Shown: positions 1 to 64,000 of the stretch, piece by piece
Layout: every line of letters begins with the position of its first letter
How positions within the stretch are numbered: position 1 is the stretch's first letter
Made by a program: the position numbers and the translations under genes
Notes under the pieces: generated by a model
What the model was told of the DNA's origin: nothing
The model's database searches: none
What the model saw: the letters and a program-made list of their open reading frames with translations, nothing else
Assembly (NCBI RefSeq): GCF_004087915.1
Contig: NZ_CP035108.1
Coordinates: forward strand, 1,178,001 to 1,242,000
Origin: Geovibrio thiophilus
Lineage (GTDB): Bacteria; Chrysiogenota; Deferribacteres; Deferribacterales; Geovibrionaceae
DNA length: 64,000 nucleotides
Reading direction: 5' to 3'

Positions 1-1
1 C

Positions 2-583
2 ATACAGAAATCTGTTTACGAGCAGCGCCCGTTCCGTATAATCGGTCAGGCTTTCGACTCACTTATAATCTGCGAGATGAACGGCAGCGTGTTTTTTGTG
101 GATCAGCATGTGGCGCACGAGCGTGTGCTGTATGAGAAATTCCTCAATGAAAAGAACGTGAACATCCCGTCCATAGTGCTGTTTGAGCCCATGGTTATAG
201 AGGCGGACACGGAAGAGATAAAAGCGGCGGAAGAGAACGCCGAGGATCTAGCCGCATTCGGCTTCGGGCTTGAAACGTTCGGCACGGACAGCATAAAAAT
301 TGTCCGTGTTCCGGCGGATATTCTCAAGCGTAACATAGAGAAAGAGATAAGGGAGATGCTCTCCGAGATGGTTGAATGCTCCAAGGGCAGGCAGGAGGAT
401 TCGAGGATTCTCACCATGTCGTGCAAATGTGCCGTGAAAGCGGGCGACAAGCTTACATTCCCCGAAATGGACAGGATAATGGCTGACCTGCTGCAAACCT
501 CCAATCCGCACACATGCCCTCACGGCAGACCCATAACCTATTCTATTGACAAAGAAACCCTGTTCAGGAAATTTAACAGATGA
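2..583 (+). CDS. mutL: DNA mismatch repair protein MutL, C-terminal part (5' end outside window)
   Basis: The open frame runs in from the left edge, so only about the last 193 residues are present. They form the MutL C-terminal dimerisation and endonuclease domain. The metal-binding motif DQHVAHERVLYE fits the DQHA(X)2E(X)4E signature of MutL proteins that nick DNA, with Val in place of Ala. SCKCAVKAG and CPHGRP near the end match the two further conserved motifs of endonucleolytic MutL. An active latent endonuclease is therefore expected, unlike E. coli MutL. The stop codon overlaps the miaA start by four bases (ATGA), so the two genes are translationally coupled, as mutL-miaA pairs often are. 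Confidence 0.93.
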   Translation: MQKSVYEQRPFRIIGQAFDSLIICEMNGSVFFVDQHVAHERVLYEKFLNEKNVNIPSIVLFEPMVIEADTEEIKAAEENAEDLAAFGFGLETFGTDSIKIVRVPADILKRNIEKEIREMLSEMVECSKGRQEDSRILTMSCKCAVKAGDKLTFPEMDRIMADLLQTSNPHTCPHGRPITYSIDKETLFRKFNR

Positions 584-1494
584 TTGTTCCCATAATAACG
601 GGAGCCACAGGAACCGGAAAAACTGCTCTCGCCATTGAGCTTGCACTGCGTCACAACGCGGAAATAATCAGCGCCGATGCCTATCAGGTATACCGGGGCA
701 TGGATATAGGCACAGCCAAGCCATCCAAGGAAGAACTGGCTGTTGTAAGGCATCATCTCATAGATGTTCTTGACCCTGATCAGACCTACTCCGCGGGAGA
801 TTTCTTTGAGCATGCGGAGAAAATTGCCGCTGATATAATCTCAAGGGGCAAGCTGCCCATAATCGCCGGCGGAACAGGGCTTTATGCAGAGACACTGATA
901 AAAGGAATTTTTAACGCTCCGGAGCGTGATGATAATTTCAGAACCGCTCTGGAGGAGGATGGGGGGAAACACGGATTCGCCCTTTTGCACGAGAGGCTTA
1001 AATCAATTGATCCTGAATTTGCCGCATCCATTCCGCCTTCCGATAAGGCAAGGATAATCCGCGGGCTTGAGATAAACCGGCTCTGTAAAATGAATGTACG
1101 TGAGGCGCAGAAGGCTTTTCACGTTAACCCCAAGCATAAATATTCCGTCTTTCTTATTACTGATGAAAGGGAACGCATGTATGCCCGTATAAATGAACGG
1201 GTTGTAAGGATGTATGAAGCGGGCTGGACAGGCGAGGTTGAAGATCTGCTTCTTAAGGGGTACAATGAAAATATGCAGTCCTTCAAGGCAATAGGCTACA
1301 GAGAGACTGCGGCGCTGGTAAAAGGCGAGGCGGATTTTGAGTCCGTTGTGTCTGCGGTTCAGCAGAAGACCCGCAATTTTGCCAAGCGTCAGGTTACATG
1401 GTTCGGGCATATGGACGGACTGACGGAACTCCGTGCCGGAGATGAGGAAAACGCGTCAAGGCTTTCCGCCTTCATACGTGATTATTGGGCTTGA
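580..1494 (+). CDS. miaA: tRNA dimethylallyltransferase MiaA
   Basis: Transfers a dimethylallyl group to N6 of A37 in tRNAs reading UNN codons. The 304-residue length is normal. The P-loop GATGTGKT lies at residues 8-15, followed by the family segment QVYRGMDIGTAKP that contacts tRNA and substrate. The usual DS before this segment reads DA here. The gene starts inside the mutL stop codon and is followed 60 bp later by hfq, the classical mutL-miaA-hfq order. The start is fixed by the ATGA overlap and by the P-loop lying close to the N-terminus. Confidence 0.96.
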   Translation: MIVPIITGATGTGKTALAIELALRHNAEIISADAYQVYRGMDIGTAKPSKEELAVVRHHLIDVLDPDQTYSAGDFFEHAEKIAADIISRGKLPIIAGGTGLYAETLIKGIFNAPERDDNFRTALEEDGGKHGFALLHERLKSIDPEFAASIPPSDKARIIRGLEINRLCKMNVREAQKAFHVNPKHKYSVFLITDERERMYARINERVVRMYEAGWTGEVEDLLLKGYNENMQSFKAIGYRETAALVKGEADFESVVSAVQQKTRNFAKRQVTWFGHMDGLTELRAGDEENASRLSAFIRDYWA

Positions 1495-1519
1495 AAAAAA
1501 ATTAACTGCGACTTATACT
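1491..1519 (+). promoter_or_regulatory. Predicted sigma-70 promoter for hfq operon
   Basis: TTGAAA (1491-1496) and TATACT (1514-1519) are separated by exactly 17 bp. The -35 box overlaps the last codons of miaA. It would start transcription near 1526, about 29 bases before the hfq start, giving hfq its own promoter besides read-through from mutL-miaA. Prediction from sequence only. Confidence 0.6.
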
Positions 1520-1554
1520 TGTGAATTAACGTTATTATTACTCCCGGGGGTATT

Positions 1555-1779
1555 ATGAGCAAAAAAGTCAATATTCAGGATGTCTTTCTTAACCATATAA
1601 GGAAAAGACGCATCGCTGTGACTATTTATTTGGTTAACGGAGTCAAGATCGAAGGACTTATAAAAGGGTTTGACAACTTTGTGATCATTTTGAAGGACGA
1701 TTCTCAGAAAATGATATACAAACACGCAGTTTCCACCATCGAACCCTCTGAGGAAATCGACGAAATAGAAATGGCCTGA
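1555..1779 (+). CDS. hfq: RNA chaperone Hfq
   Basis: A 74-residue Sm-like protein that forms a hexameric ring and pairs small RNAs with mRNAs. The Sm1 region has the family pattern [17 protein letters not shown], and the Sm2 signature [10 protein letters not shown] lies near the end, as in canonical Hfq (YKHAISTI). The C-terminal tail is short and acidic. A GGGGG ribosome site precedes the ATG by 4 bases. The stop codon overlaps the ATG of the next gene by one base. Having Hfq means trans-acting small RNAs are likely in this organism, which bears on the structured repeats elsewhere in the window. Confidence 0.97.
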
Positions 1780-2324
1780 TGGTTTTCGGCGGCGGTTTCA
1801 GAGAACCTTTAAAGGTTGCTTACTTCAATGCGGTTCTGTATAACAGGGAACATTTTCCCGAGCCTGATACCGCCATCGTCAGCATCTTCGGGCAGCCCTT
1901 ATTTAAGTCTCCGGAGTTTGATTTCAGCCATACGGAATACTACACTCCCGAAATGGACAGACCTCAGTCCAAATATTTTGCGGGGTACGGGCTTATAGAT
2001 TCGCCTGAAAGACTGGCGGAGTTCAAGATTAAGGCTGTGGAGCTTGAGAACAGCCTTATGAAGGACGGAAGAAGGTTTATAAACGTAGATCCCGGTTATG
2101 TGGCGCTTGAAAAAGTTGTCGCCGCCAGCACAAAGAACTTTACCCACAGAATATACATAGGCGGACGCATATACGCCGACCTTCAGCTTCAGAGAAGGAA
2201 AAACGCCTACCAGCCTCTGCCGTGGACATTTCAGGACTATACTTTTCCGCAGGCGCTGGAGCTTTTTGAAAAAGTGAGAAACTACCTGATCGCGGAGACT
2301 TCCGCGGCGGGTTTATCTGAATAA
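1779..2324 (+). CDS. DUF4416 family protein
   Basis: A 181-residue protein matching the DUF4416 family by its fingerprint: FDFSHTEYYTPEM near residues 47-59, NVDPGYVALEKVVAASTKNF near the middle, HRIYIGGRIYADLQL, and a C-terminal WTFQDYTF. The function of the family is not established. Conserved Asp, His and Tyr residues suggest an enzyme or nucleotide-binding protein, but this is inference. No signal peptide or membrane segment is seen, so it should be cytosolic. It overlaps hfq by one base and is 13 bp ahead of the next gene, so it belongs to the hfq-greA transcription unit. Confidence 0.8.
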   Translation: MVFGGGFREPLKVAYFNAVLYNREHFPEPDTAIVSIFGQPLFKSPEFDFSHTEYYTPEMDRPQSKYFAGYGLIDSPERLAEFKIKAVELENSLMKDGRRFINVDPGYVALEKVVAASTKNFTHRIYIGGRIYADLQLQRRKNAYQPLPWTFQDYTFPQALELFEKVRNYLIAETSAAGLSE

Positions 2325-2337
2325 AGCAGAGGGCGGT

Positions 2338-3246
2338 ATGGACTTTTCCACTTCTTCGTTTCTTAACCTTGAAACGGATGACGGCGCCGCTTCGGAAATT
2401 TTCTCGGAAAACTGTGTGCCCGCAGGGGATGAACCTCTGTGGGTTAAATGCGTTTTGGAGAAGAGAAGAAGTCTGGCAAAGCCTCTTTACGAATGGCTGC
2501 GGGGCAGGACTGACCTTTACGGAGCGTTGTGCACGGAGCCTTCTCTGAGCGGGGAGCTGTTTATATTTCTCTGCCGGATGATGAAAAATTCGCCTGAATT
2601 TTTTAATGCCGCCGCGGCAAACAAAGGACTCAGAACGGATATTTTCTCCGCTTTTGCCCAGTCCGCCGAGGAAGAGATACTGGAAAAGCTTGCCGATGCC
2701 GATATTCTGGTGGATGAGCCTTCTCTCGCTGTCATACTGCTGAAAAATCCGTTTATCAGCGACAAAACAGCATCAAGGGTCACTGGAATAACAGGCTGGC
2801 AGCCTGATTTTGAGGAAAAAAAAGAGCTTGAGGAAAACCTTTACGGGCAGATTCAGAAAATGAGCATCGCCCAGAAGATAAAGCTTGCCTCCAAGGGGAA
2901 CAAGCAGGCACGGGGACTTCTTGTCCGCAGTCCGAACAAACAGATTTCCGGCGCTGTTATGCGGAACCCCCGCATGACGGAGGAAGAGGTTGAGTTCCTT
3001 ATGAAAAGCAAAAGCACGTCGGAGCATATTTTCCGTGAAGTTGCCTTGAACAAGGAATGGATGAAAAGCTATAATATCATCAGCGCCATGGCAGTAAACC
3101 CCAAAACCCCGCTGGACATAACAATGGGGCTGGTGGGCAGGCTGATGAGTCAGGATGTGGAGCGCATTGCCAAATCAAAGGAAGTGCCCGCCACATTGAG
3201 ACAGGCCGCGGCGAGAATTGTGGAGCAGAAGGCGAAAAAACCATGA
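2338..3246 (+). CDS. Conserved hypothetical protein with HEAT-like helical repeats
   Basis: 302 residues, no signal peptide or membrane segment. The second half shows short helical units with repeated Asn-Pro turns (ARGLLVRSPNKQISGAVMRN, then VNPKTPLDITMGLVGRL), resembling HEAT-like repeat proteins often found in delta-proteobacteria and relatives. I recognise the type but no characterised function. It is acidic at the N-terminus and basic at the C-terminus. A GAGGGCGG ribosome site precedes the ATG. The stop overlaps the ftsB-like gene by four bases, so a tie to division or envelope work is possible but unproven. Confidence 0.7.
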   Translation: MDFSTSSFLNLETDDGAASEIFSENCVPAGDEPLWVKCVLEKRRSLAKPLYEWLRGRTDLYGALCTEPSLSGELFIFLCRMMKNSPEFFNAAAANKGLRTDIFSAFAQSAEEEILEKLADADILVDEPSLAVILLKNPFISDKTASRVTGITGWQPDFEEKKELEENLYGQIQKMSIAQKIKLASKGNKQARGLLVRSPNKQISGAVMRNPRMTEEEVEFLMKSKSTSEHIFREVALNKEWMKSYNIISAMAVNPKTPLDITMGLVGRLMSQDVERIAKSKEVPATLRQAAARIVEQKAKKP

Positions 3247-3545
3247 AAGCAGGATTAATTTACTTTGCGCTCATAGCGGGACTTGTGCTTTACCTTTTTT
3301 TCGGTCACAACGGCGTGCTGAAATACAGGGAGCTCGTGGGGCTGAAAAATACTTATGAATCTCAGATAATGGAGATGGACTCCAAAATAAGGAGCCTTCA
3401 GAAAGAACTTGAGTTAATAAAAAAAGATAAGGAATATCTGGAGCTTCTCATAAGGAAAGAGCTGAATATGCGCTCGCCGGATGAGGACATCTATATAATG
3501 GGAAATGAAACAGTTCACAGTAACGGAGATAACCGAAGCAATTAA
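3243..3545 (+). CDS. Septum formation initiator, FtsB/DivIC family
   Basis: 100 residues: a single N-terminal membrane helix (about residues 4-22) followed by a coiled coil (about 30-72) ending in LIRKELNMRSPDEDIYIMG. This is the FtsB/DivIC layout, where the anchor precedes a periplasmic coiled coil and a short region resembling the 'EEIARKELGMVKPGE' type ending. Such proteins bridge FtsL and FtsQ in the divisome. Its last 41 bases overlap the start of xseA in another frame, an unusually long overlap. Confidence 0.85.
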   Translation: MKAGLIYFALIAGLVLYLFFGHNGVLKYRELVGLKNTYESQIMEMDSKIRSLQKELELIKKDKEYLELLIRKELNMRSPDEDIYIMGNETVHSNGDNRSN

Positions 3546-4920
3546 GAACCTGCTGGAAGGCACGTTCAGGGATACAGTCACCGTCAGAGGGGAGATAACC
3601 GGATTTTCCGTTTCTCCCAGAGGGCATGTCTACTTCTCTCTGAAGGATGAGAAGGCGAAGATAAGGGTTGCGATGTTTAAAAGCGCCTCAGTTTCTTCCC
3701 GCTCATACACGCCCAAAAACGGGGACTCAGTTGAAGTCACGGGCGAGCTTAAGCTCTACGAATCTGACGGTGCCTACCAGATAATAGCCCGCAAGATTGA
3801 GTATGATTCTGTGGGGCTGTTCTGGCAGAAATTTGAAGAGACAAAACGCAGGCTTGAGTCTGAGGGGCTTTTTGACGAAGCACGCAAGAAAAGCATCCCC
3901 GAACTCCCTGAGCGCATAGCCCTCATAACCTCTCCCACGGGGGCGGCTGTAACGGATTTTATAACCACCGCCGAAAAGACCGGCGGCAGGTTTGTGATAG
4001 ACATATGGGCTGTGCCGGTGCAGGGCAAGGAAGCGGCTCTGCCGATTATAAAGGCGCTGAACACCGCAGGCAGCCTCACAAAGGTTTACGACGCTGTCGT
4101 ACTTATGCGCGGCGGCGGCTCACTGGAAGACTTGGCGGTTTTCAGCGAGGAGAACGTGGCAAGAGCCGTTGCGGCGACTGAGGTTCCCTGTATTTCCGCT
4201 GTCGGGCACGAGAGGGACTTCTCCATATGCGATTTCACGGCGGATTTGAGGGTGGCAACACCGACAGCCGCAGCTGTGAAGCTTTCCGAGAGTTACGCTG
4301 TCAGGGAAAAAGAGCTTGCCGTGTATCAGGACAGGCTCGCTTCGTTCATGGAAAACAGGGTGAACCGCCTGAACCAGCGTATGGATTTTCTCGGACGGAG
4401 GCTGGGCGCTTCGTCCCCTGCGGCTAAGATAGCTTCCCTTAAAAACATGCTCGGTGCAAGAGAGCAAAGGGCAGCCTCAAAAATGAGGGAAAAGCTTTTC
4501 AGCGTTTCCAGAAAGCTGGATACGTGCGGCACGGTTATCAGAAAGCACCATCCGGGAATACGTATAGAAAGAATGAGAAACAGAACGGACAGCGCAGTAA
4601 GGCTGCTTAAAACCTTCTCGCTGGACTCTCTTAAGGAAAATAAACAGAAACTGGAGCTTCTCAGCGCGAGGCTCGGCGGGGTTAGCCCCGAAAAGGCTCT
4701 GGAAAGAGGCTATGCGCTGGTAAGTGCAAAGAACAGGTTGGTCAGGAAGGCAAAAGACGTCCATCTAGAAGATGAACTTGAAATTAGATTCAATGACGGC
4801 TATATTAACACCTTCGTCACCGGCAGGAAACTTTCGGAGGATGGCAATGGAAAGAATTCCGATAACAAGAGAAGGGTTTCAAAAGATCAAAAAGGAACTG
4901 GAGAGACTCAAAACGGTTGA
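3505..4920 (+). CDS. xseA: Exodeoxyribonuclease VII large subunit
   Basis: 471 residues. The N-terminal OB-fold begins TVTEITEAIKNLLEG and contains the typical VRGEITGF and GHVYFSLKD motifs. The catalytic domain carries RGGGSLEDLAVFSEE and GHERDFSICDFTADLRV, and a coiled-coil region follows. It degrades single-stranded DNA with XseB. The start at 3505 lies within the ftsB-like gene, but the conserved N-terminus requires it. The last 25 residues run through the first 74 bases of greA in a different frame, giving a polar tail absent from typical XseA. No xseB is visible nearby. Confidence 0.94.
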   Translation: MKQFTVTEITEAIKNLLEGTFRDTVTVRGEITGFSVSPRGHVYFSLKDEKAKIRVAMFKSASVSSRSYTPKNGDSVEVTGELKLYESDGAYQIIARKIEYDSVGLFWQKFEETKRRLESEGLFDEARKKSIPELPERIALITSPTGAAVTDFITTAEKTGGRFVIDIWAVPVQGKEAALPIIKALNTAGSLTKVYDAVVLMRGGGSLEDLAVFSEENVARAVAATEVPCISAVGHERDFSICDFTADLRVATPTAAAVKLSESYAVREKELAVYQDRLASFMENRVNRLNQRMDFLGRRLGASSPAAKIASLKNMLGAREQRAASKMREKLFSVSRKLDTCGTVIRKHHPGIRIERMRNRTDSAVRLLKTFSLDSLKENKQKLELLSARLGGVSPEKALERGYALVSAKNRLVRKAKDVHLEDELEIRFNDGYINTFVTGRKLSEDGNGKNSDNKRRVSKDQKGTGETQNG

Positions 4921-5320
4921 AAGAAAAGAAGCGGTGGAAGCTATCGCTGAGGCGAGAAGCCACGGCGACTTAAGCGAAAACGCCGAATACGATGCCGCCA
5001 AGGAAAGGCAGGGGATGATAGAAGCGCGTATTGCCGAGCTGGAAAGCAAAGTCGGCAGGTTTGACGTTATCGATATATCCGCCCTCACTTCCGAGAAGGT
5101 CATCTTCGGTGCCACGGTGACAGTGGAAAACATTGACACGGAAGAGAGAAAAACCTACAAAATCGTTGGTCCGGATGAGGCTGACATCAGTAGCGGCACA
5201 ATCTCGATCCTCTCACCTCTCGCGAGAGCTCTCGTTAACAAAAAGGTCGAAGACGAGACCATTGTTCAGGCTCCCGGCGGTGAGATAGAATACAAAATTA
5301 TTGAAGTATCCTTTAAGTAA
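4847..5320 (+). CDS. greA: Transcription elongation factor GreA
   Basis: 157 residues, the usual GreA length. It has an N-terminal coiled coil with SHGDLSENAEYDAAKERQ, whose acidic tip is inserted into the RNA polymerase secondary channel to trigger transcript cleavage, then a C-terminal FKBP-like domain ending GEIEYKIIEV. In-frame ATGs exist at 4772, 4841 and 4847. I chose 4847 because GGAGG at 4836-4840 is six bases upstream and the protein then starts like other GreA (MERIPIT). The gene starts inside xseA and ends at a strong terminator. Confidence 0.95.
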   Translation: MERIPITREGFQKIKKELERLKTVERKEAVEAIAEARSHGDLSENAEYDAAKERQGMIEARIAELESKVGRFDVIDISALTSEKVIFGATVTVENIDTEERKTYKIVGPDEADISSGTISILSPLARALVNKKVEDETIVQAPGGEIEYKIIEVSFK

Positions 5321-5331
5321 GTCTTTTACAG

Positions 5332-5361
5332 GCGCCCTCTGAGTTTCAGGGGGCGCTTTTT
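5332..5361 (+). terminator. Rho-independent terminator of the hfq-greA unit
   Basis: The arms GCGCCCTCT (5332-5340) and AGGGGGCGC (5348-5356) form a 9-bp stem with one G-U pair and a seven-base loop, followed by TTTTT. It lies 11 bases after the greA stop. Confidence 0.88.
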
Positions 5362-5453
5362 GTTCCTTTTACCTGTACTTTTATATCCCTCCGAGATTAT
5401 TTTAGCTGTATAATATCTTTGTATTCAGGTTTCTTGACGCTTAGGAGGAAACT

Positions 5454-7049
5454 ATGCGCTTCGGCAGGACAGCTTTAATAATTCTCACAGTATTTTCCAC
5501 ATTCTCAGTGATAAACGCTGAAACATTTGAAGAATATATGAAATCGCAGATGGATGAATTTCAGCAGTTTAAGGACGAAAGAGACAAGGAGTTCACAGCC
5601 TTTCTGAAGGAGATGTGGATCAGGGTAGAGACGGAAGAACCGATCAAGCAGATTGATGAGCCTAAGCCGATCAAAATGCCCGTTGCGCCGCCTCACGTGG
5701 AGAAAGCGCCCGTTCCCGTTGTAAAACCCACGCCGCCGAAACCGATAGTGGTTCCCGAACCGGCTAAACCGACACCGCCCGCTCCTCCCGCGCCTGTTGT
5801 CCCTGCAAAACCTGAGCCGCCTGTTGTGAAGCCTGAACCAAAGCCTGATGCCCCCATTGCGAAGCCGGAACCTGCTCCGCAGCCGTATGTTGCGGTAGTA
5901 CCTCAGCCTGTGCCTGTACCCGTTCCGGCTCCTGTTGTGGCTGCTCCGCCGGCGATCAAGGGCAGACCCCTTGAGTTTGTCTTCTTCGGAAGCGCAATAA
6001 AGGTCGGCTATGATACGAAACTTCAGCTCGGTGCGGAAGCTCCCCTGAACGGAAAGAAGCTCGGCGAATTCTGGGAAAAGGCAGCCCTCTCCGACTATGA
6101 ACCGCTTATGAACAACCTTCTAAAATACAGAAAAGAGCTTAAAATGACCGACTGGGGATTCATACTCCTTGTCAGTGAGACAGCAGGCAAAATAGCCGCC
6201 GACAGAAACGGTAAGGTGCTGCTCACATGGTTTATTCTCAGCAAAGCAGGCTACGAAACCAGAACCGCTTACGACAAGGACAGCGTTTACCTCCTTGTTC
6301 CGGCAAGCACCAAGCTCTACGGGGTTTCATTTTTCACGCTTGATGACAAAAGATATTATGCCGTATCCGCAGACGGCTTCATCAACAACCTAGGCAGCGT
6401 CTACACCTATGAGAAAAGCTATCCGAAGGCGGACAGGTCTATGGACTTCCGCATGGCGGATTACCCTGATCTCGGCAGAAAAGTTTCTGAGCGGGACCTG
6501 AGTTTCTCCTACGGCGGGCAGACCTTTAATATAAAAGTTCCCTACAATATGAATGATATAATCTATCTTAAATACCACCCGCAGACGGATGTGAACCTCT
6601 ATGCCGAGGCAGGGCTTCCCGACTGGGCAGGCAAGCCTCTGCTTACTCAGCTTGCGCCGATCATAAAAGGTAAAACCGATGAAGAGGCAGTGAACATACT
6701 CCTCAAGTTCGTGCAGACAGCGTTCAAATACGCTACGGATGATCAGCAGTTCGGCAGAGAAAAATTCCTTTTTGCCATGGAGACGATCTATTATCCATAC
6801 TCCGACTGCGAGGACAGAAGCATACTCTTTACATATCTGGTGAAAAACCTGCTTAATCTGGATGCGGTATTTTTGGATTATCCGGGGCATATAGCGGCTG
6901 CTGTCGCCTTTAAGACCAATGTGAAAGGGGATTCCGTCACTTTTGAGGGGAAACGCTACACAGTCACAGATCCGACATACATAAACGCTACAATCGGTAT
7001 GACTATGCCTCAGTTCGCTAAAAACGTGCCGAAGGTTGTGAAGTTTTAA
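5454..7049 (+). CDS. Secreted proline-rich protein with transglutaminase-like cysteine protease fold
   Basis: 531 residues. A signal peptide (about 1-22) is followed by a charged helical segment (EEYMKSQMDEFQQFKDERDK), a long Pro/Lys/Val-rich linker (about 70-165) that could span the periplasm or peptidoglycan, and a globular C-terminal half. That half carries a likely transglutaminase-like triad: Cys452 in YSDCEDRS, His479 in YPGHIAAAV and Asp506 in VTDPTY. Substrate and role are unknown. AGGAGG lies just before the ATG. It is a single gene after the greA terminator, with a candidate -10 TATAAT at 5409-5414 but no clear -35. Confidence 0.75.
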   Translation: MRFGRTALIILTVFSTFSVINAETFEEYMKSQMDEFQQFKDERDKEFTAFLKEMWIRVETEEPIKQIDEPKPIKMPVAPPHVEKAPVPVVKPTPPKPIVVPEPAKPTPPAPPAPVVPAKPEPPVVKPEPKPDAPIAKPEPAPQPYVAVVPQPVPVPVPAPVVAAPPAIKGRPLEFVFFGSAIKVGYDTKLQLGAEAPLNGKKLGEFWEKAALSDYEPLMNNLLKYRKELKMTDWGFILLVSETAGKIAADRNGKVLLTWFILSKAGYETRTAYDKDSVYLLVPASTKLYGVSFFTLDDKRYYAVSADGFINNLGSVYTYEKSYPKADRSMDFRMADYPDLGRKVSERDLSFSYGGQTFNIKVPYNMNDIIYLKYHPQTDVNLYAEAGLPDWAGKPLLTQLAPIIKGKTDEEAVNILLKFVQTAFKYATDDQQFGREKFLFAMETIYYPYSDCEDRSILFTYLVKNLLNLDAVFLDYPGHIAAAVAFKTNVKGDSVTFEGKRYTVTDPTYINATIGMTMPQFAKNVPKVVKF

Positions 7050-7080
7050 AGGGCGGTTGTGCTGACTTGTTGGCAGAGCC

Positions 7081-7308
7081 ACCCTTCGCTCCGCACGGCG
7101 CAACAACTGTCCTGACAATCCAAAATTTACCATCCTTGGAAATTTTAGATACACGCTCGCGCCTTGCAAGGCAAGGCTTCGCTTCGCACGGCGCAACAAC
7201 TGTCCTGACAATCCAAAATTTACCATCCTTGGAAATTTTGGATACACGCTCGTGCCTTGCAAGGCAAGGCTTCGCTTCGCACGGCGCAGTTCCATCCGTG
7301 GAACTGTT
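7081..7308 (-). repeat. Interspersed triple-hairpin repeat, two 93-bp tandem units (locus 1)
   Basis: Reads on the minus strand, directly after the stop codon of the esterase gene. Hairpin 0 is CAGTTCCA/TGGAACTG with loop CGGA (7287-7306). Then come the invariant linker GCCGTGCGAAGCGAAG, hairpin 1 CCTTGC/GCAAGG, the linker CGAGCGTGT, and hairpin 2 with 11-bp arms ATCCAAAATTT/AAATTTTGGAT and an AAGGAT loop. The tandem units are 7101-7193 and 7194-7286. One unit has ATCTAAAATTT, which keeps pairing through a G-U. A partial third linker lies at 7081-7100. Short open frames across it are not genes. Confidence 0.85.
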
Positions 7309-7834
7309 ATTTTAAAATTTTGATTATTCTCGGCAGCATCTGCTTTTCAAAGTTGTGGGCTTCGTGACCGCCGGTTTTGAAGGGATAGAAGTTGATTCCG
7401 TATTCATCGCAGGCATGCTGAATGCCTGCCGGTTCTATCACGTCATCATCCATGTTCATGAAAATATGCAGGTTTTGTCCGTTCTTTTTCAGCGATTCAG
7501 TGCATTTGAGGTTTATAAGTCTGTCTTCATCTATATGGTCAAGCCCGTCCCCTGTGACTTTGAGCATGCGGATGCGCCGATCCAGATAAAAAGAGGGGTT
7601 TACGACTATCCCTGTGATGTTTTTACGCACCGCCATATTCAGGGCGAAGTACCCGCCGAAGGATGAACCTACCAGAGCGTCATAGCCGTCCGCATCGCTG
7701 AGTTCGGGTGTTTGACTGTAGGGGAAAATATCTACCGTGAAATGGCGCGCGAGATGGATATATTTAAGGCTGTTTTTTGTATTCACTGATTTTTCAACCA
7801 CATGGGCTAGTCCCGGAAAATAAAGTATTCTCAT
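7307..7834 (-). CDS. Small alpha/beta-hydrolase, YqiA/UPF0227-type esterase
   Basis: 175 residues with a minimal alpha/beta-hydrolase fold. It begins MRILYFPGL, has the nucleophile elbow GSSFGG (G-x-S-x-G), and ends with GGHEAHNF, which supplies the catalytic His. The compact size and motif order match YqiA/YcfP-like esterases, whose natural substrates are poorly known. Start chosen at 7834 because AGAGGGG precedes it; an upstream in-frame ATG at 7873 lacks a ribosome site. It is divergent from xth. The repeat array of locus 1 begins immediately after its stop codon. Confidence 0.78.
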   Translation of the reverse strand: MRILYFPGLAHVVEKSVNTKNSLKYIHLARHFTVDIFPYSQTPELSDADGYDALVGSSFGGYFALNMAVRKNITGIVVNPSFYLDRRIRMLKVTGDGLDHIDEDRLINLKCTESLKKNGQNLHIFMNMDDDVIEPAGIQHACDEYGINFYPFKTGGHEAHNFEKQMLPRIIKILK

Positions 7835-7938
7835 ATCCCCTCTCTGACAATTTTTATTATAACACAAATTCAAACACCGCTCTTGATTATAATGGGCAAA
7901 ATTTAGTAAACTGAAAAGCCGAAATTAAGGAAGTGATT

Positions 7939-8745
7939 ATGAAATTAGTCTCATTCAATGTTAACAGCGTCAGGAAAAGAACAGCGCATATCGCAGCCTT
8001 TGCGGCGTCAAACGGAGCAGATATAATTGCCCTTCAGGAAACCAAGACTGAAGACGAATTTTTTCCTGCGGCAGAGTTTGCGGAGATGGGATTTCACAGC
8101 GAATATTACGGGCAGAAAACCCACTACGGCGTTGCGGTTCTCTCTAAACTGAAACCCTCCGGAACGGTAAAGGGCATACCCGCCGAGGGTGAACAGAAGC
8201 GGTTTATAATGTGCCGCTATGAAACACCGAAGGGAATACTGAGCGTTATAAACTGTTATTTTCCCCAAGGGGAGAGCAGAGACACCGAAAGAAAATTCAC
8301 CATGAAGCGTGAGTTTTACACAGGCGTGGCGGAATATATAAAATCAAACTTCAAAGAGACGGACCTTTACGCTCTTACGGGTGACTTCAATGTCGCCTAT
8401 ACCGACCTTGATGTCGGGATAGGGGCGGACAGCGTGAAGCGATGGCTCAAAGAGGGGAAATGCTGTTTTCTCCCCGAAGAGAGGGAGTGGATGAGTAAGC
8501 TGTACTCCATAGGAATGCAGGACACATACAGACTCATTCATCCTGAATCGGACGATCTTTTCTCATGGTTCGACTACAGAAGCAAGGGCTTTGAGCGTGA
8601 GCCGAAACGGGGACTGCGCATCGATACCGTTCTGGTGAGTCCCGCTCTGGCAGGGCTGACCGTCGGCGCCGGAATAGATTATGCCACAAGAGGGATGGAT
8701 TCCCCGTCAGACCACTGTCCTGTCTGGGCAGAGTTCGATCTTTAG
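7939..8745 (+). CDS. xth: Exodeoxyribonuclease III
   Basis: 268 residues. Mg-dependent AP endonuclease and 3'-5' exonuclease for base-excision repair. Visible motifs: FNVNSVRKR at the start, LQETKT with the metal-binding Glu, TGDFNVAYTDLD in the middle, and SDHCPVWAEF with the catalytic Asp-His at the end. It has the XthA/ExoA length. Start at ATG 7939 because AAGGAA lies six bases upstream; the in-frame GTG at 7933 sits within that ribosome site. It is followed 11 bp later by a transporter gene. Confidence 0.94.
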   Translation: MKLVSFNVNSVRKRTAHIAAFAASNGADIIALQETKTEDEFFPAAEFAEMGFHSEYYGQKTHYGVAVLSKLKPSGTVKGIPAEGEQKRFIMCRYETPKGILSVINCYFPQGESRDTERKFTMKREFYTGVAEYIKSNFKETDLYALTGDFNVAYTDLDVGIGADSVKRWLKEGKCCFLPEEREWMSKLYSIGMQDTYRLIHPESDDLFSWFDYRSKGFEREPKRGLRIDTVLVSPALAGLTVGAGIDYATRGMDSPSDHCPVWAEFDL

Positions 8746-8756
8746 GCGGGTTTGAT

Positions 8757-9659
8757 ATGGCGAATATGCTTGTGATGCTCTACAGCTTCATTATGGGAAT
8801 CGTGATGAAGCGTTCGGGGCGTTTTCCTTCGGCAACGGCGAATGTTCTGAACCAGTTTATCATCAACATTACCTTTCCCGCCGTGACGCTGCTTTACATA
8901 CACCAGCTTGAGTTCAGCGCGGATCTTATCTTTCCCGCTTTGATGGGGATAACCGTTTTCGCATTCGGCGCAGGCTTTTTCCTTGTCGTGGGAAAAATGC
9001 TTAAGCTGAACGATAAGACAATAGGCTGTCTCATGCTTTCAGGCGGTCTGGGAAACACGTCCTTCGTGGGATTCCCCATGATAAACGCATTCTACGGTGA
9101 GGAGCACATAGGCATAGGCGTTCTCTGCGATCAGGGCTCTTTTTTCGTGCTTTCGACTCTGGGGATTATGATTGCCGCAAAGTATGCGTCCGGCAAAGTA
9201 AGTTCTTGGGAAATAGTGAAAAAGGTGCTGATGTTCCCCCCTTTTCAGGCTATGGTGCTGGCACTTATCCTTAAGCCTGTGGTTTTTCCGCAGTGGTTTA
9301 TAGATTTTCTGCGGGCACTCGGAGCCACGGTAACCCCTCTGGCGCTTGCCTCCGTGGGGTTTCAGCTTCATCTGGGCGATATAAAAACCGCTTACGGCAG
9401 ACTGAGCTTGGGGCTTTTTTATAAACTTATCCTTGCTCCGCTTGTTGTATTTCTGCTCTATGTTTTTGTGTTCGGCGCCCGCGGGCAGGCGATTCAGGTC
9501 ACTGTGTTCGAGGCAGCCATGGCGCCAATGGTCACTTCAAGTATAATAGCCGCCGAAAACGGTCTGGACAGACCCTTGACGGCGTTAATGGTGGGGGTAG
9601 GCATACCTCTTTCCTTCCTGACCGCCGCAGTATGGTATTACCTGCTGCTGTGGGTATAA
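8757..9659 (+). CDS. AEC (auxin efflux carrier) family transporter
   Basis: 300 residues, highly hydrophobic, with about ten predicted membrane helices in two halves. The N-terminal segment (VLNQFIINITFPAVTLL) and the glycine-rich GGLGNTSFVGFPM segment are typical of the AEC family, which exports or exchanges carboxylates, amino acids or similar anions. The substrate cannot be read from sequence. AGGCGGG precedes the ATG. Its closeness to xth suggests co-transcription rather than a shared function. Confidence 0.88.
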   Translation: MANMLVMLYSFIMGIVMKRSGRFPSATANVLNQFIINITFPAVTLLYIHQLEFSADLIFPALMGITVFAFGAGFFLVVGKMLKLNDKTIGCLMLSGGLGNTSFVGFPMINAFYGEEHIGIGVLCDQGSFFVLSTLGIMIAAKYASGKVSSWEIVKKVLMFPPFQAMVLALILKPVVFPQWFIDFLRALGATVTPLALASVGFQLHLGDIKTAYGRLSLGLFYKLILAPLVVFLLYVFVFGARGQAIQVTVFEAAMAPMVTSSIIAAENGLDRPLTALMVGVGIPLSFLTAAVWYYLLLWV

Positions 9660-9681
9660 AAAATTTATTCAAAGGTAGTTT

Positions 9682-11808
9682 ATGTTCATCGAAAAAATCG
9701 CAAATGAATTTTCGCTCAAAACCGCAAATGTTAAGAACCTCATCGAACTCCATCTGGACGGGAACACTGTTCCGTTCATAGCCCGTTACAGAAAGGAAAT
9801 GACAGGCGGAATGGACGCCGAGGAGATTAGGGCGGTTATCGAAAGATACGAATACATCGTGCACCTTGAAAAAAGAAAGGAAGAGGTGATTGAGGCGATA
9901 AGGGAACGTGAGAAACTCACTCCTGAGCTTGAAAAGGCGATCCGTGCCGCCGAAACCCTGAAGGATGTGGAGGATCTCTACGCACCGTACAAGTCCAAAC
10001 GCAAAACCAAGGGAGACATTGCCCGTGAAGCGGGACTTCTCCCTCTGGCAGACTTTATCAGAGGCACTGAGGATTTAAGCGGGCTTGAAGCGGAAGCGGC
10101 GAAGTATCTCAATGAAGCCGTGACGGATGTTCCCGCAGCTATAGAGATGGCGACCGACATAATTACCGAGGACATAGGACGGGATCCCGAAGTCAGAATC
10201 CGTATCAGAGAGCTTTACGCCTCAACCACTATGGTCTCCTGCGAGAAACGCAAGGAGGTCACTGACCGGACATCCTATGAGGATTACTACGAGTACGAAG
10301 AGAAGATAACAACGCTGCCGCCCCACAGGGTTCTCGCCATTTTCAGAGGTGAACGGGAAAAGATACTCAAAGTGAAGCTCAATCCCGATGAGGAGCTTTG
10401 TCTCGCCGCCGTGACAGGCATCTCCGCTCAGAAGGGGATGAAGCTGAACAGCATCACGCTGAAATGCTCAAACACTGCGCTTAAGAAGACAATAAGCGTA
10501 TCCGCCGAACTTGACCTGCGCTCCACTCTCAGGGATGAGGCGGAACTCAAGGCTATTGATGTTTTTGCGAAAAACCTGAAGAGCCTGCTCCTTACTCCGA
10601 AGGTTAAGGGAAAGGTGATAATGGGTATAGATCCCGCATACAGAACGGGCTGCAAGTTTGCTGTTGTGGACGAGACAGGCAGGCTCCTTGACTGGGGAGT
10701 GATGTATCCTACCAAGCCGCAGGAGGATGTGGAAGGAAGCAGAAGGCTTTTTCTCAAGTCCATGGAAAAATGCGGCGTGACCGCTGTCGCCATAGGCAAC
10801 GGAACAGCCAGCCGTGAGACCGAGGAGTTTGTGGCGGAGCTCATTAAGGATAAAGAACTTAAAATCACATATACCATAGTCAGCGAAGCGGGCGCTTCCG
10901 TGTATTCCGCAGGCGAAGTCGCCGCCAGAGAGTTTCCGGAGCTTGATGTAACGATAAGAGGGGCAATTTCCATTGCCAGAAGGGTGGTAGACCCCCTGAG
11001 CGAGCTTGTGAAGATAGAGCCGCGTTCAATCGGCGTGGGGATGTATCAGCATGACGTAAACCCCAAGAAGCTGGGCGAGAGCCTCGAATACGTGGTTGAA
11101 GACGTGGTGAACAGCGTGGGCGTGGATCTAAACACCGCCAGCCCTTCCCTCCTTCAGTATGTTGCAGGGCTTACCAAAAGCACTGCGGAAAAGATCGTTG
11201 CCCTGCGTGAAAGGATAGGGCGCTTCATGAGCCGCAGGCAGCTTATGGAGGTGGATGGCATAGGTCAGCAGACTTTCCTCCAGTGCGCCGGATTCCTTAA
11301 GGTTTATGACGGTGAGGAACCTATGGACGCAATGTTTATCCACCCTGAAAGCTATGAATCCACTTACTCGCTTCTTGGGAAGCTGAATGTTTCTCTCAAA
11401 AATACCGAGCTCATACGCCTTGCGCTTAAGAGTAAGAATTTAAAAAAGATAGCGGAAGAAGCAGGTCTCGGCGAGTTCACCATGAAGGATATTCTGGAAA
11501 ACCTTGAAAGACCGGACAGAGATATAAGGGACAGCCTCGATCCTGTGATATTCAAAAAGGGTGTTGTAAACCTTGAGGACATCAAAGAGGGCATGACATT
11601 GCAGGGCAAAGTGACCAACGTGGTGGATTTCGGCGCGTTTGTTGATCTCGGTCTGAAAAATGACGGACTGGTGCATATCTCGCATCTTGCGGATAAGTTT
11701 GTGAAGCATCCGTCCGATGTCGTCTCTGTCGGCGATAACGTCCATGTGCGTGTACTCTCCGTTGATAAGGATCGCGGGCGAGTCTCACTCACAATGAAAA
11801 CGAGATAA
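9682..11808 (+). CDS. tex: Tex family RNA-binding transcription accessory protein
   Basis: 708 residues, near the usual Tex length. Order: N-terminal helical Tex domain (PFIARYRKEMTGGMDAEEI), YqgF-like RNase H-fold domain (GIDPAYRTGCKFAVVDETG, about 315-440), helix-hairpin-helix region (DLNTASPSLLQYVAGL and VDGIGQQTFLQCAGFLKV), and a C-terminal S1 RNA-binding domain (GKVTNVVDFGAFVDLGL) ending KDRGRVSLTMK. It acts in transcription or RNA metabolism. AAAGGT precedes the ATG. The final 45 bases of the gene are duplicated downstream together with a repeat element. Confidence 0.94.
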   Translation: MFIEKIANEFSLKTANVKNLIELHLDGNTVPFIARYRKEMTGGMDAEEIRAVIERYEYIVHLEKRKEEVIEAIREREKLTPELEKAIRAAETLKDVEDLYAPYKSKRKTKGDIAREAGLLPLADFIRGTEDLSGLEAEAAKYLNEAVTDVPAAIEMATDIITEDIGRDPEVRIRIRELYASTTMVSCEKRKEVTDRTSYEDYYEYEEKITTLPPHRVLAIFRGEREKILKVKLNPDEELCLAAVTGISAQKGMKLNSITLKCSNTALKKTISVSAELDLRSTLRDEAELKAIDVFAKNLKSLLLTPKVKGKVIMGIDPAYRTGCKFAVVDETGRLLDWGVMYPTKPQEDVEGSRRLFLKSMEKCGVTAVAIGNGTASRETEEFVAELIKDKELKITYTIVSEAGASVYSAGEVAAREFPELDVTIRGAISIARRVVDPLSELVKIEPRSIGVGMYQHDVNPKKLGESLEYVVEDVVNSVGVDLNTASPSLLQYVAGLTKSTAEKIVALRERIGRFMSRRQLMEVDGIGQQTFLQCAGFLKVYDGEEPMDAMFIHPESYESTYSLLGKLNVSLKNTELIRLALKSKNLKKIAEEAGLGEFTMKDILENLERPDRDIRDSLDPVIFKKGVVNLEDIKEGMTLQGKVTNVVDFGAFVDLGLKNDGLVHISHLADKFVKHPSDVVSVGDNVHVRVLSVDKDRGRVSLTMKTR

Positions 11809-11813
11809 AGGTA

Positions 11814-12067
11814 AACAGTTCCATTGATGAAACTGCGCCGTGCGAAGCGAAGCCGCATTTACTGCGGCGCGAGCGTGTGTAAAAACCGACAGGATGTACG
11901 GTTTTTTACTGTCAGGTCAGATAAGGATCGCGGGCGAGTCTCACTCACAATGAAAACGAGATAAAGGTAAACAGTTCCATTGATGGAACTGCGCCGTGCG
12001 AAGCGAAGCCGCATTTACTGCGGCGCGAGCGTGTGTAAAAAACCGACAGGATGTACGGTTTTTTACT
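11814..12067 (+). repeat. Interspersed triple-hairpin repeat, two copies with duplicated tex 3' end (locus 2)
   Basis: Copy A (11814-11910) begins six bases after the tex stop, and copy B (11971-12067) follows. Hairpin 0 is CAGTTCCA/TGGAACTG, loop TTGA (copy A carries one mismatch). Hairpin 1 is GCCGC/GCGGC, loop ATTTACT. Hairpin 2 is AAAAACCG/CGGTTTTT around ACAGGATGTA. The linkers GCCGTGCGAAGCGAAG and CGAGCGTGT are the same as at the other loci. A 156-bp unit starting at 11764, inside tex, is repeated from 11920, so the last 45 bases of tex occur twice. Confidence 0.87.
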
Positions 12068-12598
12068 GTCATGTCAGTTCCATGGATGGATTTTTTAAAA
12101 TCCTCCCCTGCCCTCCTTTACGAAAGGAGGGTGTTTTTGTTCTTATCTGCAATAGCTTCTCCCTTTTTTTAAGTGGGATTGAGGGGGATTTGAAATAGCT
12201 GATTAAAGACTGCCGACATGAACACAGGAGCAGGATGTATGGTTTTTTACTGTCATGTCAGTTCCATGGATGGATTTTTTAAAATCCTCCCCTGCCCTCC
12301 TTTACGAAAGGAGGGTGTTTTTGTCCTTATCTGCAATAGCTTCCCCCTTTTTTTAAGTGGGATTGAGGGGGATTTGAAATAGCTGATTAAAGACTGCCGA
12401 CATGAACACAGGAGCAGGATGTACGGTTTTTTACTGTCATGTCAGTTCCATGGATGGATTTTTTAAAATCCTCCCCCGCCCTCCTTTATTAAAGGAGGGT
12501 ACTTTTATTTTTACCTGCAATAGCTTCCCCCTTTTAAAAGGGGGATTGAGGGGGATTTGAAATAGCGGATTATAGACTGTCAGTACGAACACAGGAGT
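12048..12598 (+). repeat. 184-bp tandem repeat, three copies
   Basis: Units begin at 12048, 12232 and 12416, each with AGGATGTAYGG, and are nearly identical. Each carries two palindromes: CCCTCCTTT/AAAGGAGGG and a CCCCCTTTT...AGGGGGAT segment. The third copy has changed to CCCTCCTTTATTAAAGGAGGG-type and CCCCCTTTTAAAAGGGGG-type forms. The palindromes resemble C-rich/G-rich intergenic repeats seen in many genomes. No gene is seen between 11809 and 12707; the gap is filled by this array, locus 2 and one palindrome. Confidence 0.85.
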
Positions 12599-12616
12599 AT
12601 GAAAATGGTCAAGGCG

Positions 12617-12654
12617 TATCGATCATGAACACAGACTTGTGTATCAGATCGATA
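12617..12654. repeat. 38-bp imperfect palindrome
   Basis: Outer arms TATCGATC (12617-12624) and GATCGATA (12647-12654) pair perfectly. A 4x4 internal mismatch follows, then ACACA/TGTGT around a four-base loop. It lies 53 bp beyond the 3' end of the triple-FeoA gene. It could be a terminator without a T-run or a protein-binding site; the sequence does not decide. Confidence 0.6.
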
Positions 12655-12707
12655 ACAGCCACATAGTTATTTTTCAGTGCAGCTATCACTACTGATACCG
12701 TCTGCGG

Positions 12708-13427
12708 CTATCCCTGCTCAACCTCAATCATTGAGGCGGTTTTTGAGGACATGGTTATTATAAGCCCTTCATGGGTATAGAGCACTATTTCCTGTTCAGC
12801 GTCTAGGTCAACCCGTTTTCCGCTCTCTATTCCCTCCATGATTATAACTGAGCCTATGCCTATCTCAACACCGCTGAGGAATGCGGTTATCTTCTGTCCC
12901 GCCGCTATGCCGGTAACTCTGAATTCTGTGCCCTTGGGTGAGAATGTAAGCTGAAAGTCCTTCCTGTTCACGGTATCGCCTACGATCATGGCGGCTACCG
13001 CTTCGGAGATACGCACCCTGTTTTTATGGTTGACCGTGATCACATATTCCATGGGAGGCAGGTTTTTTATTATCTTGACCTTCATCCTTTCCTTAACACC
13101 TAGCATGGCGAGCCTTGCGGCGTTTTTGTCGGATTTGCCGACGCTGTAGGTGATCACGGTGGACGAGGGGGATACTTCGTAAAACGGTTTGGGCTCTCCG
13201 CTGCCCGCACGGACGGTGATATGCTTGGCGAGCTGACCGCTGAGCACTCTTACACCGTTTTTTGTATCAATTTTGACAGTGGGGTATTTTATATCGTCCA
13301 GATCGAGCTTGGTTACGGCGCTGCCTTTGTAAAGCCCAAGGGAGGCGAGCTTCTGCGCCGAATCACCCTGTGGCGAGCTTTTTATTATGTAGCAGCGGCC
13401 GCTTTCGGCGTTTTGAAGGTTAAGCAT
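12708..13427 (-). CDS. Three tandem FeoA-like domains in one protein
   Basis: 239 residues made of three SH3-like FeoA units: about 1-75 (LASLGLYKGS, NGVRVLSGQLAKHITV), 85-155 (ARLAMLGVKERMKVKII, NRVRISEAVAAMIVG) and 157-236 (FLSGVEIGIGSVIIM, EGLIITMSSKTASMIEV). Each shows the 'leu-gly then basic/hydrophobic strand' FeoA pattern, weakening toward the third. FeoA is normally a single 75-85 residue cytosolic partner of the ferrous-iron transporter FeoB; no feoB is present here. AAGGAG precedes the ATG. It is the last gene of the metal-ATPase operon, directly after an ATPase stop codon, so a role in gating or assembling the iron pump is likely (inference). Confidence 0.75.
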   Translation of the reverse strand: MLNLQNAESGRCYIIKSSPQGDSAQKLASLGLYKGSAVTKLDLDDIKYPTVKIDTKNGVRVLSGQLAKHITVRAGSGEPKPFYEVSPSSTVITYSVGKSDKNAARLAMLGVKERMKVKIIKNLPPMEYVITVNHKNRVRISEAVAAMIVGDTVNRKDFQLTFSPKGTEFRVTGIAAGQKITAFLSGVEIGIGSVIIMEGIESGKRVDLDAEQEIVLYTHEGLIITMSSKTASMIEVEQG

Positions 13428-15527
13428 CTACTTCTCCTTTTTTTGTTTTACACCGTATGAGGAAAGACTCAGGGCGTAAATCAGTGTCGAAAGCGTGGTT
13501 CCGTTGTGGAGCAGGGCGCTTGTCAGCGGGCTTATTCTGCCCATGAGCGAGAGAGCAACTGTAGCGGTGTTCACGCCTATGTTAAACCGGAACATCTGTT
13601 TTATCACCTTCATGGTTTTCACTGCGAGCACTCTTGCCTTGACTATTCCCATGAGGTCTTCCCGAAGAAGTATGACTGCGGCGGTTTCCTTGGCGAGATC
13701 CGCCCCCTGAGGAAGGCTTATGCCTACATCAGCGGTGAGCAGGGCGGGCGCGTCGTTCACGCCGTCACCTGCGAAGGCGATTTTGCAGCCTTGAGTTTTA
13801 AGTTTTTTTACTATGCCCGCCTTGTCCTCGGGCTTCATTTCGTAATAAACTTCGTCTATGCCGAGCAGTTCCGCCACATGCAGAGCCGAATCACGGTGGT
13901 CACCGGTGATCATAACGGTCTTTTTAATGCCGTACTTCTTAAGCTCTTTTATAACCTGAGCCGATTCATCCCGCAAGGTATCTTTGAGGGCAATAAGACC
14001 GCAGAGCTTGCCGTCTATTGCGACATAAAGTATGGTCTGCCCCTTTTTGCGCATATTACGGGCATCCTCATCAGCAAAGCAGCATACAACTTTTTCATCC
14101 TCCGCCACAAAATGGTGGCTGCCCACAAGGACGTTTTTGCCGCCGACATATGCGGAGACGCCGTGGGCTATGATGAAATCCACCTCGCCTGTCTGCTCTG
14201 TTTTAAGGCTGCGGTTTTCCGCCTCCTTTACCACGGCAGAGGCTATGGGATGTGAGTAGTACTCTTCCGCAGAGGCGGCGATTCTGACTATTTCGTTTTC
14301 GTTATATCCGTTATAGGGCTTAACCTCCGTTACGGAGAGTGTCCCTTTTGTAAGCGTTCCTGTTTTGTCGAAAATAATAGTGTCTATTTCGGCAAGGTTT
14401 TCAAGCGCCTGAGCGCCTTTGATGAATATGCCCTCAGTTGCGGCGTTGAACATGCTTGCCTTGATCGCTGTGGGCGTTACAAGCTGGAGCGCACAGGAGT
14501 AGTCCACCGAGAGAACGGAGGACGCACGCCTGAAATCCCTTGTGAGAAGGAGGGTGGCGAGTCCTGCGGCGAAGGTTACGGGAACCATCTTGTCAGCCGC
14601 CGCGAATGCCTTAACTTCGGTTCTGGATTTGTTTTTCAGCGAATTGCTTATGAACTTCGCTATGCGTGCCGTTGTGGTTTCGGAGCCGACCTTTTCGGCT
14701 TCGATGATGATTTTTCCTTCCGCCATCACCGTGCCGGAATAAACATAGTCGCCGGGCTTAATGTGAACCGGCAGACTTTCGCCTGTGACGGATGCCTGAT
14801 TAACAAGCCCCTCACCGGAGGCGACTTTGCCGTCCACGGGGATCATTTCCCCTGAGCCTGCCCGCACAAGATCCCCTATCTGGAGATCGTTTACTGCGGT
14901 CTTTTCCTCGGACTGTCCCCTGACCACCCAGACGTATTCCACTTCGGGCTTGATAAGGCTTTTCAGCATTTTGTCAGACCTGTACTCGGCGGATTCCTCA
15001 AGATAATGCCCGAGATTCAGCAGGAAGGTTATGGAACCCGCGGTAAAGTAGTCTTTTCTGGCAAGGAGCATGGAGATAACGGCAGCGTCCAGCACCTCGA
15101 CCTTCAGCCCTCTGGTGAAAAGGGTTTCAATCCCCTCCATGAGGATAGGCGCAGCGCCGAGATAGGTAAGCGGGCGTCTCAGTCCCTGCGGCAGGAACAG
15201 CTTGAGAAGCCACATTGTTCCCGCCCAGTAGACATTGATTAAATCGGGGGAGTTCTGGAGCTCCTCCTCCGCGTTGAAAACCGTATGGCTGAACGCTGAG
15301 AGAACATCCAGAACATCTCCCCGGACATCAGTATTTTTGTCAAAGCTGACCACTGCCGTTTTGGCTTTCTGGTTCACACGAACGGACTTAACGCCCTTAA
15401 TCTGCTCCAGACCGGATTCCACAAGGGTTGCATCCAGAGCGGGGTTGCCCAGAACGGGAGCCTTGAGGCGTATACGCCCCGGCATGTCATGCACTATTCC
15501 GACTTTTTCCAGTCCGGTGAAAAACAT
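13428..15527 (-). CDS. P-type metal ATPase lacking the CPC motif, HMA-like N-terminus
   Basis: 699 residues. An HMA2-like N-terminal domain (HDMPGRIRLKAP, about 12-75) precedes the membrane helices. Actuator motif TGESLPV, phosphorylation site DKTGTLT near residue 385, and hinge GDGVNDAPAL are all present, so it should be active. The membrane metal site normally reading CPC is YSCALQLVTP (Cys near 343), and the last helices have LLHNGTTLSTLIYALSLSSY. This marks an unusual P1B subgroup; P1B-6 pumps of ferrosomes and Feo-linked loci are my best match, from memory. Iron is the suspected cargo, given the FeoA gene that follows immediately. Weak ribosome site AGGCTCA. Confidence 0.85.
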   Translation of the reverse strand: MFFTGLEKVGIVHDMPGRIRLKAPVLGNPALDATLVESGLEQIKGVKSVRVNQKAKTAVVSFDKNTDVRGDVLDVLSAFSHTVFNAEEELQNSPDLINVYWAGTMWLLKLFLPQGLRRPLTYLGAAPILMEGIETLFTRGLKVEVLDAAVISMLLARKDYFTAGSITFLLNLGHYLEESAEYRSDKMLKSLIKPEVEYVWVVRGQSEEKTAVNDLQIGDLVRAGSGEMIPVDGKVASGEGLVNQASVTGESLPVHIKPGDYVYSGTVMAEGKIIIEAEKVGSETTTARIAKFISNSLKNKSRTEVKAFAAADKMVPVTFAAGLATLLLTRDFRRASSVLSVDYSCALQLVTPTAIKASMFNAATEGIFIKGAQALENLAEIDTIIFDKTGTLTKGTLSVTEVKPYNGYNENEIVRIAASAEEYYSHPIASAVVKEAENRSLKTEQTGEVDFIIAHGVSAYVGGKNVLVGSHHFVAEDEKVVCCFADEDARNMRKKGQTILYVAIDGKLCGLIALKDTLRDESAQVIKELKKYGIKKTVMITGDHRDSALHVAELLGIDEVYYEMKPEDKAGIVKKLKTQGCKIAFAGDGVNDAPALLTADVGISLPQGADLAKETAAVILLREDLMGIVKARVLAVKTMKVIKQMFRFNIGVNTATVALSLMGRISPLTSALLHNGTTLSTLIYALSLSSYGVKQKKEK

Positions 15528-15550
15528 TGAGCCTAAAATGACAGCACCTT

Positions 15551-15775
15551 CTAACTCTTCATATTTTCAGGGTAGAGATAATTATGGTAAATGCTCAGAC
15601 CCACAAGGGCAATACCGGAGGCTATGTGGAGCTGTTTATGCCCCTTGCCCCTGCCGAAGCCTGTTACCACAGTCGCCGCCATGGCAAATATCATGGCGTT
15701 TTTAACTATTTTGCGTTTGCGCATTATGGCGGAGGCGTTTTTCTTTTTCGCCGCCGCCTTGTTTTCGCCGCTCAC
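15551..15775 (-). CDS. Small basic membrane protein of the metal-ATPase operon
   Basis: 74 residues from a GTG start preceded by AAGGGG. A Lys-rich N-terminus (KAAAKKKN, MRKRKIVKN) is followed by two short hydrophobic segments (AMIFAMAATVVTGFG and IASGIALVGLSIYHNYLY) with the basic turn GRGKGHKQLH between them. No known family recognised. It sits between a Pro/Tyr-rich protein gene (one base away) and the CPC-less ATPase (23 bp), so it is almost certainly expressed with them. A structural or targeting role at an iron-handling membrane is inference only. Confidence 0.65.
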   Translation of the reverse strand: MSGENKAAAKKKNASAIMRKRKIVKNAMIFAMAATVVTGFGRGKGHKQLHIASGIALVGLSIYHNYLYPENMKS

Positions 15776-15776
15776 G

Positions 15777-16100
15777 TTATTCCCCTTCGACTTCCGCCTG
15801 AACGTCCCTGATCTGCTCTTTCAGTTCTTCAACGCCGGACTGAAGCCCGCCCCAAACCTTAACAACACCTTTGACTATGGCTTTTTTAACTGTGGGGTTT
15901 GTGAGAAGAAGGGCAATGCCCGCTCCGACAGCGAAGCCTTTCACATAGCTGGGTTCACGGAAGTTGAACCACTGTTTAAGGTGAGGATAAACGGAAGTGT
16001 CCGCATAATGCTGCTGAGGGGGATAGGGGTAAGGGTAGTAGCCGTACTGCTGACCTTGGGGTGCCTGAGGGTTCTGGGGATTCTGTTTCTGATCGCTCAT
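15777..16100 (-). CDS. Pro/Gln/Tyr-rich membrane protein, paralogue of the 16536-17228 product
   Basis: 107 residues. The first 35 are disordered and rich in Pro, Gln and Tyr (QQYGYYPYPYPPQQHY). Then comes YVKGFAVGAGIALLLTN, a single hydrophobic segment with a GxGxA core, and an amphipathic tail (VWGGLQSGVEELKEQIRDVQ). The same layout and the same V-K-G-x3-G-A-G-(I/V)-A core occur in the protein encoded at 16536-17228, so the two are related. No named family recognised. AAAGGAGG precedes the ATG. The glycine-packed helix suggests oligomerisation in a membrane (inference). Confidence 0.68.
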   Translation of the reverse strand: MSDQKQNPQNPQAPQGQQYGYYPYPYPPQQHYADTSVYPHLKQWFNFREPSYVKGFAVGAGIALLLTNPTVKKAIVKGVVKVWGGLQSGVEELKEQIRDVQAEVEGE

Positions 16101-16121
16101 GTGAGCCTCCTTTTTTATATA

Positions 16122-16526
16122 TTATTCTGATTTTAAAGGTTCTTCGTTTTTCATCTTTTCGCTTACCGCCGCGGCAGCTTCGCTGACTTTTCCGGCAGCC
16201 TTGCCGACAGATGATTTCACTTTTTTACAGGCTTTTTTACCTTCTGTGTCCAGCAGGTATTTTGTGCCCGCCGCCACCGCGAATACCGCAAGTATTCCGA
16301 AAACCCCGCCGAGCCTGAGAAGACTCACAGCCGCAACGCCGACTGCTGTCGCCGCTCCTGCGCCTGCCGCGTCTTTCGCTGTTCTTTTGGCGGCTTCTTC
16401 CTTGGTGATTTTGCCTTCCTTAACGTCCTTTGCCTGTTTGGCGGCGGATACTGCTCCGCCTACTACCGCACCTGCTACTCCGCCCGCGAGGGAGGCGCCT
16501 GCGGCTGCTTTTACCAGATGGTGCAT
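16122..16526 (-). CDS. Ala/Gly-rich two-helix membrane protein resembling magnetosome protein MamC
   Basis: 134 residues. Helix one (AGASLAGGVAGAVVGGAVSAA), then a charged loop KQAKDVKEGKITKEEAAKRT, then helix two (LGGVFGILAVFAVAAGTKYLL) and a Lys/Ala-rich tail. From memory, MamC of magnetotactic bacteria has the same plan: two helices around a charged loop with KEKRITNTEAA-like sequence and a KYAWD-like end. I rate this as resemblance, not proof of homology. AGGAGG precedes the ATG, and the gene is nine bases after its upstream neighbour. MamC lines iron-mineral vesicles, which fits an iron-compartment role here (inference). Confidence 0.65.
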   Translation of the reverse strand: MHHLVKAAAGASLAGGVAGAVVGGAVSAAKQAKDVKEGKITKEEAAKRTAKDAAGAGAATAVGVAAVSLLRLGGVFGILAVFAVAAGTKYLLDTEGKKACKKVKSSVGKAAGKVSEAAAAVSEKMKNEEPLKSE

Positions 16527-16535
16527 AAAATCCTC

Positions 16536-17228
16536 CTATTCGGTTTCTTCGGCATCCTCTGCCATTCCGCCGAGAGTTTTAGAGAAAATACTCATCAGTG
16601 AATCCTTGATGGAATCGTTGGAAAAGAGCATCGCGACGCCCGCTCCGATCAGCATTCCTTTCACAAAGTCGCTTCCTGACGCATCCGCAATTTTCCCTAC
16701 AGCGGAAAGATGCGGATTTTCCTTGATCATGTCCCCGAACTTGCCGAACAGCATACCGAAGGGATCATCTCCGTGGTGCTCCTGATGATTCCCGTGATGC
16801 GCTTCGTGCGGCATCTGGGGCATATAGCCGTAAGGCTGCTGCGGCATGTATCCGTATGGCGGCGGGGGCGGCGGCATATACCCGTAAGGCATCTGCGGCA
16901 TGTACCCGTACGGCGGCTGAGGCGGCATATAGCCGTATCCGTATGGCGGCGGAGGGGGAGGGGGCATATAGCCGTACGGCTGCTGCTGAAAGCCGTATTC
17001 AGGCATGCCTGTGAACTCTTCTCCGTTTGGTGCGTATCCGTAGGGTATTTCCGTTTGATCTCCGGCGGGCGTCTGTTCGCCGCCTGATTGTTTCTCCGAT
17101 GCTCTGAAGGCATTCTGAGGAGTTTCTTCTTTAGCCTGTTCATTTCCCGATGCAGAGTTTTTCTGCGGTTTATCGGTGCAGCTTTCTTCCTGAACGGGAT
17201 TTTCCGCGTCAGCGGCTTTTTTTCCCAT
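16536..17228 (-). CDS. PYGYM-repeat, proline/tyrosine-rich membrane-tail protein
   Basis: 230 residues. A polar N-terminus (1-70) leads into a low-complexity region with repeated PYGYM/PYGYGYM units separated by poly-Pro or PQ (about 75-145), a His-rich patch (HEAHHGNHQEHHG) that could bind metal, and a C-terminal FVKGMLIGAGVAMLFSN hydrophobic segment with an acidic end. The C-terminus is related to that of the 15777-16100 product. Start set at 17228, where AAGGAGG is six bases upstream; the longer in-frame start at 17288 lies inside the HMA gene. Low-complexity Tyr/Pro sequence often drives condensation or scaffolding (inference). Confidence 0.7.
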   Translation of the reverse strand: MGKKAADAENPVQEESCTDKPQKNSASGNEQAKEETPQNAFRASEKQSGGEQTPAGDQTEIPYGYAPNGEEFTGMPEYGFQQQPYGYMPPPPPPPYGYGYMPPQPPYGYMPQMPYGYMPPPPPPYGYMPQQPYGYMPQMPHEAHHGNHQEHHGDDPFGMLFGKFGDMIKENPHLSAVGKIADASGSDFVKGMLIGAGVAMLFSNDSIKDSLMSIFSKTLGGMAEDAEETE

Positions 17229-17239
17229 GTACTGCCTCC

Positions 17240-17545
17240 TTAACTTTGCATGTAGGTGTCCTCGTAGCGTTTGAGTATCTCCCTGCATGCTTCAGTATCT
17301 TTTGTAGTTATAAGCTTTTCAAATGTTGTCGGATCTATTATGTTCGGGTCGTAGCGTATTACAACGGAGCGCGCCATTATGTTCACCCTTGTGTCGAGCA
17401 CACCGGGGAGGCTGCTGCTTATTTGTTCGAGTTTTTTGCTCACGGGATCCTTCACCACGGAAGGGTCAACCTTGAGCCTTATCCTGCCTTCCACATGGTG
17501 GGCAACTGTGACGTATTTCTTTGCCGCGATTAAATCTTCGAGCAT
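17240..17545 (-). CDS. Small stand-alone HMA2-like protein
   Basis: 101 residues with a ferredoxin-like alpha-beta fold expected. AHHVEGRIRLKVDP at residues 15-28 matches the N-terminal domains of both ATPases in this operon (H-x-x-x-GRIRLK). SSSLPGVLDTRVNIMARSVVIRYDP supplies the second half. It lacks the CxxC copper site of classical HMA domains, so metal binding would use other ligands or none. Its first 16 bases overlap the end of the upstream ATPase gene. Likely a soluble partner of the pumps. Confidence 0.75.
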   Translation of the reverse strand: MLEDLIAAKKYVTVAHHVEGRIRLKVDPSVVKDPVSKKLEQISSSLPGVLDTRVNIMARSVVIRYDPNIIDPTTFEKLITTKDTEACREILKRYEDTYMQS

Positions 17546-19749
17546 TTTTCCCCATCCTCTGTTAATTCAGCTGCTTCCGTTTCCACAACGGAGAGAGGCT
17601 GCATTTCGTATTTTAAAAGTCTGGAAGAATTAGCCAGAACACCCGCTGTGTGGGCTATGTGCAGAAGCCCCGCCATCACCGGAGGCAGAAGCCCCGCCGC
17701 GCCGAGGAACGCCCCAGCTACGTTTGAGCCTGTTGCCAGCATAAAGTTCTGGTGTATTACTTCCTTTGTCTTTCTGCTGAGTTTTCTTAAGTAGAGTATT
17801 TTTTCAAGGTCATCATCCACAAGGGCTATGTCCGCCGCTTCCACTGCAACGTCAGACCCGGCGGCGCCCATGGCTATGCCCAGATCCGCCTTTGCCAGCG
17901 CCAGTACATCGTTTATGCCGTCGCCTATCATGGTGACTTTATGGTACTGCTGAATCTCAGCCACTATGTCCGCCTTCTGCTCAGGCAGAACGGAGTAATG
18001 GCATTTGTTGAAACCGAGCCTGTCCGCCATTGCCTGTGCGGAGTATTTTTCATCTCCGGTAACAAGGATGAACTCCTTCACCCCTTCCTCACGGAGACCT
18101 TTTATCACGGCTTCCACATTCTCCTTCTGTTTGTTTTCAACAGTGAGAATGCCTATCACCTTGCCGTCTTCCGCCACATATATGACGCTTAAGCCGAGCT
18201 TTTCCGCCTCATCCCGCGCTTTTGCGAGCTTGGTGATGCTTATGCCGTATTTGTTCATCAGCTTGGCGTTGCCGATGAAGATCTCCCTGCCCATGGATTC
18301 GGCGCGCACGCCCATTCCGAGGATAGTTTCGCATACGGCGTGGGTGCTTTCCGTGCTGCACATTTCCCTTGCCTTGTCACGTATGGCGACGGCTACGGGG
18401 TGTCTGTTGTGGAGCTCTGCGGTGTAGGCCGAATATATTACGTCGTACTCCGATTTTCCCTTGATCGGGATAATGGAGATTACCTTCGGTTCGTCTGTGG
18501 TTATTGTGCCTGTTTTGTCGAAGCAGAAGGACTCCTGAGAACCCGCTTCCTCAAGGTATCTTCCGCCTTTTATCAGTATGCCCCTTGAAGCGGCGTTTGA
18601 TATGGCAGCGCTCACTGCGGATGATGCGGCAAGTACTGTGGCGCAGGGGCACGTCATCACAAGGAGGACGGAGAACGCCCTGTAAAAACTGCGTGTGACA
18701 AGGTATGTGCCCAGAGTCATCCAGAAGCCTGTGTTTACAAGCTTTCTCGCCAGTCTGTCCGCTTCGAGTTCTATGGGAGCCTTGTTTCCGAGGGAGTCCT
18801 CAACGAGGCAGAGTATTCTTGAAAGGTAAGTGGCATCCCCTACATGGCTTGCCTGAACATATATAAGTCCGTTCTGCACATAGGTTCCGGCGAATACCTG
18901 TTCGCCTTCAAAGCGGTGCACAAGCTCGCTGCGTCCGTTTATGGAGGCTTCGTTTATTGCCGCCTCACCGCAGGTGATCAGCCCGTCCACGGAGATTTTC
19001 TCGCCTGTGTGGATAACGACTGTATCCCCCACCAGTATATCTTCCACAGGGATTTCTATCTCGTTTCCGTCTCTGTAAACGAAGGCGGTTTTAGAAGTGA
19101 CATCAAGTATGCTTTTTATTGCCTTTCGGGATTTCTCGGTAACATAACCGTTCAGCAGGTCGCTTCCCGTATTTACCCAGAGGATTTCAAGGGCGGTAAG
19201 GGCTTCGCCGGCTATGGCTGCGGACGCAACGCCAGCGCCGAGGAAGCTGTTCAGGGATATTTTGCCAGTTTTGCCGAAGTCGCTCACAGCTTTTGCTATG
19301 AGAGGAACGGAGAACGCCGCTGCGATGAGCCCAAGGGGGCTGAACAGTGACTGAGTTACCGCCAGCCGGAATATTTTGGTGCGTATGAATACACCGCCGA
19401 GAACAGCGGAAAGAATGCCGAACTCCGTGGCGGTCGTATCCGCTTTCGGGCGCTCGCTCCTTACGCATACGCAGCCTTGTCTTTTGCATGCAGGGGCGTT
19501 AATCTCAGAGCGGAGAAGGGGCTTGGTTTCGGTTATGGCTTTAATAAGGTCGGAGGGCAGAACAGCGGTACAGTCATAATTTATAACTATATTGCCGCCT
19601 ATGTGGCTGCATCTCGCACCGCTTACTCCTTGGAGCTTGAGCAGGGATTCCTCCACTGCCGCAGCTAAGGAAGGAGAGCCGGTCATTTCTTTATATTTAA
19701 GGCGGATTCGCCCTTTGAGAGAGTGTTTAATCGTTATCAATTTAGCCAC
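17530..19749 (-). CDS. P-type metal ATPase with CPC motif and HMA2-like N-terminus
   Basis: 739 residues. N-terminal HMA2-like domain (HSLKGRIRLKYKE), then a Cys-rich linker (ACKRQGCVCV), membrane helices, actuator domain (NGRSELVHR replaces the usual TGES), CPCATVLA metal site near residue 366, DKTGTIT phosphorylation site near 410, GDGINDVLALA hinge, and a last helix HIAHTAGVLANSSRLL. The TGES-equivalent being GRSE is odd: Glu is kept but Thr-Gly are not. Start is either GTG 19749 or TTG 19740; AGGTGG at 19747-19752 favours TTG 19740. First gene of the eight-gene operon. Confidence 0.85.
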   Translation of the reverse strand: MAKLITIKHSLKGRIRLKYKEMTGSPSLAAAVEESLLKLQGVSGARCSHIGGNIVINYDCTAVLPSDLIKAITETKPLLRSEINAPACKRQGCVCVRSERPKADTTATEFGILSAVLGGVFIRTKIFRLAVTQSLFSPLGLIAAAFSVPLIAKAVSDFGKTGKISLNSFLGAGVASAAIAGEALTALEILWVNTGSDLLNGYVTEKSRKAIKSILDVTSKTAFVYRDGNEIEIPVEDILVGDTVVIHTGEKISVDGLITCGEAAINEASINGRSELVHRFEGEQVFAGTYVQNGLIYVQASHVGDATYLSRILCLVEDSLGNKAPIELEADRLARKLVNTGFWMTLGTYLVTRSFYRAFSVLLVMTCPCATVLAASSAVSAAISNAASRGILIKGGRYLEEAGSQESFCFDKTGTITTDEPKVISIIPIKGKSEYDVIYSAYTAELHNRHPVAVAIRDKAREMCSTESTHAVCETILGMGVRAESMGREIFIGNAKLMNKYGISITKLAKARDEAEKLGLSVIYVAEDGKVIGILTVENKQKENVEAVIKGLREEGVKEFILVTGDEKYSAQAMADRLGFNKCHYSVLPEQKADIVAEIQQYHKVTMIGDGINDVLALAKADLGIAMGAAGSDVAVEAADIALVDDDLEKILYLRKLSRKTKEVIHQNFMLATGSNVAGAFLGAAGLLPPVMAGLLHIAHTAGVLANSSRLLKYEMQPLSVVETEAAELTEDGEKCSKI

Positions 19750-19797
19750 CTAAAACTTTATTAAAAATATGGTTAACAAAGTTAGTTTCTATCTAAT

Positions 19798-19830
19798 CAT
19801 ATATCCTATTTGAGATGATTTTCAAGTCAA
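19798..19830 (-). promoter_or_regulatory. Candidate promoter of the metal-ATPase operon
   Basis: On the minus strand, TTGAAA (19825-19820) and TATATG (19803-19798) are 16 bp apart in an AT-rich gap of 136 bp after dus. The overlapping TGAAAATCAT resembles one half of a Fur box (TGATAATCAT), but the other half is poor. A second -35-like TTGACT lies at 19830-19825. Iron control is plausible but not shown. Confidence 0.4.
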
Positions 19831-19885
19831 AATGTTAAAAAATGTCAGATAAATTAAGGGAGTATTGTGCGGAGGTTCGTAACTG

Positions 19886-20872
19886 TCAGAGAACCGGGAT
19901 ATTTTCAAAATATCTGTCAATGAGTTCTGTGGTCTCTGTCATAGTTTTTGTTGTGTAGATTTCAGTTCTGAATACTGAGGATTCCGGAAGACCTTTCGTG
20001 AACCAGACAGCATATTTTTTTATCGCGTCCGAGTAATATTTTTCCTCTCTGTAGAGTGCCTCATAACGGATCATTCTGTAAATGAGCGAGTGTATCTCCC
20101 GGGGCGTGAGGAAGCCGTCCGGGTCCTTGCCCTCTGAAAGCGCCTTGAAAATCCACGGAGCCTTCATCATTCCCCGCCCGATCATTACGCCCGCCGCTCC
20201 GGTTTCTCTCATCCTGCGGCAGGATTCCGTGTCGGCAACATTTCCGTTGCCGATGACCGGTATAGGGCTTCTCTTCACTGCGTCAGCGATCATGGCGTAG
20301 TCGACTTCGCCTGAAAACATCTCTGATTTGGTGCGTCCGTGCAGGCTTACGGCGTCTATGCCTTCACCTGCGGCTATTTCGAGCACTTCCGGATAGTTTA
20401 TGCTGCCTCTGTCCCAGCCGAGGCGGATTTTGACCGTCAGCGGCTTGTCAGTGGCTTTTCTGGCAGCTTTGATTATCTCCCTGATTTTAACCGTGTCCTT
20501 GAGCAGAGCGGCACCGCTGCCGCTTTTCAGCACTTTTTTTACGGGACAGCCCATGTTTATGTCGTAAAAGTCAGCATTCGAGTGTTCGTCGCAGATCTTG
20601 ATGGCGTCATGGATCGATTCCGGTCTGGAACCGAAAAGCTGGAGGGCGTAAGGATTGTCCCTTTCCGTGAGGCGGACATATTCCAGAGTTTTTTTCCCGC
20701 CCCTGATCAGCCCCTCAACAGAGACCATCTCCGAAAAAATTATTCCGTCAAAAAAATCACGTACGGCAAGACGGAACGGAGGCGTGCTGACGCCTGCCAT
20801 GGGAGCGGCGACAAATACATTTTTCTTAAGGCTTTCTGTGATTATGTTATCCGATTTCCGGCTGAGTGTCAT
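19886..20872 (-). CDS. dus: tRNA-dihydrouridine synthase, DusB type
   Basis: 328 residues. FMN-dependent TIM barrel reducing uridines in the tRNA D-loop. Motifs: APMAGVSTPPFR at the start of the barrel, INMGCPVKKVLKSGSGAALL with the catalytic Cys, KIRLGWD, SLHGRTKSEMFSG, NGNVADTESC and GVMIGRGMMKAPWIF. Start set at 20872, where AAGGAA lies upstream; this leaves a 26-base overlap with tsaD. A longer frame to 20929 would only add residues read from tsaD. Which Dus subtype is a guess from length and motif spelling. Confidence 0.92.
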   Translation of the reverse strand: MTLSRKSDNIITESLKKNVFVAAPMAGVSTPPFRLAVRDFFDGIIFSEMVSVEGLIRGGKKTLEYVRLTERDNPYALQLFGSRPESIHDAIKICDEHSNADFYDINMGCPVKKVLKSGSGAALLKDTVKIREIIKAARKATDKPLTVKIRLGWDRGSINYPEVLEIAAGEGIDAVSLHGRTKSEMFSGEVDYAMIADAVKRSPIPVIGNGNVADTESCRRMRETGAAGVMIGRGMMKAPWIFKALSEGKDPDGFLTPREIHSLIYRMIRYEALYREEKYYSDAIKKYAVWFTKGLPESSVFRTEIYTTKTMTETTELIDRYFENIPVL

Positions 20873-21830
20873 AAGCTGTTCCTTCGAGGGAGAAAAACCT
20901 GCGCCTGCTGTAGAACCTGCTTGCGGCATAGGCGATCATATCACCGTTGTCCGTGCAGAGGCGGAACGAGGGAAAGTAGACATGCTCCCCTTTTTTGCAG
21001 GAGTTTCTGAAGGTTTCCCTTATGTAGCCGTTGCACGCGACGCCGCCGGATACGACTACATTATGTCTTTTCAGCCTGCGGGCGATGCGCATGGTTTTGA
21101 GAACCAGTGTTTCCGCAGCTGTCCTCTGGAACGAGGCGGCAAGGTCTTCTTTTGTATATATGCCTTTGTTGAGGCTGTTCAGCACGGCGGTTTTCAGACC
21201 GGAGAAGCTGAAGTTATCTTCCTTTTTCATCGCCAGCGGCAGAGGCACGGCGTCTCCTCTGCCTGATTTTGCCAGCTTTTCGATAGCGGGACCGCCCGGA
21301 TAGCCGAGGTCAAGCATTTTGGCTACCTTGTCAAAGCTTTCTCCCGCCGCGTCATCCACGGTTTTTGCCACAAGTCGGAAGTTCAGCGCCGCGTCCACAT
21401 CATAAATATGAGTGTGTCCGCCGCTGATTATCAGGGCGAGGTATGGAGGCTTAAGCTCCTTATGCTCAAGCTCAGCGGCGAGAATATGCGCTGAGAGGTG
21501 GTTCACAGGCATGACGGGTATTTTAAGACCGTAGCCGAGCCCCTTCGCGAAGCCCACGCCGACAAAAAGCGCGCCTATAAGTCCGGGGGCGTTGGTTACG
21601 CCTATCACGTCAAGATCTGACGGACGTATCGAAGCGTCCGCAAGGCATTTTTCATAAAGCGGCTCCAGCTTGAGTATGTGGTTTCTGGAGGCGACCTCCG
21701 GCACTACCCCGCCGAAAAGGTTGTGTATGTCCGCCTGAGACGCCGTATGGGTGGAGAGAACCCCTTCGGCGGTATCAAGCACCGCCATTGAGGTTTCATC
21801 GCATGAGGTTTCTATCCCTAAAAAAAGCAA
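20847..21830 (-). CDS. tsaD: tRNA N6-adenosine threonylcarbamoyltransferase TsaD
   Basis: 327 residues, the usual length. ASKHA-fold enzyme that places the threonylcarbamoyl group on A37 of ANN-decoding tRNAs. Begins LFLGIETSCDETS, has the metal-binding HLSAHILAA and ISGGHTHIY, and VSGGVACNGYIRE near the end. It uses a TTG start at 21830 with GGAA upstream; the ATG at 21837 is out of frame. It is co-directional with and 19 bp after the polysaccharide-deacetylase gene. No TsaB or TsaE gene is visible here. Confidence 0.95.
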   Translation of the reverse strand: MLFLGIETSCDETSMAVLDTAEGVLSTHTASQADIHNLFGGVVPEVASRNHILKLEPLYEKCLADASIRPSDLDVIGVTNAPGLIGALFVGVGFAKGLGYGLKIPVMPVNHLSAHILAAELEHKELKPPYLALIISGGHTHIYDVDAALNFRLVAKTVDDAAGESFDKVAKMLDLGYPGGPAIEKLAKSGRGDAVPLPLAMKKEDNFSFSGLKTAVLNSLNKGIYTKEDLAASFQRTAAETLVLKTMRIARRLKRHNVVVSGGVACNGYIRETFRNSCKKGEHVYFPSFRLCTDNGDMIAYAASRFYSRRRFFSLEGTAYDTQPEIG

Positions 21831-21849
21831 AAAGCATTCCTTGTCAGTG

Positions 21850-23076
21850 TTATTTCCTGTGTGTCAGTTCCTTGACGGAAACTATGCGGACGCCCGCTTT
21901 CTCAACATCCGCAAGATGTTTTTCCAGAACGCTTATAGTTTCTTCCCGCAGGTGACCTATCATGATCAGGCTGCCGTTCTTTTTCGCCAGTTCGACCCCT
22001 TCCATGATTTTTTTTCTGATATATGTTTCATTGTTTTCATTGTCAATGAATTTTCTGTTCTGTCCGCAGTTCATGCCCTGCTTAAGGCAGACATCGTAAG
22101 CCACGGACTTGCCCGAGGTGTAGCTGTCAATGTAGGTGTCCGTATGCTTCTTCATGAAGCCTAGAACCTGCTCCATCTTGGTGCTGCTTTCGGTGAAGGC
22201 GGAGCCCATGTGGTTGTTGAAGCCGTCCAGTCTGCCTATCTGTTTAACGTTGTTGTCCGCCTGAGCCTCTATTATACTGGGCGGCATATTCAGGAGAACA
22301 GCGCCTTTGCCGGGGTCAGTGTCGGGGTATGACAGGGGTTCCATGGGAAAATGAAGGAACACTGTTTTCCCGCCCGCACGGGCTATCTCCGCTGTTTCGG
22401 AGTCATGGGGAAGATAGGGGAGTATGGCGAATGTTACGGGGTACTTGATCGCTGCAAGCCTTTTCGCCAGAGGCACACTGTATCCGCAGTCGTCAATCAG
22501 AAGCGCCAGCTTCGGGGCGTTTGCAGGGAGAACGACAGGCTTGTCCTTATCTTTGGGTTTTTCCGTTTTTTCAACGGGGAATATCAGTATGATGCTGCCG
22601 TTTTCCCCGGATGCGCTGAGGTTGTCGCTGAGGACTGTTTTAAACCCCATATCCTCAAGCATGGGCTGAAGCTCGTCCGTGAGTTCGTTCTTTTTGTCTT
22701 CGGGCAGGCTGATGATGTATGTGATAACGGGAACGCTGCCGTCATCCATTTTGCGTGATTTTATTGCATCGCTGCTTATTCCGAGGTTGAACATCACAAG
22801 CTTGAGAGCCTTGTCCGCTTCTTCGACAGTGGCAGATTCGTTATCTTTCGTCACTACCTCTTCCTGAACGGAGGAGAGGGGCGTTTTTACCTCTTTTTTC
22901 TCAGCGAGTTCACCTTTGCCTGCTGCCTTCATGCCGAGGAAAATTCCCAGAAGAAGAACTAAAACGGCGGCAAGAATGCCGCCCAGAATATATAGCTGTT
23001 TTGAAGAGGCGGTTTTACCCGCCCCTGTTGTTCTGCGCTTTCTCGGCGTCCCTGCCGGTTTTTTTCTTTCAGCCAT
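21850..23076 (-). CDS. Divergent polysaccharide deacetylase (YibQ family), membrane-anchored
   Basis: 408 residues. Basic N-terminus, one membrane helix (LYILGGILAAVLVLLLGIFL), a linker, then the divergent deacetylase domain. Its motifs are LALLIDDCGYS, FAILPYLPHD, VFLHFPMEP, NNHMGSAFTE and DSYTSGKS. This arrangement is common after ctpA and envC in many Gram-negatives, where it is thought to act in the periplasm on envelope glycans. It overlaps ctpA by eight bases, so it belongs to the ftsEX-envC-ctpA string. Confidence 0.88.
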   Translation of the reverse strand: MAERKKPAGTPRKRRTTGAGKTASSKQLYILGGILAAVLVLLLGIFLGMKAAGKGELAEKKEVKTPLSSVQEEVVTKDNESATVEEADKALKLVMFNLGISSDAIKSRKMDDGSVPVITYIISLPEDKKNELTDELQPMLEDMGFKTVLSDNLSASGENGSIILIFPVEKTEKPKDKDKPVVLPANAPKLALLIDDCGYSVPLAKRLAAIKYPVTFAILPYLPHDSETAEIARAGGKTVFLHFPMEPLSYPDTDPGKGAVLLNMPPSIIEAQADNNVKQIGRLDGFNNHMGSAFTESSTKMEQVLGFMKKHTDTYIDSYTSGKSVAYDVCLKQGMNCGQNRKFIDNENNETYIRKKIMEGVELAKKNGSLIMIGHLREETISVLEKHLADVEKAGVRIVSVKELTHRK

Positions 23077-24307
23077 TTTTAATCATTTCCCTCAGTTTTT
23101 CCACAGCGGCCTTAAGCTGCTCATCTCTCTGCATGTCGATCACGGGCTTGCTTATATCCGCCGCGAGTTTATCTATCTCATCCTGAGTGAGGGTAACGTT
23201 GTCCGAAACATCCTCAACAGCGAGATCCGGCTCTATACCCTTGTCATGGATCATTCTGCCTTTCGGCGTGTAGTATTTCGCCGTGGTAAGCTTAACCGCC
23301 GAACCGTCCCTGAGAGGTATTATCGACTGAACAGATGCTTTTCCGTAGGTTTTTTTACCGACAAGAATACCTCTTTTATAGTCCTGTATAGCCCCTGCGA
23401 GGATTTCCGACGCTGATGCCGAACCTTCGTTAACAAGGAGCACAAGGGGGGTTTTTTCCTCTCTGAGGGTAAACGTGGAGGATTTGAAGTGCTGATCCTT
23501 GCCTGTTCTGTCCTTGGTGTAGACAACCTCCTTGCCGGAGGGGAGGAATATGCTTGAGACATTGATGGCCTCTGTGAGAAGTCCGCCGGGATTGTTGCGC
23601 AGGTCGACTATTATGCCTTTATATTTGTTTTTTCTGAGCTGCTCAATGGCGGCTTTGATTTCGCCGGATACATCCTCTTTGAACTGTGTCACCCTGATGT
23701 AGGCAACGTCTTTTCCGATCATGTCGGATTTGACAGCCTTGACCTTGATTATTGCCCTTGTGAGGGTCACGTCAAAAGGCTTCGGCACATTGTCTCTGTG
23801 GATGGTTATCGCTATGTTTGTTCCGGGCTTGCCCCTGAGCTTGTTCACAGCGTCTTCAAGCGACAGACCTGTTGTGGAGTTGTCTTCAATCTTGATGATC
23901 CTGTCGCCGGATTTGAGTCCGGCTCTGAATGCGGGGGTGTCCTCAATGGGGGCTATTACGGTGAGGATGTTGTCCCTCATGCCGATGGTTATGCCCAGTC
24001 CGCCGAACTCGCCCTTGGTCTCCACCTGAAAGTCCTTGTACTCTTTTTCGGTGAAGTATGTGGAGTGGGGATCGAGCCCCTGAAGCATTCCCTTTATGGC
24101 GCCGTCCACAAGTGTTTTGTTCTCCACAGGCTCAACATAGTTTCTCTCTATCAGATACATAACTTCCGTAAACGAATCCAGATTCTCGTATCTGCTGGAT
24201 TTTGCGGAAGCTGTGCCGCTTTCCCTGATGAAGATTCCCGAAGCTGCCAGAAAAATAAGAAGGGCTGACGCTGCGAGAACCGGTAAAAGTTTCTTTTTAA
24301 AGTTCAT
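23069..24307 (-). CDS. ctpA: C-terminal processing protease, S41 family (CtpA)
   Basis: 412 residues. N-terminal signal or anchor (PVLAASALLIFLAASGIFI), PDZ domain (GGLGITIGMRDNILTV to KLRGKPG), and S41 catalytic core with VDLRNNPGGLL, the Ser in NEGSASASEILAGA and the Lys in VGKKTYGKASVQ. It cleaves periplasmic proteins near their C-termini, for example peptidoglycan hydrolases. AGGAGAT precedes the ATG. It lies five bases after envC, consistent with a shared role in septal wall processing. Confidence 0.93.
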   Translation of the reverse strand: MNFKKKLLPVLAASALLIFLAASGIFIRESGTASAKSSRYENLDSFTEVMYLIERNYVEPVENKTLVDGAIKGMLQGLDPHSTYFTEKEYKDFQVETKGEFGGLGITIGMRDNILTVIAPIEDTPAFRAGLKSGDRIIKIEDNSTTGLSLEDAVNKLRGKPGTNIAITIHRDNVPKPFDVTLTRAIIKVKAVKSDMIGKDVAYIRVTQFKEDVSGEIKAAIEQLRKNKYKGIIVDLRNNPGGLLTEAINVSSIFLPSGKEVVYTKDRTGKDQHFKSSTFTLREEKTPLVLLVNEGSASASEILAGAIQDYKRGILVGKKTYGKASVQSIIPLRDGSAVKLTTAKYYTPKGRMIHDKGIEPDLAVEDVSDNVTLTQDEIDKLAADISKPVIDMQRDEQLKAAVEKLREMIKNG

Positions 24308-24312
24308 ACTGT

Positions 24313-25494
24313 TTATCTCCTAACGGGTTTAAGCCACTCAGAAGGATTAAGGGCTTCGTTATGCTTACGTATTTCAAAGTAAAGATAGGGCGTTTCAGGC
24401 TGCTGGTCAACAGCTACGGAGCCTATTGCCTGTCCTGCGGCCACATTTCCGCCTGTCTGCACGCTGACTCTGCTCATATTGGCGTACAGAGTGTAGTAGG
24501 CGCCCGGGTGTCCGACAATGACCAGATTTCCGAACCCTCTTATGTTATCCACATATTTTACCGTTCCCTCGAAGACAGCCCGTACATCGCCGTGCTTTGA
24601 CGGGCTTATTTTTATTCCTTTATTCTGGATTGTGCCCTGAAAGCCTTCAACCCTCTTGGGACCGAAAAATTCGACTATCTCTCCTTCCAGAGGCCAGTCC
24701 ATTTTACCCTTGAGCCTTCCGAACAGGGTAGAATCTCCTTCTTCGGTCTTTTCTTTTTTTCTGTTTTCCTCAAGCTGAGTGCGGATTCTGTCCATCTTTT
24801 TTTCAAAATCCTGCTGTTTTCTGCTGAGAATTTTTATATATTCCCTTTTGCTTTCCTTGTCCTGTTCCATGACAGCGACAAGCTGGTTAAGTTTTGTCTT
24901 TTCTATGTTGTATTCATCTACAAGACGCTGCTTCATGCGGAGAAGATGCTGAATATCGCGGGATTTATCCTCTTTTTCAGTCTTAATCTCCTCCAGACGG
25001 GCGGATTTCGCCGCTATTTCATCCGCTTTTTTCATGAGGATCGTGTTTATTGTCTCCACAATCTCCATGTTTTTTATGGTGTCTCTTGATTCCTTGGTAA
25101 ACAGCAGAAGCTTGATGTTCACGTACTCTATGTTGTCAATCAGGTAGATGTTGCTGGTCTCCACCGAGTCTTTTATCCTTGCTATTTCGCTGTTCAGCGA
25201 GCCTGTTTCCTTTTCGAGCGTCTGAACATCTCTTCTCAGCTTTGCCGATTCTCCGGTGAGCTCCGAAATCATTTTCCCCTGAACGTCAAGGGTTTCATTG
25301 AGGTTATCCACTTTGAGGGCAACGGTTTTTTTAGTATTGTCTATTTTGTCTATCTGCCTGCGTTCCTCATCCAGCCGTTTTTTTATGTCGGTCAGGTAGC
25401 TTCTGGTTTCCTTGAGCCTGTCTTCGTAGTAGTCCGCTGAGGCGTAAGCGGCAGACAGCAGCAGAAAGCAGGCGGCGGCAGCTTTAAGATTCAT
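24313..25494 (-). CDS. envC: EnvC-like murein hydrolase activator (coiled coil plus degenerate LytM domain)
   Basis: 393 residues. Signal peptide (1-20), two long coiled coils (about 25-250), then a LytM/M23 domain with GIKISPSKHGDVRAVFEG, GFGNLVIVGHPG and YLYFEIRKHNEALNPSEWL. The usual zinc ligands are missing (YFEIR in place of HFEIR, LYANM in place of YAH), as in EnvC, which activates amidases rather than cutting peptidoglycan. It overlaps ftsX by 11 bases; FtsEX binding to the EnvC coiled coil is the known control mechanism. Confidence 0.9.
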   Translation of the reverse strand: MNLKAAAACFLLLSAAYASADYYEDRLKETRSYLTDIKKRLDEERRQIDKIDNTKKTVALKVDNLNETLDVQGKMISELTGESAKLRRDVQTLEKETGSLNSEIARIKDSVETSNIYLIDNIEYVNIKLLLFTKESRDTIKNMEIVETINTILMKKADEIAAKSARLEEIKTEKEDKSRDIQHLLRMKQRLVDEYNIEKTKLNQLVAVMEQDKESKREYIKILSRKQQDFEKKMDRIRTQLEENRKKEKTEEGDSTLFGRLKGKMDWPLEGEIVEFFGPKRVEGFQGTIQNKGIKISPSKHGDVRAVFEGTVKYVDNIRGFGNLVIVGHPGAYYTLYANMSRVSVQTGGNVAAGQAIGSVAVDQQPETPYLYFEIRKHNEALNPSEWLKPVRR

Positions 25495-26377
25495 TTATGC
25501 TTTTCACCTTATTCAGGAAGGAGGCAACGCTTATCATGCTGGCAATTGTGCTTATAATCACAAGGTAGATATAAGTTTTCAGATAATAGAAAACATCGGG
25601 CAGAACAATGAAGTTCAGCCCCACGGGCGTAAGAAGCTTGACATTCATGAACAGCATGAACAGGTACACGAACGCCGAGGATATGAAGTAGGCAATGGTT
25701 ATCTCCACGAATGAGCAGATAACGTAGGGTATTTCTATGAATGTTCTTGTCGCGCCCACGAGGTTGTAGATTTTTATATCTTCTCTGTATCGGAAAAGGC
25801 TGAGGCGTATGGTGTTGAAAATAATGATGCCGACGGAGACGGTTAGCAGGAGGGTGAGTATCACGAGGAATATTTTCACCGCCGAGCGTATGTCGCTGAA
25901 GTTCTGAACCCATTTTTCGCCGTAGCTTGCCACATCAACATTGGCGAGGCTTATAATTCTGCGCTCCATTTCCCTGAGACGGCTCACTTCCTGAAAGTCG
26001 TCCTTTACGGCTATTTCAATAAAAGCGGGGAAGAGCTCCGCCGGAATCTTGTCCAGATAGTTTATATTCACAGTTGAGTCTTTAAGGTAACTGTAAGCGT
26101 CTTCCTGCGAGTAATAGACGATGCTTCTTACTCCCTCTACTTCCTGAAGCTGTTTTATCAGCTCATCCACGGAGGTTTTGGAGGATGATTTCACATAAAC
26201 CCTCATGGAGTCGACCTTGGTTATTTCTTTAAGGAAGGAATCGGACGAGCTGCCGATTATAACAAACATGCTGTAGATGAAAAGTACCGTGATGACAGTG
26301 ATTACAGAGGCGAGGTTCAGGGATATGGTTTCCCTGAAAAGCCTGAATCCGTTGCGGAGAACGACACTAATTCTCAT
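25484..26377 (-). CDS. ftsX: Cell division permease-like protein FtsX
   Basis: 297 residues with four predicted membrane helices: one at the N-terminus (ASVITVITVLFIYSMFVII), then a periplasmic loop of about 120 residues carrying the FtsX partner-binding region, and three helices after residue 170. It transmits FtsE ATP hydrolysis to EnvC-type activators in the periplasm. AGGGAGG precedes the ATG. Overlaps by 11 bases with ftsE and envC show tight coupling. Confidence 0.93.
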   Translation of the reverse strand: MRISVVLRNGFRLFRETISLNLASVITVITVLFIYSMFVIIGSSSDSFLKEITKVDSMRVYVKSSSKTSVDELIKQLQEVEGVRSIVYYSQEDAYSYLKDSTVNINYLDKIPAELFPAFIEIAVKDDFQEVSRLREMERRIISLANVDVASYGEKWVQNFSDIRSAVKIFLVILTLLLTVSVGIIIFNTIRLSLFRYREDIKIYNLVGATRTFIEIPYVICSFVEITIAYFISSAFVYLFMLFMNVKLLTPVGLNFIVLPDVFYYLKTYIYLVIISTIASMISVASFLNKVKSINES

Positions 26378-27071
26378 CGTTTTCCTCCCTGTCCGGCGCT
26401 GTGAAGCCTGTCTGGCTGTCGGTTCTTATTTTGCCGTATTTCAGTTCAACTATTCTGGAGGGAAAATGCTCCATGAGGCGCTGATCGTGGGTGGCGACTA
26501 TTACAGTGGAGCCCTTGTCTCTGTTTTCAAGGAGCAGGCGCATTATGGAATCGGCGTTGTCGTTATCGAGGTTGCCCGTGGGCTCATCTGCCAGAATCAC
26601 CTTCGGCTCGTTAATCAGCGCCCTTGCGATTGCCACCCTTTGTTTTTCGCCGCCGGAGAGCTTCCTTACCATGGTGTCACGCTTGACAAAAATGCCCAGC
26701 TTGCGCAGAAGAGGGAATATTTTATCCTCCATGACCTTCGGTTTGAGGTAATAGATCTCAAGCGCCATGCGGAGGTTATCGAAAACCGTCTTTTCCTCCA
26801 GCAGCTTAAAGTCCTGAAAGACAACGCCTATGCTGCGTCGGAGGTAGGGAATTGTCTTGTGAGTCATATTGCTGACATTCTGACCGTCCACCATGACTAT
26901 GCCTCTGGTGGGGTTGAGATCGGCGTAAATCAGTCTGAGGAGGGTGGATTTTCCGGCTCCGCTCTCCCCTGTGATATAGAGAAACTCGCCGGGGGCGACC
27001 TTAAGGTTTACGCCGTCCAGAGCTTTCTTTTCGCCAAAAAAGGATACGTTGACATTGTATAGCTTTATCAT
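26367..27071 (-). CDS. ftsE: Cell division ATP-binding protein FtsE
   Basis: 234 residues, ABC ATPase. Walker A GESGAGKST at residues 35-43, Q-loop FQDFKLL, signature LSGGEKQRVAIARAL, Walker B VILADEPTGNLD and switch ATHDQ. It pairs with FtsX to regulate septal peptidoglycan hydrolysis. A slightly longer C-terminus than minimal FtsE is present. The ribosome site is weak (CGGA). It is the first gene of a string running through ftsX, envC, ctpA, deacetylase, tsaD and dus. Confidence 0.95.
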   Translation of the reverse strand: MIKLYNVNVSFFGEKKALDGVNLKVAPGEFLYITGESGAGKSTLLRLIYADLNPTRGIVMVDGQNVSNMTHKTIPYLRRSIGVVFQDFKLLEEKTVFDNLRMALEIYYLKPKVMEDKIFPLLRKLGIFVKRDTMVRKLSGGEKQRVAIARALINEPKVILADEPTGNLDNDNADSIMRLLLENRDKGSTVIVATHDQRLMEHFPSRIVELKYGKIRTDSQTGFTAPDREENDEN

Positions 27072-27179
27072 TCCGAAAATCTTATGGGATTACGGCGCAA
27101 ACGAATGCGCCTATGGGTTGAATGGTACATGTAAAAAACAACAATATCAAATGTTAATCACAGAAAAAGCTGTTCTGCT

Positions 27180-28505
27180 CTACTTTTTACAGATGATGCC
27201 GCCGCTGTCGAAAACCTCAACACGGTTTCTTCCTTTATCTTTCGCTTTGTAGAGGGCAACGTCAGCCTTGTTCAGGAAGGTGTCGGAATTGTCGGTTTCC
27301 TCTATTTCCGCCACGCCGAAACTGCATGTTATAACTCCCGCGTGAGTAAAAGCGGTGCTTTCTATTTCCACCCGCAGCCTTTCGGCTATCTCTGTTGCGC
27401 CCTGTCTGGATGTTCCGGGCATAAGCACCGTGAACTCCTCTCCGCCGTAACGGGCGAAAACATCCGTTTTGCGGATAGCCCGCTGAACAATGGAGGAGAT
27501 CTCCTGAAGCACTGTGTCGCCTACCTGATGTCCGTGGGTGTCGTTGACCATTTTAAAGTGATCCACATCGAACATTATGACACTGAGCTTCTGGCTGTAT
27601 CTGCGTACTCTGTCTATCTCCTTATTGAGTTCATCGTAAAATTTCTTTCTGTTGAAGATTCCCGTCAGGTAATCCTGATTGGACATGACCATATACAGCT
27701 CTTTTTCCTGCTCAAGCTTGGTTATATCGCTGAAGCTCAGCAGCCATTCCGCATGTCCGGGAACCTTGTTCACTCTTATCATGAACGATGAGTTATCGGA
27801 GTTGTTCGGATCCTTATGCTGGAGATCTCCCGTCATGATCAGCATATGATCGGTTTCGGGATGATTGATTACAGTTTTCACCCACTCGCTGAACGGTCGG
27901 TTTCTGTAGAAGCTGTCCTCCTTTTCTATGAGGAAGTAGTCTATGGAGCCGAACTTATCCTGAAACTGTTCGATATTTTCGCATTTTATGTACCTCAGGA
28001 AAGACTTGTTCAGGTAAGAGATCTTCTCGCCGTCGGTTATCAGAAGCATCTGGGGGTTGATGTCCAGTATGGTTTTGATGAACTGGTTTTTGGAATCCAG
28101 CTCCTTCTGCTGGATGACGGTTTTTGCAGTGCGTATCAGCACCTGAATGAATTCCTTGAAGTTAATCGGCTTCTTAATGTATTTATCTATGCCTATATCT
28201 ATGGAGCGGAGGAAGAACTCCTCATCATTGTGTCCGGTGGTGATGATGATCGGGATGTCCGTGCTGTGCTCACGGATCTGCTCAGCCATGCTGAGACCGT
28301 CCATAACGGGCATGCGTATATCGGTTATAATTATGTCGGGCTTGTGCTCAAGGAACATCTCAAGTCCTTCCCGCCCGTTAGACGCCTGATACAGGGTCTG
28401 CGTGCGCCTCTGTAGGAATCGGGACAGCCGCTCCCTGATGGAGTCCTCATCTTCAACGTAAAGTATTGAGAGTTTGTCTATCAGCCCGCTTTCCGCTTCA
28501 ATCAC
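27180..28505 (-). CDS. Response regulator with PAS-like region and GGDEF diguanylate cyclase domain
   Basis: 441 residues. Receiver domain (about 10-130) with the acidic pair in VEDED and phospho-acceptor Asp62 in ITDIRMPVMDG. A PAS-like sensor region follows (about 145-260). The GGDEF domain has the active GGEEF signature and an RKTD inhibitory I-site five residues before it, so it should make cyclic di-GMP with product feedback. GTG start. No sensor kinase gene is adjacent, so its partner is elsewhere. It stands alone, 108 bp ahead of ftsE. Confidence 0.93.
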   Translation of the reverse strand: MIEAESGLIDKLSILYVEDEDSIRERLSRFLQRRTQTLYQASNGREGLEMFLEHKPDIIITDIRMPVMDGLSMAEQIREHSTDIPIIITTGHNDEEFFLRSIDIGIDKYIKKPINFKEFIQVLIRTAKTVIQQKELDSKNQFIKTILDINPQMLLITDGEKISYLNKSFLRYIKCENIEQFQDKFGSIDYFLIEKEDSFYRNRPFSEWVKTVINHPETDHMLIMTGDLQHKDPNNSDNSSFMIRVNKVPGHAEWLLSFSDITKLEQEKELYMVMSNQDYLTGIFNRKKFYDELNKEIDRVRRYSQKLSVIMFDVDHFKMVNDTHGHQVGDTVLQEISSIVQRAIRKTDVFARYGGEEFTVLMPGTSRQGATEIAERLRVEIESTAFTHAGVITCSFGVAEIEETDNSDTFLNKADVALYKAKDKGRNRVEVFDSGGIICKK

Positions 28506-28650
28506 CGCTAAACCCCGCTAAAATTGTTATTATAATAATATTCTACACCATTCGGCGTAAATTTCTAACTAATTTACCGGAAATAGGAAAAATTGTCTAT
28601 TACATTGACCTCTGTCTGCCTGTTCATATATATGCCACTCCATTCCCCTC

Positions 28651-28679
28651 TTGAATTTGGTTTTTCAACCTGATACTAT
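28651..28679 (+). promoter_or_regulatory. Predicted sigma-70 promoter for argS
   Basis: TTGAAT (28651-28656) and TACTAT (28674-28679) are separated by 17 bp, placing transcription start near 28686 and leaving a 26-base leader with CGGAGGA before the TTG start. Prediction only. Confidence 0.6.
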
Positions 28680-28711
28680 CTGCTTTTCAAGGAAAACTCG
28701 GAGGACGTAAT

Positions 28712-30361
28712 TTGAAGGCTGTCATTAAAACCCTTATCGATAAAGCAGTTGAGGAAATATTAAAGGAAGGCGGGCTTGAAGCCGAGCTGCCGGAATACAC
28801 CGTTGAAGTGCCGAACAACAAAGACCACGGTGATTTTGCGGCGAACACCGCCCTTAAGCTCTCAAAATCCTTAAGAAAAAATCCGTTCGATATAGCCGCA
28901 GACATAGCCGGAAGAATGAAGCATCCCCTGATCGAAAAATGCGAGCCGGTACGCCCGGGTTTTATAAACTTCTCTATATCAAAAACATTTTACACTGATC
29001 TTCTCCGTGACTGCATAAGCTCCGATGTTCCGTTCATGTCCGATATGGGCGGCGGAAGAAAGGTGATGGTGGAGTTTGTCAGCGCCAATCCCACCGGACC
29101 GCTTCATATAGGACACGGGCGCAATGCCGCCTACGGCGACAGCCTCGCACGTATACTGAAAGCCGCCGGATTTGAAGTAATGACCGAATATTACGTCAAC
29201 GATGCCGGCAAGCAGATGAGCAACCTCGGCAAAAGCATTTACGTGCGCTACCTTCAGGTGTGCGGCAAGGATGCTGAGTTTCCTGAGGACGGCTACAAGG
29301 GTGACTACATAACAGACATAGCTAAAGAGCTTCATAAAATACACGGAGATAAACTCCTCTCCATGGACGAAAAGGAGGCGCTCAATCTCGCCTTTGAATA
29401 CGGTCTTGAGGACATAAGAAGCGGGATAGAGGCGGATCTGGAAGAGTTCCGTGTCACATTCCAGAGATGGTTCAGCGAAAAATCGCTTTATGAAAGCGGA
29501 GAGGTTGAGGAGTGCTTGGCAGAACTCCGCACCCTCGGTCATGTCTATGACAGTGAGGGAGCCGTGTGGTTCGCTTCCACTAAATTCGGCGATGACAAGG
29601 ACAGGGTGGTCAAGCGCCAGAACGGCGAATATACCTACTTCGCTTCCGATATAGCTTATCACCGCAACAAATTCAGAAGAGGGGTAAGAACCAGCATAGA
29701 TGTATGGGGAGCAGACCATCACGGCTACGTGAAAAGGCTTGCCTCTGCCGTTTACTCTCTTGGGATAGAGGATTTCGATTTCAATGTTTCGCTGATCCAG
29801 ATGGTGAACCTCATTAAGGACGGTGAGCGTGCGTCAATGTCCACCCGCGCCGGAGAGTTCATCACGCTGAAATGGCTCATAGATGAGATAGGCGTGGACG
29901 CGGCTAGGTTCTTCTATCTCATGAGAGACTTCGAGGCGCAGTTCGATTTCGACATTGACCTTGCGAAGAAACGTACCTCCGACAACCCTGTCTACTATGT
30001 TCAGTATGCTCACGCAAGGGTTTATGGGCTGTACTCCAAGGCGGCTGAGCAGGGGCTTAAATGGGAGAAGGGCGCAGAACTTCACCTCCTTGAGCTTGAT
30101 GAGGAAAAGGAAATAATAAGAAAGCTGTACGAGCTCAGGGGGATTGTCGAAACGTCAGCCTTCCACAGACAGCCGCACAGAGTGATATACTATCTTCAGG
30201 AGCTGGCTTCAATGTTCCACTCCTACTACTATAATAACGTTATCATAAACCCGGAAAGCCCCGAACTCTCCGGAGCCAGACTGAGCCTCTGCGCGGGTGT
30301 TGCCGCCGCCGTGCGCTTCGGTCTTGATCTCCTCGGAGTGAGCGCGCCGGAAAGGATGTAA
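28712..30361 (+). CDS. argS: Arginyl-tRNA synthetase
   Basis: 549 residues. N-terminal additional domain, class I HIGH motif in PTGPLHIGHGRNA, YYVNDAGKQM, an MSTR sequence in place of KMSKS (GERASMSTRAGEF, common in ArgRS), and the C-terminal anticodon-binding domain ending SVSAPERM-like (LLGVSAPERM). TTG start preceded by CGGAGGA. It is followed one base later by the SPOR protein gene, a pairing seen in several delta-proteobacteria-like genomes. Confidence 0.96.
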   Translation: MKAVIKTLIDKAVEEILKEGGLEAELPEYTVEVPNNKDHGDFAANTALKLSKSLRKNPFDIAADIAGRMKHPLIEKCEPVRPGFINFSISKTFYTDLLRDCISSDVPFMSDMGGGRKVMVEFVSANPTGPLHIGHGRNAAYGDSLARILKAAGFEVMTEYYVNDAGKQMSNLGKSIYVRYLQVCGKDAEFPEDGYKGDYITDIAKELHKIHGDKLLSMDEKEALNLAFEYGLEDIRSGIEADLEEFRVTFQRWFSEKSLYESGEVEECLAELRTLGHVYDSEGAVWFASTKFGDDKDRVVKRQNGEYTYFASDIAYHRNKFRRGVRTSIDVWGADHHGYVKRLASAVYSLGIEDFDFNVSLIQMVNLIKDGERASMSTRAGEFITLKWLIDEIGVDAARFFYLMRDFEAQFDFDIDLAKKRTSDNPVYYVQYAHARVYGLYSKAAEQGLKWEKGAELHLLELDEEKEIIRKLYELRGIVETSAFHRQPHRVIYYLQELASMFHSYYYNNVIINPESPELSGARLSLCAGVAAAVRFGLDLLGVSAPERM

Positions 30362-30362
30362 C

Positions 30363-31106
30363 TTGTCGGACAACAGGGACAACTTCGGCAGGAAGATACA
30401 GTCGGTTTTTCTGTTTTTTCTGCTTTTCGGAATGGCGGCGTATTTCTTTGTTTATGTGACAGAGAAGGTGTCTGAACCGTCAAAAATAACAATCGCTCAG
30501 AAGCCTGCGGAAAAACCGGATGAAATGACGGATCCTTCCACCGGCGGTGAGATAGTCTACAAGCTTATCGACAACGGCAGTGTTGATGTTTCCGAAAGGG
30601 CGGCAGGGGAAAAACCCGCAGGAGAGGAGAAAAAAATATCCGCTCCGCTGCCTTTTGAGGAACCGGAGGAGAAGCCCGCCCCCCCTCCTGTCGGGAAGAG
30701 GGAGCCTGAAAAACCCAAACCGGCGCCTGTGGCAGAAAAGAAGCCGGCGCCTGCTCCAAAACCGGTTGAAAGGAAGCCGGAACCTCCGAAACCTGCGGTG
30801 AAGCCTGCTGAAAAAAAACCTGAGCCCAAGCCTGTCGTTAAGGAAACTCCCAAGCCCGCCGTTAAGGGCGCTTATGTGCTCCAGCTTGCCGCCTATAAGG
30901 AAGAGGCGACTGCGAAAGCCGAGCTGAACAAGCTGAAAAAGAGTTTTCCCGATATTTATTATGTTAAAATAGATTTAGGAGCAAAGGGTGTCTGGTACAG
31001 GCTCCGCTGCTCACCCAGCGCAACCTACGGGGAAGCGCAGAAAAAAAGGGATGCCGTAAAGGCGAAATACCGTCTTGAACCCATAATTGTAAAGTCGGAT
31101 CTATGA
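30363..31106 (+). CDS. SPOR-domain protein with membrane anchor and Pro/Lys-rich linker
   Basis: 247 residues. A membrane helix (VFLFFLLFGMAAYFFVYV, about residues 14-32), a long Pro/Lys/Glu/Ala linker (about 85-165), and a C-terminal SPOR domain (YVLQLAAYKEEATAKAEL, then WYRLRCSPSATYGEAQ). SPOR domains bind denuded glycan strands at the septum, so this is likely a divisome accessory protein. It uses a TTG start two bases after argS. The last four bases overlap the next start. Confidence 0.87.
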   Translation: MSDNRDNFGRKIQSVFLFFLLFGMAAYFFVYVTEKVSEPSKITIAQKPAEKPDEMTDPSTGGEIVYKLIDNGSVDVSERAAGEKPAGEEKKISAPLPFEEPEEKPAPPPVGKREPEKPKPAPVAEKKPAPAPKPVERKPEPPKPAVKPAEKKPEPKPVVKETPKPAVKGAYVLQLAAYKEEATAKAELNKLKKSFPDIYYVKIDLGAKGVWYRLRCSPSATYGEAQKKRDAVKAKYRLEPIIVKSDL

Positions 31107-32266
31107 AGCGGATAATACTGCTGTTTGCCCTGCTTTTGCCCACGTATCTGTATGCGGGCTCCGTTACCCTCATAGAGAAGACCCGCCCGCTTCTCAACGG
31201 TGTTCAGGTGTTTGTGCTTGACCCTGTTTATGAGAAGGATCCGGGAAGGTTCTTTGATGAGGTGAAGAAGCAGGGGGGGAACACGGTTTTCTTCCGTGTC
31301 TTCCAGAACTCATCAGACAGACACCATTTTCTCAAAGACAGTGAGTGCGAAACCGGAGTCTACTTCCGGACAGAAGAAGCCTGCGTGGCGGATGATCTCC
31401 TCGCCGTGATGACCGAAGAGGCACACAAACGGGGAATCAGACTTTACGCATGGATGGCTACCCGCACCCTCTCATTTCTTAAGACCCCTCTCCTCATGGA
31501 AAAAACCTTCGCGGACGGTCAGGGCACGGGCGAAGGTTACGGTGCGAGCATTTTCATGTCCGCAGTCAGGCGGAAGCTTGTTCGTCTTTTTGAGGATCTT
31601 GCCGCTTACGATATAGACGGAATCCTTTTTCAGGATGATTTTATAATGCGCCACAGGGAAGGGGCGAGCCTCTCCGCCCTGCATGCCTATTATATGGACA
31701 CGGGGGTTATGCTCACTTCAGGCGACCTTTTCGGCTGCCTTGAAAGAGAGAACCGCACGAAGGTCTCCGGCGGCTGCAACGAGACCTATATTCCGTGGGC
31801 ATACTGGAAAGCGCAGAAAATGGCGGACTTTTTCGGGGAGCTGAGGCAGGCTGTGCTGGTGCGCAATCCCTCCGTGCGTTTTGCAGCGAACATATACTAC
31901 GAAACTCCAGTTGATGCCATGAAAGGGATAAGCTGGTACTCTCAGTCGGTGGATATGCTGCTGGACGCGGGGTTTGACTATCTGGCTGTGATGAGCTACC
32001 ACGACCAGATGGCAAGAGAAATGAAACTGGATTATGACGGAACTAAGGAATATGTGAACGGAATGCTTGAGAGCCTTGTCGTTAATGTTGATGATAAAGA
32101 AAGAATTCTCATGAAGCTCCAGAGAGTTTCATGGGCGGATAAAAGCGGCGTAGACCGCGGAGAGCTTGAGGGTATATGCCGTCTGATTGACTCATACGGC
32201 AGTATCAGCAAGGCTATAGTGCCTGTGAATAAGGCATCCGAAATATTCGGCGGCTGTTTCAGGTAA
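31103..32266 (+). CDS. Secreted GH153-like protein (PgaB C-terminal domain type)
   Basis: 387 residues with a signal peptide (about 1-19). The remainder resembles the glycoside-hydrolase half of PgaB: GVQVFVLDPVYEKDPGRF, LYAWMATRT, YDIDGILFQDDFIMRH with the acidic DD pair, and YDYLAVMSY-like (FDYLAVMSYHDQMA). PgaB processes the exopolysaccharide PNAG, but here the N-terminal deacetylase domain is absent and no pga genes are nearby. A glycan hydrolase of the periplasm or surface is likely; the substrate is unknown. Confidence 0.75.
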   Translation: MKRIILLFALLLPTYLYAGSVTLIEKTRPLLNGVQVFVLDPVYEKDPGRFFDEVKKQGGNTVFFRVFQNSSDRHHFLKDSECETGVYFRTEEACVADDLLAVMTEEAHKRGIRLYAWMATRTLSFLKTPLLMEKTFADGQGTGEGYGASIFMSAVRRKLVRLFEDLAAYDIDGILFQDDFIMRHREGASLSALHAYYMDTGVMLTSGDLFGCLERENRTKVSGGCNETYIPWAYWKAQKMADFFGELRQAVLVRNPSVRFAANIYYETPVDAMKGISWYSQSVDMLLDAGFDYLAVMSYHDQMAREMKLDYDGTKEYVNGMLESLVVNVDDKERILMKLQRVSWADKSGVDRGELEGICRLIDSYGSISKAIVPVNKASEIFGGCFR

Positions 32267-32284
32267 GAAAAGGAAGGTTTATTT

Positions 32285-33652
32285 ATGAAAGTAGGTATCA
32301 TCGGCGGAGGGATCGCGGGCTTGTCCGCGGCTTTCTGGCTTTCACGCGTGGAAGGGGTATCGGTCACTCTTTTTGAAAAAGATGACAGACTTGGCGGATG
32401 TATAGGAACCGCCAGTGAAAACGGGTTTACAATCGAAGCAGGTCCCAACGGCTTTCTGGACAGCAAGCCGCATACTGTACAGCTTTTTAAGGACGCAGGT
32501 CTGGGCGACAGGCTTCTGCCAAGCAATGACGCAGCACGCAAACGCTTCATCATGCGCTACGGCAGAATTATAAGAGTTCCTGAAAACGCTCCGGCGTTTT
32601 TAAAAACGGATCTGATTACTTTCAAAGGGAAACTCCGGCTGATGGGTGAGCTTCTTGTTCCTCAGAAGAAGGACGATAAGGATGAAACTGTAGCGGAGTT
32701 CGCTGTCCGCAGGCTTGGACAGGAAGCGGCGGATTACATGATAGCGCCGATGGTTTCAGGAGTTTTTGCGGGGGATGCGGCAAAGCTCAGTCTCAAATCG
32801 GCTTTTCCGGTAATCTGCGAGCTTGAGTCCAAATACGGCGGTCTCTTCAAGGGCATGCTTAAAAAACCTAAGAAGAAAAGCGGTCCGGCGGGTCCCGGAG
32901 GAGTTCTTACCTCTTACATCGGCGGACTGATGCAGGGCATAAATGACCTTGAGGAGAAGTGCGCAGGGGTTGAGATAATCAAGGGCTGCACCGTGAACGA
33001 GGTTCATAAGGGCGAAAACGGCTTCAGACTCGTTACTGCGGGGGGCGAATACTATTTTGACAATATAATCTCCGCCGCTCCGGCGTATGAGGCGGCTAAG
33101 TTTTTCGGCACGCTTGATAAGGAACTGGCGGAAATAATGGCGGGAATACCCTATTCCCCCGCGTTCGTGGCGGGTCTCGGGTTTAATGAGACAGATGTTA
33201 AGGACGAGCTGGACGGCTTCGGCTATCTCATTCCCAAGCTTGAGAATAAGAAAATTCTCGGCGCTCTTTTCACTTCCTCTATCTTCCCCTCCAGAAGACC
33301 GAAGGACAAAAAACTCGTCAGGGTTATCATGGGCGGAGACACGGATCTGGGCAGGTCTCTCATGGCGAAAAGCGATGAGGAGCTTGTGGATATAGCGTAT
33401 GACCAGATCAAGGATACATTGGGTATAACAGCAAGACCGGTGCATTACAGGCATTTCCGCTGGGATAAAGCCATCCCGCAGTATTATCCGGGGCATGCCG
33501 AAAAGGTCAAGGCGGTTGAAGACATCTGCGGACGTATCGGCGGCGTGTACGTGGGCGGAAACGTTCTGAACGGCATAGCGCTCAACGACTGCACCCGCAG
33601 AAGCCTTGAAATAACCGAATCAATCACCCGTTCACTTGAAAAACAGGCTTAA
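32285..33652 (+). CDS. Protoporphyrinogen/coproporphyrinogen oxidase (HemY/HemG FAD family)
   Basis: 455 residues. FAD-binding Rossmann motif GGGIAGLSAAFWLSR at residues 7-21, EAGPNGFL, VSGVFAGDAAKLSLKSAFP, and the C-terminal VGGNVLNGIALNDCTRR, all characteristic of the oxygen-dependent-type PPOX family. It makes a heme precursor. In anaerobes the electron acceptor may not be oxygen (inference). AGGAAGG precedes the ATG. Confidence 0.9.
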   Translation: MKVGIIGGGIAGLSAAFWLSRVEGVSVTLFEKDDRLGGCIGTASENGFTIEAGPNGFLDSKPHTVQLFKDAGLGDRLLPSNDAARKRFIMRYGRIIRVPENAPAFLKTDLITFKGKLRLMGELLVPQKKDDKDETVAEFAVRRLGQEAADYMIAPMVSGVFAGDAAKLSLKSAFPVICELESKYGGLFKGMLKKPKKKSGPAGPGGVLTSYIGGLMQGINDLEEKCAGVEIIKGCTVNEVHKGENGFRLVTAGGEYYFDNIISAAPAYEAAKFFGTLDKELAEIMAGIPYSPAFVAGLGFNETDVKDELDGFGYLIPKLENKKILGALFTSSIFPSRRPKDKKLVRVIMGGDTDLGRSLMAKSDEELVDIAYDQIKDTLGITARPVHYRHFRWDKAIPQYYPGHAEKVKAVEDICGRIGGVYVGGNVLNGIALNDCTRRSLEITESITRSLEKQA

Positions 33653-33672
33653 GAGGGTTAAAATATAGAATT

Positions 33673-33774
33673 ATTTGGAGGAGTTTCAATTTTTTCATAC
33701 TGAGAGAACCTTTTTTAACGGAAAAGAAAGGTTTTCTCTGACTCCTTCCAAATAAAACGGTAAATTTTTACCGT
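33673..33774. promoter_or_regulatory. Nested inverted repeats ahead of elbB
   Basis: Outer arms ATTTGGAGGAGT (33673-33684) and ACTCCTTCCAAAT (33741-33753) pair with one bulge. Inner arms GAGAGAACCTTT (33702-33713) and AAAGGTTTTCTC (33727-33738) pair with one wobble. A separate perfect hairpin ACGGTAAA-TT-TTTACCGT lies at 33757-33774, just before the GGGAGGT ribosome site. Together they could be an attenuator or leader RNA, or a small mobile-element remnant. No known riboswitch was recognised. Confidence 0.6.
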
Positions 33775-33794
33775 AAAATCAGGGAGGTATTTCA

Positions 33795-34457
33795 ATGCCG
33801 AAGATCGGAGTTGTTTTAAGCGGCTGCGGAGTTTTTGACGGAGCCGAGATACACGAGGCGGTTCTTACACTCTATTTTCTCCAGAAGAGCGGCGCGGAAA
33901 CAATCTGCATGGCGCCTGACATTGAACAGCTTCATGTTGTGGATCACCTCAGGGGTGAGGTCGCCGCGGGAGAAAAAAGAAATGTTCTCACTGAGGCGGC
34001 GCGCATCGCAAGGGGCAATATAAAAAATCTTGCTGACGTGAAAGTGAGTGATTTTGACGCACTCATATTTCCCGGCGGGTTCGGAAATGCGAAGAATCTC
34101 ACTGATTTTGCGGTAAAAGGCGCCGATTGCGGCATCAACCCTGATGTCCTGCGCATAGTCCGTGAGACTGTTATGGCAAAAAAGCCTCTGGGCGCTGTGT
34201 GCATAGCTCCAGTGGTGATTGCGAAAGCCCTTGAGGGAACAGGCATAAAAACTTCCGTGACGATCGGCAGCGATTCGGACACAGCGCATGCTGTTGAAGC
34301 CCTCGGAACAACTCATGTGAACTGCCCTGTGAAGGATTTCGTGGCGGATGAAAAGAATAAAATAGTGACCTCTCCGGCTTACATGCTGGGGCGAAGCATA
34401 CCGGAAGTTGCCGAAGGAATTGAGAAAACAGTGCATAAGCTTCTGGCAATGATATAA
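33795..34457 (+). CDS. elbB: Isoprenoid biosynthesis glyoxalase ElbB (DJ-1/PfpI superfamily)
   Basis: 220 residues. Starts PKIGVVLSGCGVFDGAEI, has FPGGFGNAKNLTDF, the nucleophile elbow GAVCIAPVVIAKAL with the reactive Cys, and TSPAYMLGRSI near the end. These match ElbB, a glyoxalase-type member of the DJ-1/PfpI family linked in E. coli to isoprenoid synthesis. GGGAGGT precedes the ATG. It is a single gene with a strong terminator after it and an unusual hairpin leader before it. Confidence 0.92.
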   Translation: MPKIGVVLSGCGVFDGAEIHEAVLTLYFLQKSGAETICMAPDIEQLHVVDHLRGEVAAGEKRNVLTEAARIARGNIKNLADVKVSDFDALIFPGGFGNAKNLTDFAVKGADCGINPDVLRIVRETVMAKKPLGAVCIAPVVIAKALEGTGIKTSVTIGSDSDTAHAVEALGTTHVNCPVKDFVADEKNKIVTSPAYMLGRSIPEVAEGIEKTVHKLLAMI

Positions 34458-34511
34458 TCGGATTGCCGTTTTGCGGCTTAGCGGTTTGATGCAGTTATGA
34501 AATAAATTTTA

Positions 34512-34565
34512 ATCCGGATATTCCGCTGTGTTCTCTTTTGTGCGGGGTATCCGGATAATTTTTTT
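34512..34565 (+). terminator. Rho-independent terminator after elbB
   Basis: The arms ATCCGGATA and TATCCGGAT pair over nine bases, extended by CCGC/GCGG, with an unpaired loop of about 15 bases and a following run of seven T (34559-34565). Confidence 0.85.
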
Positions 34566-34604
34566 AATATGACTGTAAAAAATCATTGAGCAGTGAACGG
34601 AGTA

Positions 34605-34633
34605 TTGACACACAGGTATTTAGGGTATATAAC
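34605..34633 (+). promoter_or_regulatory. Promoter of modE
   Basis: TTGACA (34605-34610) and TATAAC (34628-34633) are 17 bp apart. Transcription would start near 34640, inside the ModE box, leaving a short leader before the ATG at 34667. Confidence 0.7.
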
Positions 34634-34656
34634 GCTATATACCAACGTACATAACG
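34633..34656 (+). promoter_or_regulatory. ModE operator (molybdate box)
   Basis: The half-sites CGCTATATA (34633-34641) and TACATAACG (34648-34656) form an imperfect inverted repeat with a six-base spacer. It fits the known ModE box pattern CGnTATAnn-N6-TAnATAACG. It covers the predicted start site of modE, so molybdate-loaded ModE should repress its own gene and perhaps modC downstream. Confidence 0.82.
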
Positions 34657-34666
34657 GTAGCATTGT

Positions 34667-35458
34667 ATGAAAATTAAAGGTGAGTTGGGTTTTGATGCGG
34701 CGGATAATTTTTTTATCAGCGCAGGCAGAATAAACCTTCTTAAGGCTGTCGCCGAAACGGGATCAATATCTCAGGCGGCAAAGCATGTCGGACTCAGTTA
34801 TAAGGCGGCATGGGACGCCATACAGGTGATGAATGAAGTGAGCGAGAGCCCGCTTGTCCTTAAAAAAACGGGCGGCGCGGGCGGCGGCGGCGCTGAGCTA
34901 AGTCCGTACGCGGTGAGGCTTGTCGCTTCTTACGATTTGGTAAACAATAAATTAAGCGTGATCATGTCCGAGATACAGGAGAACATCCATGATCTGGACG
35001 ATCTTCTGATCGCGCTTCGGAGGCTGAGCGTGAAAACAAGCGTAAGGAACCAGTATTTCGGTAAAATTAAAGAGATTAATCTCGGTCAGGTCAGTGCGGA
35101 AGTGATCATCGCTATCAAGGGCGGAGACGAAATAGCCGCTAGGATCACAAAAACAAGCGTTGAAAGGCTCGGGCTTAAAGTCGGCGGAGAGGCTTTCGCC
35201 ATGATAAAGGCTTCCTCAGTAATAATCGCAGACCCGTCCGTTAAGGATAAGCTCAGTGTGAGAAACTTCCTCACAGGTTCAGTGGAAGATCTTGACGCAG
35301 GTGAAGTCAATGCCTTCGTAACAATCAAGCTTGAAGGCGGAAGTGAGCTGACGGGTGTGATCACCAAGGAATCTCTTGCCGCACTCAACCTGAAAAAGGG
35401 CGGTAAAATATCAGGCGCCTTTAAAGCCTCCTCCGTCATAATAGGCGTCAACGACTAA
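34667..35458 (+). CDS. modE: Molybdate-responsive regulator ModE with two molybdate-binding (TOBE/Mop) domains
   Basis: 263 residues. Winged helix-turn-helix domain (NLLKAVAETGSISQAAKHVGL, SYKAAWDAIQVMN, about 22-60), then two Mop-type domains: SVRNQYFGKIKEINLG to KASSVIIAD, and SVRNFLTGSVEDLDAG to KASSVIIGV. This is the full E. coli ModE layout. It senses molybdate and controls transport and molybdenum-enzyme genes. A ModE box overlaps its own promoter. It is 75 bp ahead of modC. Confidence 0.94.
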   Translation: MKIKGELGFDAADNFFISAGRINLLKAVAETGSISQAAKHVGLSYKAAWDAIQVMNEVSESPLVLKKTGGAGGGGAELSPYAVRLVASYDLVNNKLSVIMSEIQENIHDLDDLLIALRRLSVKTSVRNQYFGKIKEINLGQVSAEVIIAIKGGDEIAARITKTSVERLGLKVGGEAFAMIKASSVIIADPSVKDKLSVRNFLTGSVEDLDAGEVNAFVTIKLEGGSELTGVITKESLAALNLKKGGKISGAFKASSVIIGVND

Positions 35459-35480
35459 TTCTCTTTAGTAATAACATATC

Positions 35481-35515
35481 AGAATATTGCGCCGTTTAAT
35501 TACGGACAATATTCT
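35481..35515. promoter_or_regulatory. Hairpin ahead of modC
   Basis: AGAATATTG (35481-35489) pairs perfectly with CAATATTCT (35507-35515), and CCGT (35492-35495) with ACGG (35502-35505). It ends seven bases before the CGGAGGCGG ribosome site of modC. It has no T-run, so it is not a normal terminator. It could adjust modE-modC read-through or translation. Confidence 0.55.
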
Positions 35516-35533
35516 GCCGTCCGGAGGCGGAAA

Positions 35534-36277
35534 ATGCTGGAGATTGATGTAAAAAAACAGCTTGGGCAGACATTTATCGATGTTAACGTGCAGATCCCCA
35601 GAACGGGTATAACTGTTTTTTACGGTCATTCCGGCGCAGGGAAAACCAGCCTGATAAATATGATCGCAGGGCTCCTTAAGCCGGATCAGGGGCGTTTATC
35701 CGTAAACGGAAAAACCTTTTTTGATTCAGACAAAAAATTCAGTCTTCCTCCCGAAAAACGCAGATGCGGCTACATCTTTCAGGACAAACGCCTTTTCCCT
35801 TATCTGTCGGTTAAGAAAAACCTTCTCTTCGGCAACGGAAAAAGGGAATCCTCCTTCGGGCTTGACGAGGCGGTGAGGCTTCTTGGCATAGCGCATCTTA
35901 TGAAGCGCAAGCCTGTTTTTCTTTCCGGCGGAGAAGCGCAAAGGGTGGCGATAGGGCGGGCTCTGCTTTCAAATCCCGAAATTTTCCTTATGGATGAGCC
36001 AATGAGCTCACTCGATTCCGAAAGAAAGGATGAGCTTATCCCTTTCATAGGCAAGCTGCCCGCAGCGAGCGGCATCCCCGTTATTCTTGTCACCCATTCC
36101 TATGATGAAATGATACGTCTTGCGGATTATGTTGTTGTTCTCAAAGGCGGCAAGGCTGTGAAATGCGGTACTGTGAATGAGGTTTTCCACAAACCCGATA
36201 AGGAGATATGCCCTTACTGCTCCGCTCAGTTCACAAAAAAGTTTGTTACCCCTGACAGGCGGTTGAGGGTGTCGTAA
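35534..36277 (+). CDS. modC: Molybdate ABC transporter ATP-binding protein, short ModC without TOBE domain
   Basis: 247 residues, about 100 shorter than usual ModC. Walker A GHSGAGKTS, Q-loop FQDKRLFPYLSV, signature LSGGEAQRVAIGRAL, Walker B IFLMDEPMSSLD and switch VTHSYDE are intact, and the end of the ATPase domain reaches KAVKCGTVNEVF. The C-terminal molybdate-binding TOBE domain is missing; a short tail with ICPYCSAQF follows. ModE of this operon carries the molybdate-binding pair instead. It lies between modE and a repeat array that separates it from modA. Confidence 0.85.
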   Translation: MLEIDVKKQLGQTFIDVNVQIPRTGITVFYGHSGAGKTSLINMIAGLLKPDQGRLSVNGKTFFDSDKKFSLPPEKRRCGYIFQDKRLFPYLSVKKNLLFGNGKRESSFGLDEAVRLLGIAHLMKRKPVFLSGGEAQRVAIGRALLSNPEIFLMDEPMSSLDSERKDELIPFIGKLPAASGIPVILVTHSYDEMIRLADYVVVLKGGKAVKCGTVNEVFHKPDKEICPYCSAQFTKKFVTPDRRLRVS

Positions 36278-36285
36278 AACAAATA

Positions 36286-36608
36286 CTGCCCCATGGAGGG
36301 GGCAGCGCCGTGCGGAGCGAAGGCGGGTTTATCCCGCCGCGAGCGTGTATATAAATCCGACAGGATGTGCGGATTTATGCAGCGAGGACAGACGCAGCGC
36401 CGTGCGGAGCGAAGGCGGGTTTATCCCGCCGCGAGCGTGTACATAAATCCGACAGGATGTGCGGATTTATGCAGCGAGGACAGACGCAGCGCCGTGCGGA
36501 GCGAAGGCGGGTTTATCCCGCCGCGAGCGTGTACATAAATCCGACAGGATGTGCGGATTTATGCAGCGAGGACAGACGCAGCGCCGTGCGGAGCGAAGGC
36601 GGTTGTTG
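36286..36608 (+). repeat. Interspersed triple-hairpin repeat, three 92-bp units plus a partial (locus 3)
   Basis: It begins eight bases after the modC stop. Hairpin 0 is CTGCCCC/GGGGCAG with loop ATGGAG (36286-36305). Units start at 36305, 36397 and 36489, with a partial at 36581. Each has linker GCCGTGCGGAGCGAAG, hairpin 1 GGCGGG/CCCGCC with loop TTTAT, linker CGAGCGTGT, and hairpin 2 ATAAATCCG/CGGATTTAT around ACAGGATGTG. The 92-bp period is not a multiple of three, so open frames across it are chance. With the next short repeat it fills the gap 36278-36729; no gene is seen there. Confidence 0.87.
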
Positions 36609-36630
36609 CCTAGAGCAATTGCCATTGAAA

Positions 36631-36660
36631 CGTCATGCTGAACGGAGTGAAGCATCTCAG
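36631..36660 (+). repeat. Short intergenic repeat, GTCATGCTGA type
   Basis: CGTCATGCTGAACGG...GAAGCATCTCAG resembles a short palindromic repeat found between genes in many bacterial genomes. It lies 69 bp before modA. Confidence 0.6.
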
Positions 36661-36729
36661 ACCGATACGGGGTTTTTCACTGTGCTCAGAATAAAGCATG
36701 GTTTTATCAGGATTTCGGAGGAATAATTT

Positions 36730-37449
36730 ATGCTCAAAAAACTTATAATAGTCACAGTTGTTTTTGTTATGTCCTCATGGGCGTTTGCTGCCGATGAAGT
36801 CACTGTCGCCGCAGGTGCGGGCTACAGAAAGCTTGTTACCGAGATGGCGGCGTACTGTGAACAGAAAGAAGGCATCAAGGTAAATATGTCCTTCGGCAAC
36901 CTTGGTCAGGTTATCGCACAGGTTAAGGCAAGCGGGCTTATACCCGTTGTGATAGGAGATAAAAACTTCTTCACAAGAGCCAAGCTTGAAATAACCGAAT
37001 TCCAGCCCATCGGTAAAGGCAAGCTTGTTCTTGCGTGGAGAAAGGGGATAGATATTGCGTCAGTTGATGAAATAGCTACGGACAAGATAAAACGTCTCGC
37101 CATCCCCAACACCGAAAACGCCATCTACGGCATAGCCGGAACTCAGTATATGGCGGGTAAAGGACTCACTGATAAGGTGAAGGACAAGCTTCTTGTGGTT
37201 GCGACTGTTCCGCAGGTGAACTCATACGTCGCCACAGGCGAGGTTGACGCCGGATTCTCAAACCTCACGGACACAATGGGCATAGCCGATAAAATAGGCG
37301 GCTACATCGAGATAAATGAAGGCTACGCTGAGATCCCCATAGTTGCCGCTTTCCTTAAAGAGAGCGAAGGCAATGCCGCCGCGCTCAGACTGAAAAACTG
37401 CCTCGCCGATGCCGAATCCGCAAAAATAGCCAAAAAACACGGATTATGA
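36730..37449 (+). CDS. modA: Molybdate ABC transporter substrate-binding protein
   Basis: 239 residues. Signal peptide (about 1-20, cut after AFA), then a mature ModA-like protein: VTVAAGAGYRKLV, FGNLGQVIAQV, the binding-cleft segment PNTENAIYGIAG, and VDAGFSNLTDTM. It would capture molybdate or tungstate in the periplasm. It is slightly shorter than E. coli ModA. TCGGAGG precedes the ATG. Its stop overlaps modB by four bases. Confidence 0.9.
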   Translation: MLKKLIIVTVVFVMSSWAFAADEVTVAAGAGYRKLVTEMAAYCEQKEGIKVNMSFGNLGQVIAQVKASGLIPVVIGDKNFFTRAKLEITEFQPIGKGKLVLAWRKGIDIASVDEIATDKIKRLAIPNTENAIYGIAGTQYMAGKGLTDKVKDKLLVVATVPQVNSYVATGEVDAGFSNLTDTMGIADKIGGYIEINEGYAEIPIVAAFLKESEGNAAALRLKNCLADAESAKIAKKHGL

Positions 37450-38120
37450 TCGATATACTGAATGATGAAAACATAGCTTTCAGCATTCTGCTTACCGCCA
37501 GAACATGCCTTGCCGCGCTTGTGCTTCATTGCGCGGCGGGGCTTCTGCTCGGCTATTACCTCGGAAAAAAGAAGGGCGTGCTTGCGGGTTTTGTCGATTT
37601 TCTGGTGACTCTTCCTCTCGTGTTCCCTCCTGTCGGAACAGGTTTTATTCTGCTTTATCTTCTCGGGCGCAATGGGCTCATAGCCGCGCTCACGGGGGGC
37701 GCAGTCAGCCCGGACATCATTTTTACCGAAAAAGGCGTTATCATAGCGGCATTCATAGCCGGACTGCCTCTGGTGGTTAAGCCTGTGCAGTCCGCCATTG
37801 AGCGTGAGGTGCTTAAGCTCGCAGAAGCGGCGAGAACACTCGGCAAAACCGAATTTCAGACATTCTTCCTTGTGGTTGTGCCTTCTGTCAGGCGCAGCCT
37901 CGGTGCGGGGCTTATTCTGGCAGCGGGGAGAAGTCTGGGCGAAGTGGGGATAACGCTGATGGTGGGGGGCAACCTCATAGGTAAAACCAACACGGTTTCA
38001 CTGGAGATTTACAATTCTGTTATGGATGCCGACTTTACCGGAGCGGCTTTTCTTTGTATACTGCTGGGAAGCATCTCTCTGGCGGTGTTTTTCTCGCTGA
38101 AAAAGCTCTCCGCTCTCTGA
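37446..38120 (+). CDS. modB: Molybdate ABC transporter permease
   Basis: 224 residues with five predicted membrane helices. The EAA loop, which contacts the ATPase, reads LAEAARTLGKTEFQTFFLVVVPSVRRSL. FPPVGTGFILLYLLG and GRSLGEVGITLMVGGN match ModB. It overlaps modA by four bases and is followed 25 bp later by modD. Confidence 0.93.
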   Translation: MIDILNDENIAFSILLTARTCLAALVLHCAAGLLLGYYLGKKKGVLAGFVDFLVTLPLVFPPVGTGFILLYLLGRNGLIAALTGGAVSPDIIFTEKGVIIAAFIAGLPLVVKPVQSAIEREVLKLAEAARTLGKTEFQTFFLVVVPSVRRSLGAGLILAAGRSLGEVGITLMVGGNLIGKTNTVSLEIYNSVMDADFTGAAFLCILLGSISLAVFFSLKKLSAL

Positions 38121-38145
38121 AGACGCTGCTTGAAGGAGGCGTATT

Positions 38146-38988
38146 TTGATTATTTACGATCAGCTTATTGAAAGAATTCTGTCCGAAGATGTTCCGTACG
38201 GTGATATAACAACAGAAGCGATGGGCATTTCCCATATAAAAGGCATAATGGAGTTCAGGGCTCGGTTTGACTGTGTTCTGGGCGGAGTGGCGGAAGCCTG
38301 CGCAGTGCTGAAAAAAGCCGGAGCCGAAGCGGAAGTCCTTTTTCAAAGCGGAAGCAGGGTGGAAGCGGGAACGCTGTTTATGACCGCTAAGGGCACGGCG
38401 GGAGAACTTCACGCAGGCTGGAAAGCTGCGCAGAACATCATGGAATATGCCTCGGGCATCGCAACCCGCACGAGAGAAGTTGTGGACAGCGCTAAAAAAG
38501 GGAACCCCGCCGTTGTGGTCGCCTGCACACGCAAGAGCCTCCCCGGGGCTAAGACTCTCTGTATGAACGCTGTTGAGGCGGGCGGAGCTGTTCCGCACAG
38601 GCTGGGGCTTTCGGAAACCTTCCTGCTGTTTGAGAACCACACTGTTTTTTTTAAATCCGAAGCTGAGGCTTATGCCGCTCTGGAAAAAGCCTGCGCCAAG
38701 CTTCCCGAAAAGAAGCCGGCAGTGGAGGCTGATTCACTTGATGCCGCTCTCAGAGCCGCAAGAGCCGGAGCGGGCAATATTCAGTTTGATAAGGTCAAGC
38801 CTGAAACACTGAAAGAATGGATAAAGCTGATAAAGGCTGAATATCCGGGCATAATCATAGCAGCAGCAGGCGGAGTAAACGCCTCGAACGCAGAGGAGTA
38901 TGCCCGCACAGGGATAGACGTGGCTGTCACGTCATCAGTTTACTGGGGCAAGCCCGCCGATATTGAAGTGGTCATGCGTCCCCTTTGA
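38146..38988 (+). CDS. modD: ModD, NadC-like protein of the molybdate operon
   Basis: 280 residues related to nicotinate-nucleotide pyrophosphorylase (NadC). N-terminal EDVPYGDITTEAMG, basic phosphoribosyl site CTRKSLPGAKTL, HRLGLSETFLLFENH, and the end AAGGVNASNAEEYARTGIDV. In molybdate operons this subgroup is called ModD; its exact reaction is unsettled. TTG start preceded by GAAGGAGG. The context with modAB supports ModD over NadC. Confidence 0.87.
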   Translation: MIIYDQLIERILSEDVPYGDITTEAMGISHIKGIMEFRARFDCVLGGVAEACAVLKKAGAEAEVLFQSGSRVEAGTLFMTAKGTAGELHAGWKAAQNIMEYASGIATRTREVVDSAKKGNPAVVVACTRKSLPGAKTLCMNAVEAGGAVPHRLGLSETFLLFENHTVFFKSEAEAYAALEKACAKLPEKKPAVEADSLDAALRAARAGAGNIQFDKVKPETLKEWIKLIKAEYPGIIIAAAGGVNASNAEEYARTGIDVAVTSSVYWGKPADIEVVMRPL

Positions 38989-39026
38989 ACTTTGTTCATT
39001 TATAATTTTCCTAACAATTGACCCGC

Positions 39027-39055
39027 TTGAAAAAACTCCCCGCTTCATGTATGGT
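39027..39055 (+). promoter_or_regulatory. Predicted promoter of surE
   Basis: TTGAAA (39027-39032) and TATGGT (39050-39055) are 17 bp apart. The leader then contains a 6-bp hairpin GCGGCG/CGCCGC with a seven-base loop (39062-39080), shortly before the ATG at 39097. A control role for that hairpin is possible. Confidence 0.5.
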
Positions 39056-39096
39056 TTAATGGCGGCGTTTTGTGCGCCGCAAACTACGGGTGATTT

Positions 39097-39864
39097 ATGA
39101 AAATTCTGCTTACAAACGATGACGGAATCTACTCCGACGGCATATACCAGCTTTATCTCAAGCTGTCTGAGTTTGCGGATGTCACCGTTGTCGCCCCGCT
39201 CACGGAGCAGTCCGCCGTGGGGCACGCAATCACTATTTACGATCCTCTCCGCACTGAGGAATTTTACAGATACGGAAAATTCTTCGGCACGGCGGTAAAG
39301 GGAACCCCTGCCGACTGTGTGAAGATAGCACTCTCCAATATACTCGCCGAAAAGCCTGACCTTGTGGTCTCAGGCATTAACCACGGGGCAAATGTCGCTA
39401 CTAATGTCATATATTCCGGCACTGTTTCCGCCGCAACCGAAGGCGCCATGCTCGGCATAAAGTCTATCGCTGTGAGCCTTGCCTCCAAGAGATACCGGAA
39501 CTTTGAGCCTGCGGCGAAAGTCGGCGCATTTTTTGCGAAAAAGCTGTACAATATGAACGCTGATAACGGAATGCTGCTCAATATTAATGTTCCATCACTC
39601 GAATATGAAGACCTGAAAGGCTGGAAATACGCCATTCAGGGAGATACTAAGTTTCTGGACAGCTTCGCTGTAAGGGAAGACCCGAAGGGGAACAGATACT
39701 TCTGGCTCACTGGCGAGGAGTACAAAAGAGACGAGCGTGAGGAATCGGACGATTATGTGATCTCTCGGGGATATGTGAGCGTCACTCCTCTTATGTTTGA
39801 TATGACGCATCACGGGCTTTATAATAAATTAAAATCAACGGAGGACGGCGGTGAAATTAACTAG
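39097..39864 (+). CDS. surE: 5'-nucleotidase SurE
   Basis: 255 residues. LLTNDDGIYSDGI with the metal-binding Asp pair at residues 8-9, EQSAVGHAIT, VKGTPADCVKIAL, VSGINHGANVATNVIYSGTVSAATEGAM and TPLMFDMTHH are all SurE hallmarks. It dephosphorylates nucleoside monophosphates. No midA or pcm follows directly; a small lipoprotein gene overlaps its end by 14 bases. Confidence 0.95.
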   Translation: MKILLTNDDGIYSDGIYQLYLKLSEFADVTVVAPLTEQSAVGHAITIYDPLRTEEFYRYGKFFGTAVKGTPADCVKIALSNILAEKPDLVVSGINHGANVATNVIYSGTVSAATEGAMLGIKSIAVSLASKRYRNFEPAAKVGAFFAKKLYNMNADNGMLLNINVPSLEYEDLKGWKYAIQGDTKFLDSFAVREDPKGNRYFWLTGEEYKRDEREESDDYVISRGYVSVTPLMFDMTHHGLYNKLKSTEDGGEIN

Positions 39865-39973
39865 GCTTTTTATAGCTCTTATCGTGGCTGTTTCGCTTTT
39901 CAGCGGTATAGTGGGATGTGAGGGCGGGTGCTCAGACGCTACTTCGCCCGAAAAGAAGACTGAAACCGAATAA
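39851..39973 (+). CDS. Small lipoprotein, 40 residues
   Basis: GTG start at 39851 with GGAGG at 39840-39844. The peptide has a classical signal (KLTRLFIALIVAVSLFSG) ending in the lipobox IVGC at residues 20-23, then a short polar tail EGGCSDATSPEKKTETE with a second Cys. It starts inside surE and its TAA overlaps the ATG of the next gene by one base, so all three are coupled. Likely anchored in the outer or inner membrane with the TPR protein downstream. Function unknown. Confidence 0.72.
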   Translation: MKLTRLFIALIVAVSLFSGIVGCEGGCSDATSPEKKTETE

Positions 39974-42633
39974 TGAAAAAATTTATACTCTCCTGTCTGC
40001 TTTTTGTTTTTGCCGCTGTTCCGTCGTTCTCGGATGTGCTTATTCCTGAGTTTGCGTTCACGGGCGAGGATATTTCCAAGTTCAGTGTGGCTCCGTCCTA
40101 TATGGATGTTTCGCTGTCGTTTAACGTGGCTTCCGGTTTTGACACGTACATCAGGCAGGAAAGCTTTAAGCTGGAAAGCACTCAGGAGAAGGAATACACC
40201 TCCTCCGAACCCGGGGGAATGTACTCCGGCAGTTTCGGCACAAGTCTCTCATCCGTTTTCGTGGGTGAAAGGGCGTACCGAAACAATATTGTGAAAAATT
40301 TCATCCGTAAGGAGTATATTCCGGTGATAGATTCCTACGGCAGATACAGGGAAAAGCTTGTCGGAACACCTTTCATACAGGAATGCTCACTGCTTTACGC
40401 ACTCTCCCTCATGGAAACAGGCAACCTCACCGGCGGCACGGATATTCTTAAAACTGTTATAAAGTCCGGCGGTCCGGCTGGAGACATAGCCACGGACAGT
40501 CTTTTTTCATATTATTTCAATATTAAAAATTATCAGGCTGTTATAGCCGCCGGCAGGGAGCAGCCCAAGTTCACCGAGTATTCACTCTACACATACCTTT
40601 ATTCACTTATGCAGAGGAAGGAATACGGGGAAACAGAGAAAACCGCCGCAGCTCAGAAAGAGCTTTTCGATAAATACCCCTATATGTACGACTTTGCCGT
40701 TGTTGCGGACTACCTTCTCGGCAAACCGGAAGAGGTGGCAAAGCTTGCTGACAAGGCAACTGCGAACACCGCGCCTATGATAGCGGACACCCTCATTTCA
40801 AAGGGCGATAAAACAGCCGCTGAAAAGCTTGTAAGCTCAATGTCTGAGGGCGAGGCAAAAAATGTTCTGAATGCCAAGCTCGCCATTCTGGACAGAAACA
40901 TCAACAGGGCAGCGGAGCTCACCGGAAAACTGACAGCGGATGAAAACAGGCTGAACGTATTCTTCTTTTACGTAAATCAGATGTTTCCCGCCCTTGATCC
41001 CGCCTTTGGCGACCGGATCAAGTTCGACAAAAAAACCAACAACGATTATATCAACTACTATAACGGGCTTGCAGCCATGGCAGGGAAAGACTACCCGCAG
41101 GCAGTGCGCCGTCTGGACAGTATAATATTCAGCCGGGACCTGATTGAAAGCGCCTATTTCTACCGAGGTATATCCTATTTCCGCACGGATATATCCAAGA
41201 CTGAGTTCCTTCTGCTGAAGTACATAGATTCCAGTGAAGAGGATGAAAAGGTCAAAATAGCCCGCTATGTTCTGGGGCAGATATATTATCTGCGGGGCAG
41301 AACGGCGGATGCGCTGATGCTTGTGGAGGACTGCTTCACGGACGACTGTAAGCTGCTTAAGGCGGAGATTGCCATTGGCGGTCATCAGTATGAGGCGGCG
41401 GAAGGTTTTCTCGGAAAGATTCAGGGTGAAAAGGCGTCCAAGCTCCGTGCGGCTATTCTTTATAATAAAAAGGATTTCAGCGGCGCATTGGCGGAGCTGA
41501 AAAAAGTTCCGCATACGGAAAAAGAGACGGACTATCTCCTGATGCTCACTTACCTTAAGCTTGATCGGCATGACGAAGCGGTGAGCATATACAAAAAGCA
41601 CTTTGCCGATATGCAGTTTTTTGACACTCTGACGGAAAATCTTTTCCTTGCGGGGGATTACAGGCGGGTGCTTGACCTTCTGGATTCCACGGATAACGAG
41701 CCGAAAAACCTTCTGCTGAGAGCAAAGGTTTACACATCCATGAAGCGCTATGACGATGCGGAGCCTATCTACCGCACGCTGATTGCGAAGAATTATGCCA
41801 TTTTCGACTCTGTTTACGGTCTGCTTTCAGGCTATGCAGCCAGAAACATGAAAACTGAATTTCTCAAAACAGGCGAAATGTCCCTCACAGGGCTGGGCAG
41901 GTTTGAAAGAAAGGATTTCCTGCTTATTCAGGCGGCTAGGCTTGCCATAGACCTTAAAGAGATAGATCTGGCGACTAAGATGGTGAACCGCTTCTTCGGC
42001 GAATTCCCCGATTCTCAGTATGTGCGTGAGGGTTATCTGCTGAGGGGCAGGCTGTTTAAAAACACTGGCAGGCTTGAGCAGTGCATAGCCGACGCGGACA
42101 GGCTTATGGCTCTGGGCGGGTCGAAAGAGGATGCGCTTTTCCTTAAAGCGGACTGCACAGAGGCGAAGGACTCAGCCGCCGCGGTCAAGATATACATACA
42201 GCTTACAGAAACATCCGACAGGTTCAGGGAGCTTGCCAACAGCAAAATTGCCGAGGTCTCCAAAAATCCGGCTGAGGTGCTGAAAGCGGCAGAATATTTT
42301 AAGGATAAAGACGCCGAGCTGTATTATGCGGGACTGGAGAGGTTTCTTTCACTCCTTGACGGGGCGGAGCTTGTGAAAAACGAGCAGACGGTTAAGGATA
42401 TGCTGGCAGGAAAAAACGTTTCAGTTATGCCCGGCGGATATTTCCATCAGGGCAGAGTACTTGAGGCAAAAAAACAGCCGGAACAGGCGGCGGCAGCGTA
42501 CATGAAAGGGTATTATCTTTTCCCCGAATCAAAATACGCAAAACAAAGCTTGAGGCAAACTGTCGATATATATAAAAAGCTGGGCAAGACTAAGGATGCT
42601 CAGGTGCTGGAGAAAAAGCTCAGCGGTAAATGA
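39973..42633 (+). CDS. Large periplasmic TPR-repeat protein
   Basis: 886 residues with a signal peptide (about 1-20). The rest is helical with many tetratricopeptide-like units, for example YFYRGISYFRTDISKTEFLL, RYVLGQIYYLRGRTADALML and YLLMLTYLKLDRHDEAVSIY. TPR arrays act as scaffolds for protein complexes. The neighbours are exbB-exbD-tonB-like genes after a repeat-filled gap, so it may serve an envelope energy-transducing system (inference). A specific partner cannot be named. Confidence 0.85.
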   Translation: MKKFILSCLLFVFAAVPSFSDVLIPEFAFTGEDISKFSVAPSYMDVSLSFNVASGFDTYIRQESFKLESTQEKEYTSSEPGGMYSGSFGTSLSSVFVGERAYRNNIVKNFIRKEYIPVIDSYGRYREKLVGTPFIQECSLLYALSLMETGNLTGGTDILKTVIKSGGPAGDIATDSLFSYYFNIKNYQAVIAAGREQPKFTEYSLYTYLYSLMQRKEYGETEKTAAAQKELFDKYPYMYDFAVVADYLLGKPEEVAKLADKATANTAPMIADTLISKGDKTAAEKLVSSMSEGEAKNVLNAKLAILDRNINRAAELTGKLTADENRLNVFFFYVNQMFPALDPAFGDRIKFDKKTNNDYINYYNGLAAMAGKDYPQAVRRLDSIIFSRDLIESAYFYRGISYFRTDISKTEFLLLKYIDSSEEDEKVKIARYVLGQIYYLRGRTADALMLVEDCFTDDCKLLKAEIAIGGHQYEAAEGFLGKIQGEKASKLRAAILYNKKDFSGALAELKKVPHTEKETDYLLMLTYLKLDRHDEAVSIYKKHFADMQFFDTLTENLFLAGDYRRVLDLLDSTDNEPKNLLLRAKVYTSMKRYDDAEPIYRTLIAKNYAIFDSVYGLLSGYAARNMKTEFLKTGEMSLTGLGRFERKDFLLIQAARLAIDLKEIDLATKMVNRFFGEFPDSQYVREGYLLRGRLFKNTGRLEQCIADADRLMALGGSKEDALFLKADCTEAKDSAAAVKIYIQLTETSDRFRELANSKIAEVSKNPAEVLKAAEYFKDKDAELYYAGLERFLSLLDGAELVKNEQTVKDMLAGKNVSVMPGGYFHQGRVLEAKKQPEQAAAAYMKGYYLFPESKYAKQSLRQTVDIYKKLGKTKDAQVLEKKLSGK

Positions 42634-42705
42634 TGGCGGATAACAGCGAACTGGAGAGGAGACTGCCGCGTCAGGCTTACGCCTTCCTCGCAGTGACTGT
42701 TGATA

Positions 42706-42741
42706 TGTCATTGCGAACCCCCTAAAAGGTGGAGCAATCTC
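42706..42741 (+). repeat. Short intergenic repeat, GTCATTGCGA...GCAATCTC type
   Basis: TGTCATTGCGAACC and GGTGGAGCAATCTC form an imperfect inverted repeat of a type common between bacterial genes. It lies 72 bp after the TPR gene. Confidence 0.6.
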
Positions 42742-42762
42742 TCATGCGAATAGGGATAAACT

Positions 42763-43143
42763 ACAGGATGTAGTTTTTTTCAAACTGTACAGTCTTATGA
42801 CCGTTTGCGGCATAAGACAGCATATAAGCGTATAGTATATTTAAGGTATTTATAAGAGAAGGTAACCGCATGAACGCAACAGGTTCCCATGGAAGGGAAC
42901 CCGCCGTGCGAAGCGAAGGACGGTTTATCCGTCCGCGAGCGTGTGTAAAAAATTTCCAAGGATGGAAAATTTTTTACAGGCAAGACAGAAGAGGAACCCG
43001 CCGTGCGAAGCGAAGGACGGTTTATCCGTCCGTGAGCGTGTTTGAAAAAACACAGGATGTAGTTTTTTTCAAACTGTACAGCCTTATGACCGTTTGCGGC
43101 ATAAGACAGCATATAAGCGTATAGTATATTTAAGGTATTTATA
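42763..43143 (+). repeat. Triple-hairpin repeat, two copies, with duplicated exbB upstream region (locus 4)
   Basis: The segment 42763-42854 recurs at 43052-43143 with one mismatch seen, so the region just upstream of exbB exists twice. Between them are two element copies, from 42881 and from about 42992. Hairpin 0 is GGTTCCC/GGGAACC with loop ATGGAA. Linker GCCGTGCGAAGCGAAG. Hairpin 1 GGACGG/CCGTCC, loop TTTAT. Linker GAGCGTGT. Hairpin 2 is GTAAAAAATTTCC against GGAAAATTTTTTAC around AAGGAT, and TTTGAAAAAA/TTTTTTTCAAA around ACAGGATGTAG. No true gene lies in 42634-43160. Confidence 0.85.
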
Positions 43144-43160
43144 TAATTGGAGGTCTACTG

Positions 43161-43784
43161 ATGTTGGATTCATTCGTGCAGATTATGGAGAAGGGCGGAG
43201 TGCTCATGTATCCGATTCTGTTTTTGTCCATGATTTCACTGGGGATATTCCTTGAGAGGCTGTACGCTCTCAGGAAAGAAAGATACATGCCGAAGCTTTT
43301 CCTTGAGAAGCTTTTTGAGGCACTCGGCAAGAAAGACCTTGAAGCCGCCAGAACAATAAGCAGCGCGGACGCAAGCTCCGCAGCGAAAATTGCGTCCGAT
43401 GTGCTCAACAACCTTGATCTTCCTATCTCAAGGCTTATGGAAGCCACAGAGGAATCGGGTCGCTACGAGGCGCGCCGCCTTGAAAAATACCTCCCCACTC
43501 TTCAGACCATAGCCAGTGTTTCACCGCTTTTAGGTCTTCTGGGAACGGTGTTCGGTATGATTAAAACTTTCATAGTGATAAGCTCTCAGGGCGTGGGCGA
43601 TGCTCAGGCTCTGGCGGGAGGCATCTCCGAAGCATTGATAACCACTGCGGCGGGTCTCAGCGTCGCGATTCCCACTATGATTTTCTACTACATCGTGAGG
43701 AACAGGTCTGACAGAGTCAGCCTTGAGCTTGAACAGGCAACGAGCAGAATGATCAATCTTATATTCAAAGAGGGCGGACAGTGA
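43161..43784 (+). CDS. exbB: MotA/TolQ/ExbB proton channel family protein
   Basis: 207 residues with three membrane helices: about 15-33 (LMYPILFLSMISLGIFLE), then a cytoplasmic region, then SVSPLLGLLGTVFGMIKTF and TTAAGLSVAIPTMIFYYIV. The LLGLLGTVFGMI motif is the channel signature of ExbB/TolQ. It energises outer-membrane transport with ExbD and TonB. TTGGAGG precedes the ATG. Upstream DNA, including a TATAGTATATT segment that may hold a -10 box, is duplicated (locus 4). Confidence 0.92.
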   Translation: MLDSFVQIMEKGGVLMYPILFLSMISLGIFLERLYALRKERYMPKLFLEKLFEALGKKDLEAARTISSADASSAAKIASDVLNNLDLPISRLMEATEESGRYEARRLEKYLPTLQTIASVSPLLGLLGTVFGMIKTFIVISSQGVGDAQALAGGISEALITTAAGLSVAIPTMIFYYIVRNRSDRVSLELEQATSRMINLIFKEGGQ

Positions 43785-44182
43785 AATTTTCCAGAGACGA
43801 CCGCAAGCAGAGCCTTGATATAAATATTACGCCTCTGATAGACGTGGTCTTCCTTCTGCTTATTTTCTTTATGGTATCAACATCTTTCATAGTCTCAAGC
43901 TCAATTGATGTTGATTTGCCCAAGGCGAAAGGGGACCCTGTGGAGGTTAAGAAAAACATCCGCATTTCCATAAACAGCGAAGGCGGAATCCATATAAACG
44001 GCGTGCTTTATCCTGATGATAAGGTGGCGGGAATTTTGGACAGTCTTAAAAACGAAAGCGCTGAGGCGACAGTGGTTATTGAGGCTGACAAGTCCGCAAC
44101 CCACGGCAAAGTTGTTTTTGTGATGGATGCTGCCAGAAAAACCGGATTCGAGAAGTTCGCAATCGCGGTTGAAGAGGAGTAG
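43781..44182 (+). CDS. exbD: ExbD/TolR family biopolymer transport protein
   Basis: 133 residues. Cytoplasmic start (DINITPLIDVVFLLLIFFMV) with the conserved Asp that carries protons in the single membrane helix, then a periplasmic domain (INGVLYPDDKVAGIL, VVIEADKSATHGKVVFVMD). GTG start overlapping the exbB stop by four bases. ExbD rather than TolR is chosen because a TonB-like gene follows and no tolA/tolB is present. Confidence 0.92.
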   Translation: MKFSRDDRKQSLDINITPLIDVVFLLLIFFMVSTSFIVSSSIDVDLPKAKGDPVEVKKNIRISINSEGGIHINGVLYPDDKVAGILDSLKNESAEATVVIEADKSATHGKVVFVMDAARKTGFEKFAIAVEEE

Positions 44183-44184
44183 TC

Positions 44185-44898
44185 TTGGCACGGCTTTTTC
44201 CGTTTGTTCTGATCTCAATTCTGGCGCATATCGCCCTTCTGGGCTTTATTCCGAAGTTTGAGGTCAATTTTTCAGACAGATCGGAACCTGTTGAGGTGGA
44301 GATAATTCCGCCGAGACCTAAGATTCTGCCCAAACCTCCGGTTAAGGTAACAGGGGTGCCGGATAGACCTGCGGAAAACCCTTTCAGGAACATTGAACCT
44401 ACTATCACAATGCCCGAACTTGATATTCCGAAGGTCGATGTGGACACAGACTATGAGGTTGAGATCCCTGATCTCAAGGTGAGCCGAATAACCACGGATT
44501 CCGAAGCCAGAGTTGACAACAGGCTGCTTTCCGAGATTCAGTCCACCCGTGAAACCGTGGATAAGGAAACCAGAGCCGGACAGGGTGAAAAATCAGACGC
44601 AGAAGCAAAGGAATACGCCGACAGCAGCTTCTTTGTGCTGGAAAATATAAGCAATACCAAGCGCCGCATAACCCATGTGCCGCCTAAGCCCTCGTTCTCC
44701 CTTGCCAATAACACAAAGGTGAACCTGCGCTTTAAGATAGACAAACAGGGGACAACCTACGGAATAGTTCTCATAACCAGAAGCGACTCAAACATAGAGA
44801 AACTGGCTGTTGAATTTGTGGAGAGACTCAAGTTCAACTCAGTTACATACGCAACCAACGATTCCGCCGAAATAACGCTCTACTTCAAGGTCAGATAA
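44185..44898 (+). CDS. TonB-like energy transducer
   Basis: 237 residues. N-terminal membrane anchor (FPFVLISILAHIALLGFIP), Pro-rich region (PPRPKILPKPPVKV, about 38-55), a middle acidic segment, and a C-terminal TonB-like domain (TKVNLRFKIDKQGTTYGI, then LKFNSVTYATNDSAEITLYF). The His in the anchor helix (LAHIAL) matches the functional His of TonB helices. TTG start with GAGGAG upstream. With exbB-exbD it makes a TonB system; transport targets are unknown. Confidence 0.83.
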   Translation: MARLFPFVLISILAHIALLGFIPKFEVNFSDRSEPVEVEIIPPRPKILPKPPVKVTGVPDRPAENPFRNIEPTITMPELDIPKVDVDTDYEVEIPDLKVSRITTDSEARVDNRLLSEIQSTRETVDKETRAGQGEKSDAEAKEYADSSFFVLENISNTKRRITHVPPKPSFSLANNTKVNLRFKIDKQGTTYGIVLITRSDSNIEKLAVEFVERLKFNSVTYATNDSAEITLYFKVR

Positions 44899-46025
44899 TG
44901 GATTCTCTCACGGATAAAATACGCTCTCTCATTGCCGCCAAAGGCATGATAACTTTCGCAGAATTTATGAATATGGCTCTCTATGAGCCCGGACAGGGGT
45001 ACTACCAGAAGAAAAATCCCTTCGGACATCAGGGGAGCTTTTATACCTCGGTCAACGCTTCCGCCTCCTTCGGGCGTACACTGGCAAACGCTTTTTCCGA
45101 TACAGCCGAAAGGCTCGCTCTGCCTCCCTGTTTCTGTGAAATGGGTGCCGGAAGCGGCATGCTGGCAAACGATATTCTTACGCATCTGAAAACGGTTAAG
45201 CCCGAATTTTACTCAAGACTCAGCTATACGATTATAGAAAAAAGCGGGTATCTCATTGAATGCCAGAAGGAACTCCTCAAGGAGCATGACGGCAGGGTAA
45301 GCTGGAAAACCTTTGAGGATTTCAGCGGCTTTGAGGGCGTTTTTTACTCTAACGAGCTTGTGGACGCTTTTCCCGTGCACAGAGTAATCAGAATCGGGGA
45401 AGAGCTTAAGGAGCTTTATGTTATTGAACACGAAGGCGGGCTGACTTTTTACCCTGAGAAGCTTTCAACCCCGAAAATTCAGGAATATCTGGACAGGATA
45501 GGGCTGAGGGTCACTGACGGGCAGATTGTTGACCTGAACCTTGATATGATCGGCTGGGCGCAGGCTCTTGCCTCTAAGATAGACAGAGGCATGGTTTTCA
45601 CAGTTGACTACGGCTATCCGGCGGAGAATATATTCGCCTCATACCGCAGGGACGGAACGGTGACCTGTTATTATAAGCACTCACAGAACAACGACTTTTT
45701 TGACAGAATCGGCGATCAGGACATTACCGCTTTCGTAGATTTTACATCCTTGCAGAGCTACGGCAGGGATGCGGGTCTTGAGCCTGTTTCCCTTACTCCG
45801 CAGTGGCTGTTTCTCGTTCAGTCCGGTATTCTGAGTGAGATAGAAAAGGCGGAGACGGATCTTCAGAAAGCGTCCGTGAAAGCGCTGATAATGCCTGAGG
45901 GCGGCTTCGGAACAAATTTCTTTGTTTTGGCGCAGAGCAGAAATGTGGAGATTCCGGAAGACTTCCCCTACCGTAAGGGAGCCAAGGAAACTCTTGATAT
46001 TCTGGCGAAAATGAACGGTTTCTGA
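44898..46025 (+). CDS. MidA/NDUFAF7-type SAM-dependent methyltransferase
   Basis: 375 residues. N-terminal MITFAEFMNMALYEPGQGYY and GSFYTSVNASASFG, SAM-binding ECEMGAGSG-type motif (FCEMGAGSGMLANDIL), VFYSNELVDAFPVHRV and VFTVDYGYP. These define the family of the mitochondrial complex I assembly factor NDUFAF7, an arginine methyltransferase. Bacterial members are not well studied. It overlaps the tonB-like stop by one base and ends at a strong terminator. Confidence 0.9.
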   Translation: MDSLTDKIRSLIAAKGMITFAEFMNMALYEPGQGYYQKKNPFGHQGSFYTSVNASASFGRTLANAFSDTAERLALPPCFCEMGAGSGMLANDILTHLKTVKPEFYSRLSYTIIEKSGYLIECQKELLKEHDGRVSWKTFEDFSGFEGVFYSNELVDAFPVHRVIRIGEELKELYVIEHEGGLTFYPEKLSTPKIQEYLDRIGLRVTDGQIVDLNLDMIGWAQALASKIDRGMVFTVDYGYPAENIFASYRRDGTVTCYYKHSQNNDFFDRIGDQDITAFVDFTSLQSYGRDAGLEPVSLTPQWLFLVQSGILSEIEKAETDLQKASVKALIMPEGGFGTNFFVLAQSRNVEIPEDFPYRKGAKETLDILAKMNGF

Positions 46026-46053
46026 AAGCATAAAGCCGAAATAAGCACACCAT

Positions 46054-46088
46054 GCCCTGAAACGGAAGCTGTTTCAGGGCTTTTTTTT
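46054..46088 (+). terminator. Rho-independent terminator after the exbB-midA unit
   Basis: GCCCTGAAAC (46054-46063) and GTTTCAGGGC (46071-46080) form a perfect 10-bp stem with a seven-base loop, then eight T. Confidence 0.95.
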
Positions 46089-46119
46089 AAATTTTAATTC
46101 TTTCTTTGCTGACCGAAAG

Positions 46120-46196
46120 GCAGCGCCTTGTGAAGCGATGGTTTGTTAAGCAGCCCCAAGGGTTTTCGGGAAACCGGCAGGAAGCGCAGTTTCCCG
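46120..46196 (+). repeat. Decayed relative of the triple-hairpin repeat
   Basis: GCAGCGCCTTGTGAAGCGA near 46121-46139 matches the linker of loci 1-4 with several changes. It is followed by a hairpin CGGGAAAC/GTTTCCCG (46167-46196) whose inner part GGCAGGAAGC resembles the AGGATG loop. It lies after the methyltransferase terminator, in the same orientation as that gene. Confidence 0.45.
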
Positions 46197-46206
46197 TATT
46201 ACATCC

Positions 46207-47991
46207 TTATATCAGCTTCTGCACTAGGAAGAACAGCAGGTAGAACAACAGGAAAAAGCATATAACAAAGGCTGAAAGCCCTATGGACCAGTATTCCACA
46301 AGCCCGTCCACGTAACCGTCCTCAGATTTTGCCATCTTCTCTCTCAGTCCTTTGAATCTGCCGTCAGGAACCATGAGGAGCAAGAGCCCCACAGGGTTTC
46401 TGGTGAGCATTCCGAGGGTTTTCGGTATGTAGCCGAAGAAGAGAGATTTGCCGAAGTTCATGAACCTGATCAGTATGTTATCCACAAGCCATATGAACAG
46501 CTTGTAGCCTTTTCTGTAGAAAAAATCGAAATCGAGGTTGACTGATTTTATCTCAGCGGGATAGAGACCGCTTCTCAGCAGCAGAGTGAACGCCAGTACG
46601 GAGAACAGCAGCAGCTGGAGCTGGAATATTGTGTGGTCTGCGGTGTATGCGTTGTAGGTTACCTCATAGGGAAGTATCCGGAACAGATAGCCCGGGAAAA
46701 TACCGAGGAAAATATTCAAAAATGCGAGGAATCCCATGCCTATGAGCATGTTGAGGGGTGCTTCCTTCGGTTTCAGTCCGCTGTCATGCCCGAAGAAAGC
46801 GAAGAACGGAATCTTGATTCCCGAGTGGTCGAGAACGCCCGCAGAGGCAAACAGGAGCACAAGCCAGATTACCATGAAGCCTTCCGTCGCCACGGATGAA
46901 AGTATCATCGATTTGGTTACGAATGCCGAAAACAGCGGGAAGGCTGAGATCGTCATTGAGCCGACTATGGTGAAGACCGTGGTAAAAGGCATGTACTTGT
47001 AAAGCCCGCCAAGCTCGGTGGCTTTTATTTTCCCCGTCTGATGGAGAACAGCGCCCATGCCCATGAACAGCAGTGATTTGAACATTATATGCACAAAAGC
47101 CTGCCCCACAGCGGCGTTTATCGCCATTTCGCTCCCCACGCCTATGCCCACAACCATGAAGCCGAGCTGGTTGATAAGGCTGTATGAGAGAACCTTGCGC
47201 AGGTCATTCTCAAGCACTGCGTAGAATATAGGGAAGGCTGTCATCACCGCTCCGATAACGATCAGCGTTTCTTCTCCGGAGAAGCCTCTGGCAAGGGTGT
47301 AAATCGCCGTTTTGGTGGTGAAGACACTGAGCATTACCGTTCCGAGGAAACTTGCCTTGGGGTACGAATCCACAAGCCATGTATGCACGAAGGGCCATGC
47401 TGCGTTAACGCCGAAGCCTATCATGATCAGCCCTGTGGCAAGGTCTGTCCAGCCCATGTGAACAAATGCGGCATTGCCCGTGGTGATGATATAGATCACT
47501 ATGCCGATGAGGAGCGCAAGCCCGCCCACGAGGTGGAATATGAAGTAGCGGAAGCCTGCCCCCACTGCGTCTGTTGAGTCTTTACGCCAGATTATGAATG
47601 TGGAGGCGACTGTCATTATTTCCCAGAAGATGTAAAGGGTGATCAGGTCATAGGCGAAAACCGCACCCAGACCGCCGCCGGCGTATATCAGTCCGATTAT
47701 GAACTCTTTATTGCTCTTAACGTGCATTCCGTAGACCAGAACGGCTATGGAAACTATGTGGAAGGCGTATCCGAAGACAAGAGAGAGCTTGTCCACCCTG
47801 AAAAGGGCAAGCTGATGACCCAGAAACTCATACTGGAGGTAGACCCCGTGAGGGATCATGGCGAGGTTAATGAGACTCAGCACCGGAACGGCTATAAGCA
47901 GCGCATTACGCAGGTTTCCTTTGAGAAAGCCCGCAATCACTCCGCCGAGCATGAAAAAAACAAAAGGAGGAATGAGAAGCCCGCTACTCAT
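46207..47991 (-). CDS. Mrp/complex-I type antiporter subunit D-like protein (594 residues)
   Basis: A proton-conducting NuoL/MrpD-type subunit with about 14-16 membrane helices. Diagnostic elements are FWEIMTVASTFII with the membrane Glu, a Pro-broken helix near GVNAAWPFVHTWLVDSYPKAS, and LENDLRKVLSYSLINQLGFM. A long C-terminal extension has additional helices and a charged part. It is the last gene of the minus-strand antiporter operon and the third D-like subunit in it. The cation exchanged cannot be told from the sequence. Confidence 0.85.
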   Translation of the reverse strand: MSSGLLIPPFVFFMLGGVIAGFLKGNLRNALLIAVPVLSLINLAMIPHGVYLQYEFLGHQLALFRVDKLSLVFGYAFHIVSIAVLVYGMHVKSNKEFIIGLIYAGGGLGAVFAYDLITLYIFWEIMTVASTFIIWRKDSTDAVGAGFRYFIFHLVGGLALLIGIVIYIITTGNAAFVHMGWTDLATGLIMIGFGVNAAWPFVHTWLVDSYPKASFLGTVMLSVFTTKTAIYTLARGFSGEETLIVIGAVMTAFPIFYAVLENDLRKVLSYSLINQLGFMVVGIGVGSEMAINAAVGQAFVHIMFKSLLFMGMGAVLHQTGKIKATELGGLYKYMPFTTVFTIVGSMTISAFPLFSAFVTKSMILSSVATEGFMVIWLVLLFASAGVLDHSGIKIPFFAFFGHDSGLKPKEAPLNMLIGMGFLAFLNIFLGIFPGYLFRILPYEVTYNAYTADHTIFQLQLLLFSVLAFTLLLRSGLYPAEIKSVNLDFDFFYRKGYKLFIWLVDNILIRFMNFGKSLFFGYIPKTLGMLTRNPVGLLLLMVPDGRFKGLREKMAKSEDGYVDGLVEYWSIGLSAFVICFFLLFYLLFFLVQKLI

Positions 47992-48235
47992 AGTAGTTCT
48001 CCTTTCTCATGATCAGCGGGCGTATTACGTATTTAGCGAAAAGCACCAGCCCCACGTATGAGATAAAGCCGTAAACGGCGTAAAAGCCTGTTTTTTCCTC
48101 AAAGAAGAAGTAGGCGTGCTTGTGGACGAACATATCAGCGAAAAAGATAACGGCGCACAGAACATAAAGAATAATAAGAATTATCTTTATATTCCGGGGG
48201 TTATCGAAAATGTATTTCTTTTCGGTATCCTTCAT
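47984..48235 (-). CDS. Small two-helix membrane protein of antiporter operon
   Basis: 83 residues. Two hydrophobic helices, IKIILIILYVLCAVIFFADMF and FYAVYGFISYVGLVLFAKYVI, joined by a loop with FEEKTG, and a basic end. No named family recognised. It overlaps the 594-residue subunit by eight bases and is 14 bp after the 42-residue gene. Likely an accessory subunit. Confidence 0.75.
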   Translation of the reverse strand: MKDTEKKYIFDNPRNIKIILIILYVLCAVIFFADMFVHKHAYFFFEEKTGFYAVYGFISYVGLVLFAKYVIRPLIMRKENYYE

Positions 48236-48249
48236 GAGTAATCCGCCCC

Positions 48250-48378
48250 CTAGTGAGATAAAAATATATAAGCGAGGTAAATAACCGCTGCCGCGAGCAC
48301 GGCGCCGAAGACAGGCTTGTAGCCCTTTACCGCACCGTGTTTAAGCTCTTCCAGTTCCTTGTCATGTTTTGCAGCCAT
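48250..48378 (-). CDS. 42-residue single-helix membrane protein in antiporter operon
   Basis: ATG at 48378 with GGAGGGG four bases upstream. The peptide starts with a charged segment (AAKHDKELEELKHGAVKGYK) and ends in one membrane helix (VFGAVLAAAVIYLAYIFLSH). It fills the gap between the 494-residue D-like gene (nine bases) and the 83-residue gene (14 bases). The strong ribosome site and tight fit support a real gene; its role is unknown. Confidence 0.75.
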   Translation of the reverse strand: MAAKHDKELEELKHGAVKGYKPVFGAVLAAAVIYLAYIFLSH

Positions 48379-48387
48379 AAACCCCTC

Positions 48388-49872
48388 CTACTCTTTAAAG
48401 AGACCGCTGACTATTAAGTCTGCGAAGTTTGTGAGAACCTGCGGGAAGAAGAACAGAAGCACCGCTATGCCCGCAGTTATGCACATGGGAATGAGCATGG
48501 CTGAGGGGGCTTCGGTGATCTTGTCGTCCATGCCCGCGTCCAGAGGCTTCATGTACGCCGTGTAAATTATCGGCAGGAAGTACAGGGCATTGAGGAATGA
48601 GCTCACCGCGAAGACCACTGCCACGGGGAGCATTCCCGCCTCCACAGCTCCTGATACGAAGTAGTATTTGCTTATAAATCCGGAGAGGGGCGGTATGCCT
48701 ATGAGACTCAGAGCGCCTATGGTGAACACAGCCATGGAGACGGGCATTTTTTTGGCGATGCCGCTTAGCTGACTGATGTATTTCTTATGCAGTGCCACAT
48801 AAACGGCGCCAGCCCAGAAGAAGAGGCTTATCTTCGAGAAGGCGTGTATTGTTATATGGATTATGCTTGCCTTAATGCCGGAGGGTGAAAGCAGAGCCGC
48901 ACCGACGACAATGTATGAAAGCTGGCTTATGGTGGAGTATGCGAGCCTTGCCTTGATATTGTCCTGCCTCATGGCGATGAGTGAGGAGACCACTATGGTG
49001 ACGCAGGCAAAGGCAGCTAAAAACGCTCCTGCGCCTATCTCCCTGAGAAGGTCAACTCCGAAGACATAGAGTATTACCCTCAGTACCACAAAGACACCCA
49101 TCTTCACCACTGCGACAGCGTGCAGAAGCGAGCTGACCGGAGTCGGCGCAACCATTGCGTTGGGCAGCCATGAGTGAAAGGGCATTATCCCCGCCTTGGC
49201 TATGCCCGCTATGTAGAAGGCGAATATAACACCGAAGAAGAGACTGTGTATTCCGCCTGTGTCGCCGAAGACGCCGCCGAGCCTGAAATTCATTGTTCCG
49301 GCGGTGAAATAGGTGAAGAGTATAGCCGGAAGAAGGAAAGCTATTGAGGTTCCCAGAAGGTAGATAAGGTAGATCTTGGCTCCTCTGAAAGCTTCTTCGT
49401 TTTCCTCATGGGCTATAAGCGGATATGTGAAGAGCGTGAGCGCTTCGTAGAATATGTACATTGTGAACAGGTTTGCAGCGAAGGCAGCGCCTATGGTAAC
49501 TGAGAGCGAGCCTGCGAAGCATATGAAATATCTGGTTTGAGCGTGCTCCTTAAGCGCCCTGACATAGCCTATGGAGTAAAAGGAGGTGAGAATCCACAGG
49601 AAGGACGCCGTGAGCGCGAAGAAAAGCCCGAGGCTATCCACCTTGAAGGCTATGTCAATGCCCGGGTAGGCGGTGACTATCTTGAAGTATATCTCCTTTC
49701 CGCCGAGAACAGCGGGAACCATGCTGAGGACAATTAAAAACTTCGCCACAGCTGCGAGAATTGTCCAGCTTTCGCGCAGGTTCGGATTCCTGCGGGAGAA
49801 GTATATGGGGATTATGGCGACAAGCGAAACCAGCACGGCATAAAGAGGTGCGGAGGAATGTATTATTTCCAT
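48388..49872 (-). CDS. Mrp-type antiporter subunit D-like protein (494 residues)
   Basis: About 14 membrane helices. It has the family elements MYIFYEALTLFTYPLIAHEE, GIAKAGIMPFHSWLPNAMVAPTPVSSLLHAVAVVK with the conserved Lys and His, and KARLAYSTISQLSYIVVG. These are the proton-path residues shared with NuoM/NuoN and MrpD. It overlaps the preceding D subunit by ten bases, so two D-type channels are made together. Confidence 0.9.
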   Translation of the reverse strand: MEIIHSSAPLYAVLVSLVAIIPIYFSRRNPNLRESWTILAAVAKFLIVLSMVPAVLGGKEIYFKIVTAYPGIDIAFKVDSLGLFFALTASFLWILTSFYSIGYVRALKEHAQTRYFICFAGSLSVTIGAAFAANLFTMYIFYEALTLFTYPLIAHEENEEAFRGAKIYLIYLLGTSIAFLLPAILFTYFTAGTMNFRLGGVFGDTGGIHSLFFGVIFAFYIAGIAKAGIMPFHSWLPNAMVAPTPVSSLLHAVAVVKMGVFVVLRVILYVFGVDLLREIGAGAFLAAFACVTIVVSSLIAMRQDNIKARLAYSTISQLSYIVVGAALLSPSGIKASIIHITIHAFSKISLFFWAGAVYVALHKKYISQLSGIAKKMPVSMAVFTIGALSLIGIPPLSGFISKYYFVSGAVEAGMLPVAVVFAVSSFLNALYFLPIIYTAYMKPLDAGMDDKITEAPSAMLIPMCITAGIAVLLFFFPQVLTNFADLIVSGLFKE

Positions 49873-51386
49873 GTCACACCCCCGAGAACCGCCTCAGCGG
49901 CTTTGCCCGCCATCTCCACGGGGAAGGTGGCGAAAATGCCGAAATATATGCAGAGAAAGGCGACAAATGCCATGGGGATAACCATGCCCATGGGTTCACT
50001 GAGCTTCACCGCCGCAGTGTGTCCGGAATGATCGTGGCATTCATGCCCGCCTTTGAAGTACATAACAAAGATCACCTTGCCGAAATAGATTGCCGTAAGC
50101 AGTGAACTGAGCAGCACCACGCCGATTGCGTACCAGTGACCGGAGCCGATTGCGCCGATTATCAGATACCATTTGCTGACGAAGCCGACAGTAAGAGGCA
50201 CGCCTATTATAGAGAGGGAGAAGATTGTAAACGCCGCCGCCGTGAAGGGCATCCTCCTTCCCAAGCCTTCAAAGTCGCATATCCTCTCAGAGCCTATGTT
50301 GAACACAATCAGACCCACAACAAAGAACAAACCGCCCTTCATAAGCGCATGGCTGAATATGTGAACCACGCCCCCTGTGAGCGCTTCTGCGTTGACCATC
50401 GCCGCCGCCAGAAGGATGTAGCCTATCTGCCCCACGCTGGAGTAGGCGAGCATTTTCTTTATGTTTGTCTGCGCTATGGCTATCACCGAGCCTGCTATGA
50501 TCGAGAGCGAGGCGAAGAATATTATTATGCTTGTCATGGGTATTGAGCCGAGGCTGAATTCAATGTCAAACACTGAGTACATCAGCCTTATCAGCACATA
50601 CGCGCCGACCTTGGTTGATGTGGCTGCCATTGCGGCGCTCACGGCGGACGGGGAGTAGGTGTATGCGTCCGGCAGCCAGAGGTGAAGGGGGAAAACCGCC
50701 ATCTTCACAAACAAACCAACTATTATGAAGGCGTAGGCTGTCAGCACAACGCTTGAGCCGTGCAGGGGCTTTACCCTTTCGGCGAGATCAGCCATATTCA
50801 GCGTTCCTGTCACCATATAAAGGTAGCCAATACCCAGAACAATGAATGTGGCGGCGATAGTGCCTATTACCAGATAGTTGAAGCTTGCCATGGGGGCGTA
50901 TCTTTTGCTGCTGGTGGCTATGAGCGCATATCCGGCGAGGGATGTTATCTCAAGGAAAACGTAAACGTTGAAAAGGTCGCCCGTGACAGTGATGCCAAGC
51001 ATGCCGACGATGAACAGGATGAACACCGAGTAGAAGGCAGGGTGCTTGTATTCGGGAATCTCTTTTTCCACAAGCTCTTTGCCGAAGAGCAGAGACACAA
51101 GGGATATAAACGAGATAACAGCCAGAACAAAGGCGTTCAGCATGTCTATTCTGTATTCGATGCCTATCGGCGGCGCCCAGTTGCCCATGAAGTATGATAT
51201 GGGACCCGAGGCACTGACCTTGGCAAGGATTGTCATAATCATGGCGAAAGAGGCTGTTACCACTGTAACTGCCGCATACCAGCATATTTTTCTGTTAATC
51301 ATACCCAGAAGGGGAATGATCGGAACAAAAATCAGAGGAAGCGTAACAAGAAGAGCGGGGAAATGGACAGATATGTTCATCGGCAT
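49863..51386 (-). CDS. mnhD: Monovalent cation/H+ antiporter subunit D (MnhD/MrpD)
   Basis: 507 residues, about 14 membrane helices. NVYVFLEITSLAGYALIA carries the membrane Glu, MAVFPLHLWLPDAYTYSPSAVSAAMAATSTKVG the Lys/His path, and IKKMLAYSSVGQIGYILL the second half. It directly follows mnhC with an overlap of ten bases, as in mrp operons. Two nearby start codons (residues 1 and 3) cannot be separated. Confidence 0.92.
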   Translation of the reverse strand: MPMNISVHFPALLVTLPLIFVPIIPLLGMINRKICWYAAVTVVTASFAMIMTILAKVSASGPISYFMGNWAPPIGIEYRIDMLNAFVLAVISFISLVSLLFGKELVEKEIPEYKHPAFYSVFILFIVGMLGITVTGDLFNVYVFLEITSLAGYALIATSSKRYAPMASFNYLVIGTIAATFIVLGIGYLYMVTGTLNMADLAERVKPLHGSSVVLTAYAFIIVGLFVKMAVFPLHLWLPDAYTYSPSAVSAAMAATSTKVGAYVLIRLMYSVFDIEFSLGSIPMTSIIIFFASLSIIAGSVIAIAQTNIKKMLAYSSVGQIGYILLAAAMVNAEALTGGVVHIFSHALMKGGLFFVVGLIVFNIGSERICDFEGLGRRMPFTAAAFTIFSLSIIGVPLTVGFVSKWYLIIGAIGSGHWYAIGVVLLSSLLTAIYFGKVIFVMYFKGGHECHDHSGHTAAVKLSEPMGMVIPMAFVAFLCIYFGIFATFPVEMAGKAAEAVLGGVTWK

Positions 51387-51757
51387 GCGCTCCCGCCGGA
51401 ATCTCCGGCTTCGATTTCCCTTATTTTGTCGTCCTCTATTGTTCCATACGCTTTATAAATCCGGATCATCAGCGCTATGGCGACTGCGGCTGTGCTCACG
51501 GAAACAACTATCGCCGTGAGTATCAGAACGTGGGGAAGAGGGTTGTCATACCTGACTGCTCCTTCCCAGATAATCGGCGCAGTACCGTCCTTGACCTTAG
51601 CCATTGATATATAAAAAAGGAAGACGGATGTCTGGAATATACTTAAGCCAATAATTTTTTTCATCAGGTTATGCTTGGCGATAACGGCGTAAAAGCCTAT
51701 CATCATCAGACACACCACAATAAGGTAATTGTATTTGGCGGCAATAAAATCAATCAT
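51377..51757 (-). CDS. mnhC: Monovalent cation/H+ antiporter subunit C (MnhC/MrpC)
   Basis: 126 residues related to NuoK, with three membrane helices: YLIVVCLMMIGFYAVIA, IIGLSIFQTSVFLFYI and PHVLILTAIVVSVSTAAVAIALM. Start at 51757, preceded by GGAAGG; a longer frame to 51805 lies inside mnhB. It overlaps mnhB by eight bases. Confidence 0.92.
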   Translation of the reverse strand: MIDFIAAKYNYLIVVCLMMIGFYAVIAKHNLMKKIIGLSIFQTSVFLFYISMAKVKDGTAPIIWEGAVRYDNPLPHVLILTAIVVSVSTAAVAIALMIRIYKAYGTIEDDKIREIEAGDSGGSACR

Positions 51758-52178
51758 TTTCCTTCCCCGCGATCTCAAAGAATATCGTGACCATAACCGA
51801 AGCAACGGCTATACCCACGCCAAGCTCTATGCCTATCATGCCGAGGTGGTTCCCTTTTTCGGCGGAACCGAAGGGAAGCTTTCCGTATTCCAGAAACAAA
51901 CCGCCGAAGAGAAGGGTGATAAACCCTATTCCGGCGTATATCATGAGCCCTATGGAGCAGGTGATGTCGCTTATTTTCTTCTTAAACTTTTCTCTCGCTT
52001 TTTCCTTGCCCACAGCAAGAGCTATGAGGATGAAGGCGGAGGCGAAGATAACTCCCGCCTGAAAGCCGCCGCCCGGGCTGATTTCACCGTGCGCCTGAAC
52101 ATAGAAGGCGAACAGGAGGATAAACGGAACCATACATCTGGCTACTGTGCGCAGGATTACATCATCTTTCATTTTCAT
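51750..52178 (-). CDS. mnhB: Monovalent cation/H+ antiporter subunit B (MnhB/MrpB)
   Basis: 142 residues, four membrane helices. The signature stretch HGEISPGGGFQAGVIFASA is conserved in MrpB and the MbhF-type subunit. It overlaps the preceding 177-residue gene by 17 bases. Confidence 0.92.
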   Translation of the reverse strand: MKMKDDVILRTVARCMVPFILLFAFYVQAHGEISPGGGFQAGVIFASAFILIALAVGKEKAREKFKKKISDITCSIGLMIYAGIGFITLLFGGLFLEYGKLPFGSAEKGNHLGMIGIELGVGIAVASVMVTIFFEIAGKEND

Positions 52179-52695
52179 CCCTCCTTCTCAAAAGCAGAAT
52201 CACGGAAATAGCCGCAGTAAACACCACCGATGTTTCCCCGAGGGTGTCATACCCTCTGTAGCTGGCGAGAACGGATGTAACTATGTTGACGGAGCCAGTC
52301 TCATGCTCCGAATTTTCGATGTAGTAAGGCGCAACATGCTTGTTTATGGGTGCTTCGGGGTTATTGTAGGCGGGCATGTCGACTGTTGCGTAGAAAAGCA
52401 TGACCGCTGTGACCGCTACGATGAAAACAGGCATGTATTTTGACGAGCCTGTTCTTTCTCTGGATGATTCAAAGCGGTTCATACGTGTGAGCGCGCCAAT
52501 CATGAAAACTCCGGATACTCCCGCACCCACCGCCGCTTCGGTAAAGGCAACATCGACCGCGTTAAGCTCTGTCCACACAAGCGCCATGAACAGGCTGTAA
52601 ACCCCAAGATACATTATGGAGTTGAGTATGTCCTTCGCCTGAATTGCCGCTATGGCAATTATCACAAGAAAGAGAAGCAGCATAAGGTTAATCAT
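52162..52695 (-). CDS. MbhD/MbhE-like subunit (C-terminal part of MrpA as separate gene)
   Basis: 177 residues. The first half matches MbhD/DUF4040 (KDILNSIMYLGVYSLFMALV, VAFTEAAVGAGVSGVFM). The second half ends like MbhE (NIVTSVLASYRGYDTLGETS, then a hydrophobic strand and LLLRRR). In mrp operons this part is usually fused to the end of the large MrpA; here it stands alone and no full MrpA is present. It overlaps mnhG by eight bases. Confidence 0.87.
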   Translation of the reverse strand: MINLMLLLFLVIIAIAAIQAKDILNSIMYLGVYSLFMALVWTELNAVDVAFTEAAVGAGVSGVFMIGALTRMNRFESSRERTGSSKYMPVFIVAVTAVMLFYATVDMPAYNNPEAPINKHVAPYYIENSEHETGSVNIVTSVLASYRGYDTLGETSVVFTAAISVILLLRRRDENER

Positions 52696-52996
52696 TTCTC
52701 TTCCTCCACGGTTTAAGCCCTTCCACCCATGCGGCTTTTGCGATTGCGTGCGCCGCCGTCGGGTTAGCGATGTAAATGAAGATTATCACGAACAGCATTT
52801 TGAGGCTCAGTATGTTGAAGCCCTCATAAATTATCAGCCCGATGATGACCAGTGTCTGCCCCAGAGAGTCGGCTTTGCTGCCAGCATGAAGTCTGAGGTA
52901 GAAGCCCGGAAGCCTCAGTATCCCTATTGAAGCGGTTATGACGAAAAAGCAGCCGACAAAAATAAAGATACCGCTTAATATGAGTTTAATTTCCAT
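52688..52996 (-). CDS. mnhG: Monovalent cation/H+ antiporter subunit G (MnhG/MrpG)
   Basis: 102 residues with three membrane helices. The segment GILRLPGFYLRLHAGSKADSLGQ is the MnhG/PhaG signature. The C-terminus ends in HAIAKAAWVEG. It follows mnhF after 11 bp. Confidence 0.92.
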   Translation of the reverse strand: MEIKLILSGIFIFVGCFFVITASIGILRLPGFYLRLHAGSKADSLGQTLVIIGLIIYEGFNILSLKMLFVIIFIYIANPTAAHAIAKAAWVEGLKPWRKRND

Positions 52997-53007
52997 GATT
53001 TCTCCCC

Positions 53008-53262
53008 CTAGTCCAGCCTGCCTCTCTCCATGAAGCGGAGGAGGGCTATAGTGGCAATGAAGTTAATCAGCGCGTAGACAAGGGCGAGATCCGAGAAATG
53101 GGGTCTGCCGTAAATGTATCCTAGAAGCAGGATAAGGATGATGGCTTTAGTGCCTATCAGATTCGCCGCCAGAATCCTGTCAAAGACCGTAGGTCCTTTG
53201 AGCAGTCTGGCTCCGGAGATAAACACAGATAAAAGAATGATTACCGCTGCGGTTTCAAACAT
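53008..53262 (-). CDS. mnhF: Monovalent cation/H+ antiporter subunit F (MnhF/MrpF)
   Basis: 84 residues, three membrane helices. ARLLKGPTVFDRILAANLIG with the conserved Asp is the family signature. It overlaps mnhE by eight bases. Confidence 0.92.
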   Translation of the reverse strand: MFETAAVIILLSVFISGARLLKGPTVFDRILAANLIGTKAIILILLLGYIYGRPHFSDLALVYALINFIATIALLRFMERGRLD

Positions 53263-53737
53263 TTCCGTTCCCCTCGATTTTAAGCACTCTGCGTTCCATC
53301 TCTCTGCTTAAAAGACCGTTCGCGTGCTCCGGTGTGAGTGCGTGAACAACAAAAACATTATCATCCTTAATGTCCAGCGTGACGGTTCCCGGCGTGATAG
53401 TTATGGAGTTCGCCAGAATGGTCAGTCCCAGATCGCTCTTCAAGTCAGACTTGAATTCCACGATCTGCGGATCAATGGGCAGTGAGGGACTCAGGATAAT
53501 TTTAACTACCTGAAGGTTGGCTATTACAGTCTCTTTCATGAGCCAAGGAAGATAGAGGAGAATCTCCTTAACGATCCTTATGTGATCCTTCCTCAGTCCG
53601 CGCAGAAAGAAATCATGGCTCAAATACGCGGCAATCAAGCTGAAAATGACAGCGAAAGCCACCAGAAGTCCGCCGAATTCTCCTGATAACATGAACCAGA
53701 AGATGAAAAGCACCAGAAATGTGAATATGAATGTCAT
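53255..53737 (-). CDS. mnhE: Monovalent cation/H+ antiporter subunit E (MnhE/MrpE)
   Basis: 160 residues. Two or three N-terminal membrane helices, then a cytoplasmic domain containing LANSITITPGTVTLDI, the hallmark of MnhE, and the end GLLSREMERRVLKIEG. AAGGAGCGGGG precedes the ATG. First gene of the operon, which reads E-F-G-(MbhDE)-B-C-D-D-small-small-D, an order closer to Mbh/archaeal-type clusters than to the classic mrpABCDEFG. Confidence 0.92.
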   Translation of the reverse strand: MTFIFTFLVLFIFWFMLSGEFGGLLVAFAVIFSLIAAYLSHDFFLRGLRKDHIRIVKEILLYLPWLMKETVIANLQVVKIILSPSLPIDPQIVEFKSDLKSDLGLTILANSITITPGTVTLDIKDDNVFVVHALTPEHANGLLSREMERRVLKIEGNGNV

Positions 53738-53764
53738 CCCCGCTCCTTAAAACAAAACAGGTTT

Positions 53765-53792
53765 ATAGTATCAGTTTTGAAGGCTTAGTCAA
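53765..53792 (-). promoter_or_regulatory. Predicted promoter of the antiporter operon
   Basis: On the minus strand TTGACT (53792-53787) and TACTAT (53770-53765) are 16 bp apart, about 28 bases before the mnhE start codon. Confidence 0.55.
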
Positions 53793-53896
53793 TATTTTTC
53801 GGAAAAACCGTATACGCAGTTTTATTTTTTAAGATATTGTAAACAATGCAAATAGTCAGTCTTACCGAAAAGAACTAATCCCCCTTTATAGAGTTT

Positions 53897-53966
53897 ATAT
53901 ATGAAATATATATCAAAATACTATAGCTGATACGGCTTAATGTATATTGTATACAGTGTACCACTG
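53897..53966. promoter_or_regulatory. AT-rich divergent intergenic region with three palindromes
   Basis: ATATAT-GAA-ATATAT (53897-53911), TGTATA-TTG-TATACA (53941-53955) and CAGTG-TAC-CACTG (53954-53966) are perfect inverted repeats. They lie in the 342-bp gap between the divergent antiporter operon and the Cys-rich gene. They look like operators of dimeric regulators; none matches a consensus I recognise. Otherwise the gap holds two predicted promoters and no gene. Confidence 0.5.
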
Positions 53967-54016
53967 ATTTGCGAAGTTAAGCATTATTTAATAAAAATTT
54001 TTATAAAAATTTATTG

Positions 54017-54045
54017 TTGCAGTATCCGAATATCCGGCGTATAAA
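54017..54045 (+). promoter_or_regulatory. Predicted promoter of the Cys-rich small protein
   Basis: TTGCAG (54017-54022) and TATAAA (54040-54045) are separated by 17 bp. The transcript would start near 54052 and include AGAAGGTG before the ATG at 54080. Confidence 0.55.
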
Positions 54046-54079
54046 TTCAGCAAGTTAGATATTTCTAAGAAGGTGAATT

Positions 54080-54214
54080 ATGACTGAAAAGCTTATTCTG
54101 CTCGCCATATTGGCAGGCGCCGTGTACGTTCTTTACTACAAATTTTTTAAAAGCAAGGGTTGCGGCTGCGGCGATGGTAAAAGCTGCTGCGGCGGAAGCA
54201 AGCACGAGCAGTAG
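54080..54214 (+). CDS. FeoB-associated Cys-rich membrane protein type, 44 residues
   Basis: ATG 54080 with AAGGTG upstream. One membrane helix (EKLILLAILAGAVYVLYYKFF) is followed by a short Cys/Gly tail, CGCGDGKSCCGG. This is the layout of the small FeoB-associated Cys-rich proteins, thought to help ferrous-iron transport, but no feoB is adjacent here. Five Cys residues could bind iron or a redox metal. It has its own promoter and sits 63 bp before def. Confidence 0.75.
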   Translation: MTEKLILLAILAGAVYVLYYKFFKSKGCGCGDGKSCCGGSKHEQ

Positions 54215-54224
54215 TCAAACACCG

Positions 54225-54252
54225 TGGACAGATTTTCTCTTTGAGGTATATT
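54225..54252 (+). promoter_or_regulatory. Candidate promoter of def
   Basis: TGGACA (54225-54230) and TATATT (54247-54252) are 16 bp apart. AAGGAGAT then precedes the def ATG. Confidence 0.4.
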
Positions 54253-54277
54253 ATTAGTCACCCAAGGAGATATTCTT

Positions 54278-54814
54278 ATGCACGAACATATAGGTATAGC
54301 CCTCAGAGGGGAAAAGGTTCTCTCTCTAAGGGCTGAGGCGGCGGAGGATCCTTCCGGACCGCTGATAAGGCAGCTCGCCAAAGATATGCTCATCGCTATG
54401 AAAACCCACGGAGGCGTCGGTATCGCAGCGCCTCAGATAAGGGTTTCCAAGCGTGTCCTCATAATCCACTCCAAACCGAACGAACGCTATCCCGATGCGC
54501 CTGAGATGGAGCCTGTTATAATGGTGAACCCTGAGATAATCTCATATTCCGAATGCTTTGACTCCATGTGGGAAGGATGCCTGAGTGTGCCCGGACTCAG
54601 AGGACTTGTACCACGACAGACCGGCGTCAGCGTGCGGTACCATGATCTCACGGGGAAAGAGCAGGAAGCCTGTCTTCAGGGTTTTCCCGCAAGAATTTTT
54701 CAGCACGAGTTTGACCATCTGGAAGGAATACTCTTCCCTCTGCGGGTGGCTGACTGCTCGGACATTTATTCCGAAAACGAGTACAGAAGAAGGATTCAGG
54801 GTCTGCATGATTGA
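54278..54814 (+). CDS. def: Peptide deformylase
   Basis: 178 residues. The three metal and catalytic motifs are intact: GGVGIAAPQI (motif 1), WEGCLSVPGL (Cys ligand) and QHEFDHLEG (HExxH-type His ligands). It removes the N-formyl group from nascent proteins. Def usually sits near fmt; here a ParB-like gene overlaps its end by eight bases instead. Confidence 0.95.
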   Translation: MHEHIGIALRGEKVLSLRAEAAEDPSGPLIRQLAKDMLIAMKTHGGVGIAAPQIRVSKRVLIIHSKPNERYPDAPEMEPVIMVNPEIISYSECFDSMWEGCLSVPGLRGLVPRQTGVSVRYHDLTGKEQEACLQGFPARIFQHEFDHLEGILFPLRVADCSDIYSENEYRRRIQGLHD

Positions 54815-55607
54815 TGACAGAGTTTTCAGTGAGCTTTATCATCCGGTGCTTATTCCGCGTACTGTTCTGAAAGCTGCGCAGGGAAGGCTGAGCAAAACGT
54901 TTAAACACGCTGTCGGTGTGCCTTTTCAGAATTTCCTTCTGTATATGTGGCTCAAAAGTTATCCAGCCTCGGGTATTATCGAGCGTTTCGGTCTGCCGAG
55001 ATACGGAGCGGAGAACAGGTACAAAGATAACCTGACAATAAAAGCATCACCTGAATCCCTTGAGCGGATGGCTGTTTTCAAATCAAGGCATCACCGCCGC
55101 AGAATGGCGAACCGTTTCATCTGGGACGGTGACTGGGATATGGGCAAGACGCTGTTCAGGGATACAGACCGATACCTCCGCATATCCGATATATGGGAAA
55201 ACAGGCTTGATTTGCGGAAAAGCAGACGATATGCCGAATTGACGGAAATGATACGCTGCGGCAGACCCTATATCGAATACAACAGAAACCGCATGGGTAT
55301 TTACCTGAACACGGAAGGGAAGGTTTTACGGTATCTGGAAATATATCTTGAATTTATGAAGCAGCTTGAAACGCACGGATACGAAAGCTCGCTGGAGAAA
55401 GATCCTGTCTGTGCGGCAGTGGGCAGGAACGGAGAGCTGATCAAGACGGCGAAAGGGCTTCACCGTCTCGCCATGGCGCAGGTCTTGGGTATGAGGAGCA
55501 TCCCTGTGCGCATAAGGGGTGTCCATCGTGAATGGTGGGAGAGAACCGCAGGAAAGGAAAATGACACGGATAAAAAGATTCTGCGAGCCTTGGAGCACCT
55601 CGGTTAA
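54807..55607 (+). CDS. ParB-like domain protein of unknown role
   Basis: 266 residues, start at 54807 (AGGG upstream; the longer frame to 54585 only reads def DNA). Basic segment FKSRHHRRRMANRFIWDGDWD, then YIEYNRNRMG, and a C-terminal ParB/Srx-like segment, KDPVCAAVGRNGELI followed by KGLHRLAMAQVLGMRSIPV. The G-x-HR-x-A motif resembles ParB-fold nucleotide-binding proteins found in surface-polysaccharide clusters. It is convergent with, and two bases from, a lipopolysaccharide-kinase-like gene. Function unknown. Confidence 0.7.
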   Translation: MIDDRVFSELYHPVLIPRTVLKAAQGRLSKTFKHAVGVPFQNFLLYMWLKSYPASGIIERFGLPRYGAENRYKDNLTIKASPESLERMAVFKSRHHRRRMANRFIWDGDWDMGKTLFRDTDRYLRISDIWENRLDLRKSRRYAELTEMIRCGRPYIEYNRNRMGIYLNTEGKVLRYLEIYLEFMKQLETHGYESSLEKDPVCAAVGRNGELIKTAKGLHRLAMAQVLGMRSIPVRIRGVHREWWERTAGKENDTDKKILRALEHLG

Positions 55608-55608
55608 T

Positions 55609-56361
55609 TCATCTCAATAGTTTTTTCAGCTTTTTCTTGAAGTTTATCCTCATTTTATAATTGTGAAGCCATTTCAGGGCATCCTGCACCGAATTATTGG
55701 GATTGTCTCCCGAGAACGCGGCGTACTCACGGATCAGTGTTCGCATGGTGTCATCATCCGCCCAGAGTTTTATAAAATTTTTCAGCCTTTCCTCATATGT
55801 GAGTTCCCTGAATTTCATGCGGTTTATATCAACCAGTTCAAAGTTCCAGCCCGAACCGTTTCTGCTGACCAGTATATTCCCCGGGGAGTAATCCAGATGC
55901 AGGATGTTCTTTTTATGGAGCCGGAAGGTGAAGGCGGCGAAGGCTTTCAGGAGTCTGCCGCGGTCTTTGATTTCTTTGTCCAGCAGAACTTTCCTTATGG
56001 TAAAATCGCTATCCGAATAGGCAGAGACATAAAAGCTTTCCCGCATCAGTCTGCCTTGGAAGAACTCTATATAGCCGAGCGGATCGGGAGTGGGAATGCC
56101 CAGTGATTTCAAAGTTACGGCATTCGTGAAAGACCTTTTCGCCTTGCTGTCCCTCAGAAAGGAATACGCAAAGCGGTTCACGGGCGAGGGAACCTTAAAG
56201 GATTTCAAAACCAGATCCCTGCCTTGATAGCGGATCACTCTGATTTCGTTCCGGGCTTTCTGCAATACTCTGAAATTTTGTTCAAACAGATTTTTGATGT
56301 TGAGCAACAGCTCTTCACTGCCGTTCGGAGCGTCTGCTGTCTCGTACCTGAAATAAGTCAA
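55609..56361 (-). CDS. Lipopolysaccharide kinase (InaA/Kdo-kinase-like)
   Basis: 250 residues with a small kinase fold: VIRYQGRDLVLKSF with the ATP-binding Lys, catalytic loop HLDYSPGNILVS (HxDxxxxN) and metal-binding ELVDINRMKF (D near residue 175). These match InaA/WaaP-type heptose or Kdo kinases that phosphorylate the lipopolysaccharide core. The basic C-terminus (INFKKKLKKLLR) may bind the membrane. The acceptor sugar cannot be inferred. Confidence 0.85.
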   Translation of the reverse strand: MTYFRYETADAPNGSEELLLNIKNLFEQNFRVLQKARNEIRVIRYQGRDLVLKSFKVPSPVNRFAYSFLRDSKAKRSFTNAVTLKSLGIPTPDPLGYIEFFQGRLMRESFYVSAYSDSDFTIRKVLLDKEIKDRGRLLKAFAAFTFRLHKKNILHLDYSPGNILVSRNGSGWNFELVDINRMKFRELTYEERLKNFIKLWADDDTMRTLIREYAAFSGDNPNNSVQDALKWLHNYKMRINFKKKLKKLLR

Positions 56362-56516
56362 TTTGCCTCACGAAAATTCTGTGCCTAATCATCAACTTTC
56401 TGCACATTAAAATAAATAATGTACTTATTGATTATTGTTTCAATAAAAACAGTGTAAATATTTGTAACAAAAAACTGACAAATGGTTGACATTACAGGAA
56501 TAGGCAATAAGGCTGG

Positions 56517-57272
56517 CTAAGCGTGGGTTCGTTTTCCCGTTATGTAGGCGATGCGGTATGTGACAGGGACCGTTTCTCCGTCACCGAAGAAAGATTCGTA
56601 AAGTTCACAGAAACGGCGGTATGAATCCTTGCCCGCGGCGGCGGTTCTGCCTGTGAACCTTGCTCCGGTGGCTTTTTGCTTCTTCAGAAATTCTTTTACA
56701 TCAGGAAACCTGAGGACATAGTCGTGTATTTCCAGCCTGTGGGTTATTCCGTTTATGCGCCCGAACAGATCATCATAAAATTCCGCAGTTTTCAGCGGAT
56801 AAACGCTGCCGAAGCCTGTTATCCTGTTGAGAACTGCCATTTCAGTGAAGGTTCCGTCGCAGAATACGGAAAAATAAAATCTGCCGTCCTTTTTGAGGGT
56901 CTCCAGAGCGGCTGGAACGGAAACCTCCGGCTGCTGAAACCATTGCAGAACGGAAGAACTTACCAGTACATCGGCGCATTCCTTCCCGAACGGAAGCCTT
57001 TCCCCGTCCGCCTGAATGAAAAGACCGGAAAAGGAAGCGGAAGCCTTGGACATGGAATATGCTATATCAAGACCGATGAATTTTTCCGGTCTGCATTTTG
57101 CGAGGAACATTTCAGTGAATATGCCGCTGCCGGTGCCTATCTCAATTGCAGTTTGCGGTGCCACGGCTTCCGTGAGGTCAATCAGCTTTGACGCGGCGAT
57201 TTTCTGTATGTCCGCAGAGGAATCATAGCAGTCCGCCGCTTTGTCAAAGAATCTTTTTATGTGTATTTTCAT
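56517..57272 (-). CDS. bioC: Malonyl-ACP O-methyltransferase BioC
   Basis: 251 residues. Begins with IKRFFDKAADCYDSSADIQK, SAM-binding AIEIGTGSGIFTEMFL and DGERLPFGKECADVLVSSSVLQWF, all typical of BioC. It methylates malonyl-ACP to start pimelate synthesis. It overlaps the esterase gene by 29 bases, and the bio neighbourhood confirms the role. Confidence 0.92.
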   Translation of the reverse strand: MKIHIKRFFDKAADCYDSSADIQKIAASKLIDLTEAVAPQTAIEIGTGSGIFTEMFLAKCRPEKFIGLDIAYSMSKASASFSGLFIQADGERLPFGKECADVLVSSSVLQWFQQPEVSVPAALETLKKDGRFYFSVFCDGTFTEMAVLNRITGFGSVYPLKTAEFYDDLFGRINGITHRLEIHDYVLRFPDVKEFLKKQKATGARFTGRTAAAGKDSYRRFCELYESFFGDGETVPVTYRIAYITGKRTHA

Positions 57273-57864
57273 AGATAATTTCAGCTATGAGCTTTTCCCT
57301 CATGTAGTGTCCGCTTTCAATTGTAATGAGCTTTTCGCCGCGGAGCATGTCCGCCACATCCTCACTGGCACGGAAATTAACTATCATATCGCCTGCGCCC
57401 TGCACAAGGACAACCTTATTCTCCGCGCTGCATCCTTTTACATCCGCCCGGCTTTCCAGAAGAAACTCAAGTCCTTCTATAAGCGCCGTAACGGTTTTTT
57501 CATCCGTTTCAGGCGTGAATCCGTTTAAACCGCATTTATCGTAGAAATCATTAAGAACTGTCCGTGGGTCACGCTTCATTTTTTTTATCATCAGCATAAT
57601 AGCCTGAGAATGAAAATAATCGCAGAAGCTTACGAAGGGAGCGAAAAGAAATATTTTTTCATATTTATCCGTTATTCTGTCAATATTTTTAAGAATAATG
57701 TGCGCTCCGGTTGACCATCCGGCGAGTATTTCCCCGCCTTCGTCCAGAGCTTTTGCGATTTCGTTTTCCGAATGAGTGACAAACGGGAGATAAAATGGAT
57801 AGCGTTCAGATATTTGCGGAAAAAGAGCGGGGAAGCCTGCCCAGCCGGAAACAAATTTAAGCAT
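57244..57864 (-). CDS. Pimeloyl-ACP methyl ester esterase, BioG/BioH-like alpha/beta-hydrolase
   Basis: 206 residues. Nucleophile elbow AGWSTGAH (G-x-S-x-G), VLVQGAGDMIVNF with a likely catalytic Asp, and ESGHYMREK with the His. It lies between bioF and bioC, overlapping both, as BioG-type esterases do. It would remove the methyl group from pimeloyl-ACP to end BioC-BioF handoff. The sequence is divergent, so BioG versus another type is not settled. Confidence 0.8.
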   Translation of the reverse strand: MLKFVSGWAGFPALFPQISERYPFYLPFVTHSENEIAKALDEGGEILAGWSTGAHIILKNIDRITDKYEKIFLFAPFVSFCDYFHSQAIMLMIKKMKRDPRTVLNDFYDKCGLNGFTPETDEKTVTALIEGLEFLLESRADVKGCSAENKVVLVQGAGDMIVNFRASEDVADMLRGEKLITIESGHYMREKLIAEIIYENTHKKIL

Positions 57865-59011
57865 TTTTCAGCCTCCTGACGGAAGATATAACATGCTGCA
57901 CCTCTTCATCATTCAGATCCAGACGAACAGAGAGGCGCAGCCTAGCCGTGCCGTCCGGCACGGTGGGAGGGCGGATGACTCCCGCCTTAATCCCTGCCTC
58001 TTCAAGAAGCGTTCCCGCCTGCTGAACTTTGAAGTTATCTCCTATTATAACAGGAATTATCTGCGTTGAGGAATCCGCCGTATCAAACCCTGCCTCATTG
58101 AGGGCAATACGCACGGTCTTTGCTTTCTCAAGCAGCCTGTGTCCGCAGGATGGGTTATCCCTCAGCCATTTCAGTGCGCCCAGATTAGCGCCGATTACAG
58201 CGGGGGGAAGGGATGTGGTGAATATGAATGCCCGCCCTTTGTTGCGGATATAGTCAATGATTTCCGCATCGCCCGCTATGTACGCGCCGAAGGAACCCAG
58301 AGCCTTGCTGAAGGTGCCCATGTGAACATCTATGCGCTTTTCAAGTCCGAGCTCACGGGCAAGCCCTCTGCCGCCGCCCAGTATGCCCGTTGCGTGGGCT
58401 TCGTCCGCCACAGTGAGCGCTCCGTATTTTTCCGCCAGTCTGACGATTTCCGCCAGATCCGCCCTGTCCCCGTCCATGCTGAACACGCTGTCGGTGACGA
58501 TTATCTTCTCTTCCGTATCCTTATACTGCTCAAGGAGCTCGGCGAGATGAGCCATATCGTTGTGGCGGTAGCGGATGTGTCTTGCACCGCTGAGTTTTAT
58601 GCCGTCTATTATGCTGGCGTGGTTGAGCTTATCCGAGAAAACAGCGGTGTGTCTGCCCGCCAGAGAGGTTATTACGGCAAGGTTTGCCATGAATCCCGTA
58701 TTCAGCACAAGACAGCTTTCCGTCTCCTTGAAGTCTGCCATCTCTTTTTCCAGAGAGTTATAAAGCGAAAAGTTTCCGGTAACCACCCTTGATGCTCCGC
58801 TGGAACAGCCGAACGCCTTGAGCGCGGCGGCGGATTCATCAACCAGCTCTTTTTTTTTGGAAATACCGAGGTAATTGTTTGAGGCAAGGTTCAGAAGGCA
58901 CTTTCCGCCGGAGATAATGTATTTCCCCGCCCCTTCGTCTATGTCGGGCAGGCTGCGGTAAAGCCCTTCGGCTTTTATCTTTTCCAGTTCATGTTTCAGT
59001 TTTTCTCTCAT
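57857..59011 (-). CDS. bioF: 8-amino-7-oxononanoate synthase
   Basis: 384 residues from ATG 59011, the same length as E. coli BioF. NLASNNYLGISKKKEL, SGASRVVTGN, DKLNHASIIDGI, DEAHATGILGG and the PLP-Lys motif GTFSKALGS are present. It condenses pimeloyl-ACP with alanine. An in-frame ATG at 59032 would lie upstream of the predicted transcription start, and neither start has a good ribosome site; a leaderless mRNA is suspected. Confidence 0.93.
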   Translation of the reverse strand: MREKLKHELEKIKAEGLYRSLPDIDEGAGKYIISGGKCLLNLASNNYLGISKKKELVDESAAALKAFGCSSGASRVVTGNFSLYNSLEKEMADFKETESCLVLNTGFMANLAVITSLAGRHTAVFSDKLNHASIIDGIKLSGARHIRYRHNDMAHLAELLEQYKDTEEKIIVTDSVFSMDGDRADLAEIVRLAEKYGALTVADEAHATGILGGGRGLARELGLEKRIDVHMGTFSKALGSFGAYIAGDAEIIDYIRNKGRAFIFTTSLPPAVIGANLGALKWLRDNPSCGHRLLEKAKTVRIALNEAGFDTADSSTQIIPVIIGDNFKVQQAGTLLEEAGIKAGVIRPPTVPDGTARLRLSVRLDLNDEEVQHVISSVRRLKNA

Positions 59012-59070
59012 ATTCTTAAGGATATAACCCATGCTTGCACGGTGTCAACGAATATAGTAGACTCTCAGGC
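59012..59070. promoter_or_regulatory. Divergent biotin promoters
   Basis: Plus strand: TTGCAC (59035-59040), 17 bp, TAGACT (59058-59063), start near 59070, right at the bioA ATG. Minus strand: TTGACA (59048-59043), 18 bp, TATCCT (59024-59019), start near 59012, right at the bioF ATG. The two promoters overlap face to face, so one bound repressor (BirA-like) could silence both. No clear BirA box was recognised. Confidence 0.55.
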
Positions 59071-60411
59071 ATGAAAACAGATTCTAAATGCCCCACAAAT
59101 ATCTGGCATCCGTGTACACAGATGAAAGACCTTGAAGCTCACCCGCTGCTTGAAATTGAGCGTGGAGAGGGAGTTTATCTCATAGATAAAAACGGCAAAA
59201 GATACATAGACGCCGTATCCTCATGGTGGGTAAACCTTTTCGGACACTGCAACCCGAAACTCACGAATGCCCTGAAAAAACAGGCGGACAGGCTTGAGCA
59301 TGTCATATTCGCCGGAGCTACCCATCAGCCTGCCGAAGAGGTCGCGGAAGGGCTGCTTGCTCTCACACCTCCGGAGCTGAACAAGATCTTCTTTGCGGAC
59401 AACGGCTCGTCCGCAGTGGAATCCGCCATGAAGATGAGCTACGGCTACCGCAGAAACACAGGCAATGCCCGCAAGAACCGCTACGCCTTCCTCACTGACG
59501 GCTATCACGGCGAAACTCTGGGATGTCTTTCCGTCTGCGGGGAGACCATGTATGCGGATCTTTACGGCGACATAATGATCGATAATATCAAGGTTCTGGG
59601 ACCGGACTGCTTCAGATGCCCGTGCGGGAAAAAACGCGGCGCATGCTCTGCGGACTGCTTCGGTTTCATGGAAAAGGCGCTGAGGGAAAATTCAGAAATA
59701 CTCACCGCTGTTCTCATCGAACCGCTTATCCAGTGCGCCGGAGGGTTTAAGATGTTTCCTCCGGAATACCTTGTGAAGCTTCGCAGCCTGACCACAGAGC
59801 TTGATATACACCTTATTTTCGATGAAATAGCAGTCGGCTTCGGCAGGACAGGCACAATGTTTGCCCTTGAACAGGCGGGGGTATGCCCCGACATGCTCTG
59901 TCTTTCCAAAGGCATAACCTCTGGTTATCTGCCTCTTAGTGCCGTTCTCACGACTGATGAAATTTTTTACGGATTTTATGACGACTACTCCGCAGGAAAG
60001 GCTTTCCTCCACAGCCACAGCTACACGGGCAACCCCCTTGCGTGCTCAGTTGCGGCGGAGACACTGAGAATCTTCCGTGAGGAGAATGTCATAGAGACCA
60101 ATAAACCAAAGTTCGCCCATATGCGCAAATGTATTGAGGACGTTTTCAGCGGGCATCCGAATGTGGGTGAGATACGTCACACAGGCTTTGTGACCGCCGT
60201 GGAACTGGTCAGAGACAGAAACGGAAATGTACCGTTTGACTCAGGACTCCGCACAGGCTTTCAGATATACAGAAAAGCGGTTGAAAAAGGCGCTCTGCTT
60301 CGCAATCTCGGCGATATTATCTACTTTATGCCGCCCTATGTGATAAGCAGAGACGAGACGGAAACCCTTGTGAGTATAGCCCGTGAATCGGTGAGAGAGG
60401 TGCTGGGGTGA
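59071..60411 (+). CDS. bioA: Adenosylmethionine-8-amino-7-oxononanoate aminotransferase
   Basis: 446 residues from ATG 59071; the frame upstream to 59035 lies in promoter DNA. IWHPCTQMKD, SSWWVNLFGHCNP, FFADNGSSAVESAMKMSYGY, FDEIAVGFGRTG and the PLP-Lys motif LSKGITSGYLPLSAV are present. It converts KAPA to DAPA using SAM or Lys as amino donor. Its stop overlaps bioD. Confidence 0.95.
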   Translation: MKTDSKCPTNIWHPCTQMKDLEAHPLLEIERGEGVYLIDKNGKRYIDAVSSWWVNLFGHCNPKLTNALKKQADRLEHVIFAGATHQPAEEVAEGLLALTPPELNKIFFADNGSSAVESAMKMSYGYRRNTGNARKNRYAFLTDGYHGETLGCLSVCGETMYADLYGDIMIDNIKVLGPDCFRCPCGKKRGACSADCFGFMEKALRENSEILTAVLIEPLIQCAGGFKMFPPEYLVKLRSLTTELDIHLIFDEIAVGFGRTGTMFALEQAGVCPDMLCLSKGITSGYLPLSAVLTTDEIFYGFYDDYSAGKAFLHSHSYTGNPLACSVAAETLRIFREENVIETNKPKFAHMRKCIEDVFSGHPNVGEIRHTGFVTAVELVRDRNGNVPFDSGLRTGFQIYRKAVEKGALLRNLGDIIYFMPPYVISRDETETLVSIARESVREVLG

Positions 60412-60971
60412 GGCTGTTCATCTCCGGTTCGGGAACAGGGGTGGGGAAGACATTTTTCTCCGCTCTGCTGGCGAAGCATTTACACGGGCAGGGCATGGAT
60501 GTTTCCTATATCAAGCCCGTGCAGACAGGCTATCCTGCGGATGATGACGCTGCTTTTGTAAAAAGCTTCTCAGGCATAAAAAAAGCGAAGACTCTTTTCA
60601 CGGCGGAACCGCCTCTCGCACCGTGTCTGTGCTTTGACAGGTTTCCGTTTGAGGAGGCTGCTGCGGCTGTAAAGGCGGATGATTCGGAAATCGTTATAGT
60701 TGAGGGAGCGGGAGGGATAGCTGTCCCTCTGGATTACATCCGTATGACATGGGAGATCCCCAAGGAGTGCGGGCTTGAGGTGATTATTGTAATTCCAGAC
60801 AGGCTGGGCTGTGTGAACGAGGCTGTGCTTAATTACTCCTTCCTTATGGAAAAAGGAGTGAGATTTAATGGTTTCGCCATGAACAGACACTTCTCCGCCG
60901 CGGAAAGCGACAGCAAAAATTCGGGGATAATTGAAAGAATCATCCCCGCTTCAATAGCATATTTTTTTTGA
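60408..60971 (+). CDS. bioD: Dethiobiotin synthetase
   Basis: 187 residues, a little shorter than E. coli BioD. P-loop SGSGTGVGKTFFS at residues 6-18, YIKPVQTGYP, and VEGAGGIAVPL. GTG start inside the bioA stop. It closes the ureido ring of biotin; bioB is not in this window. Confidence 0.93.
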   Translation: MRLFISGSGTGVGKTFFSALLAKHLHGQGMDVSYIKPVQTGYPADDDAAFVKSFSGIKKAKTLFTAEPPLAPCLCFDRFPFEEAAAAVKADDSEIVIVEGAGGIAVPLDYIRMTWEIPKECGLEVIIVIPDRLGCVNEAVLNYSFLMEKGVRFNGFAMNRHFSAAESDSKNSGIIERIIPASIAYFF

Positions 60972-60980
60972 TCAGGCTCT

Positions 60981-61430
60981 TTATTCAAACAGAGCTGATA
61001 CGTCAGCGTTGTAGCTGATCCGTCCCTGACCTGCGTTAGCCGCTCTGTTGGACTCGGCGATTGTTTTAAGCAGGCTGTCGGTGTCACCTTCCTCAATATT
61101 TGCTTCCAGAGCCGCTATGACAGCCTCAAGGTTTGTGCTTCCCTCAGTACCGAAATAACTTGAACCCAACTGGAAAAATTTTTCCAGTGCCGCCTTCTGC
61201 GCTTCAGTTGTTGCCGTGTCTTCTGACGAGTAGCTGTTCAGCATATCCAGAGCCGCCTGAGAGATCTGCACCTTATCCAGAACGGAAGTTGATGAGTCTG
61301 TTTCATCTGCGGATTTGCCTATGAGGAGCGGATTGGCGCTTTCCTTTGCCGATTGAAGGGCGGAGGAAGAATCATTTTTAAGAAGTTTGTTATACTGCTC
61401 CAGCATTATGCTCTTGGCTGTGACCTGCAT
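60981..61430 (-). CDS. Hypothetical protein
   Basis: 149 residues from ATG 61430 with CGGAGGC upstream; a longer start at 61478 has no ribosome site. The protein is acidic and rich in Ser, Ala, Thr and Asp, with a predicted helical middle (SVLDKVQISQAALDMLNSYSS). No signal peptide or membrane segment. I recognise no family. The 'DKVxIS' segment is reminiscent of anti-sigma or flagellar small proteins but is too short to rely on. It is convergent with bioD. Confidence 0.6.
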   Translation of the reverse strand: MQVTAKSIMLEQYNKLLKNDSSSALQSAKESANPLLIGKSADETDSSTSVLDKVQISQAALDMLNSYSSEDTATTEAQKAALEKFFQLGSSYFGTEGSTNLEAVIAALEANIEEGDTDSLLKTIAESNRAANAGQGRISYNADVSALFE

Positions 61431-61514
61431 TTTTTGCCTCCGAAATGTTTTCGTTTTTTTATAAGTAGCAGTCCGCATGCCAATTTGCTATATTGCACGG
61501 CGGAGGACAGATAA

Positions 61515-62360
61515 ATGACAAAGACACCCGTGGAAAAGCTTCTGAGTCACCGTTTCAGGGGTTATGCCCCCGTTGAGCATACCTTTTCCGGCTTTCTTGA
61601 GGCGGCAAAAAGCTCCGTTAAATATTTTGAGATAGACACCAGAGCCTCAAAGGACGGTGTGGTCTATGTTTTTCACGATCCTTACATTCATGGGCATATC
61701 TTTCCTCAGACCGGAAGCACGGTTATCGACAGCATAAATATATATAATGATGAGCCTGTTCCCCGCCTTGACGACGCTCTGAGGATATTCAAGACAGATT
61801 TTTCTTCGGATACAGTTTTTTGCCTTGATATTAAGGACATAGGTTTTGAAAAGGAGCATATTCGCCTCATAGAAAAGCACGGGCTGGAAAAACAGGTTGC
61901 TATAGTTTCATGGTGCGCTCTCGCGTTGATGAATTTCAGCAGGGAAGGTTTTTCCGCCCCGCTGTTTCTTTCCTATCAGAGTCTGTTTTCCTACGGACTC
62001 AGAGGGCGGCTTACCGAATTTCTCGCTCAGAACCGTATAAAAGTGAAAAAATACAACGTATTTACCGGAAAGAATGTTTTTGAGTCCATTCCGCGTGAGC
62101 TTTATCAGGGCTATTTTCATTCTCTGAGGTGCCGCACCCTGCCTGATAAGCTTCTGAAAGTTATCCGGAAATCCGGCGGCGGAGTATGCGTGGCGAAAAA
62201 CCTTATCTGTCCCGAACTGGTTTCCTACTGTAATGAAAACGGACTGAGGCTTTGGGTTTATTCCGTTAACGAGATAAACGCCTACAGGCGGTTTGCCTCT
62301 ATGGACGGGGTGGATATGATCTTCTCCGACAGGGCGGAAAGCATTTTTAAAGAACTCTGA
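61515..62360 (+). CDS. Glycerophosphodiester phosphodiesterase family protein
   Basis: 281 residues, TIM-barrel GDPD family. N-terminal LLSHRFRGYAPVEHTFSGF keeps the HR...E pattern, although the usual HRG and EN are altered. YFEIDTRASKDGVVYVFHDP supplies the metal-binding Glu, Asp and His. The end LRLWVYSVNE and GVDMIFSDRAE also fits. It would hydrolyse glycerophosphodiesters. The altered motif could mean a different substrate. CGGAGGA precedes the ATG. Confidence 0.87.
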   Translation: MTKTPVEKLLSHRFRGYAPVEHTFSGFLEAAKSSVKYFEIDTRASKDGVVYVFHDPYIHGHIFPQTGSTVIDSINIYNDEPVPRLDDALRIFKTDFSSDTVFCLDIKDIGFEKEHIRLIEKHGLEKQVAIVSWCALALMNFSREGFSAPLFLSYQSLFSYGLRGRLTEFLAQNRIKVKKYNVFTGKNVFESIPRELYQGYFHSLRCRTLPDKLLKVIRKSGGGVCVAKNLICPELVSYCNENGLRLWVYSVNEINAYRRFASMDGVDMIFSDRAESIFKEL

Positions 62361-62366
62361 ACATAA

Positions 62367-62392
62367 AAAGAGGAGCCCGAAGGCTCCTCTTT
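62367..62392. terminator. Bidirectional terminator between GDPD and acetate symporter
   Basis: AAAGAGGAGCC and GGCTCCTCTTT pair over 11 bases around a CGAA tetraloop. T-rich DNA follows on the plus strand (TTCTGTTTT), and a T-run follows on the minus strand, matching the convergent genes. Confidence 0.85.
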
Positions 62393-62428
62393 CTGTTTTG
62401 TTATTTAAGGAGATAAAAAGGTGTTGTG

Positions 62429-63997
62429 TTATTCCGCACCCACTCCGAGGTATGTTCTTATTTTTTCCTGCTCGAATTTTTCCTGCGATTCAGGCTCGGG
62501 CGCAGTCACTGAGCCAATGAAAGCCGCAATGAAAGCCACTGTCATGGAGACAATCGCGGGGTTTTTCAGCGGGAATACAGCCTGCTCAAAGCCGAGCAGA
62601 CCTACCCATATAACAGGGCTGAGAATTATGCAGACGGACGCTGAAACAGCGCCGGCTATGATTGACCATACAGCGCCCCTTGTGCTGAACTTTTTCCACG
62701 TGATGGAAAGAAGCAGAGCGGGGAAGTTCGCGCTTGCGGCGATGGCAAATGCCAGACCAACAAGGAAGGCAACGTTCTGGTTTTTGAAAAGAATGCCCAG
62801 CGCAACTGCCGCCACGCCGAAGATTACCGTTGCTATTCTTGCCACCTTAACCTGCTCAGCCTCTGTCGCCTGACCTTTCTTAAACACGCTTACGTAGATG
62901 TCGTGGCTCATCGCGGATGATGCCGCGAGGGTAAGACCCGCAACAACCGCGAGGATCGTGGCGAAAGCAACCGCGGCTATGAAGCCGAGGAAGGGTTTAC
63001 CGCCGAGAGCCGCGGCGAGGATGGGAGCAGCCATGTTGCCGCCCTTGTCTATTCCGGTAATGAAATCCTGTCCGACAAGCACAGCCGCACCGAAGCCAAC
63101 TATGGGAATTACGAGGTAGAAGTAGCCGATGAAGCTTGTCGCGTATGCAACGGATTTTCTCGCTTCTTTAGCGTCAGGCACCGTGAAGAACCTCATAAGG
63201 ATGTGAGGCAGACCGAGAAGACCGAACATAAGCGCCAGACCGAGTGAAAGAGCCTCTATGGGGCTTGTTACGAATCCGCCGGGTTTAAACATTGTTTCAA
63301 ACCCGTACATGTCGCCCACTGCGCCGAAGAGATTTCCGGGGTTGAAGCCGAACTTGAAGAGAACAAGCCCCGCAAGAACAGTAACACCGAAAAGAAGAAG
63401 AACCGCTTTGATTATCTGCACCCATGTGGTAGCGAGCATTCCGCCGAAAAGAACGTACAGAAGCATAACTGTTCCCACGAGGATTTCAGCCAGCTCGTAA
63501 GGCATGCCGAACATGAGCTGTATAAGCTTGCCGGCACCCACCATCTGCGCGATTGTGTAGCAGAGAACCACGAGGATTCCGCCCACAGCGGAGGCGATGC
63601 GTATCGGACGGTTTTTAAGTCTAGAGGAAACAACATCCGCGAAGGTGAATTTACCGAGGTTTCTGAGAGGTTCCGCTATGAGGAACATAAGAGCAGGCCA
63701 GCCCACAAGCCAGCCGACAGCGTATATTGCGCCGTCGTAACCCCGCAGGGCAACCATTCCTGAAATACCGAGGAAAGACGCTGCGGACATATAATCGCCC
63801 GCGAGAGCAAGACCGTTCTGAAAACCTGTAACACTGCGCCCCGCGGCGTAAAATTCACTTGTGGTCTTAGTTTTTCTTGCCGCCCAGTATGTGATCATAA
63901 GGGTTCCGGCAACTATGATGGCAAAGAAAAGGAGCGATATGGGATCTGCCTTGCCCGCCTGAAAATTTGCAAGTCTCTGAGCAATAACTTCATTCAT
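62429..63997 (-). CDS. actP: Cation/acetate symporter, ActP type (SSS family)
   Basis: 522 residues, about 13 membrane helices. [33 protein letters not shown] is the sodium:solute symporter entry segment (split here into [11 protein letters not shown] and [12 protein letters not shown]), and [14 protein letters not shown] follows later. The sequence type is that of ActP acetate permeases. The start ATG at 63997 is three bases from the right edge, so its upstream control and a usual small DUF485 partner gene would lie outside. Acetate uptake fits an acetate-oxidising respirer. Confidence 0.9.
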
Positions 63998-64000
63998 GTG

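Follow-up and report, generated by a model that had tools for sequence, protein, structure and literature searches.

A two-pump-type fez operon of Geovibrio thiophilus that most likely encodes an iron-storing membrane compartment

Organisation, conservation and surroundings of the operon

The minus strand of the window, i.e., the whole stretch of 64,000 nucleotides analysed here, carries eight adjoining open reading frames between positions 12708 and 19749, all of which were recovered as follows, in the 5′ to 3′ direction of the operon and preceded by a candidate promoter.

19796..19825, minus strand: candidate sigma-70-type promoter, TTGAAA-18-TATGAT, ca. 50 bp before gene 1 (consensus match alone)
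17530..19749, minus strand: gene 1, second pump, a P1B-type ATPase assigned outside P1B-6, 739 aa (HMA_2 domain, motifs, tree)
17240..17545, minus strand: gene 2, stand-alone HMA_2 protein, 101 aa (domain call; homologues beside fezB in three phyla)
16536..17288, minus strand: gene 3, Pro/Tyr-rich single-helix membrane protein with GYMP repeats, 250 aa (hhalign, orthologues)
16122..16526, minus strand: gene 4, MamC-like two-helix Gly/Ala-rich membrane protein, 134 aa (MamC model, profile comparison)
15777..16100, minus strand: gene 5, YtxH-like protein with a Tyr/Pro-rich tail, one helix and a charged C-terminus, 107 aa
15551..15775, minus strand: gene 6, FezC-like putative haem-b cytochrome subunit, DUF4405-related, 74 aa (His50 and His64 invariant)
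13428..15527, minus strand: gene 7, assigned as FezB, a predicted P1B-6-type iron ATPase, 699 aa (DYSCAL in TM4, LLHNGTT in TM6, tree)
12708..13427, minus strand: gene 8, three fused FeoA (SH3-like) domains, 239 aa, soluble (Pfam, AlphaFold model)

The spacing between successive genes is −16, −49, +9, +21, +1, +23 and 0 bp, and the overlap of 49 bp between genes 2 and 3 would be shorter if gene 3 used a downstream ATG as in its orthologues, which start ca. 20 aa downstream of the annotated start. Domain calls placed an N-terminal HMA_2 domain on each of the two P1B ATPases and recognised the stand-alone HMA_2 protein and FeoA. Both the layout and these calls agreed with a preliminary description of the locus, which had listed eight minus-strand genes with small gaps or overlaps, among them two P-type metal ATPases and a stand-alone HMA2-like protein.

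The genome containing the window consists of one contig of 2,997,552 bases. The whole eight-gene set was found in this and eight other Geovibrionaceae genomes (two from the same genus and six from two further genera), and the gene order was identical in all nine family members possessing the operon, which is a degree of conservation far beyond chance. FezC and both pumps were absent from three genomes of the same family (G019, G020 and G023).

Upstream of the operon, no Fur-box match above chance was found in the window's genus; in one relative, a match at 14 of 19 positions was obtained (0 of 300 shuffles). An Rfam scan of positions 11500–20500 of the window returned neither a riboswitch nor any other known RNA. 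In the two other genera that have the operon, a conserved leader (GCGTTCGGGTTGACACATTA...) lies ca. 60–100 bp upstream of the first gene of the second-pump operon (L022–L028). Downstream of the operon, at 11764–12597 of the window, the 3′ end of a tex-like gene is duplicated (156-bp unit, two copies), and beyond it lie three direct repeats of 184 bp with hairpins; a core of ca. 93 bp of these repeats occurs in ca. 30 copies genome-wide and resembles an interspersed element.

FezB, FezC and the small membrane proteins

The product of 13428–15527 contains DYSCAL in its fourth transmembrane segment and LHNGTT near its end, and the corresponding motifs DYSCA and LHNG[TS]T are conserved in FezB of Rhodopseudomonas, Azospirillum, Magnetospirillum, Arcobacter and others. 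A P1B tree had been proposed in the preliminary description as a check on both ATPases. In two trees, the product of 13428–15527 was placed within the FezB clade (Rhodopseudomonas, Azospirillum and others) with support of 99–100, apart from CopA, ZntA and CtpC-like pumps. By motif and phylogeny, gene 7 is thus assigned as FezB, a P1B-6-type ATPase. The closest solved structures to both pumps of the operon are of the CopA and ZntA types and add little.

The 74-residue product of 15551–15775 is identifiable as FezC, an assignment that rests on the family alignment. Taken alone, it matched DUF4405 at an E value of only 0.21, whereas 10 of 12 members of the family matched at a lax threshold (best E = 5e-4), and His50 and His64 were invariant in all 12 sequences. 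It is also homologous (E = 3.4e-7) to the fezC product of a genome that we take to be Desulfurispirillum indicum. FezC of D. indicum is a ferrosome haem-b cytochrome for which haem binding has been shown (PMC11334425). The preliminary description had recognised gene 6 correctly as a membrane protein and left it unnamed. In 45 proteobacterial fez loci, FezC was fused to the C-terminus of HMA2 (e.g., L081, 762–1283; L112, 3730–4209; L042, 6115–6666), and the fused form matched the stand-alone form with a profile probability of 96.3. Therefore, the six-gene operons also carry the cytochrome.

The stand-alone HMA_2 protein (gene 2) has an HHVEGRIRL motif and no CxxC, and its homologues adjoin fezB in three phyla. 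When HMA2 was used alone as the query, plasmid operons were retrieved in Azospirillum, Arcobacter and Vibrio, and every match lay near a FezB match in the same record. Small HMA2 and helix proteins adjoin FezB in most of the FezB loci fetched, as well as in 30 of 30 Campylobacterota loci. The helix families of genes 3 and 5 are related to each other (hhalign, 96.9), with the kinship located in the C-terminal helix; the preliminary description had already called the two Pro/Tyr-rich single-helix proteins related. Gene 3 has a homologue in the Vibrio plasmid operon L113, and gene 3 is only weakly connected to the gene in third position of the proteobacterial operon. Plasmids with fez operons were seen in Arcobacter, Azospirillum, Vibrio and Cereibacter (L111, L112, L113 and L114); thus, ferrosome genes can be plasmid-borne.

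These assignments bear on the possibility that the operon encodes a plasma-membrane metal-efflux platform and no organelle, in which HMA2-type P1B pumps are scaffolded by single-helix partners, as in actinobacterial CtpC with DUF1490. The wider HMA2-ATPase superclade does include CtpC-like pumps whose genes neighbour that of a DUF1490 helix protein, as well as a Deinococcus pump encoded next to DUF6110, and the second pump of the operon has a soft-metal CPC motif. Nevertheless, the ATPase at 13428–15527 falls in the FezB clade and not in the CtpC clade, and FezC, the MamC-like protein and the Tyr/Pro helix protein are parts of fez operons that make ferrosomes (PMC12016538), which renders an efflux platform very unlikely.

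The relationship of gene 4, called a MamC-like two-helix protein in the preliminary description, to the magnetosome protein MamC was borne out by profile comparison. The NCBIfam MamC model matched gene 4 with 45 bits (E = 1e-11) and the Geovibrionaceae family of this gene with 45–61 bits, against a cut-off of 100 bits, and the family is located in the fez operon, not in a magnetosome cluster. The fez gene was the sole match to the model in three Geovibrionaceae genomes (E = 8e-12 to 3e-16) and in an Arcobacter (E = 6e-6); true MamC in magnetotactic genomes gave E < 1e-38. In the profile–profile comparison, gene 4 and MamC were aligned with a probability of 98.8 and 35% identity over 100 columns. 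Both proteins are short and rich in Gly and Ala, and the MamC model weakly matched (E up to 0.1) 5 of 14 control genomes, such that the likeness might reflect convergence between helical hairpins of similar composition without homology. This explanation appears unlikely, given that the score of 101 exceeds the values of ≤ 27 from 60 column-shuffled controls and of 21 obtained with the alignment reversed, that the other small membrane protein families of the operon reached a probability of < 3% against MamC, and that the likeness extends to the polar loop (KEGKITKEEAA versus KEKRITNTEAA). Gene 4 is therefore very probably a true homologue of MamC.

For the MamC loop, iron binding and the templating of magnetite in vitro have been reported, with Asp70 implicated in the former (PMC6584501). 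The residue of gene 4 aligned with Asp70 is not acidic, a point on the side of convergence, and mineral templating by gene 4 thus cannot be assumed. With the gene-4 family as the query, 65 of 298 Campylobacterota genomes gave one match each, and the best 30 of these 65 matches all adjoin the helix gene and fezB. Accordingly, the family is very probably a conserved and general ferrosome component. The proteobacterial counterpart, including that of Rhodopseudomonas, joined the family with a profile probability of 99.5 to the Campylobacterota form and 92.9 to the window form, and of only 15 when compared directly with MamC.

The second pump and the triple FeoA protein

The ATPase encoded at 17530–19749 has TCPCAT in TM4, HIAHT in TM6, a CxC in the linker and an N-terminal HMA_2 domain. 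Lacking a DYSCA-type site in TM4 and lying outside the FezB clade, in a clade of its own with 100/100 support, it does not qualify as P1B-6, and its origin as a recent duplicate of FezB was ruled out by the tree and the motifs. Within Deferribacterota, orthologues (at least 56% identity) were restricted to the nine operon-bearing genomes. In Campylobacterota, the pump was found at E 1e-105 in 10 of 298 genomes, each time as the first gene of a complete fez operon. Thus, all 19 members found (nine in Deferribacterota, ten in Campylobacterota) belong to fez operons, and the pump is the first gene and immediately precedes HMA2 wherever the gene order was mapped. The Campylobacterota members join those of the window group in a single clade (100/100), whose common motifs are [TS]CPC[AS]T and H[IL]xHT. 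A restriction to Geovibrionaceae, which the searches of Deferribacterota and Pseudomonadota had suggested, was overturned by the Campylobacterota search. Among 398 Pseudomonadota genomes, there was no match at E 1e-105, a cut-off that may have hidden more distant members. Likewise, none of 84 FezB loci had a second co-directional pump; these loci were picked by the FezB pattern and are mostly from Pseudomonadota, and the count is thus not an estimate of frequency. Given the location of its members in fez operons and their union in one fully supported clade, the second pump is assigned to a distinct, ferrosome-linked P1B subfamily that is present in a minority of fez operons.

In the preliminary description, ATPases falling outside P1B-6, with copper or zinc pumps, had been listed as one part of what would refute a ferrosome. 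The second pump, with its CPC motif, does fall outside, whereas 13428–15527 does not; since all 19 known members of the second-pump group are tied to fez operons, its position only qualifies the ferrosome reading. The second pump might nevertheless not be part of the organelle and instead serve as a detoxification or efflux pump of the cell membrane, joined to the other genes by no more than a common promoter. From its CPC and HIxHT motifs, a cation site unlike that of FezB is predicted, and the pump is absent from most fez operons, as judged from the FezB loci and, at the cut-off used, the Pseudomonadota genomes. However, no orthologue was found outside fez operons in Deferribacterota (9 of 9) or Campylobacterota (10 of 10), nor was it found in any mapped position other than directly before HMA2. 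We therefore consider a role apart from the organelle possible, if rather doubtful.

The product of the final gene (12708–13427) scored 40.8 bits for FeoA against a Pfam gathering score of 23, with two FeoA stretches recognised by Pfam. In the AlphaFold model (mean pLDDT 87), the succession of strands and helices recurs three times, at approximately residues 1–74, 80–152 and 158–239, in line with the three FeoA domains counted in the preliminary description. A Foldseek search of the PDB with this model gave weak matches only, FeoA entries among them, and the assignment is better grounded in the repeat pattern and in Pfam. The triple FeoA was found in the nine Geovibrionaceae genomes only. Its candidacy as a wider ferrosome part was rejected, as no homologue was seen in those other fez operons that were inspected. 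In D. indicum, fezC is followed by ordinary genes for FeoA and FeoB, and FeoA adjoins the cluster on the Cereibacter fez plasmid; an iron-linked FeoA thus recurs as a neighbour of fez loci.

Proposed function and comparison with known systems

The eight genes are best interpreted as a two-pump-type fez operon that most likely directs the formation of membrane vesicles storing iron. The candidate ferrosome operon proposed in the preliminary description thus gains support from the FezB clade and from homologues of the small proteins: counterparts of HMA2, the MamC-like protein, the YtxH or Pro/Tyr helix protein and FezC were all found in the six-gene operons of Rhodopseudomonas and Azospirillum. 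Three observations weigh against this reading, namely the weak connection of gene 3 to the proteobacterial operon, the poor DUF4405 score of gene 6 taken alone and the lack of a Fur-box match above chance in the window's genus. The names of the Fez proteins used here were assigned through operon homology and secondary papers.

From their sequences, the operon proteins can be given putative roles in transport, redox control and structure. FezB would transfer Fe2+ from the cytosol into the vesicle at the expense of ATP, and FezC, forming a haem-b homodimer within the vesicle membrane, could pass electrons across that membrane and thereby determine whether the stored iron is Fe2+ or Fe3+. The MamC-like protein and the Tyr/Pro-tailed helix proteins might coat and shape the vesicle and hold mineral at its membrane. 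The HMA2 protein and the HMA2 N-domains would mediate contacts between the pumps and their partners rather than Cys-based metal delivery, and the triple FeoA could act from the cytosol on one pump or on both, as a regulator or adaptor. Marked by a soft-metal CPC motif and two histidines in TM6, the second pump may carry a different ion, or iron at a different affinity, either to the interior of the same vesicle or through the cell membrane, possibly in another phase of loading. The genome also encodes ferritin; therefore, a ferrosome would be an additional iron store.

Ferrosomes are a recent discovery, and most of their small proteins have yet to be given a function. A MamC homologue offers a testable role for one of these proteins and links two iron organelles, and a pump subfamily confined to fez operons raises the question of which ion besides Fe2+ a ferrosome handles. 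Both points can be joined in one tentative reading, which we regard as plausible yet somewhat short of probable: MamC was recruited from, or shares a common ancestor with, a general mineral-organising ferrosome protein, and a subset of ferrosomes in two phyla loads another ion through the second pump. On this reading, iron would not be the only element that some ferrosomes store or require.

Six fez genes make ferrosomes in R. palustris CGA009 (PMC12016538). This six-gene type, known from R. palustris and Shewanella putrefaciens, was represented in our comparison by one operon each of Rhodopseudomonas and Azospirillum. In Rhodopseudomonas sp. BR0M22, the operon has exactly six collinear genes, encoding an HMA2–FezC fusion, HMA2, a single-helix protein, a MamC-like protein, a YtxH/PY helix protein and FezB. 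The Rhodopseudomonas and Azospirillum operons have FezB, HMA2, the MamC-like protein, the YtxH or Tyr/Pro helix protein and a FezC-type domain in common with the window, with HMA2, the MamC-like protein, the helix protein and FezB in the same relative order. In the window, by contrast, FezC has a gene of its own, which follows that of the helix protein, and is not fused to HMA2 at the start of the operon, and the CPC ATPase at the 5′ end and the triple FeoA at the 3′ end are extra, as the preliminary description had suspected of the two ATPases and the triple FeoA.

The ferrosome clusters of Campylobacterota (Arcobacter and Campylobacter) share HMA2, YtxH, the MamC-like protein, the helix protein, FezB and FezC with the window. 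Where two pumps are present, the order is pump, HMA2, usually a DUF2202 ferritin-like protein, YtxH, MamC-like protein, helix protein, FezB and FezC. These clusters differ from the window in that the DUF2202 ferritin-like membrane protein is mostly added, the triple FeoA is missing and a YtxH protein takes the place of the second Pro/Tyr protein. Ferritin-like proteins of the DUF2202 type, with a membrane segment at the C-terminus, were seen in many fez operons (e.g., L109, 6417–7085; L111, 4339–5022; L030, 6006–6626) and may be iron-binding parts of the ferrosome.

The fezC cluster of D. indicum has FezC, FezB, the helix protein and HMA2 in common with the window, and differs in having no second pump and no triple FeoA, with the Feo genes just downstream. 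In C. difficile, FezA and FezB are both needed for ferrosomes and are the only two proteins named as required in a review (PMC12574912); by description, this pair corresponds to the FezB-type transporter and a membrane protein of the window. In another family of the same order, inferred to be gut Mucispirillum-like, a module of a DUF6110/YtxH helix protein, a DYSCA-type ATPase and HMA2 was observed (L173, 120–2797; L176, 7807–10468; and L172, 9316–11711, the last without the helix gene), which is possibly a minimal FezA/FezB system.

Actinobacterial CtpC-type pumps resemble the second pump in their HMA_2 N-domain, CPC motif and helix partner gene, whereas they form a separate clade and have LHNASS in TM6 where the second pump has HIxHT. 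Finally, MamC (Mms13) and gene 4 are homologous two-helix proteins with a polar loop, the former encoded in magnetosome islands and the latter in a fez operon.
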